Shown here: in pieces, positions 1-34,811 of the stretch | Layout of the letters: each line of letters opens with the position of its first letter | Position numbering within the stretch: position 1 is the stretch's first letter | DNA from: a virus | Virus record (IMG/VR): IMGVR_UViG_3300044858_004536 | Span: 1-34,811 of that record | Direction: 5' to 3' (one strand) | Length of the DNA: 34,811 nucleotides | The notes under the pieces: model-generated | Told to the model about the DNA's origin: nothing | Seen by the model: only the letters and a program-made list of their open reading frames with translations | Database searches by the model: none | Program-made: the position numbers and the translations under genes

Positions 1-120
1 ACGGCTGAGGGCCCTTACTACAACGAGGAGCTACAAAGCAACAGATACGCCGTGTCTGTCCTCGCGAACATCAAGATGAAAAGTCCGCGCAACTTTGTGA
101 AGTTCGCGGCCATCGCCTGA
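1..120 (+). CDS. Probable major capsid protein, C-terminal end (partial)
   Basis: The window opens inside an open frame that reads 39 codons to a TGA at 118-120; the start lies upstream. The visible tail (ending NFVKFAAIA) has no diagnostic motif. The capsid call is inference from position: it directly precedes a decoration-like protein, and no other capsid candidate exists between here and the tail genes, although terminase and portal are present. It could instead be another head protein. Confidence in a real coding end is high; confidence in the product is moderate. Confidence 0.5.
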   Translation, partial: TAEGPYYNEELQSNRYAVSVLANIKMKSPRNFVKFAAIA

Positions 121-148
121 CCCACCCCAAGGGAGAAAGTGATACGAG

Positions 149-685
149 ATGAGTACTCTGACTGCTGATCCTGGATTCGCGCGTGGGCAGGTTCTCGGCA
201 TCCTGTGGAAGGGCTACGACGCCGAAAGCGGCGACGGCTCGCACCTTCTGGGTGTCCGCAAGGTGTTCCGCGACGAGAACCCGTCGAGCGGTGCGCTGCA
301 GAGCAACCACACCGTCGAGTGCGTGTGCGTCAAGAACACCAGCGGCTCGGCCCTTCTCCCGGGCCAGGTCGCCAAGTTCAAGGACGGCGCCATCCTGACG
401 GAGGCGGACGGGCTCGCCACGACCTCGACCGCCCTCATGGGCGTCGTGGACGAGTACCTCCCGGCGGCCGGCGTGCCGAACGGCGAGGTGTTCTGGCTGG
501 TGGTCAGCGGCCCCTCCACCGTGACGAAGACCGCCACGAGCGTGGCCGCCGGTGCGGCCTACGGCCTGTCGGCGACCGCCGGCTCGGCTGCGGCCCAGTC
601 GACGAACCCGCTGCTCGGCTACGCCATCGCCACCAGCGCCACCACGTCTGGTCGCATCCTGGTGCGCACGGCCGCTGGCTTCTGA
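149..685 (+). CDS. Probable capsid decoration or head-stabilising protein
   Basis: A 178-residue protein rich in Ala, Gly, Ser, Thr and Val with no membrane segment, suggesting an all-beta virion protein. The central part carries a pattern often seen in small phage proteins encoded beside the capsid gene: a LLPGQVAKF segment (about residues 70-78), then GVVDEYLPAAGVPNGEVFWLVVSGP (shown here as GVVDEYLPAAGV at about 96-107 followed by VFWLVVSGP). It lies 28 nt after the probable capsid gene and immediately before a strong terminator, so the two probably form the 3' end of a head operon. The start is the first ATG; an AAGGGAG sequence at 129-135 lies about 13 nt upstream, a rather long spacing. 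Function is inferred from context and composition. Confidence 0.6.
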   Translation: MSTLTADPGFARGQVLGILWKGYDAESGDGSHLLGVRKVFRDENPSSGALQSNHTVECVCVKNTSGSALLPGQVAKFKDGAILTEADGLATTSTALMGVVDEYLPAAGVPNGEVFWLVVSGPSTVTKTATSVAAGAAYGLSATAGSAAAQSTNPLLGYAIATSATTSGRILVRTAAGF

Positions 686-711
686 TCTTTTCTGTCGTGT
701 TGCGACACGTG

Positions 712-750
712 GGCCGCAGGGTGATCGTCAGCACCCTGCGGCCTTTTTTT
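712..750 (+). terminator. Rho-independent terminator after the capsid/decoration genes
   Basis: A perfect 12-bp stem (712-723 with 732-743, GGCCGCAGGGTG pairing CACCCTGCGGCC) closes an 8-nt loop and is followed directly by seven T (744-750). This is a textbook intrinsic terminator on the + strand. It sits 27 nt after the stop of the decoration protein and ends 19 nt before the next start, so it would insulate highly expressed capsid genes from the packaging genes. Confidence 0.93.
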
Positions 751-769
751 GGTATAAGGGTGTACACAC

Positions 770-976
770 ATGGACATGCGTAGCCCACAGGCCAGCCGGG
801 TCGGTCAGATCCGAGACGAGCTCTCCCAGATCATGGACGATCTCCGCAGGGCTGGCTTTCTCGGCCAGACAGCCTCAGGAGTCGGCGCGGCGCGGGAGGC
901 CGCTCCGGACCCGCTGGAGGCGCTCCGGGACGGGATGGCGCCGATGATCTCTTCAGTCCCTCAGGCGGACCGATGA
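770..976 (+). CDS. Small hypothetical protein
   Basis: A 68-residue protein that I do not recognise. It contains a likely amphipathic helix (RVGQIRDELSQIMDDLRRAG, about residues 10-29) and an Ala/Pro-rich second half. The ATG follows TAAGGG by about 8 nt and is the first gene after the terminator, so a promoter probably lies at or inside the terminator region; a TATAAG box at about 752-757 is a weak candidate. The stop overlaps the next ATG by 4 nt, consistent with coupling. Confidence 0.55.
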   Translation: MDMRSPQASRVGQIRDELSQIMDDLRRAGFLGQTASGVGAAREAAPDPLEALRDGMAPMISSVPQADR

Positions 977-1239
977 GCGACAGAATCCGCAAGCTGCGTT
1001 CAGAACTGTGGGCCCGCAAGGCAGGCCAGGACCCAGATGGCGGCCTCAACGCCGCCGGCCGGGCCGCATACAACAAGGCCAACGACGCCAATCTGAAGCC
1101 TCCGCAGCCTGAGGGCGGAGCCAGGCGGGATTCTTTCTGCGCCCGCATGGAGGGGATGAAGAAGAAGCTCACGAGCAAGGAGACGGCCAGCGACCCGGAC
1201 AGCCGCATCAACAAGTCCCTTCGGGCCTGGAACTGCTAG
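973..1239 (+). CDS. Small conserved phage protein, DUF6321-like
   Basis: An 88-residue basic protein. It shows an AAGRAAYNKAN segment (about residues 27-37), a PQPEGGARRDSFCARMEGMK segment (about 44-63) and a C-terminal WNC. From memory, the RR.SFCAR motif with a terminal W-x-C or WNC is typical of a small family of unknown function (DUF6321) found in many podoviruses and cyanophages; I could not check this. It overlaps the preceding gene by 4 nt and lies just upstream of the terminase genes. Two conserved cysteines are its only candidate functional residues. Confidence 0.65.
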   Translation: MSDRIRKLRSELWARKAGQDPDGGLNAAGRAAYNKANDANLKPPQPEGGARRDSFCARMEGMKKKLTSKETASDPDSRINKSLRAWNC

Positions 1240-1248
1240 GGGGCGCAG

Positions 1249-1935
1249 ATGGCAGGTGCCACCAACAAGGCGTGCTGCGACTGCGGGAAGTACTTCCCAG
1301 AGACCTCAGACAACTTCCGGCGGAGGCCAGACGGTTCGTTTGACGTGCGCTGCCTGCCGTGCCGGAAGGTGAAGCGCAAGGGCGTGAAGAAGGTCGAGCG
1401 TGCGGCAGTCATGCGCGACATCGAAGTCGGCGCCGTCAGCACCTTCGTCTCGGCGGCGACTCAGGGCGGGGAGAACATTCCCCACAGCTGCGAGTTGCTC
1501 GAGAGAACAATGGAGTACTTCGGCGGCGTAAGCGGGTTCTCGGCCCTGCTCGTCAAGCAGTACTTCGACAGCCCGCCCGGAGGCGCGGCCCGCACCAAGA
1601 TGCTTGAGTCCATTATGCGCCTGGTCACCAAGAACACTGAGATGGGCGGAGCCAAGAAGCCGCTCGGCCAGTGGACGGACGAAGAGCTCGAAGGAGAGCT
1701 CGACGAGCGGCTGAAGGCCATCGCGCAGCAGTTTCAAGGGAGAATCGTCAATGGCACGTTCGAGAAAGAAGGTCACGCCGCCGCAGCCCTTGCCATCGGT
1801 GTCGAGAGTGGGGGGGTTCCAGGCGAGCCAGTTGAAAGAACTGCAGGCCGAACTCGCAGAAAGAAGGATCGAGGCCCTAAGGCTGTACGAGCCGACTCCG
1901 AAGCAGGCGGAGATGCACGCCTGCCGGGCGAGTGA
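1249..1935 (+). CDS. Zinc-ribbon protein, candidate small terminase subunit
   Basis: A 228-residue protein. The N-terminus has a four-cysteine zinc-ribbon-like module: C9-x2-C12 and C35-x2-C38, followed by a very basic stretch (KVKRKGVKKVER), suggesting nucleic acid binding. The middle (about 80-165) is predicted helical, and the last third is low-complexity, basic and charged. Its position directly before the large terminase makes a small-terminase role reasonable, but no recognised small-terminase signature is visible. The last 185 nt overlap the large terminase gene in another frame. A transcriptional regulator is the main alternative. The ATG is 9 nt after the previous stop, with GGGGGCG as a possible weak ribosome site. 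Confidence 0.6.
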   Translation: MAGATNKACCDCGKYFPETSDNFRRRPDGSFDVRCLPCRKVKRKGVKKVERAAVMRDIEVGAVSTFVSAATQGGENIPHSCELLERTMEYFGGVSGFSALLVKQYFDSPPGGAARTKMLESIMRLVTKNTEMGGAKKPLGQWTDEELEGELDERLKAIAQQFQGRIVNGTFEKEGHAAAALAIGVESGGVPGEPVERTAGRTRRKKDRGPKAVRADSEAGGDARLPGE

Positions 1936-3445
1936 AATCATCGTTCTGGGCGGCAACCGTAGCGGCAAGTCCCTCTCCACGTTCGTCGAGGATGCGAGAG
2001 CCGTCACGGGCAGCGACCCGCACGGCAAGTACCCGCAGCGCGATGGCAACCTGGTCATCGTCGGCCGGGACTGGAAGCACATCGGCATGGTTGTCTACCC
2101 GATGCTGTTCCGCGCAGGCGCCTTCAAGATCATCCGGGACGAGACGACCGGGAAATGGCGGGCGTTCAACCCGGCGCTTCCCGGTGACGTCGCGAGGCAG
2201 TCTCAGGCCAAGCCAGCGCCTCCGCTGATCCCGCCCAGAATGGTCAAAAAGATTTCCTGGCTTCTGAAAAGCGCCAGGTACATCCAGAGCGCGGAGCTGA
2301 CCAACGGCTGGACCATCTACTTCTTCAGCTCTGAGGGCGAGCCGCCACAGGGTTTCCAGGCCGACCGCGTCCACATCGACGAGGACTTGTCCTCAGAGGC
2401 GTGGCTCCCCGAAATGCAGGCTCGTCTCGCAGACAGGAAGGGGTGCCTGTGCTGGAGCGCGATGCCGCACAGCAAGAACGACTCGCTTGCCGGCCTGTCG
2501 GAGCGCGCCGACGCGGAGGCCCTGTCTGGCAAGGAGAAGCCGGACATCGTCAAGTTCGTCCTGCGGTTCCTGGACAACCCTCACATCGACCCGGAGGAGA
2601 AGCGCAAGAACCTCGAGCGATGGGCGGCTCTAGGCGATGACGTCCTGCGCATGCGCAGCGAGGGCGAGTTCGTAACAGACAGCATCCTGTGCTACCCCAC
2701 GTTCACCATGACCGTGCACGGATACGACCGCTCCGACCTTCGCCAGAACGTCGTTCCCAGTGACTGGACGCGATACGCGGCAGTCGACCCTGGCCACGCC
2801 GTTACGTCTGTGCTGTTCGCGGCCGTTCCGCCAGACGAGTCCATGCTGCTGATCTACGACCAGCTGTACATACGTCAATGCAACGCCGTCATCTTCGGCG
2901 AAAAGATGGCCGAAAAGTGCAAGGGGCAGACGTTCCACGCGTTCATCATCGACATGCACGGCGGCCGCATCCGCGAGATCGGGTCGGGCAGGCTGCCGGT
3001 CGAGCTGTACTCCGAGCAGCTGCGGCAGCGCAATATCGCCAGCGAGGTGACCGGGTCCAGCTTCCTGGCCGGGTGCGACGACGTCCAGGCGCGCATGGCC
3101 GCCACGCAGAACTACATGCACATCCGCCCGCAGGGGACACCAACCCTGCGGATCCTGCGCGGCGCCGTCCCAGACCTGGAGCGCGAGCTCAAGCGCTACA
3201 AGAAGAAAGTCAACTACCTCGCAGGCACCTACATCGTGACGGATCAGCCGAACACGCGCGGGGAGGTGCATGCCTGCCAGTGCCTTGAATACATGTGCGC
3301 ATACAGGCCCAAGTACCACAAGCCGAAAGTCGAGATTCCAGACGAGCCCTGGTACGTTGACTGGATGCGCCGCAGGAAGAAGAAGATGGGCGGCGACGGT
3401 TTCGTCTATCTAGGCCCCACATCAGGACTCAGAAATGCCAACTGA
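1751..3445 (+). CDS. terL: Large terminase subunit (packaging ATPase/nuclease)
   Basis: A 564-residue terminase that would pump DNA into the prohead and cut the concatemer. The N-terminal ATPase has an adenine-binding-type LYEPTPKQAEMH segment (about 45-55), Walker A GGNRSGKS (67-74) and Walker B with the catalytic acid in VHIDED (207-212). The C-terminal RNase H-like nuclease begins near RYAAVDPGHA, with D346 as the likely first metal ligand, and FIIDMHGG places D401 as the second; the third acid is less clear, possibly near RGEVHACQCLEYM. The ATG at 1751 is chosen because AAGGGAG lies 8 nt upstream, even though this makes a 185-nt overlap with the preceding gene. Length is typical for the family. 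Confidence 0.95.
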   Translation: MARSRKKVTPPQPLPSVSRVGGFQASQLKELQAELAERRIEALRLYEPTPKQAEMHACRASEIIVLGGNRSGKSLSTFVEDARAVTGSDPHGKYPQRDGNLVIVGRDWKHIGMVVYPMLFRAGAFKIIRDETTGKWRAFNPALPGDVARQSQAKPAPPLIPPRMVKKISWLLKSARYIQSAELTNGWTIYFFSSEGEPPQGFQADRVHIDEDLSSEAWLPEMQARLADRKGCLCWSAMPHSKNDSLAGLSERADAEALSGKEKPDIVKFVLRFLDNPHIDPEEKRKNLERWAALGDDVLRMRSEGEFVTDSILCYPTFTMTVHGYDRSDLRQNVVPSDWTRYAAVDPGHAVTSVLFAAVPPDESMLLIYDQLYIRQCNAVIFGEKMAEKCKGQTFHAFIIDMHGGRIREIGSGRLPVELYSEQLRQRNIASEVTGSSFLAGCDDVQARMAATQNYMHIRPQGTPTLRILRGAVPDLERELKRYKKKVNYLAGTYIVTDQPNTRGEVHACQCLEYMCAYRPKYHKPKVEIPDEPWYVDWMRRRKKKMGGDGFVYLGPTSGLRNAN

Positions 3446-3785
3446 AGCGTACACTCCTCCGGCCGTGCGTCTTGGCGACATGGTCTACTGGTACCACGAC
3501 CCGGTTTCCCTGGCCGATCCGTGCGTCGGCTGGGTGTGCGAGCGTCCCGGCGCTGTCACCGTTTCTCTTCTCGTGTTCGCTCCCGGCGTCGGCTTCATCG
3601 AGAAGCCCAGCGTGCGATTCAAGGACGATCCGGGCCTGACCGAGAACCCGTCCTGGCGCTCGTGGGGGTGCTGGGATTACAGCCCGATGTTTAAGGAGCT
3701 GCAGCGCGCCAACTCTGTGGTGGCGTCGGTGGCGCTGTCGCATGACCGCGACTCCAGGAAGACCGCATCCCATGGCAGCAAATGA
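3435..3785 (+). CDS. Hypothetical protein between terminase and portal
   Basis: A 116-residue protein that I do not recognise. It is rich in aromatic residues (MVYWYHD, WVCERPG, SWRSWGCWDYSP), with a beta-strand-rich first part and a polar tail. It starts 11 nt before the terminase stop, with AGGA seven bases upstream, and runs past the portal start, so all three genes are probably co-translated. A WG.WDY.P-type ending is common in small phage proteins at this position, but I cannot name a function. Confidence 0.65.
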   Translation: MPTEAYTPPAVRLGDMVYWYHDPVSLADPCVGWVCERPGAVTVSLLVFAPGVGFIEKPSVRFKDDPGLTENPSWRSWGCWDYSPMFKELQRANSVVASVALSHDRDSRKTASHGSK

Positions 3786-5826
3786 CACTGGCGAAGACGT
3801 ACTCCGCGCAATCTCCACCAGTTGGCTCAAGAAGATCGAGCTGGCGCTCAAGCACAAGCGCCCGTTCACGGAAGACGCCCGCGAGGCGATGGACTTCTTC
3901 GATGGGCCGCAGAACTGGTTTTGGAAGGAGGAGTACGCTCGCGGTGAATACGGATACAACCGAGCGATAAGCCCGCCTGGCTTCCGGATGCAGATCAACC
4001 GCGTCTTTGAGGCGGTGAAGCTGTTTGCGAGCGTCATCTACCACCGCAACCCGGTCCGCCAGGTCACCCCCAAGCGGTTCCCGGAAATTCCTCCGGAGTC
4101 TCTGGGGATCGACCCGAACAACCAGGAGGTCGTCCAGCAGTTCGCAATGGCGATGCAGGACACGGCGGCTCGTGACGCCGCCAGGGACACCGTCTCCCGC
4201 CTGATGGCGGCCTACCTGAACTACACGCCCAACGAGCTGGACCTGAAGACGCACAGCAGGCGCGTCGTAGACGAGGCGATCATCAAGGGCGCCGGAGTGT
4301 GGTGGACGGAGCTGGTCACCGATCCTGGCTCGAACGTCCGCTCTGTAGGCAGCTTCGCGGACTCTATTGACAACCTCGTGCTCGACCCTGACGCCACCGA
4401 GCTGGAGGACATCACGTGGTGCGCCAGGCGGTGCGTGCACCCAATCGACGTGGTTGCCCGCCAGTACGGCCTCGACCGCGACCAGCTCAAGGGCAACCTG
4501 GAGGGCAAGTCCGGCATCCGGTCTGACGACTCCTATCTCGAGACCTCTCGCGGCGACGGCGGATCACACCAGGCGCGTCGCGTCGGCAAGACGAACGACC
4601 TGATGACTTACTGGAAGATCTGGAGCAAGACAGGCTTCGGGGACCGCCTCAAGGACTCGCCCAGCGACAGCATGGGCTTCTTCGACGCCATCGGCGACAA
4701 CGCCTACATCGTCGTCGCTGACGGGGTCCCGTTCCCGCTCAACACGCCGCCCGCCATCCTCAGCGAGCAGGTCGACGAGGAGACTGGCCTGCCGCAGTCT
4801 GTGTTCCGCGCCGTGCAGTGGCCAATCCCGTACTGGGCAGAGGCGAACGGCTGGCCCTTCACGATGCTGAGCTTCCACAGAAAGCCCGGTTACGCGTGGC
4901 CGATCTCGCACGTGAAGCCCGGCATTCCCGAGCTTCGGTTCCTCTGCTGGGCATTCTCGTTCCTTGCTCAGCGCGTGGCCGTTAGCTGCGAGACGATCAT
5001 CGGTGTCAGCAAGGCCGCAGATCAGGACATCAAGGACCAGATCCTCGCCCAGTCGCAGGGCGGATTCAAAATTGTTGAATTGTCTGAAATTCTCGGCCGG
5101 AGTGTTTCTGACGTCATCTCGGTCTTCCAGCTGCCAAACGCCACGCAGGAGATCTGGGCGGTCATTGAGGCCGTTACGCAGATGCTCGAGAAGCGGCTCG
5201 GCCTGACCGAGCTCGTGTACGGCATGACAGCGACCCAGATGCGCTCGGCTACTGAAGCCTCCGTGCGGTCCGAGCAGATCAGTATCCGGCCTGACGATAT
5301 GGCCGAGTGCGTCGAGAACGCCATGTCGGCGCTGGCTCGCAAGGAGGCCCTGGCCGCCAGGTGGCTCCTCTCGCCTGAGGACGTCGCTCAGGTCGTCGGG
5401 CCGATAGGCGCTGTGGCGTGGGGGCAGTACGTGTCCGCCGCCGAGCCCATTCAGGTCGCGAAGGAATACGACTACCGGATCGAGTCCGGCAGTGCCCGAA
5501 AGCCCAACAAGGCGACCCGCGTGGAGCAGATGCAGGCGGCCCTGCAGAATCTCGGCCCTGTCCTGTCCGGCCTTATCGGCGCAGGGATCGTGGAGCCGTT
5601 TAACGCACTGGTCAAGGACTGGGCGGACTCGCTGGACCTGGACGCCACGCCGTACCTTATTCCCGCGCCGCAGCCGCAGCCGCCAGCCATGCCGCCAGGG
5701 CCACCACCAGACGGAGGCGTTCCGCAGGGGCAAGAGCCCCCTCCGCCGCCGCCAGGCGACATGCCGCCGGAGGAGCGGCCCATGCCAGAGGAGCTGCCTC
5801 AGGTCCCGCAGGAGATGATGGCGTGA
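3772..5826 (+). CDS. Portal protein
   Basis: About 684 residues from the chosen ATG. Portal-like features include a DNLVLDPDATELEDITWCARR strand-helix region (shown here as NLVLDPDATELEDITWCARR), SEILGRSVSDVISVFQLP, and the helical clip/crown segment with TEASVRSEQISIRPDDMAECVE. The C-terminus is a Pro/Gln-rich tail of about 50 residues with runs of prolines. It follows the terminase gene, as portals usually do, and its size fits podovirus portals, which form the dodecameric DNA channel and tail docking site. An in-frame ATG at 3742 exists without a ribosome site; the ATG at 3772 has AGGAAGA about 9-10 nt upstream and is preferred. The stop overlaps the next GTG start. Confidence 0.85.
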   Translation: MAANDTGEDVLRAISTSWLKKIELALKHKRPFTEDAREAMDFFDGPQNWFWKEEYARGEYGYNRAISPPGFRMQINRVFEAVKLFASVIYHRNPVRQVTPKRFPEIPPESLGIDPNNQEVVQQFAMAMQDTAARDAARDTVSRLMAAYLNYTPNELDLKTHSRRVVDEAIIKGAGVWWTELVTDPGSNVRSVGSFADSIDNLVLDPDATELEDITWCARRCVHPIDVVARQYGLDRDQLKGNLEGKSGIRSDDSYLETSRGDGGSHQARRVGKTNDLMTYWKIWSKTGFGDRLKDSPSDSMGFFDAIGDNAYIVVADGVPFPLNTPPAILSEQVDEETGLPQSVFRAVQWPIPYWAEANGWPFTMLSFHRKPGYAWPISHVKPGIPELRFLCWAFSFLAQRVAVSCETIIGVSKAADQDIKDQILAQSQGGFKIVELSEILGRSVSDVISVFQLPNATQEIWAVIEAVTQMLEKRLGLTELVYGMTATQMRSATEASVRSEQISIRPDDMAECVENAMSALARKEALAARWLLSPEDVAQVVGPIGAVAWGQYVSAAEPIQVAKEYDYRIESGSARKPNKATRVEQMQAALQNLGPVLSGLIGAGIVEPFNALVKDWADSLDLDATPYLIPAPQPQPPAMPPGPPPDGGVPQGQEPPPPPPGDMPPEERPMPEELPQVPQEMMA

Positions 5827-6377
5827 GCAAAGGCACCCCACTTCCTCCGGACATCGCATCCGCCCCTCCGGACGTCCAGGCCCACTACATCAAGCTCGTC
5901 CGCCAGGGCCAGGCCCCGAGATTCGCCGAAATGGTGGCTCTAGGGGTCCCTCCGGCCACTCGCGGAACCGACCGGGCCCTGATGGAGGGCCGACTGTCTG
6001 GGCAGTGGCTCGAGAGCATGCCTAAGGCGCAGGCAGATCGGATCATCCGAGAGGCAAAACAGGCCGGAATCAACGTGGCCGGCAAGTTCTACATGGGCGG
6101 CCTGGCTGACCACCGGAGGCACAAGGATCCGGCTGCGTGGATCGACAGCGTCGCGGACATAAAGAAAGTGGCGCAGCTGCGCGACCTGCACGTGCAGGGC
6201 ATCGTGAACCACACCCCACCCGAGAAGCCACCTAAGCGATCAGTCGACATCGCGCCAGACATCCTCCGTGAGCACGTCATCAAGGAGATGCGTGCCAACC
6301 CGAAGCTGAAGCGCGGCGAGGCGATTGAGAAGGTCAAGGATCGCATCGTTCCGCACTGGAAAAGGAAGAAGAAGTAA
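5823..6377 (+). CDS. Hypothetical head-module protein
   Basis: A 184-residue basic protein with no motif that I can name. It is probably mostly helical, with a KFYMGGLADHRRHKDPAAWI segment (about 89-108), a probable C-terminal helix-turn-helix-sized region and an extremely basic end (WKRKKK). It starts with GTG in a GTGA overlap with the portal stop and ends in a TAATG overlap with the next gene, so translation is coupled on both sides. A scaffolding protein would normally follow the portal, but this basic sequence does not resemble an acidic scaffold. A DNA-binding or head-completion role is possible. Confidence 0.6.
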   Translation: MSKGTPLPPDIASAPPDVQAHYIKLVRQGQAPRFAEMVALGVPPATRGTDRALMEGRLSGQWLESMPKAQADRIIREAKQAGINVAGKFYMGGLADHRRHKDPAAWIDSVADIKKVAQLRDLHVQGIVNHTPPEKPPKRSVDIAPDILREHVIKEMRANPKLKRGEAIEKVKDRIVPHWKRKKK

Positions 6378-6709
6378 TGCCCAACAAGATCGAGCGCCTC
6401 AACGTCATCACGCAGCCGATCCTGGTTACGGCCAGTGCGGCCACCACAGGCAAGGCCCAATTCGGCCCTGCCGCAGGCGGCATGTTCATCGTTGACGCCC
6501 TGGCTGGCGGCGCGAACACGCTGACATGGCACGCCTCTTTCGGCGCTGAGGAGCAACCTGTCCCGGTGAACGACGGCACATCTGATGTGACAACGTCAGT
6601 GACTGCCAACAAGACGTACCCGATTCCTGACGCCCTGTTTGGCGCCCCGTTCGTCGCCGTCGTGACCAACGCTGGGACAGCGACCATCCGCCTTTGCGTG
6701 AAGGGGTAG
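6377..6709 (+). CDS. Small beta-rich hypothetical virion protein
   Basis: A 110-residue protein with alternating hydrophobic and polar residues, many Ala, Thr, Val and Gly, no cysteine cluster and no membrane helix. The composition resembles small beta-sandwich decoration or fibre proteins. Segments such as GGMFIVDALAGGANTLTWHA and FVAVVTNAGTATIRLCVKG look like antiparallel strands. It is joined to the preceding gene by a TAATG overlap and lies before the tail adaptor, so it may be a head decoration or head-tail joining component. No family was recognised. Confidence 0.6.
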   Translation: MPNKIERLNVITQPILVTASAATTGKAQFGPAAGGMFIVDALAGGANTLTWHASFGAEEQPVPVNDGTSDVTTSVTANKTYPIPDALFGAPFVAVVTNAGTATIRLCVKG

Positions 6710-6722
6710 CGCAGCGTGCGCT
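6708..6722 (+). repeat. Short perfect hairpin between head and tail genes
   Basis: AGCGCA (6708-6713) and TGCGCT (6717-6722) form a perfect 6-bp stem with a 3-nt loop. It begins within the stop codon of the preceding gene and lies about 20 nt before the tail adaptor start, which has no clear ribosome binding site. There is no T run, so it is not an intrinsic terminator. It could affect message stability or translation, or be chance in G+C-rich sequence. Confidence 0.35.
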
Positions 6723-6742
6723 GACGTGCGCGCCAGCAAACG

Positions 6743-7621
6743 ATGTACTACGCCGCCCAAGACCTTCTTGAATACCTGATGAACTCTGCCGGTGGCGGGG
6801 CTCAGGACAGCGAGCACCGCGTTCTGCGACAGGCCGCGTTCCACGCCTATCGGGACGTGATCAACGCCAGGGACTGGAACTGGCATGTCTCCAGCGGCGA
6901 CCTCGAAGACGATGTGGCTGGCGACGGTGACGGGGTAAAGACGTTCACGCTGCCAGCAGGCGTCAAGAACGTGGACGCCCTCATCCCGCCGCAAAATCTT
7001 CTGACGCCAACAGCGTACATCAGCCCTGCCGAATGGGAGCGGATCAATACCGTGCTCCCGCAGCTGAACATGCCCATCTACTGGACGGTCATGCGGGACA
7101 GCACCACGCCAGACCGCTGGCAAATTCGCATCGCTGGCAGTCCGTCAACGTCCACGTTCCGCTACACCTACAGGCGGCGGCCGAAGAACTTGCAGTACAT
7201 GGGCTATGAGCCAATCTGCCGCACTACAGGGTTTGCCCCAGACGGTGCCGTGCGGCGGTACGGCACTGCCACCAATTACCCGGAGGGGATGGCCGGACTG
7301 CACCCGTTCACGGCGCAGGAAATCATCGGGCAGGCCGAGAGCATGATCGGCGAGCCTCCAGAGAACGCCAAGACGGTCGTATCAGACTACCTAGACGTCA
7401 GCGACTCCATGCTGACGGCAGTGCTGTCCGCCACCGAAGTGTGGCTGGCAAAACTCATGGGCAAGAACATCGAAGGCGCCATGACTGTGTACCAGCGCGA
7501 CTTACGGATGGCGTGCGAGGCAGACGTGCTGGCGCCAGTGAGCGGCCAGCGGTTCAGTCGTCCGCTTCTTGGGACGCCACGCGCGCTGGGGTATTACGGC
7601 CCCAGCGGCCCCGACAACTGA
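6743..7621 (+). CDS. Probable head-tail adaptor (tail tubular protein A-like)
   Basis: A 292-residue protein. The N-terminal part has the pattern seen in podovirus adaptor proteins that bind below the portal: a helix with LRQAAFHAYRDVINARDWNW (about 28-47), then beta segments (GVKTFTLPAGVKNVDAL, about 64-80; FRYTYRRRPKNL, about 138-149) and a helical C-terminal half. It is directly followed by the nozzle genes, matching the usual adaptor-then-nozzle order. The ATG at 6743 lacks a strong ribosome site. Family membership is inferred from sequence pattern and order, not from a database match. Confidence 0.65.
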   Translation: MYYAAQDLLEYLMNSAGGGAQDSEHRVLRQAAFHAYRDVINARDWNWHVSSGDLEDDVAGDGDGVKTFTLPAGVKNVDALIPPQNLLTPTAYISPAEWERINTVLPQLNMPIYWTVMRDSTTPDRWQIRIAGSPSTSTFRYTYRRRPKNLQYMGYEPICRTTGFAPDGAVRRYGTATNYPEGMAGLHPFTAQEIIGQAESMIGEPPENAKTVVSDYLDVSDSMLTAVLSATEVWLAKLMGKNIEGAMTVYQRDLRMACEADVLAPVSGQRFSRPLLGTPRALGYYGPSGPDN

Positions 7622-7632
7622 TGAGGTGAGCC

Positions 7633-8058
7633 ATGCGAGTCGACTCGTGGTCCGGCCTTGTCACAAATGCCAGCCCGTTCGCCCTTCCGCCATCTGCGGC
7701 AGTCGAGCAGGTGAACCTGCAATGCCACATTCCAGGCCAGATTCAGTCTCGTGGCGGCATGCGCCCTGTAGTGTTTACGCGGCAGGCGCCAGAACTCACT
7801 GATACGGAGGCGTTTTCCGCCGGGACTGTACTGGACTGCTGCCCGTGTTTCATGCTCGGCCAGCCGATGATGATCGTCCTGCGGCCAGACGGAGCCGTTG
7901 GCGTTCTCGGCGGCGGACAGTACGGCGCTCCGCTTGCGACTCCAGCAGAGCCGGAGTTGGAGCCGCCCCCTGGCAGCGAGGAAGAGTTGCAGGAGGGGTA
8001 CGGCGGGACGTACCGCGTGTTTGCATACACGCTCGACCACAAGGAGGTCGGCGAGTGA
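7633..8058 (+). CDS. N-terminal part of a tail nozzle/stabilisation system
   Basis: A 141-residue protein. Its start (NASPFALPPSAAVEQVN followed by GQIQSRGGMRPV) resembles the first strands of podovirus nozzle proteins, in which the conserved N-terminal segment with a pG-x-x-x-x-R-x-G pattern begins the beta-propeller. The rest includes a Cys-rich short strand (LDCCPCFML) and a Pro/Glu-rich linker (about 103-122). It is joined to the next gene by a GTGA overlap preceded by AAGGAGGT. The simplest reading is that the nozzle chain, usually one polypeptide, is made here as two coupled proteins. It could also be a separate small tail protein. Confidence 0.6.
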   Translation: MRVDSWSGLVTNASPFALPPSAAVEQVNLQCHIPGQIQSRGGMRPVVFTRQAPELTDTEAFSAGTVLDCCPCFMLGQPMMIVLRPDGAVGVLGGGQYGAPLATPAEPELEPPPGSEEELQEGYGGTYRVFAYTLDHKEVGE

Positions 8059-11027
8059 TACCGACTGGCCGCTTCTCAGGCGGCGCCCCCATCTCGGCCG
8101 CTCAAGGCCGACACGGGGAGATCATTATCGTGCAGGGCAACGGCGTGCGCCCCGTGCGGCTCGACCTAGACGGCGAGGACTCTCCGCAATACCGCGACGC
8201 AGGCGTCGATGCCCCGACCCTGGCTACGGAATATTACTTCCCGGAAGGGGAGGATATGTTCTATGTGGCTCGGGCAGATGTTGTCCGCCCTGGAGCCGCC
8301 TACTACTCCGCGCCTGAGGTCACGATTGCGGGCAGCGAGACTCCGTGCAAATGCGCCGCCTATCTTTCGCAGGGCGGGGTGTCAGAGGTAGTTGTTCTGG
8401 ACGGCGGGAAGAACTACCCGTCCCCGCCGCAGGTGGCTTTATCTGCAACGCACGGCTCTGGAGCCACGTTCGAGGTCGAGCTTGATGGCGCCGACACGGA
8501 CGACCCGCTCGATGACCCGTACACCGGAATCTCCGAATGGAGAATCGTGCAGGCGCCGCCGTACTTGGATGACGCCGGCGCCGACGATGGCCTCACGTGG
8601 TACAAGGCGCTGAACAGGTCGTACATCCTTCCGGCCGTGACTGGGTCGGTTGCTTCTGGCCTGGTAGCGGACCCGTCGGGAGCCAGCGTCAACTCATCAG
8701 TTAGCTGCTATGCCTACACCACCACGCTGGACTACACGGTGTCCGGCGGCGGCGATGGCGCAGGAGCGCATATCAGCGTCACGTTTGGCGGCGCTCGCTG
8801 GACGTGCAGCATCAGCGGCACTGGCCCAAATTACTCACTGAATCGCGGGGCGCGAGAGGTTCTAAGCGTCAAGGTGCATCGGCTAGGTGCCGGATACTCT
8901 GACGAGGAGCCGGTCGTCATCACGATCCCTTCCGCGAGCGGTGACACGACACGCGACATCATCATCGAGGGCTACACGGCTGGCAGCACGCAGAATACGA
9001 CTGCCAATCGCTACGCCGTCAAGAGCATCACAGTCACGAACGGTGGCAGCGGGTATGTCGTTGCGCCGCTCATCAAAATCACCAGCAGTAGCGGGTTTGG
9101 GGCCTACGCCACCTGTCAGGTTGAGGGCGGAGCCATCTCGTCCGTAACGCTGGAGAGCGGCGGAGGTGGGTACAAAACTCCCCCCGAAGTGACCGCAGAG
9201 GCCGGTGGCGCGGAAGTGTTCGCTGTGGCCCGGCCGCACATGCGGGGAAAGTACCAGTGCTATTACCGCTACATTGACGACACGCCGGAGCAGTACGGCG
9301 GCCCCATCCCAAGCAACCTCTCCCCCGTGACCGAGTACGACGCTGGCGAGGGCCGCCCTGGCATCTGGTGGAGGCCCACCGTATTGGACACGGGGCGCAT
9401 CCACAAGGCCGAGCTTTGGAGAACCACATCCAATCAAGCCACGACCCTATACCGGGTTGGCTCAGTCACTCGTGAAGAAATCCTTGACAGCATTTACTTT
9501 GTGGACGACCTGACGGACGAAGAGCTGCGGAGTCCCGACCGCGAGGGCTACGCAGCCATGCCAATCGTCCTCCCAAACGGGGACATCAACGCCAATCGCT
9601 TCGGCGTGCCGCCGTCTGATATGTCCGCCGTCGTGCGCTTTCAAGACCGTTTCTGGTACGGGGTGAACACGGCATCCCGCCCCAACACGATCCTCTACTC
9701 AGAGGTGGACGAGCCGGAGAGCGTGCCGCCAGAGAACGAGATTGTCATCCAGCAAAACACGCGATCTGCGGATGCCGTCACGGCGATGGTCCCGTTTGGG
9801 TCTACCCTGCTCGTGATGCAATCGCGGCACGCATATTCGCTGACCTTCGCCAAGCAGCCGGTCCTAGACGCGAACGTGTCGCTGCTCGCGTTTCGTGGCG
9901 CGCTTAACCAGCGGTGCTGCGACATCCACGATGGCGCCTGCTACGTGATGGATCAGTACGGCGTGTATTCAATCACGGCCTCCGGGCAGGTGGAGAACCT
10001 GTCCGACTCTATCGGAGACTACTTCCGAGAGCGGATTGATTTCGGCAAGTCCACTTGGAATTTCGTCCTCGTGGACCCGGTGTCGCGGATCCTTCGTGCG
10101 TTCGTCGTCATGAAGGGCGAGACGCCCGTTTTAGCCAACGCCCCGACATGCGCTCTGTGCTATTCCCTGGACGCCAAGACATGGTGGGAAGAGAGATACC
10201 CGCAGCCGATCACCTGCGGCGGGCTGCTTCGCTTTAGTGGCGGAGCGTATCGCTGCGTTCATGGCGCTGCGGGCGGCGTCTACGCGCTGGGCGAGGGTGC
10301 GGTCGATCACGCCATCACCCCAGCCGTCGAGGTGTTCCTGCTGAGCAGAGGCTCTGGCTACACCAGCCCGCCAGAGGTTAGGTCCGAGTCAGGGAGCGGC
10401 TCAAAGTTCCAGGCGTCACTTGACGACGAGGGCCGAGTCAAGGCGGTGTGGATAGTGAATCCGGGCTACGGCCATGCATCCTCCGAGTTTTTGACGGTGT
10501 CGCCGCCGCCGGAGGGCGGAACGCCGGCCGTTGCGTTCTTAAAGGCGGCCCCATCGTGGGCTATCGCGAACGACGAGGCACAGGCTTATGCCCCCCATCC
10601 GGCGCATCCGCATTACCGACTCAAGACCACGTGCGTGGAGTATGTGTCCGACTCACAAAATCCTCGAGCGGCCAGCGAGTCTCCGCGACACGTAAGCCTC
10701 CTGTACAAGCCGCAGCCCGACGCCTGCGAGGTGTCGCTGCGGACCTACTACAACAACGCCTCGCACCCCCGACAGAACGTCGCGTACCGAGACAGGGGAG
10801 TTGGCTTCAAGGCCGATGTGATCGACGGCGGCTCTCGGCTGGACATGGGAGAGAGCACCGTCAAGTACGGGGCGGACAACGGCATGGCTCGGGCGCTCAT
10901 GGTCGGCCGGACTCTGGATGACATGGCTGGCTCCGACAGGCATGTGGCCGTCGAACTTCTTGGAGTGCGGAAGAACGAGGATCCCGTCGTGTTCTACAAA
11001 CTCGACATCTTGGGGGCCGAGAAGTGA
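8055..11027 (+). CDS. Tail nozzle (stabilisation/tail tubular B-like) protein with GxGY repeats
   Basis: About 990 residues from the GTG at 8055. The open frame extends further upstream, but GTG is chosen because a perfect AAGGAGGT lies 6-7 nt before it and it overlaps the previous stop as GTGA. The core (about 395-760) carries nozzle beta-propeller features: FQDRFWYG, NTILYSEVDEPESVP, a DAVTAMVPFGSTLLVMQSRH segment, and DQYGVYSITASG. Seven or so repeats of the form G-x-G-Y-x-x-x-P-x-(V/I) occur at about 79-91, 117-129, 277-291, 330-342, 369-381, 765-777 and 802-815, which look like inserted surface beta-modules. It probably forms the tail tip that carries DNA outward. Core assignment is fairly secure; the inserted modules are of unknown role. 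Confidence 0.8.
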   Translation: MIPTGRFSGGAPISAAQGRHGEIIIVQGNGVRPVRLDLDGEDSPQYRDAGVDAPTLATEYYFPEGEDMFYVARADVVRPGAAYYSAPEVTIAGSETPCKCAAYLSQGGVSEVVVLDGGKNYPSPPQVALSATHGSGATFEVELDGADTDDPLDDPYTGISEWRIVQAPPYLDDAGADDGLTWYKALNRSYILPAVTGSVASGLVADPSGASVNSSVSCYAYTTTLDYTVSGGGDGAGAHISVTFGGARWTCSISGTGPNYSLNRGAREVLSVKVHRLGAGYSDEEPVVITIPSASGDTTRDIIIEGYTAGSTQNTTANRYAVKSITVTNGGSGYVVAPLIKITSSSGFGAYATCQVEGGAISSVTLESGGGGYKTPPEVTAEAGGAEVFAVARPHMRGKYQCYYRYIDDTPEQYGGPIPSNLSPVTEYDAGEGRPGIWWRPTVLDTGRIHKAELWRTTSNQATTLYRVGSVTREEILDSIYFVDDLTDEELRSPDREGYAAMPIVLPNGDINANRFGVPPSDMSAVVRFQDRFWYGVNTASRPNTILYSEVDEPESVPPENEIVIQQNTRSADAVTAMVPFGSTLLVMQSRHAYSLTFAKQPVLDANVSLLAFRGALNQRCCDIHDGACYVMDQYGVYSITASGQVENLSDSIGDYFRERIDFGKSTWNFVLVDPVSRILRAFVVMKGETPVLANAPTCALCYSLDAKTWWEERYPQPITCGGLLRFSGGAYRCVHGAAGGVYALGEGAVDHAITPAVEVFLLSRGSGYTSPPEVRSESGSGSKFQASLDDEGRVKAVWIVNPGYGHASSEFLTVSPPPEGGTPAVAFLKAAPSWAIANDEAQAYAPHPAHPHYRLKTTCVEYVSDSQNPRAASESPRHVSLLYKPQPDACEVSLRTYYNNASHPRQNVAYRDRGVGFKADVIDGGSRLDMGESTVKYGADNGMARALMVGRTLDDMAGSDRHVAVELLGVRKNEDPVVFYKLDILGAEK

Positions 11028-11857
11028 GCGGCTTCTCGTTGCAGGCTGGGCAGTTGCGGTCGGCCCTCATATCCGCTGGCCTGCCCGCCGACTCGGCCAC
11101 GCAGATCGCTGCGATACTTGGCAACTCTGCACAGACGCTGCGGCACTCCGGCCAAGTAACGCACGACCGCACGCCCAAGAACCTCAAGCTGGTAAGCCCT
11201 GACGATAGGCGGCACACGCTTCCAGGGCTGGACTTTCGCGTCTCGGACCCGGACTACAGGCCGCAGCGGACGAGGTCTAGCGAAGAGCGGGAGAAGCCCG
11301 AGCAAGAGCCGACCGTACTGAATGTTGTCGCTCCGCAACAGACGAACGCCGCATTCCGCGTGAAGTCTGGAAAGTACATCGACGCCGTCCCGGCTGGCGA
11401 TCAGGTCGCAGTCAACCTAAAGGTGTCTCCTGTTGGCGACGGCACGTTTGCTGCATTCATTGACCCGCAGGCCAACGCCATTGTCACTAAGACGCTGCGG
11501 GCCGCAGCCTCCCAAGACGACCAGAGCCGCGTCCGGTTCCGCATTGTTCCGAAGGGCCAGGAACTGCTGTGGAGCCTGGAACTCCAGAACGTGCAACCGA
11601 TCGAGGTCGTCACCGGCGTGGAGTACAAGCCGGGTCAGGGGTTGGCCGTCACGTACTCGACCGTATATGCGTGGAAATACCCGAACGCTGCCGTCCGCAC
11701 GGACGTCATCGCCACCTCCAGCGTTCCGGTCGTGCATGATGTGGAACTGATTGGCGACCAGTTGGTCGGCCAGCGGTACGTCGCAGAGGTCTTGGGAGTC
11801 ACTCCGTCCGCTCCTGCGCTCGTGAACACCACCGACTGCGACGAGCCGCCGCCGTGA
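11024..11857 (+). CDS. Hypothetical tail-associated structural protein
   Basis: A 277-residue protein of unrecognised family. The first 45 residues look helical (LQAGQLRSALISAGLPADSA), followed by TPKNLKLVSPDDRRHTLPGL and a charged linker (SSEEREKPEQEP), and then about 170 residues of beta-rich sequence. It starts with GTG in a GTGA overlap with the nozzle gene and ends in a GTGA overlap with the cysteine-rich gene, placing it in a coupled tail operon. A small helical anchor plus a beta-sandwich suits a tail accessory or fibre-attachment protein, but this is inference. Confidence 0.6.
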   Translation: MSGFSLQAGQLRSALISAGLPADSATQIAAILGNSAQTLRHSGQVTHDRTPKNLKLVSPDDRRHTLPGLDFRVSDPDYRPQRTRSSEEREKPEQEPTVLNVVAPQQTNAAFRVKSGKYIDAVPAGDQVAVNLKVSPVGDGTFAAFIDPQANAIVTKTLRAAASQDDQSRVRFRIVPKGQELLWSLELQNVQPIEVVTGVEYKPGQGLAVTYSTVYAWKYPNAAVRTDVIATSSVPVVHDVELIGDQLVGQRYVAEVLGVTPSAPALVNTTDCDEPPP

Positions 11858-13281
11858 CCCTCATCGTGAAGGCCGGGAAATTGCTGCGTGCGGCGAGTGG
11901 CGCCCTCGCCACAGCCTGCCAGTGCTGCATTCGGTACTGGTGCTTCACGGACTCCAACGACCTGTGCGGTAACGCCCTGTACGAGTGCCGGGAGGACGCC
12001 TCTGGGGAGGGCGCATATTCGGGGCCGTTCAGCGACTGCGAGGATCGCTGCCCAGAGCCGCCTATCTGCCTGCCTTCGTGGTGCTACCTCATCGACCAAG
12101 ACGCATGCGGCGGGCTTATCTACGAGTGCATGCAGGATGCGGCCGGTGAGGACGCGGCCTCCGGCCCGTTCTTGGAAGCCAACTGTGACGGGGGCTGCGG
12201 CGAGCCTGCTCCCTGTGCGGCCAAATACTATTGCTGCTACGAGGAGTGTCCGCCCGCTTACGGAGAGGACGAGCCGGCGACGTATTGCAGCCCAGTGCCA
12301 TGCCCGCCTGGACCAGAGGGCTGCAACCTGACCAAGAGCGGTCCCCATGGCACGCTGAAGCAGTGCCAGGAAAACTGCCAGAAATACTCCTGCGTTCCCA
12401 CCTGCGGAGGCACTGAATGTGTGCCTGACCCGGCAGGACCGTATGGCTCGAAGAGTGCTTGCGAGGAGGCGTGCGACACGAGCGGATGCCTATTTGCTGG
12501 CGATACGATCTTGGGGAGTCCTTCGGACACGGACGAGTCCTACTTCTACTCCATCGACGGCCGCATTCGCGACGTCTGCATTTCCTACGTCAGCAAGAAC
12601 AGCAAGCCGATCCGCATCCAAATCTGGTCGCCCAGCGTCAACTCCAACTGCGAGCAGATAGCGTCCCGAGTGATCCGCCGCGACACGCACTGGCGTGGCG
12701 TTGAGTGCTGCGACTGCCCAGATGATCGTCCCACCGGAGACTTGGAGGGCGGGCCATCCGGCCACATACGCTGGCAGAAGGGGCGTGGCATCACCTCATT
12801 CGAGGTCCGCATCCTCAACCCCTGCGGTGCGGAATACGAACTCCGCGTCGAGTGCAACAAGCAATGCCCAGACTTAGATGAGCCGGAGCCATGCCCTGAT
12901 GAGAACGGCTTTCTGGCGTTCGACGACAGCGGTAGGCGATTTAGGCGATTGGGAATTTACGACCTTGACTGCTGCTATCTACAGGCTGGCCTGCCACCTA
13001 CTGGTGGCCGTCCTACTCCGTTGTTCCCTCCCGATGACGGCTACTATATTTTAGAAAAGCAGGGCGGGGCTTGCGTTGTCGTGGAAAGCGCTCGGTGGTA
13101 TGCAGCCTACGGGTGGGCGGTGGGGGACGTGGTGTCCTGCCCGAGTGTCGGATTTTCAGCCAACCCGACATGGAAAAGCTTGGGCACAAACGCAGGTTGC
13201 TGTAACGCGGACGGGAGCAAGATTTACGCGGAACTGACAGACGAACTTTTCCCCTGTGATGCCGACAACCCACTCCCATGA
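11854..13281 (+). CDS. Cysteine-rich repeat protein, candidate tail spike or surface protein
   Basis: A 475-residue protein with about 45 cysteines by hand count. The N-terminal 210 residues contain four degenerate repeats (about 28-66, 76-115, 125-175, 178-207) of the type aromatic-x-C ... (Y/x)EC ... GP(F/H/Y) ... C-x3-4-C; the last is the clearest. A beta-rich central domain (about 214-345) and a second, less Cys-dense domain follow. The density and pairing of cysteines suggest disulphide-stabilised or metal-binding surface modules. No signal peptide is visible; the start is GTG at 11854 in a GTGA overlap. It is followed by an ATGA overlap with the next gene. Its tail-operon position suggests a receptor-binding or spike role, which is inferred. 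Confidence 0.65.
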   Translation: MTLIVKAGKLLRAASGALATACQCCIRYWCFTDSNDLCGNALYECREDASGEGAYSGPFSDCEDRCPEPPICLPSWCYLIDQDACGGLIYECMQDAAGEDAASGPFLEANCDGGCGEPAPCAAKYYCCYEECPPAYGEDEPATYCSPVPCPPGPEGCNLTKSGPHGTLKQCQENCQKYSCVPTCGGTECVPDPAGPYGSKSACEEACDTSGCLFAGDTILGSPSDTDESYFYSIDGRIRDVCISYVSKNSKPIRIQIWSPSVNSNCEQIASRVIRRDTHWRGVECCDCPDDRPTGDLEGGPSGHIRWQKGRGITSFEVRILNPCGAEYELRVECNKQCPDLDEPEPCPDENGFLAFDDSGRRFRRLGIYDLDCCYLQAGLPPTGGRPTPLFPPDDGYYILEKQGGACVVVESARWYAAYGWAVGDVVSCPSVGFSANPTWKSLGTNAGCCNADGSKIYAELTDELFPCDADNPLP

Positions 13282-13610
13282 TTACCTGCCACAAGTCTCA
13301 CCTGAGTGCGCGATGCCGAGAGCGGGGCTACACGCTCGACGAGGTCATGCCGTGCGTTGTGTCGCAGGACGGCGACCAGTGGACTGTCGACGTCGACCAC
13401 CCAGCCTATCCTCGCGCCGCGAAGGAGAAGCCCACGCAGGCCGACAGCCCGGAGCCGACCGCCGCAGCCCCGAATGGCGGGCCGGGACCGGAACTCAAGG
13501 GGGACCGGACGTCTGCGAGCAAAGGATTGATGAGATTGTTGGGTGGCTGGAGCAGCAGGCTAGGGCAAGGAAGTTGCCGTTTGTGCGTTTTGCCGCAGAA
13601 CAGGCGGTGA
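13278..13610 (+). CDS. Small conserved phage protein, apparently frameshifted
   Basis: A 110-residue open frame that starts in an ATGA overlap with the cysteine-rich gene. The first 50 residues (MITCHKSHLSARCRERGYTL ... DGDQWTVDVDHPAYP) resemble, from memory, a small conserved protein of planctomycete phages or prophages. After the Pro/Ala-rich linker the frame switches to an implausible sequence (GLMRLLGGWSSRLGQGSCRL), while the expected continuation (CEQRIDEIVGWLEQQARARK) is found in the -1 frame and runs to a TAG at 13658-13660. The switch point falls at a five-G run (13499-13503). The gene is therefore either disrupted, expressed by -1 frameshifting, or affected by a sequence error. Confidence 0.7.
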   Translation: MITCHKSHLSARCRERGYTLDEVMPCVVSQDGDQWTVDVDHPAYPRAAKEKPTQADSPEPTAAAPNGGPGPELKGDRTSASKGLMRLLGGWSSRLGQGSCRLCVLPQNRR

Positions 13611-13660
13611 AACTGGCAATCCGGCGGGCCAGGAAATCCGCCACCAAAGGGCAGTGCTAG
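13504..13660 (+). other. Out-of-frame C-terminal coding segment of the preceding gene
   Basis: In the -1 frame relative to the gene starting at 13278, this stretch encodes a plausible helical end with a CEQRIDEIVGWLEQQ segment and a basic finish (KLAIRRARKSATKGQC). Reading AAG GGG and then stepping back one base gives GGA CCG GAC, so a single slip or a single missing G in 13499-13503 would join it to the N-terminal part, for a protein of about 127 residues. The full open frame in this phase extends back to 13256, but its first part is out of phase with the conserved N-terminus. Confidence 0.6.
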
Positions 13661-13687
13661 GGACATAAAACCGAAGGAGCCACGACC

Positions 13688-14041
13688 ATGCGCCTGCCAG
13701 AATACCTCACAAAGTACAGCGGGCCCTCGTCGTCTGGGGAGGCCAGCAGCAGCGTTGACTACGACCATTCAGGCGCCGATGAGCTCGTCAAACGCAACGA
13801 CGAAATCTCGAAACTGCAGATCGCCAAGAACCAGGCCCTATACACGGACCCCCTGTCTGCCATGTCGCACGGCAGAAGGATCGCCGACCTGGTGCGGATG
13901 ATGGGCAGCATCGAGCCGGTTCGCATCTCGAGAATGTCGAACTCCTCCGGCGGCCGCGTGGAGGGCGCCAGCTTCGAGGCGGGCAACCTGATGCCCAAGA
14001 AGTACCGACAGCCTAAGGAAGAGGAAGAAGGGGACGACTGA
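13688..14041 (+). CDS. Hypothetical protein, probable virion component
   Basis: A 117-residue protein with a clear ribosome site (AAGGAG about 8 nt before the ATG). It opens with MRLPEYLTKYSGP, has a Ser-rich linker, a central charged helix (DELVKRNDEISKLQIAKNQ, about 30-48) and an acidic C-terminal end (KEEEEGDD). I recognise no family. It is the first of a set of short helical genes that precede the giant virion proteins and is separated by one base from the next gene. Confidence 0.6.
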   Translation: MRLPEYLTKYSGPSSSGEASSSVDYDHSGADELVKRNDEISKLQIAKNQALYTDPLSAMSHGRRIADLVRMMGSIEPVRISRMSNSSGGRVEGASFEAGNLMPKKYRQPKEEEEGDD

Positions 14042-14042
14042 C

Positions 14043-14414
14043 ATGGGAGCGTATGAAAACTATTCCAACGCCCTGCGCGCACGCAATCAGTTTACTTCCG
14101 GCACCGGCATGGGCTACGACGCCGCCGGCCGCAGCGTGTTCAGCGCGCCCTCTTACGCCGGCCCTGGCGAAACGTCCGGCCTCAGAACCGAGCACCAGCG
14201 CTTGGAATCAGAGCTGGCCAACGCCGGGCAGGATCTCGCTCAGGCCAACATGGCGCACCAGCAGCGGATTGACGAAGGGCAGGTTGCCCACGAGCGCGGG
14301 CTGCAGGCCCGCGAGCAGTCTCGGCGCGAGTACGACTCGATGACCAATCGCAAGAAGTTTGGCGTAATCGGTGGCCTCCTGGCCGGCCGTCAGCAAATCG
14401 GCGGGGCCTACTGA
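14043..14414 (+). CDS. Small helical protein, candidate internal virion protein
   Basis: A 123-residue protein. After a Gly/Ser/Ala-rich first part, residues about 48-105 form a long Gln/Glu/Arg-rich predicted coiled coil (LRTEHQRLESELANAGQDLA and onward), ending in a short hydrophobic segment (FGVIGGLLAG, about 106-115). A good AAGGGGA ribosome site precedes the ATG. Small helical proteins next to giant ones are typical of podovirus ejection-protein loci, so an internal-virion role is reasonable. No family was recognised. Confidence 0.6.
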   Translation: MGAYENYSNALRARNQFTSGTGMGYDAAGRSVFSAPSYAGPGETSGLRTEHQRLESELANAGQDLAQANMAHQQRIDEGQVAHERGLQAREQSRREYDSMTNRKKFGVIGGLLAGRQQIGGAY

Positions 14415-14416
14415 CC

Positions 14417-14791
14417 ATGTACCAAACAGCCGTAGGCTTCAAGCCGGAGGGCCGACTGCTCTCCGGGCTCAACACGAAGGGGCCGGCCGGAGCGATGGCT
14501 AAGGGAATGGCCATGAGCGCCGCCGCCGATGCTGGGCTGAAGCGCGAGACGCAGAATCAAGAGTTTGGGGCCTCTCAGGCTCAGAAGGATAGCCAGCTGC
14601 GCCAGCAGGCCGCCGGCATAGCCGCCCAGTCGGCGCAGAACGCGAGCAAGCAGCGAATGGGAGCTGCAGATCTGGGGTCCCAGATGCGCGCCTTTGACAT
14701 CTCCACGCAGTCCGACTACGCCCAGCTCCGCAAGCGGCAGGAGATGAACATCCGCCAGGCACTCCTAAACCAGTTTGCCAGGGAGGCGTGA
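14417..14791 (+). CDS. Small Ala/Gln-rich helical protein, candidate internal virion protein
   Basis: A 124-residue protein, two bases after the preceding stop. It has an N-terminal Gly/Pro/Ala segment and then a long Ala/Gln/Ser-rich predicted helix (about 38-118) with no cysteines. Composition and location match the preceding and following genes, and together the three look like related or cooperating ejection-type proteins. The stop overlaps the next ATG as TGATG. Function is inferred from context only. Confidence 0.6.
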   Translation: MYQTAVGFKPEGRLLSGLNTKGPAGAMAKGMAMSAAADAGLKRETQNQEFGASQAQKDSQLRQQAAGIAAQSAQNASKQRMGAADLGSQMRAFDISTQSDYAQLRKRQEMNIRQALLNQFAREA

Positions 14792-15309
14792 TGATCGGCT
14801 CCGACTCCTCGCTTCGCGGCACATCCCCGTCGCCGCTTCGTCCTCGCCCTCAGCCTGCGGCGGCGTTTGCGCCTCGACCTCCGTCGGTGTCGGACGGCGC
14901 CGTTCAAAGCGTCGTTAACAACCAGCTCGCCGCGTCGGCCGGCGCGGGCAGGGCTGCGCTTGCCTCCATGGACCGAGCCGGCGTGTCGCGCGGGGCCGGG
15001 CAGCGCTACAGGGCGGACATGGCCGAAGCGGCCGCCGACGTAGGCGCACGGTCCAGCGCAGCGGACACAGAGATGAAGGCCGCTGCAGGTAACGCGCAGG
15101 CACGCAGTGCCTTCGACTACGCCATGCGTGACGAGCAGCTCAGCAACTCCGGCCTGCTGGCAAACCTGAGGGACACGTCAGCCACCGAGTCACTTGCGTC
15201 CCGGTCTCGCGCTCAGGCCATCAGCCAGGCAATGCGAAGGGGTCAGTTCGGCCTCGACTCGATCTACCTCGACACCACACCACTCGTCAGTTCGTTCTTC
15301 CGCGACTAA
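14791..15309 (+). CDS. Ala-rich helical protein, candidate internal virion protein
   Basis: About 172 residues. The first 35 are Pro/Ser-rich and disordered-looking; residues about 36-140 are Ala/Arg/Ser/Asp-rich and predicted helical; and the C-terminus is MRRGQFGLDSIYLDTTPLVS followed by SFFRD. An in-frame GTG lies 3 nt upstream at 14788; the ATG at 14791 is preferred because AGGGAGG is a few bases upstream and the TGATG overlap is common here. No known family. An ending with a short hydrophobic/aromatic motif could be a docking peptide, but that is speculation. Confidence 0.6.
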   Translation: MIGSDSSLRGTSPSPLRPRPQPAAAFAPRPPSVSDGAVQSVVNNQLAASAGAGRAALASMDRAGVSRGAGQRYRADMAEAAADVGARSSAADTEMKAAAGNAQARSAFDYAMRDEQLSNSGLLANLRDTSATESLASRSRAQAISQAMRRGQFGLDSIYLDTTPLVSSFFRD

Positions 15310-15319
15310 GGAGCCAGCG

Positions 15320-15643
15320 ATGAAGGCACACGTTTCGTCCGACATGGACGCCAGCGAGGTCATGGACCTCGAGGACTTTCCGCCGTCCGTCCAGGCAAAG
15401 GTGCTGAAGAAGCTCGTTCGCCGGCTCATGGCCAAGCGACTTTCTGAGCGGGACCCAGAAGAGCAGGAAAAAGACCAGAAGGAAGTCGAGAAACGGCGCG
15501 AGGAACTCTCTAATCTCCATGAGGAGAAGCGCGGGGCTGCGCCGAAGGTCGCCGTGACGAAAGACGACCTGAGCGCCGACCTGCTCGGCGAGGAAGAAGA
15601 AGAAGAAGAGGACCTGGACGAAAAGCCCAAGAAGCGCGGCTAG
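15320..15643 (+). CDS. Acidic/charged small protein with Glu run
   Basis: A 107-residue, strongly charged protein. The ATG at 15320 is preferred over upstream in-frame codons because TAAGGAG lies 7 nt before it, and the longer frame would overlap the previous gene. The middle (VLKKLVRRLMAKRLSERDPE and onward, about 30-75) is a predicted coiled coil, and the C-terminus contains seven consecutive Glu from a GAA-rich tract (about 15592-15611) and ends KPKKRG. It could be a chaperone or scaffold-like partner for the giant protein encoded directly downstream. No family was recognised. Confidence 0.6.
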   Translation: MKAHVSSDMDASEVMDLEDFPPSVQAKVLKKLVRRLMAKRLSERDPEEQEKDQKEVEKRREELSNLHEEKRGAAPKVAVTKDDLSADLLGEEEEEEEDLDEKPKKRG

Positions 15644-15667
15644 TTGTCGCGACGGAGATCATGGCTG

Positions 15668-18600
15668 ATGGGCTTACTCGACAGGCTCATAAATACACTG
15701 CTCCCTGACTCGAGCGCTCCAGGGCGCGCGATCGACGAGGCCCTGCAGCCTCGCCGCGAAGAGATCGCCGCTCGTCGCGCTAGGGAACGACGCGCGGCTG
15801 GCGCCGTAGAGGACACTGTCCAGTCTGCCGTCCAGCAGGGCGTCGCCGGGCCTCCTCCGCCGGCACGCGCCGGGAGCATGAGCGAGCGGATAGCGCAGGT
15901 CCGCGCCGCACAGGAGGCGGCAAGTCCTGCCGGCCAGCTTGCCGCAGAGGTCGAGTCCGCCATCAGTGCTGGCGCCAGCCCGGCGGCGGGTCCCTCCAGA
16001 GAGGGCGCGCTGGCAAGCGGGCCACTGGAATCCAGCTTCTTTACTGCGGCCGGCCCGGCTAAACGGCTGCTGGTCGGCCCGTACGCAGAAGAGGCTGAGG
16101 CGCTTCTCCGCGCCAGGCACGGCATTCCAGACGACGCAGATGTGGTGGACGAGCTCGCGCGACGAGCCGTCAATCAGGAGCGCGCCGGCCTTCCGGTTGC
16201 CAACGAGATGCCCGCCGACACTCTCGGCCGCCAGATCGGAGGGCAGGCTCCTGGCCGGCCGCAAGCGCCAATCGGGGAGTCTCCAGGCTCACGGCCGCGA
16301 GAAAAGCTGCAGGTTATTGAGTTGACCGACACGGTCACTGAGCCCGTTCCTGCAATAAACCCGATCACAGGCAAGCCGATACCGATTGACCTCCTGACGT
16401 CGGCTCAGGCCATCGGAAGCGGGATCGTTGATGCGCCACTGACTCGCACCGTTCCTCGCAAGCGAACAGCGCTCGCGAGGGAGATAACCGGCCCGGACGG
16501 CAACACCGTCCTTGAGGAGGTTAGCGGGGCCCCTGTGCCGCAGCAGTTTGTTGTCCGCCGCACTGGTGGAGACGGCAACCGGTCGACGGCGGAGTCGATG
16601 TACGTTATCCCGCTCGATGGAGACCGCTACCTTACGACTGGCGCTGATGGAACCACGATTGCCACTCCGGTCTCCGGCGACCGCCTGCGGGAGATGATGG
16701 CCCTGGATGGGTGGGTCCACGCCTCCGGGCCAGAACACGTTCAGGGTACCGGCAGGATCACCGCCGAACACCTGGCCGCCGCCGGCAGGCGCCTGTTCGA
16801 GTACACGCGGCCCGGAGAGGCCGGCAACATTGCGAACATCGGTCGGGCAGTAGATGAACTAACAGACCTGTCTCGAATGGGAGACGGCCGGGCCTTCGTG
16901 GCCGCCATCACTGAAGCCGGCTTTGGGCCGACGGATGCAGACAGGTTCAAGGCCGGGCTTGCGCTGTACGACGAGGCGCGACGATTGGTTGGCAACGCCA
17001 CGCTCGAGCTTGGCGACCGCGCGTCTGAGCCTGGCGCTCGCGTCGGCACGGGCGCGTTTGATCCGGCCTCGATTGTCCCTGAGGTTCGAGGAGGGCGCGA
17101 GTCCTCTATGGCTGCCCGCCTGGCGCGCATCAATTCCCAGAGGCCAGTCGTAGAGCTGCCTGTTACGGACGCGCAGAGGCAGGGGGGAATGTCCGCCTCT
17201 GAAGTATCGCGCAGCAATGACGGAAGTGCCGGAGTCTTCGAGGTCCTTAGCGCCGGGCCTGCCAGGCGAGTTCCCGGGACCGAGCAGGCCGCTCCCGAGC
17301 CGTCACGATTCTTTGGCCAAGACGCACTGAGATGGGAAGGATCGCCGGGAAGCGCAAGATCAGTCGACGCCACTGGCCCCGCAAACCCCTCATTCCCATC
17401 CGAGCAGGTCGCGGCGGGAGGCATGCCGTCCGTATCGCAGGACGTCGGAGCGGCGTCCGGCAGCGTCGTTATGCCAACGATAGAGATCGCCAACCAGCCG
17501 CCCGTGAGCGTGCTGGATTCGCTGTTTCCTACGCCTCGTCGCACTCCCGTCGGGCAGCTGGCTTTTGACCTTACGCCTGGCAGTTGGGCGGAGTCATACG
17601 CAAGGCGGGATCTCGGCGACCTGGCACAAGAGGCGGCCACGCTTCGGCCCGACGTCGGCACCACATCCATCGACACGTCCAGCCTGCCGACTTCTGGGAC
17701 GGACGAGTGGATTCAGTCGCTTCCTCCGGATGTCCGGGAGAGGTGGGCGCGGTACGGCATGCCGACCGGGACGACCCCGCCGACGGTCGCCTCCTCGCCA
17801 CGCAGCGGGTCTGTCGGCGACACGCGCCTCCCTGCGGAAGGACTTCCAGAGGCGCCGCAAGACTTTGCGATCACCGCCGGGCCTGGATCGCCGCTTCCTC
17901 GAATCGTTCCGATCGACGAGCAGCTCGCCGCAATCGCCGCTCAGGAGCAGGCCCTATCCCAGCGAGTGCTTGACCCCAACAGATGGGCTGACAGGTCTCG
18001 CCGAGCCAAGCAGATCCTCGAAGACAATCCCGGGCTCAGCGCACGCGACGCCTGGAACCAAGCGACGGCGGCCGACCAGCAGCCGCGCGAGCGAGTGATT
18101 CGCAATGAAAACGACCCGGCCGGAAAGCGCATAGCCAGCACGCTTCAAGAGCTTGCGACCGCTCGCCGACAGCTCGCCGATGAGGCCGCCGGACTCGGGG
18201 AACTAGACGAGCTGATTGCTCGCGGCGGCTCACCGGCAGAGCTAGAGTCCCTGTTGGAGACTCGACAGACCGGAGCGTCTCGGCTCGACAAACTGCGGCA
18301 ACGAATCGCCGAACTTGAGCGCCACAGCGCCGAGCTTCAGGAGTTCGGTGGCGTAACTGAGGTTACGGCCCGCGAGCGGGCTCAGGCCGTAAACCTTGAG
18401 GCTGGACTCGAACGGCGGCGGCGCGACGCCATCCTGGCCAGGGACGCCATCGAGCGGCAGCTGTCCTCCGAGCGTCGCAGCATGCAATTGCTTGAGACGC
18501 GCAGTCTCGCCCTCCGCTCTCAGCGCAGAAACGGCACGGCGCCTGCGGACGTTGGGCAGCAGATCGCTGCACTCGAGGCGCAGATGGACGCCTCTGATGC

Positions 18601-21286
18601 GGAGATCAAGCGACTGCAGTCCGAGCTGGAAAAGGCACCCCGCCCAGAGGAGTTTGAGGCCGCACTTGAGAGGACGGAGGTTCCTTCAGTCACGGCCCCT
18701 GGCGGCCGCGTTGACGTTGACGCCGCCCGGCAGTCGGCAGACCTGGACGAGGACTACGCAAAGGGGGATCTCGTCGCCGACGCGGCTCGCCAGGCCCCAA
18801 CAGGAGAGCGGCGAACCGACCTGGAGGCCCTTATCGCGCAGGCCAGGCAGGCGCTGGGGGTTGGAGAACCGTACACGAAGAGGTTCAAGGGCTGGGAGAC
18901 GCCCCCGCCTCTCCTCCGCGCTGAGGGCAGGGGATTCTCGGAGCCTAAGCGGAGCGTCCCGCGCGCTCTGGGTGAGGTCGAGGGCAGAATGCAGGGCGAG
19001 CGGCCCAGTCGCGACGTGGTCGAGCAGTTCCGGGACGAGGAGGCCGCGATCAATGCGCCCTACACAAAGACTTTTAGGGGGTGGGAAACTCCTCCTCCGC
19101 TTCTCGACGCTGAGGGCAAGGGGTTTGCTTCGGAGATCGAAGAACTGACCCAAACGGCAGAAGATGCTGCTATCGCCATACGTGAGGCGCCTGACAGGGC
19201 GTCCAGGCGGGCTGCGATCCAGGTCCGGCGGGACGCGCTCAAGAGGGCTGAGGAGCTTCGGCAGGAAGTGGCTATCAGGACTGCGGAGCTTCAGGAGCGC
19301 GCCGCCAGGTGGGGCGGCGACAGCCCGCGCGTCAGCACCTCCAGCGGAGATGCCCTTGCCAAAATGGCGCAGAAGCTCGTCGATTCGAAGAGTCCGAGCG
19401 AGCGGCTTCGCATCCTCTCCGACATGTGGAGAAACAACACTGGCGACGGCCTGGCAAATCTGCAGGCCCTTCAGGAGCAGGGCATTGACGTAGAGAATCT
19501 CATCTACGCCTCTCTGCGTCGCGCCGCGCCTGCCTCGCTTCCCCAGCTTGCGGAGGGCGCTGCCAGGAGAGACACGCTCCTTTCGGACGAGATCCTGCGC
19601 AACACGGCTAGGGCCGCCGTCCAGGACATCGAGTTCGCTAGCGCAAAGCGCCCACAGCCAGGCGTTGCATCCGCCGAGCCGCAGGGCCCGCCGCCGCCGC
19701 CAAAGCCTGAGGGCTTCGTCCGGAGGGCGATGAAGGCGCTGTTTGGCGATCCCGACAACATGCCCGACGCGTTCCCGGCGCCGAAGCCAAGCAACGCTCC
19801 GCAGCCGCTGGACGACCTGTACCGCCGCCTCCCTAGCGAGGACGCGCTCTCCACTGCTACGCCGCAACAAATAGACCGGGCGCTGAGCGACATGAATTCC
19901 GTCTCTCAGGCGCTTGAACAGCTCAATATCCCTGAGGACCAGGCGCGCACGCTCCGCGATGCCATCGAGGCGCGCATGGACGTTATCCGCTCCCGGTACC
20001 AGCCGCCGGAGCCAATTCCAGACTCTCCCGGCTTCCAGCGGCCTCCGGCCACACCTGAGCCGATTACGTCGGGCCCGGCCCGAGACGTTGGCGGCGTCCA
20101 GAGGAAGTACGAGTTCTTGCCTCCTGACGCTGAGGACCCCGCGCACAAGGCCACGCGGGCGTTTTTTGTCGCTGGCAGTGAGGCGGAGAAGCTGCGCGAT
20201 TGGATTTCCGGGCGCACTATCGACACCGCTGACCCGAGCCTCGACGCCGACCAGAGGGCCACCAGAGCAGCGCTGGCCGCAAGGACTGTAGGGAAGCCGG
20301 AGATCAAGATCGAGCCGATTGCCCCGCGCAAGGAAACTCGGTTCGGTGAGACGCAAACCATTCCGCGTGCACGCATCACGGTCAGACAGAAGTTTGTTGG
20401 CGGCGCCGCGCCAGAGCGGTCCATCGAAGTGGATGTTGCCAACCCTGGAGAGGTCATGCCCGGCAGCGTCACCATGGAGCTGGACGACGAGAACGCGCCA
20501 CGCTTCTATGACGCCCGTGCCATCAAGCCAGCGCCGGACACTGAGGCGTATGACCGCTGGCTCGCGTCAATGGGCGGAGGCGCCGACGAAGCTCCAGCGC
20601 CGGCCGCCCAGAAATCGGACTCGGACGCGTTCTACGATCAGGCGCCAGCAAATAAGGACTTCACGTACGAGGGGGCTCCGTTTGTCGAGGACGCCCCGCA
20701 GCCTGCCGCCAGGCAGTCGGCCGGCGCTGGCGAGCCATCAGAGGCTGCTGGACCGACCGAGACATTCGACGACCTCAATCGCGCCGCAGATCTGGAAGAC
20801 GCGGCACGCGCTGACGAGATCCGGGTGGCCGGCGACGCGCAGCTGACATCCGGCGCCAGGAAGCCTGAGTTCTCTGAGGTGCCGCCCCCGAGCCCGCCAT
20901 CTGGCGGAAGGAAGGCGAGGACCCAAGAGGAAAAGAGCGCCGAGATCGCTCGCCGCCTTCGCAACCGGCAGCGCAGCGCCAGGGTCAAGTCTAAGGAGAC
21001 CCGAGACAAGGCCTTCCGGAGAGGGGCTCAGGCGAGCATCGGCGGCGCCTCGCTCTTCCTGGCGGGCCGGGCCGGCCAGGATGCCGGGTACCTGCCAACG
21101 GTTAGCGACGCGCTGAACGCTTTTTCGCCCATTGGCACGGCCTACGCCGCAGGTTCCGCAGGCCAGGAGCCGCCAGAGGCCCCCGAAGAGGACACAAATA
21201 CAGGGAATGCCGACCGTGCGCTGGACGCGATCCGTCGCGGCCGGCAGCACTCATACCTTACGGCACAGCGAATGATCCCGTACTGA
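15668..21286 (+). CDS. Giant virion-type protein (about 1872 aa) with duplicated motif
   Basis: The largest gene in the window. The ATG at 15668 is chosen over a TTG at 15644 because GGAG at 15654-15657 is about 10 nt upstream. The protein is hydrophilic, with long Pro/Ala/Ser-rich stretches. A long coiled coil lies roughly at residues 740-1000 (for example LDKLRQRIAELERHSAELQE). A 23-residue motif containing PYTK-x-F-(K/R)-GWETPPPLL occurs twice (1068-1090 and 1131-1153). The C-terminus has a basic helix and a Gly/Ala-rich hydrophobic stretch (QASIGGASLFLAG). No enzyme motif was seen. Position after the tail genes and the extreme size suggest an internal virion (ejection) protein or a large polyvalent protein delivered with the DNA; this is inference. 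Confidence 0.75.
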   Translation: MGLLDRLINTLLPDSSAPGRAIDEALQPRREEIAARRARERRAAGAVEDTVQSAVQQGVAGPPPPARAGSMSERIAQVRAAQEAASPAGQLAAEVESAISAGASPAAGPSREGALASGPLESSFFTAAGPAKRLLVGPYAEEAEALLRARHGIPDDADVVDELARRAVNQERAGLPVANEMPADTLGRQIGGQAPGRPQAPIGESPGSRPREKLQVIELTDTVTEPVPAINPITGKPIPIDLLTSAQAIGSGIVDAPLTRTVPRKRTALAREITGPDGNTVLEEVSGAPVPQQFVVRRTGGDGNRSTAESMYVIPLDGDRYLTTGADGTTIATPVSGDRLREMMALDGWVHASGPEHVQGTGRITAEHLAAAGRRLFEYTRPGEAGNIANIGRAVDELTDLSRMGDGRAFVAAITEAGFGPTDADRFKAGLALYDEARRLVGNATLELGDRASEPGARVGTGAFDPASIVPEVRGGRESSMAARLARINSQRPVVELPVTDAQRQGGMSASEVSRSNDGSAGVFEVLSAGPARRVPGTEQAAPEPSRFFGQDALRWEGSPGSARSVDATGPANPSFPSEQVAAGGMPSVSQDVGAASGSVVMPTIEIANQPPVSVLDSLFPTPRRTPVGQLAFDLTPGSWAESYARRDLGDLAQEAATLRPDVGTTSIDTSSLPTSGTDEWIQSLPPDVRERWARYGMPTGTTPPTVASSPRSGSVGDTRLPAEGLPEAPQDFAITAGPGSPLPRIVPIDEQLAAIAAQEQALSQRVLDPNRWADRSRRAKQILEDNPGLSARDAWNQATAADQQPRERVIRNENDPAGKRIASTLQELATARRQLADEAAGLGELDELIARGGSPAELESLLETRQTGASRLDKLRQRIAELERHSAELQEFGGVTEVTARERAQAVNLEAGLERRRRDAILARDAIERQLSSERRSMQLLETRSLALRSQRRNGTAPADVGQQIAALEAQMDASDAEIKRLQSELEKAPRPEEFEAALERTEVPSVTAPGGRVDVDAARQSADLDEDYAKGDLVADAARQAPTGERRTDLEALIAQARQALGVGEPYTKRFKGWETPPPLLRAEGRGFSEPKRSVPRALGEVEGRMQGERPSRDVVEQFRDEEAAINAPYTKTFRGWETPPPLLDAEGKGFASEIEELTQTAEDAAIAIREAPDRASRRAAIQVRRDALKRAEELRQEVAIRTAELQERAARWGGDSPRVSTSSGDALAKMAQKLVDSKSPSERLRILSDMWRNNTGDGLANLQALQEQGIDVENLIYASLRRAAPASLPQLAEGAARRDTLLSDEILRNTARAAVQDIEFASAKRPQPGVASAEPQGPPPPPKPEGFVRRAMKALFGDPDNMPDAFPAPKPSNAPQPLDDLYRRLPSEDALSTATPQQIDRALSDMNSVSQALEQLNIPEDQARTLRDAIEARMDVIRSRYQPPEPIPDSPGFQRPPATPEPITSGPARDVGGVQRKYEFLPPDAEDPAHKATRAFFVAGSEAEKLRDWISGRTIDTADPSLDADQRATRAALAARTVGKPEIKIEPIAPRKETRFGETQTIPRARITVRQKFVGGAAPERSIEVDVANPGEVMPGSVTMELDDENAPRFYDARAIKPAPDTEAYDRWLASMGGGADEAPAPAAQKSDSDAFYDQAPANKDFTYEGAPFVEDAPQPAARQSAGAGEPSEAAGPTETFDDLNRAADLEDAARADEIRVAGDAQLTSGARKPEFSEVPPPSPPSGGRKARTQEEKSAEIARRLRNRQRSARVKSKETRDKAFRRGAQASIGGASLFLAGRAGQDAGYLPTVSDALNAFSPIGTAYAAGSAGQEPPEAPEEDTNTGNADRALDAIRRGRQHSYLTAQRMIPY
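18869..18937 (+). repeat. Intragenic repeat copy 1 (GWETPPPLL motif)
   Basis: This stretch encodes a 23-residue segment with core PYTKRFKGWETPPPLL, repeated 189 nt downstream with only a few conservative changes. The two DNA copies differ at many third codon positions while the peptide is kept, which suggests that the motif, rather than the DNA, is conserved. Confidence 0.85.
19058..19126 (+). repeat. Intragenic repeat copy 2 (GWETPPPLL motif)
   Basis: Second copy of the 23-residue segment, with core PYTKTFRGWETPPPLL and the same -AEG-GF ending as copy 1. The copies are separated by about 40 residues of charged sequence that is not obviously repeated. Confidence 0.85.
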
Positions 21287-21298
21287 TTGGAGTGCATT

Positions 21299-23704
21299 AT
21301 GGCAGTCGGCAACAGCATCGGCGACCGCGTCCGCGACCTGGCCAGACAGAGGGCCGACGCTGCGTATTCTGGGGACGTCCGGGACGCCGAGTACGAGACA
21401 GAGGAGCAGCGCCGGGCCCGCGTCGGAGAAGCCGCAAACGAGGCTGAGGCGCGTCGCACGGCCCGCAATAGCGCGGCACGTACGATTGAGGCCGCCTCTG
21501 GGATCAACCCGATGGGCGTTCTCGACGCCGCCCGGAATGCCCTTGGCGCGGCAGTCGCGCCTCCTCGACCTGCGCCGCCGTCCGTAGAGGACGGGGTCCG
21601 CTTTGCGCGAGGGCTTCTCGGCCAGATTGGCACGGCCGCCAGAGAGGCCGTTACGCCGCAGCTTGACTTTCCGAACCCCCGTCGCGATGTTTTTAACGAC
21701 GATGCGCGTCCCGCCGCCCCCACTGCCCCTGCGGCGCCTACGCCACAGCCGCAGGAGACTGCTCCTGACGACGGCGCAGAGCCCGATCCGATCGATCTTG
21801 GCGATCCGTCCGGCCGTAAGCAGCCCGTGACTAAGCCCGTGCCGGCAAGAGTGGACAATCGTCCGGCGCAGCGCGCTGCCCGGGAGCAAGAGGAGGCCGA
21901 CCTGGAGGATCCGGGCGCCGCCCTTCTCGAGCACGACGAGCGGCGCGCCCGGCGCGGGGAAGAGGCGCAGTTCCGAACCGACATGGAGGCGTGGCAGGCT
22001 CGCTGGAGCACACTTGTTGCGCAGCGCCAGGCAGCGATCGCAACCGACGATGACGCCGGTCTTGCGCGTATCACCGTCGAGATGGAGGCGCACCAGCAGG
22101 CCAAGCCGCGCCCGACACTGCGTATGACTGGCGGCCTTACGCCTGAGGAAACGCAGGAGCCCGTCGAGGGCACGCTGGACAGGCTTCGGGCCGTCGCTCC
22201 CAAAGCGGCGGACGCGCTCGAAGAGCACATGGCGCAAATCCCTGACGGCCTAAACATGGCCTACGCCGACCTGTCTCCTGACGAGCGGTTCGAGGCCATG
22301 AAGCGCGACGCCGAAAACGTCAGCTCCACCCCGCAGATGCAAGTGGGCGTGCAGTACCGCGAGCCAGGCACCGGATACACGACTCGCAAGCCAGGGCAAC
22401 CCCGACGCATTGGGGCCACAGAGGATGAGAAGCTTGTCCCTCTCGACCAGCGGCGCTTTGCCGACCAGGATGGCAATCGTCTTCCGATGAACCCAGACGA
22501 CCCGAATACTCCAGAGAACGAGGGTCGTGGCTCAATGACTCGCGTTGGCGGAGGGTTCCGGCCGGCCGCGCCGCAGATGACAGTAATGGACATGGTTGGT
22601 GGCGATGCGAGCCCCGAAGGGCCGGGCGCCGGAGAGAACCCTCAGGCGTGGGAAGAAAAGATGATCGCCGTCGCTGTCGCCTTCGGCGTCGACGTCAATC
22701 AGTTTGAGAGCAGGGGCGAGCTTGTCCGCGTCGGGCAGAACCTGCTGCGCGAGCATCAGGAAAGGGTGAAGGGCGCTGATATCAGGTACAACCCCGAAGG
22801 CCAGGCCTACTACACCCCCAACCAGGCCTCAAAGGACACGGCCTACAAGCAGGGCATGCGGGGCGACCTGCGCGCTTTCCTGCAGCAGTACCCGTCCTCC
22901 GAAGGCGGCGACGAGAAGCAGCGGGAGATGATGGCGATCGTCAACTCCGACAAGCCGGATTGGACGCGGTACCGCGAGCTCAAGGCGCAGATCCGCCAGG
23001 AACGCCAGCTTGCGACGGCTCAGGCGGCCCGAGATCAGCTCCGGATGCGTGGCGAGCAGCAGAACATGTCTAACCCCCGCATCGCCGGCTCGATGCTTCG
23101 AGCGTCACTGCGGCAGGCCAGCACTCCAGAGGAAGAGGCGAACGCGCTCATGCAGTTCGGCGAGTTCGACGAAGCCGACCGTGTGCGCGGACGAGAGGTG
23201 CAGCGGCTCCGGGCCGAGCAAGAGGCGGAGCGCGATGCCGCCGAAGTCGAGGCTCTCCGCAATCGAGGCAAGGAAGGCAAAGAAGACGACCTCCCGCCCG
23301 AGATCGTGGGGAAGATGGAGGCTCAGGCTTGGGACCAGCTTGTCAGCGACGACGGCGATATCAACACTGCCGTTAGCTCCTACATGATGTCGCTGTCTGC
23401 TGCGCAACAAGCAGGCGGCCCGGCGGCTCCGACGACTCAGGAGGCTGGCATGGCGAGATTCGCTGGGTTTGTCATGGGCAAATACGGCGGGCCGCTCGCC
23501 GACAACATGGCGCAGAACGCCCGGACCATGGTCGAAACCGTCCTCCGCAGGCTTCTCAATAGTACGGTGGAGCTTGGCGATGGGGTTGTTCGTGACCGCC
23601 GCAAGGCTTTCATCGACCACGTAGTGCGGCAAACGGGGTATGTAGGAGACCCGGAGCAAATCGGGCTGTGGTACGACCGGAACACCGCAGGCGGCCAACA
23701 GTAA
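21299..23704 (+). CDS. Large virion-type protein (about 801 aa)
   Basis: The ATG at 21299 is chosen because TTGGAG lies 6 nt upstream; an upstream TTG at 21287 in the same frame is less likely. The sequence is hydrophilic, with a charged helical N-terminus, Pro-rich linkers (PPRPAPPS, APTAPAAPTPQ) and several Arg/Glu/Gln-rich predicted coiled coils (for example REQEEADLEDPGAALLEHDE, and QMRGEQQ-type stretches around 580-670). It has no transmembrane or catalytic motif that I can see. Its place between two other giant genes makes it part of the same putative ejection complex. It starts 12 nt after the previous stop. Confidence 0.7.
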   Translation: MAVGNSIGDRVRDLARQRADAAYSGDVRDAEYETEEQRRARVGEAANEAEARRTARNSAARTIEAASGINPMGVLDAARNALGAAVAPPRPAPPSVEDGVRFARGLLGQIGTAAREAVTPQLDFPNPRRDVFNDDARPAAPTAPAAPTPQPQETAPDDGAEPDPIDLGDPSGRKQPVTKPVPARVDNRPAQRAAREQEEADLEDPGAALLEHDERRARRGEEAQFRTDMEAWQARWSTLVAQRQAAIATDDDAGLARITVEMEAHQQAKPRPTLRMTGGLTPEETQEPVEGTLDRLRAVAPKAADALEEHMAQIPDGLNMAYADLSPDERFEAMKRDAENVSSTPQMQVGVQYREPGTGYTTRKPGQPRRIGATEDEKLVPLDQRRFADQDGNRLPMNPDDPNTPENEGRGSMTRVGGGFRPAAPQMTVMDMVGGDASPEGPGAGENPQAWEEKMIAVAVAFGVDVNQFESRGELVRVGQNLLREHQERVKGADIRYNPEGQAYYTPNQASKDTAYKQGMRGDLRAFLQQYPSSEGGDEKQREMMAIVNSDKPDWTRYRELKAQIRQERQLATAQAARDQLRMRGEQQNMSNPRIAGSMLRASLRQASTPEEEANALMQFGEFDEADRVRGREVQRLRAEQEAERDAAEVEALRNRGKEGKEDDLPPEIVGKMEAQAWDQLVSDDGDINTAVSSYMMSLSAAQQAGGPAAPTTQEAGMARFAGFVMGKYGGPLADNMAQNARTMVETVLRRLLNSTVELGDGVVRDRRKAFIDHVVRQTGYVGDPEQIGLWYDRNTAGGQQ

Positions 23705-23725
23705 GTACGTTAGGCAGGCAAAAGA

Positions 23726-26700
23726 ATGTCTCGGTACAACGCCGGCAGCCTTCTGCCACTGCCTGACCTCAACCCGCTCGACGATCCGGGCGCCTTGAGC
23801 GTCAGCCCAGCGCGAAGAAGGCAGCTGCTTGAGAAGGCGGACGACGCCAACGGCGGCTTTCTCTCCGATCTTTTCTGGGCGCTGGACACTCCTGGCGCTA
23901 TCGTGCGCGGCGGCCTGGCCAACGGCCTGGAGGGCGCCGCCTCTGCGCTCACGCAAACTGCGGACGAGCGAGTGGACGGCCGGGAGCTTCTCCGCCAGTA
24001 CGGACTTGCGGACAGCGAGGACACGTGGACGAACTTCCTTGCTGGTCTCGGGGCCGAAATGGCCCTCGATCCGACGGCCCTGCTCAGCGGATCTTCTCGG
24101 GCTCTTACCTCTGCCGGCAAGGCGGCTGACGCAGCCGGCCTTCTGTACCGTGCGCCACAGACTCTCTCCAAAGCATTTCTCGCCGGCAAGGAGATCGCCC
24201 CAGAACTGCAGGAGCGAGCCGCCAGTTACGCCTCTCGTCTTGGCCGACCGTCGCTGTCGGCCACTGACGTCGCCGGCCGGCCGCTGGTTGGGACAAGGGC
24301 GGCGCGAAAGTTCGGCACTCTCGGTGATCTAGTCGATAACGCAGACGACCCGCTGGTTGCCAAGCAGAACGTGCTCGACTACTTGGGCGGTGACGAGGCC
24401 GCATACGAGTCACTGCAGGGCCAGACTCTGGGGAGGGACTTTGGCATCGGCTTGCCTGCCGCTGACCCGCTCCTGACGTTCAACGTGCCGGGCGGCACGG
24501 CTCTCGGCGATGCGTTCGACCGCGTTCAGGATGTACTGCGGTGGTCGCCGGTTGGCAGAAAGGTCGCCCAGTGGACAGACAACGCCGTCGGCCAGGCCGC
24601 AGACGCAGAAAGCCAGATGGTGTTCGCCGGAGCGGACCAGGCCCGCCGAGACGCTCAGTCGGAGGCCAGGCGCGAGGCCACATACCAGGCTGCAAAGCTG
24701 TTCGAGGGCACGTCGGACGCGTTCAGCGAGGAGGGGAACAGGCGGCTTGGCAGGCTCATCGAGCAGCCAATCACTGAATACGGAACATCGCCGGACCGCA
24801 TCGGTTCGCGTGGACCGCTCGGCCAAGAGGACTCGCTCTGGGAAAGCCAGAACCCGTCGGTCCGGGCGTATCTCGACTGGTGGGATCAGTCCGCCAAAGA
24901 CCTGCCGGAGGAGTTCGCTGAGGTCGGCCTGAGGGGGGCCACATTCGACGACCCGAACATCTCCGGGTACTTGCCTCGCCGAGTCGGCGGGATGCTGCAG
25001 ACGGCAGCGCGCAAAGACGCGTCTCTAGGCAGGGTCCTGAAGACGCTTACCGGCGACCAGATGCGGCGCTCCGCCGACATGATGGTTCCCGGCGGGCGCG
25101 ACACGATAGCCTTCGAGCTCAGCAGAGATCCGTTCATCGCTGGGGCGAAGCGCGCCGCCAATACCGACCAAGAGGCGGCCAAGTACATCGCCGACAAGCT
25201 TTTCGGCAGCCCGCCAAGCACGGGCGGTGCCGCCGGAGTGGCTGAGTATTCTCCTGCCGAGATGAGCCAGGCTACATCCCTGGCAAGACTGCTGCACAGA
25301 TTGCCAGACAGCGTCACTAAGGACGGCGGCGTTCCTCTGTTTGGGCAGCACCCGACGCAAAGCATTCTTCAGTACCTCGAGGGCCGGGCTGGGGCTAAAG
25401 CAACGGCAGAGGCGATCTATGACTCCCTTGCTGGATCTGCGGCGCTGACTCCCGCTGAGGTGGTGAGGGGCGGCAGGCACATCTCTGTGTCAGAGGCGAT
25501 GACCAGGCTTGGCCTGCGGACCACTGCAGACGAGGCCGGCGAGCTCGGGGCGCGAGCGCAGATGAGAACGCGCCTCGCCAACCGCATCGACGCATCGCCA
25601 GACTCTATCGAGCTGGCAAAGGTATCCGTCCCTGAGGACCAGGTCGAAAGGCTGCTGCGTGTTCGCGAGGGATACACCTCCCCGCAGGCCGCCAAAGAAC
25701 TGACCGGACTTCTCGACAAGCAAAACGAGCTCTGGAAAATCGGCATCCTCGCGTGGCCGACCCGCATCGTGAGGGATCTCATCAGCGGCGCCTACAGCAA
25801 CTGGCTCGAGGGGGCGCTCGATACTGGGTCCATGAGCGCCGCAAAGGCGCTTACCACAGAGTCTGCGTTTTCGCGGGAGTTCGCGGAGGCCCTGGCGCAA
25901 ATGCCAAGGTACGCGCGCCTGGACGAGGCGGAGCGCGCCGCGCGGTTCTACGCCGACCTGGCCGCAGGCGGGATTCTCGACGGCTCGTACCTGGCAGACA
26001 AATCGTCCGCCATCGCCGGAAGCGGCACGCTAGACATGCTTGTCGGCGTCCGGCCAGAAAGGTTCCTGTTCGGGGAGGGCGCGGCCATTCGCGAGCTTGG
26101 CGGCGGCACCTACAACCCGCTCAGCAAAGACTTCTGGGACATGGACAAGAACCCGCTCGCACGGGCCGGAGCGAGGGGTGGCGCGCTGTCGGATAAGATC
26201 AACCGCCTCACTGGCTACATCTCGCTGCTGAAAAAGGGCGTCGCCCCTGAGGAGGCAGCTCGCAGGATGAAGCGGGCCCACGTCGATTACTCCAGCCTCA
26301 CTCCGCAAGAGCGGTACATCCGCGACAAGATCTTCCCGTTCTACGCCTACACGTCACGAATTTTCCGTGAGGCCTTGCGCCAGATGGCCGAGCGTCCTGG
26401 CGGAAAGTACGCTCAGGGCCTTCGCGCTTACGAGCGGCTGCAGGACAGCGGCGACAACCAGTACGTCCCTCCGGAGCTGCGGCGTCAGTTTGCCGTCCCG
26501 ATTGACCCGAACGATCCCACGTTTGGGTTTCTGGCGGACCAGGGCGGAAACTCGACGACCTACCTGACTGGCATCGCCGACCTTCCCGGCTACAGCGCGC
26601 TGCAGCTGATTGGCAACGACGCGGGGGATACGGCCGGCAACATCGCCATGCAGGCCAATCCGCTGCTGAGGACCGGATATGAGTTCCTGACCGGCCAGGA

Positions 26701-27178
26701 CATGTTTACCCGTACTCCGATCAACAGCGTGTCCAGGAGCTACGGCCCCATCGGGAAGGGCATCCGGGCGGCGCTCCAGGATCCGGACGCGGGCTCGGGC
26801 AGGATAGTCACCGCCGCCGACAAGCTTCTGGACCTAGTTCCTTTTGCCTCCAGGCCGGCGCGATTCGCGGCTCAGGTCTATGACCAGGACGCCGGGACGC
26901 AGTTCCCCAGTCGCCTTGCGGCTGCTCTTTTCAGCCAGTCTGGTGTAGGCAAGCTGCGCGACGTGCCGGGCGCAAGGATACGGGAGGGCATTACGGACAG
27001 GCTGGAGGAGATGGCGTCCCCGTTTACCCGGGACATCTCCACCCCATACATCCCAGAGCCACTCAGACCATCCGTTCCGCTGGAGGCGCAGGAGGCGCTA
27101 GCGCTGGCGCGACAGCTGCGGAGCGAAGGCAGGGAAGCCCGCCGCCGGTCCGCCCGCCTGCTCAATCCGCTCGACTAG
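23726..27178 (+). CDS. Large virion-type protein (1150 aa) with DYSxLTPxER motif
   Basis: A 1150-residue protein. The N-terminus opens with a repeat of proline/leucine-rich turns (LLPLPDLNPLDDPG) and an Ala-rich helical region. Near the C-terminal third, residues about 852-892 contain HVDYSSLTPQER followed by IFPFYAYTSRIFREAL. From memory, a (F/V)DYS-x-LT-x-x-E-R ... PF-(Y/T)-x-(Y/W) pattern recurs in very large phage proteins of the internal-virion or polyvalent type. The rest of the C-terminus is rich in Pro/Gly turns (NAFSP-like, TPINSVSRSYGPIGKG). No protease or lytic motif was confirmed. The ribosome site is weak (AGGCAGG). It is the last gene of the structural block and meets the integrase tail to tail, 4 nt apart. 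Confidence 0.7.
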   Translation: MSRYNAGSLLPLPDLNPLDDPGALSVSPARRRQLLEKADDANGGFLSDLFWALDTPGAIVRGGLANGLEGAASALTQTADERVDGRELLRQYGLADSEDTWTNFLAGLGAEMALDPTALLSGSSRALTSAGKAADAAGLLYRAPQTLSKAFLAGKEIAPELQERAASYASRLGRPSLSATDVAGRPLVGTRAARKFGTLGDLVDNADDPLVAKQNVLDYLGGDEAAYESLQGQTLGRDFGIGLPAADPLLTFNVPGGTALGDAFDRVQDVLRWSPVGRKVAQWTDNAVGQAADAESQMVFAGADQARRDAQSEARREATYQAAKLFEGTSDAFSEEGNRRLGRLIEQPITEYGTSPDRIGSRGPLGQEDSLWESQNPSVRAYLDWWDQSAKDLPEEFAEVGLRGATFDDPNISGYLPRRVGGMLQTAARKDASLGRVLKTLTGDQMRRSADMMVPGGRDTIAFELSRDPFIAGAKRAANTDQEAAKYIADKLFGSPPSTGGAAGVAEYSPAEMSQATSLARLLHRLPDSVTKDGGVPLFGQHPTQSILQYLEGRAGAKATAEAIYDSLAGSAALTPAEVVRGGRHISVSEAMTRLGLRTTADEAGELGARAQMRTRLANRIDASPDSIELAKVSVPEDQVERLLRVREGYTSPQAAKELTGLLDKQNELWKIGILAWPTRIVRDLISGAYSNWLEGALDTGSMSAAKALTTESAFSREFAEALAQMPRYARLDEAERAARFYADLAAGGILDGSYLADKSSAIAGSGTLDMLVGVRPERFLFGEGAAIRELGGGTYNPLSKDFWDMDKNPLARAGARGGALSDKINRLTGYISLLKKGVAPEEAARRMKRAHVDYSSLTPQERYIRDKIFPFYAYTSRIFREALRQMAERPGGKYAQGLRAYERLQDSGDNQYVPPELRRQFAVPIDPNDPTFGFLADQGGNSTTYLTGIADLPGYSALQLIGNDAGDTAGNIAMQANPLLRTGYEFLTGQDMFTRTPINSVSRSYGPIGKGIRAALQDPDAGSGRIVTAADKLLDLVPFASRPARFAAQVYDQDAGTQFPSRLAAALFSQSGVGKLRDVPGARIREGITDRLEEMASPFTRDISTPYIPEPLRPSVPLEAQEALALARQLRSEGREARRRSARLLNPLD

Positions 27179-27182
27179 CCGC

Positions 27183-27989
27183 CTAGCCCTGCATAAGGCA
27201 GGGCGCCTGCGGGATGTCTGCGTGGATCTGCCTGTAGTCGAAGTAGTGCCTCTCGGCCATGCCTGGCGTTTTGTGCCCCAGATGCCTTCGGCCCATGCCT
27301 GGATGGGCGCACTCGATATGGGTCGCAGACGAGCGCCTCAGCCACTTACTGCTACCAGGCATGCCCATTTGCCCAAGCAGCTTCTTCATATGGCGCTGGG
27401 CCTGCTTCTTGCTGCACGCCCATGCCAGCACTGTCCCGTCTGGGGACTGCCGGATCAGGGACTGAACCTCTCGAACGCACTCCTCGCTGAGGACCTTCAC
27501 TATCGGCATGCCGGTCTTGTGCTGCGTCCACGAGACCGTGCCGCCGGAGAAGTTATCCTCCCGCAGCGACCACAGGTCTGAGAGCCTCGCGCCGGTCTCG
27601 TACCCCAGCAGCATCCAGGCCCGCAGCAGCACACCTATGTCCGCGCCGTTTTTCGTGCGCCTGAACTTTTTTTGGGAGGTAGCCTTGACAGCGGTACAGC
27701 ACTGTAATAAAGTCCACGCCCTCACTGGCTCACGGACGACCTTGATCCTGGCGATTCCTCGCGGCGGATCGTCGGTGATGCCAACCTCGAAAGCGAACTT
27801 CCAGAGGGTGGCGAGCATGTGCCTTTCGGCATCGACTGTTACTGTCTTGCAGGTCTTGAGTCGACGCTTGATGTACGCGTTGATCTCCTCCCTGCCGATG
27901 GACCCGCATCGCCTGGCCAGCCGCATGACGTTTCCGGCGTGACCCTCTGACACTATCCTGTTGGCCAAATAACGATTTGCTATGGACAC
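27183..27989 (-). CDS. int: Tyrosine-type site-specific integrase
   Basis: A 268-residue integrase if translation starts at the GTG at 27989; the open frame extends to 28163 but its extra N-terminus looks non-coding. The catalytic domain has R135 (GARLSDLW), K158 in a QHKTG beta-hairpin, R218 in KWLRRSSATH, H239 in HLGHKTPG and Y249 in ERHYFDY. The box II histidine is replaced by K215. It would integrate and excise the phage at an att site, so the phage is temperate. It is the only rightmost structural-end gene on the - strand, convergent with the giant virion gene and divergent from the recombination module. No excisionase was identified. Confidence 0.9.
   Translation of the reverse strand: MSIANRYLANRIVSEGHAGNVMRLARRCGSIGREEINAYIKRRLKTCKTVTVDAERHMLATLWKFAFEVGITDDPPRGIARIKVVREPVRAWTLLQCCTAVKATSQKKFRRTKNGADIGVLLRAWMLLGYETGARLSDLWSLREDNFSGGTVSWTQHKTGMPIVKVLSEECVREVQSLIRQSPDGTVLAWACSKKQAQRHMKKLLGQMGMPGSSKWLRRSSATHIECAHPGMGRRHLGHKTPGMAERHYFDYRQIHADIPQAPCLMQG
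27186..27204. repeat. Hairpin at the convergent gene ends
   Basis: GCCCTGC (27186-27192) and GCAGGGC (27198-27204) form a perfect 7-bp stem with a 5-nt loop, within the last codons of the integrase and right next to the stop of the structural block. There is no T run on either strand, so it is not a clear intrinsic terminator. It could weakly stop or stabilise converging transcripts, or be incidental. Confidence 0.35.
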
Positions 27990-29043
27990 AGCACTCAACA
28001 CAGTTGCACCTCTCGTCGGCCCTCCCAACTCTGGGGATTCTGTGGTTCGCCTAAGGGGGACGCAAGGGCCCGTGACCAACGGTGCCCACTCGAATCTTGG
28101 CGGTACTCCGGAGCAACCCGACCGCGACGAAAGTCTTTCCGTCGGGCTGCCCACAAGGAGCATGTACGCCCCCGTTCAGGATCAAAAAATCCCGGGAGTT
28201 TTGCAGGACCGTCCTTTCGTGGATGTTCGGCGCGGAGAGAGCAACGCCGACTATCACGCTGATGAAACGTACAGGTCAGTCAGCCGTATCAAGACCTTCT
28301 TGGACAGCCCGACCCTGTACCACTCCCGGTACATCGCCCGCACGCTCCCGCAGCAGAGCAGCCCTGCCATGGACCATGGCACGCTCCTCCATTCTTGGCT
28401 TGAGCGAGGGGACGCCCTCCTGGCCGACATAGCGGTTCCTCCGGAATCAACCCTAACAGGAACCGGGCTCGTTGGCAAAGAGGCCAAGAAGTGGGCCGCC
28501 GACAATTTCGGGCCAGACGCCGTCGTGGTGAGCCCTAAGGAGCGCGCCCAGCTGCACTTAGAGATCGAGTCGATTCGCCGAAACCCGGCCGCGATGGAGC
28601 TGATCGACGACATCCGGGAGCACGAGCTGTCTATCCGGTGGGAGACCCCAGACGGCCACCGACTCAAGTGCCGGGCCGACGCCGTCACGAGCAACTTCTT
28701 CATCGACCTCAAGACCACACGCGAGCCGGACGTTCGTGCCGGCTTTTGGAAGAGCGTGCTGGATTACCGGTATCACCTGCAGGACGCGTGGTACCGGCGC
28801 GGCATGGAAGCGCTGGGCATGGAGGCCCGGCCGCTGCGATTCATCGTTGTCTCGACGAGCCACTGGCACGACTGCCAGGTGGTCTACCTGCCGCAGCAAG
28901 TCATGGCTGAGGGCGAGCGCCTTATGGAGAAGGCCCTCGCCGACATTCGATTGCGTGAGCGACTGGACTGGTGGTTGCCGGACCAGCACGGAGAAGTCGC
29001 TGAACTTTGGTTTCCGGCGCACGTGTTAGGGAGGATGCAATGA
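27982..29043 (+). CDS. RecB/Cas4-like PD-(D/E)XK exonuclease
   Basis: A 353-residue open frame. The conserved part begins near residue 88 (NADYHADETYRSVSRIKTFL): GTLLH (133-137), KCRADAVT (229-236), IDLKTT (241-246, D242 and K244 as catalytic residues) and QDAWYRRG (267-274), matching the Gx3H ... D ... DxK ... QxxxY plan of RecB/Cas4-type nucleases. It would produce single-stranded ends for the ERF protein encoded next. The start is uncertain: 27982 has no ribosome site and overlaps the divergent integrase start, whereas in-frame ATG 28162 and GTG 28219 give a normal-length nuclease. It overlaps the ERF gene by 4 nt (ATGA). Confidence 0.85.
   Translation: MDTALNTVAPLVGPPNSGDSVVRLRGTQGPVTNGAHSNLGGTPEQPDRDESLSVGLPTRSMYAPVQDQKIPGVLQDRPFVDVRRGESNADYHADETYRSVSRIKTFLDSPTLYHSRYIARTLPQQSSPAMDHGTLLHSWLERGDALLADIAVPPESTLTGTGLVGKEAKKWAADNFGPDAVVVSPKERAQLHLEIESIRRNPAAMELIDDIREHELSIRWETPDGHRLKCRADAVTSNFFIDLKTTREPDVRAGFWKSVLDYRYHLQDAWYRRGMEALGMEARPLRFIVVSTSHWHDCQVVYLPQQVMAEGERLMEKALADIRLRERLDWWLPDQHGEVAELWFPAHVLGRMQ
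27990..28218. promoter_or_regulatory. Probable divergent control region and possible att region
   Basis: This stretch lies between the integrase start and the first well-conserved part of the exonuclease. It would normally carry the divergent promoters, and an att site often lies next to the integrase gene. It is less codon-regular than its neighbours and can be read as a long exonuclease N-terminus (start at 27982), so it is ambiguous. An imperfect inverted repeat (GACGAAAG / CTTTCCGTC) lies near 28127-28145. I see no certain -35/-10 pair or att core. Confidence 0.3.
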
Positions 29044-29720
29044 GCGTGAATACGTCTATCTGGAAGGAAACGAGCGATAACGTCGACGAGCTGTACGACG
29101 CGATGGCGAAGGCGTTCGGCGATCTGCGGAACGCCCCGAGAACCTGCTACAGCAACTGGGCGAAGAAGGACAAGAAGACCGGCGAGCTCGTGCCCGACTA
29201 CGCCGACCTGGCCACAGTGTTCGACACCGTTCGCTCCACCTACGCGAAGCACGGGCTGAGCATCCGCCAGACCTTCCACCCCTGGCAGAACGACGGCACG
29301 GTGATGCTGGTCACCACGATCGGACACAAGTCCGGCCAGTTCGAGAGGAGCTACCTTCCCATGAAGGGATCGGTGCCGCCTCAGGAACTGGCGAAGAGCG
29401 CCACCTACCTGAAGAGGGTGGCCTTGTGTGCCGCAGTTGGCATTGCCGCTGACGACGACGACGACGGCGTTCAGGCGAACTCGTCTCACGCTGTTGCGGT
29501 TGCCAACGACGAGGCCCGCATCGAGAAGGCGCTCGGCGACAAGATCCGCTCGGCGAAAGACGAGGCTTCTCGGAGGGCCGAGATTGACCGGGCCATGAAG
29601 GGCGTGTCGGAGGGGATGCTTTCTCCCAACGCCTGCGATCGCCTCAAGAAGCTTGCGGAGGACCTGGACGCCAAGCAGGCCGCAGCGCCCAAGAAAGAGC
29701 GGCAGGCAGTGGCCGGGTAA
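29040..29720 (+). CDS. erf: ERF-family single-strand annealing recombinase
   Basis: A 226-residue protein. The N-terminal 150 residues fit the ERF family: DELYDAMAKAFGDLRNAPRT, DYADLATVFDTVRSTYAKHG, IRQTFHPW, and a downstream strand-helix ending near KRVALCAAVGI. A poly-Asp stretch (DDDDDG, about 140-145) follows, then a charged C-terminal tail with coiled-coil character. ERF proteins anneal complementary single strands during phage recombination and circularisation; pairing with the exonuclease next door is the classic two-component system. ATG at 29040 has AGGGAGG upstream and overlaps the exonuclease stop by 4 nt. Confidence 0.88.
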   Translation: MSVNTSIWKETSDNVDELYDAMAKAFGDLRNAPRTCYSNWAKKDKKTGELVPDYADLATVFDTVRSTYAKHGLSIRQTFHPWQNDGTVMLVTTIGHKSGQFERSYLPMKGSVPPQELAKSATYLKRVALCAAVGIAADDDDDGVQANSSHAVAVANDEARIEKALGDKIRSAKDEASRRAEIDRAMKGVSEGMLSPNACDRLKKLAEDLDAKQAAAPKKERQAVAG

Positions 29721-29807
29721 TTCACGCACGGCAGTGCTGGCCGCTCCTCCACATGGCTGCGCCCCCCAGTCAACAGCACAGGGGGCACCAATACACAAGG
29801 ACGTTCA

Positions 29808-30095
29808 ATGGTAAACGAAGAGCTAGTGAGCCTCTGCCGCACGGTCGTTGCGGCGATACAGGACACGGACAGCTTTGACGCACGGCAGCTGAGGCGGCTG
29901 ATCCTGCACATCGTGCCGCAGCTCCTCACAGAGCTCGACATCTTGGGCGGCGTGCTGGAGGGCATCCGCCTGCCTGACCCGCCGGCCATCCCTGAGGTGG
30001 TTGAGGGGCGCGTCGAGAAGGCCGCCAATGCGGCCGTCCGCTCTCGTCACCGGGCCAAGAAGCGCCCGGCCAGCAAGAAGGCGAGGAAGAAATGA
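29808..30095 (+). CDS. Small basic hypothetical protein
   Basis: A 95-residue protein. The first 70 residues are a likely helical domain (VNEELVSLCRTVVAAIQDTD, LRRLILHIVPQLLTELDILG), followed by a Lys/Arg-rich tail (RHRAKKRPASKKARKK) suited to nucleic acid binding. It lies in the recombination module between ERF and the helicase, which it overlaps by 4 nt, with a good AAGGA six bases before the start. It might be a single-strand DNA or helicase-loading accessory factor, but no family was recognised. The 87-nt gap before it holds no gene. Confidence 0.6.
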   Translation: MVNEELVSLCRTVVAAIQDTDSFDARQLRRLILHIVPQLLTELDILGGVLEGIRLPDPPAIPEVVEGRVEKAANAAVRSRHRAKKRPASKKARKK

Positions 30096-31624
30096 AGTCT
30101 GGGTTCCTTCGCGACTATCAGGTGCGTGCCGTCAGCGAGGTGTGCCAGGCCGCCAAGGGCGGTCACCGCCGGATCACGTTCTGCTTGCCGGTGGGTGCCG
30201 GCAAGACGGAGGTCATTGCAGAACTCTGCCGCATAGCCAGACACCCGCTCGTCATTGTTCCGCTGCTGGATCTCATGCGGCAGGCCCGAGATCGACTGGA
30301 GCTTCGGCTCGGCGAGAAGTGCGATATCGAGCAGGGCGCCATGAGGGCGGAGCATATCGAGGGACTCCGCCGGCGGGTTATCGTTGGCTCACGAGACAGC
30401 CTGCTCTCTCGCAGCCGGTATAGGGCGAAGGCGTATGACCGCGTGTCTCTCGTGCTGGTGGACGAGTGCCATGTCGGCATCACGCCACAGATGGAGGCCA
30501 TGCTCCTCCACTACGAGAGCCAGGGGGCGACCATCGTAGGCTGCTCGGCCACTCCATACAAGGGAAAGGGCAAGGGGCTGCCCTACTTCCCTCGCCCCCA
30601 GAGCGTCTACACGCTTCGCCAGGCGCTTGACGACGCCTACTTGGTGCCGCCTGTGTGCTTTACCAGCGAGTCTAAGGCCTTCGACATGACGCTCGTCGAC
30701 GAGGTGAGCGGCGAGTGGGACGGTCGGCAATTGGCTTCGATCCTGACCGCCGAGCACTACGCCCAAGAGGTGAAGTCGCTCGTTCTGCAGACCTTCCGGC
30801 AGCAGTCGTCCGTCGTTTACGCCGCAAATGTCAAGCAAGCACTGCTCCTGGCTGATGTGTTTGAGCGCGTCGGCACGAAGGTCTCTGTGGTCTACGGGTC
30901 CCAAAACCCAGAGAAGCGCAAGGCCAACATGCAGGCGTTCCTCTCGGGCGAGAGCAAGATCATCATAAACGTGGGCATCTTGGGCTACGGCTGGGACTTC
31001 CCAAATCTCCGCAATATCTACGCCGCCGCACCAACTCGGTCTCTGTCTCGGCTGGAGCAGCGCATCGGTCGCGGCACGAGGGCCCTGCCGGGCGTTCTGC
31101 ACCCCGAGATGAACTCAGGGGAGAGGCGGGCGGCCATCGCGGCCAGCGACAAGCCTCACTTCCACTACTACGACATCACGGGATCCATCCGCGAGCATCA
31201 GTTACTCAGCGTGTACGACGTTCTGGACGCGAAGGTGCGCAAGAACAAGGCCCGCCGGGAGAGGCTTGCCGGCTCCCTCTCGAGCGAGGGCACCGACGTT
31301 ATGGAGGCCATTCGCGAGGCAGACGCGGCCGAGATGGCCGAGCTGGAGGCCCAAGCAAAGGAACTGATCGAGCGACGGAAGAGGCTGATCGTCGGGGTCA
31401 CGTTTGACCACGACAGCCGCGACCCCTTCGCCGAGCCGGAGTCGCGCAAGAAGCGCGGCTGGAGGATGATGTATGGGCCCTACAGGGGCGAGAGAATAGA
31501 GGATCTGCCGAGCGGGTACCTCAAGCACGTATTCGAGACATCCCGCGCCAAGAGCGGTAAAGGCCTTGTGTTCCGCGATGCGGTCAAGAAGGAACTGGAC
31601 CGGAGGCACGCCCAGCCCAAATAG
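30092..31624 (+). CDS. SF2 DEAD/DEAH-type helicase
   Basis: A 510-residue helicase. Motif I PVGAGKT (33-39), motif II DECH (124-127), motif III SATP (152-155), the region around GYGWDFP (298-304, motif V-like) and motif VI QRIGRGTR (323-330) are all present, in the style of RecG-, UvsW- or type I restriction-like phage helicases. The C-terminal 120 residues contain a charged helical extension (IREADAAEMAELEAQAKELI). It would unwind or remodel DNA during phage replication or recombination. The ATG overlaps the previous stop as ATGA, with GAGGAAGAA just upstream. Helicase class is firm; substrate is inferred. Confidence 0.92.
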   Translation: MKSGFLRDYQVRAVSEVCQAAKGGHRRITFCLPVGAGKTEVIAELCRIARHPLVIVPLLDLMRQARDRLELRLGEKCDIEQGAMRAEHIEGLRRRVIVGSRDSLLSRSRYRAKAYDRVSLVLVDECHVGITPQMEAMLLHYESQGATIVGCSATPYKGKGKGLPYFPRPQSVYTLRQALDDAYLVPPVCFTSESKAFDMTLVDEVSGEWDGRQLASILTAEHYAQEVKSLVLQTFRQQSSVVYAANVKQALLLADVFERVGTKVSVVYGSQNPEKRKANMQAFLSGESKIIINVGILGYGWDFPNLRNIYAAAPTRSLSRLEQRIGRGTRALPGVLHPEMNSGERRAAIAASDKPHFHYYDITGSIREHQLLSVYDVLDAKVRKNKARRERLAGSLSSEGTDVMEAIREADAAEMAELEAQAKELIERRKRLIVGVTFDHDSRDPFAEPESRKKRGWRMMYGPYRGERIEDLPSGYLKHVFETSRAKSGKGLVFRDAVKKELDRRHAQPK

Positions 31625-31634
31625 GGAGGCATGG

Positions 31635-32030
31635 ATGCAGCATGGACGACTCGAAGGGAATGTCGTGGCGGAGATCGGGGTGGCCATCGCAGTGGAGCAC
31701 CTACTGCGGGCTGGCTTCCTGGTCGCCGTGCCTATTGTGGACGATGGATACGACCTTCTGGCCTTCTCAGGCAGGAGGTGCTGGCGACTTCAGGTCAAGG
31801 CCACCTCGATGGAAAGTGGACGCAGCCCCAGGGTGTGCGTTCGGCGTGGCGCCAGGAAGCGCATCGAGTACTCGGCCCGACACGTCGACGCATTCATCGG
31901 AGTACACGTTACTCGCAGATTGGTTGTCTGCGTTCCAGTCGCTTCGTGCAGGGGCAAGTCTTGGATTTACCTGCGGAAGCACGCTCACGGTGACTTTTCC
32001 AGCCTGCAGCGGATCAAGAGGAGGGCGTAG
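31635..32030 (+). CDS. PD-(D/E)XK nuclease, resolvase-like
   Basis: A 131-residue protein starting at 31635, where AGGGAGG ends 5 nt upstream (an out-of-frame ATG lies at 31631). The restriction-fold core is visible: a helix with VAEIGVAIAVEHLL including E13, then GYDLLAF with D40, and LQVKAT with Q53 and K55. Such small single-domain proteins include Holliday junction resolvases and PF11645-type endonucleases (family name recalled, not checked). It directly follows the helicase, which suggests a joint role in branched-DNA processing. It ends just before a 330-nt stretch without coding potential. Confidence 0.75.
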   Translation: MQHGRLEGNVVAEIGVAIAVEHLLRAGFLVAVPIVDDGYDLLAFSGRRCWRLQVKATSMESGRSPRVCVRRGARKRIEYSARHVDAFIGVHVTRRLVVCVPVASCRGKSWIYLRKHAHGDFSSLQRIKRRA

Positions 32031-32044
32031 GCGGGAGTAACGAA

Positions 32045-32305
32045 GCACAACACGAACGGCTGCGTGGGTTGGGAAAACCTCTGGCACGCAGACGCATGAC
32101 CCACGACCAGAAGGGATCGTGACGACAGTGGGTACGCCAGCCGCAAGCGACAGGGCTAAGTCACGCGGGCAACAGGATGCTCGATAAGCAGGTCGCATGC
32201 CTCCGCCCCTGTGGCAAGGAGGACACCCTCACAGCGTCCTAACGACCAGTGGGCAGGTGGCGGCTAACCCTGGCCTTCGGGCTGGGGATTAGTCGCCGTC
32301 CACCC
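32045..32305 (+). ncRNA. Candidate structured non-coding RNA, unknown class
   Basis: The 333 nt between 32031 and 32363 have no convincing open frame on either strand but are full of local structure. Examples: 32060-32091 (7-bp stem plus a 4-bp inner stem with GGGAA loop); 32118-32165 (CGTGAC/GTCACG stem around an inner AGCC/GGCT stem); 32178-32190; 32200-32222 (CCTCC-GCC/GGC-GGAGG hairpin); and 32256-32300, a 20-bp stem with one bulged A capped by a cUUCGg tetraloop. Five of its pairs are G-U in the + sense and would be A-C mismatches on the other strand, so the + strand is the transcribed one. It lies between a nuclease gene and small early genes and could be a stand-alone RNA, a long leader or a regulatory element. 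I do not recognise the class. Confidence 0.65.
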
Positions 32306-32363
32306 CGAGCGAGCCTTCAACCAATGGGCAGATCACTTACTACCGACTTTGGAGACCACTGCG

Positions 32364-32636
32364 ATGGAACGCATGGATGAACTTTCTCTGCTGCGCGTGA
32401 CTGATTCTTCGGGCGCCCAGATGGTGGTTGCGTGCGTGCCCGAGTCCGGCTCTGAGTTTGTCTCTGTGGGGGAGCCAGACTCCTGGACCGAGCATTGCCG
32501 TCCGGTCACGAGCGTGCTGATTGACACTACCAGGATCCTTCAGCTGACGAGCCCTTCGGACGTGGCGTCGCTGGCTGCGTGGCTGAGCGCTGCCGCCGTG
32601 TGGCTGAGAGAAAAGGAGTTGATGAACGATGACTGA
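32364..32636 (+). CDS. Small hypothetical protein after the structured RNA
   Basis: A 90-residue protein. Its ATG at 32364 has GGAG at 32351-32354, nine bases upstream; further in-frame starts (TTG 32349, ATG 32373) are less likely or equally short. The protein has a beta-rich first part (LRVTDSSGAQMVVACVPESG), a likely helix (SDVASLAAWLSAAAVWLREK) and ends with a charged tail. No family was recognised. It is the first gene after the structured RNA, so its expression could be controlled by it. It overlaps the next gene by 8 nt. Confidence 0.6.
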   Translation: MERMDELSLLRVTDSSGAQMVVACVPESGSEFVSVGEPDSWTEHCRPVTSVLIDTTRILQLTSPSDVASLAAWLSAAAVWLREKELMNDD

Positions 32637-32904
32637 CCCCCAGAAAGGAGTCCTGGCCATGGCTGGATTTATTGGTACCGCGCTGAGTGCCCTGTTTCGG
32701 GAGAACGAGGACATCGTGGCCCACGCCAAGATCGTCGCCGGCCAGGCCGCATGCCGCGTTCATCACCGAGAGGAAGTGACAAACCTCATGACCGGAGAGA
32801 AGCGGGTTGTGTGGCAGATCGAGTTCCCCACTCAGGAGGACGCCTCCCAGTTCGACTCGTCTGTCCGCGAGCTGGTTCGCATCATTGTTGAGGAGGGCGA
32901 ATGA
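32629..32904 (+). CDS. Small hypothetical protein
   Basis: A 91-residue protein with AAGGAG about 10 nt before its ATG. It has an N-terminal hydrophobic helix (VLAMAGFIGTALSALF), then a mixed alpha/beta segment (KRVVWQIEFPTQEDASQFDS) and a final helix (VRELVRIIVEE). The hydrophobic stretch might be a membrane anchor or a buried helix. It overlaps both neighbours slightly. Function unknown. Confidence 0.55.
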   Translation: MTDPQKGVLAMAGFIGTALSALFRENEDIVAHAKIVAGQAACRVHHREEVTNLMTGEKRVVWQIEFPTQEDASQFDSSVRELVRIIVEEGE

Positions 32905-33599
32905 ATGGCCGCCAGGAACTATCGCTGTTCGCAGAGGCATTCGGGTGGTGCGCCGTGTGCTGGACCCGCGCGCACGCGCTGCACATCCACCACTTGCAGC
33001 AGGGGTCAGGGCGGAAGCACGACCGCCGGAACCTCTTGCGGCTCTGCATGTACTGCCACGAGTGGCTGCACTCGGGTGGCAAATACAACCTGCGAAAGGG
33101 CCACTGCCTCACCGCCAAGCGGGAATGCGACTCGGCCAATTACGACCCTGAGTATCTGGCTGCGCTCCGTCTCAAGAAGCATCTGGGCTACGGCCCTGAG
33201 CCTCTGCCTGACTGGGCGCTGTACTGGCGTCAACGGAACGGAATCCCACCGGAGCTGATAGTCATGCCCATCAACAGCAGGCGAAAAGGAAAGGTCGGCG
33301 AGCTGGAGGCGGCGGCCGAAATCAACCGTCTTCTTCCAGGGGCGCACGCCCGCCGGTCGCAGCAGCACAGCGGGACCGAGAGCGCGTCGGATCTCATCGC
33401 TCCCGGCCTGCCGAACCTGTGGCTTGAGGTCAAGCGCGTTCAGGCACTCAACATCCAGGCCGTGATGGAGAAATCCCTGGAGCAGTGCGGGGAGCTGGCG
33501 CCCGTGATTGTTCACCGCCGGAACGACTCGCCCTGGCTTGTGACGTTTCGGCTCGAGGACATCATCCGCGTGGCGGCGCAGATTCAAGGAGCAGCGTAA
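32901..33599 (+). CDS. HNH-type and PD-(D/E)XK fusion nuclease
   Basis: A 232-residue protein with two nuclease-like modules. Residues 1-60 form an HNH/zinc module: C17-x2-C20, HIHH at 28-31 and C49-x2-C52 with H53 and H57. Residues about 123-232 form a PD-(D/E)XK domain: INSRRKGKVGELEAAAEINR with E134, a QQHSGTESASDLI segment with D164, and LEVKRV with E177 and K179. The C-terminal half is a common stand-alone phage protein (resolvase-like), while here it is joined to the HNH part through a linker with WYWRQRNG-type residues. M122 (nt 33264) has GGAG nine bases upstream, so the C-terminal nuclease might also be made alone. It overlaps its neighbours at both ends. Confidence 0.8.
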   Translation: MNGRQELSLFAEAFGWCAVCWTRAHALHIHHLQQGSGRKHDRRNLLRLCMYCHEWLHSGGKYNLRKGHCLTAKRECDSANYDPEYLAALRLKKHLGYGPEPLPDWALYWRQRNGIPPELIVMPINSRRKGKVGELEAAAEINRLLPGAHARRSQQHSGTESASDLIAPGLPNLWLEVKRVQALNIQAVMEKSLEQCGELAPVIVHRRNDSPWLVTFRLEDIIRVAAQIQGAA

Positions 33600-33889
33600 T
33601 GCCTACCAACCACTGGTTCTCGATCAACGGAGTGAAGTGGCTGTGGCGGTATGCCCGGCTGCGTGGATCGGCGGATGGCTGGACATACGTGAAGACCCCG
33701 ACGACCCCCAACGTCAAGGAGAAGATCATCATCGACGAGCGGGCGAAGGGGCGGCGGCGGCTCGAAATTGAAATCCACGAGTTCCTGCATGCGGCGAATC
33801 CCACACACGACGAGTCGCATGTAACGCAGCAGGGCAAAGACCTGTCGCGGATTCTCTGGCTGCTTGGTTACAGGCTCAAGGAGGACTGA
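33599..33889 (+). CDS. Small HEXXH (zincin-like) protein
   Basis: A 96-residue protein. Residues 60-64 read HEFLH, the canonical zinc-binding HExxH, followed by AANPTHDESH, with H70, E72 or H74 as candidate third ligands. The surrounding pattern (EIEIHEFLHA ... LSRILWLLGYRL) matches a family of very small phage metallopeptidase-like proteins, whose function is unknown. ATG at 33599 sits in a TAATG overlap with the previous gene and has AAGGAG seven bases upstream. It ends in a TGATG overlap with the next gene, so it is co-translated in the early operon. Real peptidase activity is not shown. Confidence 0.7.
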   Translation: MPTNHWFSINGVKWLWRYARLRGSADGWTYVKTPTTPNVKEKIIIDERAKGRRRLEIEIHEFLHAANPTHDESHVTQQGKDLSRILWLLGYRLKED

Positions 33890-34368
33890 TGATCGCCGTG
33901 AACCTGGAGTGGTTCGAGGTCAGCAGGGCTGCGCTGGTCGGGGTCACCCGAAACGTGGAGGCTCTCCGCAAGAGCCTAACCAACAAGATGCCGACGAACA
34001 GCCGCGACTGGGATATCCACATTCTTGGGGCGCTCGGCGAGTGTGCGTTTGCGAAGGGCACTAACCGCTACTGGAACGGTAGCGTGAACACGTTCCGGAA
34101 GGGCGGCGATGTCGGAGGGTTCATTCAGGTGCGCACGCGCTCGCAGCATTCCTATGACCTTATCGTGCGCGACGACGACAAGGACCACGACTTGTTCGTG
34201 CTTGTGACGGGAGGCCCAACAGACTTCCGGGTCCATGGGTATATCCCGGCGGTGGATGCGAAGCGGCCGGAGTACCGGGCGAACTATGGCAACTACGGAG
34301 AGGCGTACTTCGTCCCAAAGGGCGAACTCATGCCGGTCGAGCAGCTCGTAATTGGAGAAGGGGAATGA
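33889..34368 (+). CDS. Restriction-fold-like phage protein of unknown function
   Basis: A 159-residue protein. It has a helix with GALGECAFAKG including E51, then KGGDVGGFIQVRTR, where D74 and Q80-V-R82 match the PD-(D/E)XK layout with R in place of the usual K, and a beta-rich end (YDLIVRDDDKDHDLFVLVTG). Related sequences are common in phage early regions, often unannotated. It could be a DNA-binding or inactive nuclease-like protein. Coupled to both neighbours (TGATG upstream, ATGA downstream). Confidence 0.65.
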   Translation: MIAVNLEWFEVSRAALVGVTRNVEALRKSLTNKMPTNSRDWDIHILGALGECAFAKGTNRYWNGSVNTFRKGGDVGGFIQVRTRSQHSYDLIVRDDDKDHDLFVLVTGGPTDFRVHGYIPAVDAKRPEYRANYGNYGEAYFVPKGELMPVEQLVIGEGE

Positions 34369-34811
34369 ACGCCACCACGATGCAGACCTTTACTGGCAAG
34401 CTGATCGACCTTGCCAACTTCACGGCTGAGGACGTGCGGCTGCCAGACATCAGCCACGCACTGTCCATCATCAACCGATTCACTGGGCACGCCCGTGTGC
34501 CGTACTCGGTGGCGCAGCACAGCGTCATGGTTAGCAAGATCGTCCCGCACGCCGACGCCATGTGGGGCCTACTCCACGATGCCAGCGAGGCCTATCTCGG
34601 CGACGTGGCCAGGCCACTGAAGGCAATGCTCCCTGACTACGTGGATCTCGAAAGGCACGTTCAGCAGACCATAGCCGCAGCCTTCCATCTCCCCTGGCCC
34701 ATGCCGGCCTCCGTCAAGGCTGCAGACAACCGCGCTCTCATGGCAGAGAAGCGAGAGCTTGTGCCGGGCGACCACGACTGGGGAATTGTGGCCGAGCCGA
34801 TCGCCGGCCCA
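34365..34811 (+). CDS. HD-domain hydrolase (partial, runs off the window)
   Basis: An open frame of 149 codons from an ATGA overlap to the window end. It shows the HD signature of YfbR-like 5'-nucleotidases and related phage proteins: H52 in AQHSV, HD at 71-72 in LLHDASEAYLGD, and D121 in KAADNRAL. Such enzymes hydrolyse nucleoside monophosphates and may help adjust nucleotide pools. The N-terminal DISHALSIINRFTGHARVPY segment and the YLGDVARPLK segment are typical. The C-terminus lies beyond the window. Confidence 0.85.
   Translation, partial: MNATTMQTFTGKLIDLANFTAEDVRLPDISHALSIINRFTGHARVPYSVAQHSVMVSKIVPHADAMWGLLHDASEAYLGDVARPLKAMLPDYVDLERHVQQTIAAAFHLPWPMPASVKAADNRALMAEKRELVPGDHDWGIVAEPIAGP

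Follow-up and report, generated by a model that had tools for sequence, protein, structure and literature searches.

The window analysed here, that is, the whole stretch of DNA under study, comprises 34,811 nt (34.8 kb) of the record IMGVR_UViG_3300044858_004536 from an uncultured virus and has a G+C content of 64%. Head and tail proteins are encoded in its first part, and a recombination module is located at its right end. In this module, all on the + strand, genes for an exonuclease VIII-like protein (27982-29043) and Erf (29007-29720) precede that of an SF2 DNA helicase (30092-31624), followed by a 132-aa ORF (31642-32040), a gap (32041-32363), a 90-aa ORF of unknown function that is absent from some relatives (32364-32636), and a gene for an HNH nuclease fused to a Holliday-junction-resolvase-like domain (32901-33599). 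Two small unknown ORFs in all separate the gap from the HNH gene. The 132-aa ORF is named a small PD-(D/E)XK nuclease-like protein after its homologue in a relative, which passes the cut-off of PF11645 (PDDEXK_5). We also noticed that a 95-aa ORF just 5' of the helicase (29808-30095) contains a conserved stretch of 53 residues (70% identity in L005-L007) that aligns in relatives, while its remainder does not. No match to the terminase of the window was found among 50,697 phage records searched for isolate relatives, the host is unknown, and the helicase matches isolate phages only below 60% identity.

The gap holds an RNA element embedded in this early/recombination operon. A first-pass annotation, made from the sequence alone, had claimed a gene-free stretch here and read it as a structured, + strand non-coding RNA of unknown class, with a 20-bp stem capped by a cUUCGg tetraloop as its best hairpin. 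The gene-free stretch held, the stop codon of the upstream ORF being at 32040 and the next ATG at 32364 (with an in-frame TTG at 32349). The stem and tetraloop held as well: the hairpin at 32256-32304 folds as described, with -34.4 kcal/mol and z = -6.0 against shuffled sequences (-24.1 kcal/mol for the opposite strand). The claim of one bulge and five G-U pairs held only in part, as the fold of lowest energy contains four G-U pairs and two bulges of one base each. The folding energy of the whole 333-nt stretch is unremarkable (z = -0.81 on the + strand and +0.45 on the - strand). Since the whole stretch folds no better than its shuffles, energy alone is no proof of an RNA and comparative evidence is needed. 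The cUUCGg loop is not conserved, with other loops present in the homologues L025, L043, and L048.

A first search with the helicase as lead identified seven related loci, in three of which identity is 81% across 281 nt of the gap, compared with about 70-72% for the flanking coding DNA. Exact-pattern scans of IMG/VR and a profile search provided further homologues, for 24 distinct sequences in IMG/VR contigs besides the window, most of them 74-97% identical (blastn down to 74%); that of L063 was recovered by profile. The profile match delimits a conserved element of about 287 nt (32047-32333, + strand), which is present in dozens of IMG/VR contigs of related phages. Its conservation begins a few nucleotides after the upstream stop codon and ends at the repeat R2 described below, abruptly on both sides. 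The element has no match in isolate phages, and a blastn search of plasmids (E up to 1) was likewise empty. Three pattern hits from bacterial genomes were rejected, as they fail to match the element profile. Of the rejected hits, L059-L061 do not fit the profile, and L035 and L018 reflect chance similarity in unrelated sequence that looks coding.

A search of Rfam 15 at the gathering cut-off gave no hit in the window or in six related loci, only chance hits appeared when it was loosened to E up to 10, and ARAGORN found no tRNA or tmRNA gene in the window. A hidden protein was also rejected, as no frame is conserved, stops occur in all frames, and indels do not come in threes; no sign of a decayed gene was seen. 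None of the tests made supports an ordinary explanation, be it a decayed gene, a chance hairpin, or a known RNA.

The region 32047-32333 is a conserved, double-pseudoknotted RNA encoded on the + strand. RNAalifold gave 68 pairs, 20 of them with two-sided changes, and two pseudoknots beyond this fold were added by reading the alignment. The 12-helix fold including both pseudoknots is paired in 97.7% of 1580 alignment cells, compared with 32-40% when the partner is slid by 1-3 columns. Two-sided changes occur at 23 pairs, against 3-8 for slid and 9.2 for shuffled controls. Mapped on the tree, 30 compensatory changes alter both partners of a pair within one branch; slid pairs give 0-3, and a null in which substitutions were shuffled within branches gives a mean of 1.9 and a maximum of 7 in 200 runs. 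The criterion for a structured non-coding RNA, namely compensatory changes beyond a phylogenetic null, is met. These tree tests relied on home-made scripts, not on R-scape. Taken singly, no pairing columns reach E < 0.05 with 25 sequences, so the strength of the covariation resides at the level of the helix and of the whole structure. The + strand is fixed by the stronger fold on that strand and by G-U-mediated changes.

The first-pass annotation had proposed covariation in homologues as a test of its reading; with that test run and compensatory changes found to be strong, the structured RNA of unknown class on the + strand is supported. Its statement that the stretch matches no known class (not a tRNA or tmRNA) held in Rfam and ARAGORN, and none of the outcomes it had named as refuting (conserved reading frame, decayed gene, known family) applies. 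That annotation had noticed neither the pseudoknots (two) nor the direct repeats that co-vary. As the element sits in an operon a few nucleotides past the upstream stop, it is not shown to be a separate small-RNA gene with a promoter of its own.

All helices are given on the + strand. Helix P1 (32060-32091), formed by CUGCGUG/CACGCAG with an inner GGUU/AACC, is paired in 97% of cells with two-sided changes at four of seven pairs. Pseudoknot a (P2) joins CCCAC (32100-32104) to GUGGG (32128-32132); it is 95% paired and undergoes an A-U to G-C change in 10 of 24 sequences. It interleaves with P3, in which CGUGAC (32118-32123) pairs with GUCACG (32160-32165) in 100% of cells, five of the six pairs having two-sided changes. 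P4 (32135-32138 with 32154-32157, spanning 32135-32157) has two-sided changes at two of four pairs, and its outer pair is C/U in the window itself. Its loop holds an invariant G-N-A-A segment as well as the GCGAC (32147-32151) that forms pseudoknot b with GUCGC (32192-32196); this helix is 100% paired and becomes GAGUC/GACUC in L053 and GAGAC/GUCUC in L063. Three hairpins follow: P5 (32166-32183; CGGGCA/UGCUCG), 99% paired with two-sided changes at two pairs; P6 (32200-32222; CCUCC GCC / GGC GGAGG), 94% paired with two-sided changes at four; and P7 (32236-32254; GUCC/GGGC), 99% paired with one-sided changes only. P8 is the 20-bp stem at 32256-32304, in which two pairs show two-sided changes and the others are invariant. 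The weakest helix is P9, in which GAAGG (32110-32114) would pair with CCUUC (32314-32318) and close the 3' domain; it is invariant, so it has no covariation support and remains a possible suggestion only. As a side observation, T-loop-like strings start both repeats described below (AACGANC, 32239-32248; UUCAANC, 32314-32324), and the P1 loop at 32067-32079 (GGUUGGGA) resembles a tRNA D-loop; tertiary contacts between such elements are conceivable.

The strongest signal in an unbiased scan of all alignment column pairs was not a base pair. It links two 16-nt direct repeats on the + strand, R1 (CGACCAGUGGGCAGGU, 32243-32258) and R2 (CAACCAAUGGGCAGAU, 32318-32333). R1 is displayed by P7 in its 11-nt loop and 3' strand, R2 forms the 3' end of the element, and P8 is located between them. 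The distance from R1 to R2 is 75 nt in the window and nearly constant across homologues (72-76 nt). At the central base, columns 32246 and 32321 agree in all 25 sequences (A in 11, G in 9, C in 3, and U in 2), and this co-variation exceeds all 100 maxima of a tree-based null. Ten joint identical changes of R1 and R2 are placed on the tree, five of them at the central base, and in L063 the same single base is deleted from both repeats. R1 and R2 evolve as a matched pair.

The differences that remain between the repeats run one way. Over the core from -1 to +9 (275 cells), 233 cells are identical and 42 differ, 41 of these being R1 G/R2 A and one R1 U/R2 C; the reverse differences (R1 A/R2 G, R1 C/R2 U) and transversions are absent. 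Because of this one-way character, all 275 core cells allow a Watson-Crick or wobble pair between R1 RNA and the complement of R2. The converse fails, as R2 is often unable to pair with the complement of R1. The pattern supports a direction, from R1 RNA to the complement of R2, without proving it, since the cells depend on one another and pairing in P7 constrains some of the R1 Gs. The column-pair scan revealed no partner strand inside the RNA that co-varies with R1 or R2, and no further close copies of the repeat were found in the window. Other accounts of the repeats were rejected: a third strand pairing with both has no recurrent site in the flanks or in the relatives' loci, target-site duplication by a mobile P8 hairpin conflicts with joint changes that arose after the element was in place, and translational bypass, in which take-off and landing repeats would flank a hairpin, lacks a reading frame that enters R1. 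Co-varying identical repeats with one-way wobble differences were not found in the RNA families compared here.

Across relatives, the gene upstream of the RNA varies: it can be the PD-(D/E)XK nuclease, but in L037 and L039 the helicase comes immediately before the RNA, and in L020, L048, and L051 unrelated ORFs do. The HNH gene is found downstream of the RNA in every context with enough sequence and is the only neighbour common to all. The HNH and Holliday-junction-resolvase-like domains are fused in the window and its close relatives and are separate genes in distant ones, where other genes intervene (L048, L020, and L051 examined). Early ORFs in the records of L007, L020, and L048 match sigma-70 region 2/4, a Lar-like restriction alleviation protein, and subtilase; it may be inferred from these domain matches that such phages have their own transcription control and anti-restriction.

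The sister phages L002, L003, L004, and L008 do not carry this RNA. The same slot in L003/L004 and L008 is occupied by a different conserved non-coding sequence with compensatory changes of its own, a second structured RNA candidate (L004:6936-7172, L008:4810-5050; also L003). When two of the sequences are compared, both partners differ in 11 of the 52 pairs predicted for it, some of these lying in consecutive runs. It has no Rfam match and no R1/R2-like repeats. A third version of the slot is seen in L002 (L002:6935-7170), the first 80 nt of which are 90% identical to L004/L008; unrelated sequence follows, with a hairpin of 10 bp that may form and a 154-aa ORF as an addition.

Among known systems, GOLLD, ROOL, and OLE are likewise RNAs from phages or bacteria that are defined by covariation, fold elaborately, and have no known role (PMC12286853). 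The phage element is smaller, carries co-varying direct repeats, and matches neither these family models nor any other in Rfam; GOLLD and ROOL are often near tRNA islands, whereas the window has no tRNA genes. Group I introns with a PDDEXK_5 homing endonuclease share interleaved helices and a related upstream ORF family, PF11645 being known to include an intron-encoded endonuclease. A group I intron was nevertheless rejected, as the fold has no P4-P6 domain, the element interrupts no gene, and Intron_gpI gives no match even at E = 10.

How the matched repeats act can only be inferred. By analogy with ColE1 RNA II, the R1 loop may hybridise with the template DNA at R2 and form an R-loop primer; we hold this reading tentatively, with the odds against it (probability about 0.3). 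R1 would be the guide and the DNA at R2 its cis target. As RNA polymerase passes R2, the folded upstream domain would present the R1 loop to the template strand 75 nt downstream, where R1 would hybridise with rG-dT and rU-dG wobbles tolerated, P7 would open, and a stable R-loop would form. The template strand was chosen because it is always beside the nascent RNA and is complementary to R2, and R2's own template strand fits as the target because no third strand recurs near the RNA in relatives. It is a further inference that the R-loop would prime or open a phage replication origin, with host RNase H and polymerase acting first on the hybrid, as with ColE1 RNA II or T4 R-loop origins.

The stable R-loop of ColE1 requires that an rG stretch in the RNA pairs with a dC stretch in the template strand (PMC4412123), and replication proceeds without an initiator protein (PMC5043065). 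Like ColE1/pMB1 RNA II, the phage element is a structured non-coding RNA transcribed toward the site in question, and host machinery is presumed for the phage; that it too would do without an initiator rests only on the partial scan of relatives' early ORFs given below. The two differ in that the phage RNA has 287 nt and two pseudoknots compared with about 550 nt, is part of an operon, and carries co-evolving repeats 75 nt apart, and its priming is only inferred. There is no sequence similarity between them, and descent from plasmid RNA II has no sequence match to support it (blastn, E up to 1). T4 also initiates replication from R-loops formed at a transcript, at oriF and oriG (PMC4412123). 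T4 encodes its own polymerase and primase and is not known to need a comparable structured RNA.

The early genes of the module and its relatives encode exonuclease, Erf, helicase, SSB, HNH, and resolvase. In the early ORFs scanned in three relatives (partial regions), Pfam recognised no polymerase, primase, DnaB, or initiator, and DNA_pol_A is absent from the records of eight relatives. The apparent lack of replication genes may reflect unrecognised divergent genes, as the family searches covered only partial early regions. Several points weigh against the R-loop model. No transcript, R-loop, or origin has been observed so far, the 16-nt hybrid is short and requires P7 to open, and the pairing constraint of P7 on R1 Gs could explain part of the G>A pattern. 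No promoter-like site precedes the element, and GC skew, which shows no clear origin at the element, is uninformative.

We favour R-loop priming over four other explanations. The element could be a non-coding RNA or RNP in its own right, excised from the transcript of the early operon, that works in trans in host take-over, in anti-defence, or as a scaffold; R1 and R2 would then be duplicates of a single binding site, recognised by a protein or trans RNA that varies between phages. This is possible, and it is supported by a complexity like that of other phage RNAs of unknown role, by the position a few nucleotides past the stop codons of variable upstream genes, and by the unrelated structured RNA in the same slot of sister phages, which resembles exchangeable cargo. 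However, symmetric sites should also give R1 A/R2 G, which accounts for 0 of 42 differences, four letters at the central base demand a protein of changing specificity, and no partner gene except HNH is strictly linked. A cis regulator of downstream genes (riboswitch, attenuator, antiterminator), in which R1 and R2 compete for one strand, would suit the leader-like place before a gene in every context, but appears unlikely: the 3' end of the element has no terminator, the downstream gene varies among phages, no internal partner strand co-varies with either repeat, and no riboswitch is matched.

RNA-guided DNA recognition, in which R1 would guide an RNP, perhaps one that includes the HNH nuclease, and R2 would be a target or self-copy at the edge, also seems improbable. 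It would account for the HNH gene as sole common downstream neighbour (immediately after the RNA in L048), for R1 equalling R2 as a guide does its protospacer, and for one-way, wobble-tolerant differences, and the element resembles HEARO/OMEGA RNAs with HNH-containing IscB in being a structured RNA with a guide-like segment beside an HNH gene. However, in the small HNH protein no part of RuvC or TnpB/IscB type was found, no transposon ends were seen, cleavage of its own genome would harm the phage, and the window yielded no further close copies of the repeat. An OMEGA (IscB/TnpB) RNA as such was rejected, as the neighbour has only an HNH and a resolvase-like domain and there is no HEARO match in Rfam. 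There is similarly little to recommend a DNA-level element, in which an origin or recombination site would be superimposed on the RNA structure and proteins would bind R1 and R2 as its iterons. Direct repeats at a nearly constant spacing of 72-76 nt in a recombination module speak for it, but the one-way wobble differences indicate RNA pairing, only two copies exist, and the remainder of the element is clearly RNA-constrained.

The element represents a compact phage RNA class with two pseudoknots that neither Rfam nor the records of isolate phages contain; sister phages have a second structured RNA candidate in its place. Co-variation of the kind seen between R1 and R2, by identity and not by complementarity, is overlooked by the usual base-pair covariation tests and could expose other self-addressing RNAs. 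In a bolder reading, which we find attractive but would not yet bet on, the element belongs to an undescribed class of phage RNA whose internal guide, R1, is evolutionarily matched to flanking DNA, R2, so that the RNA would address the template strand of its own gene; the outcome would be either an initiator-free, RNA-primed origin of new architecture or an RNA-guided DNA recognition unrelated to CRISPR/OMEGA. How replication starts in phages without recognisable polymerase, primase, or initiator genes is an open question. If R1-R2 pairing does nucleate an R-loop, this would be directly testable by altering one repeat and then the other.
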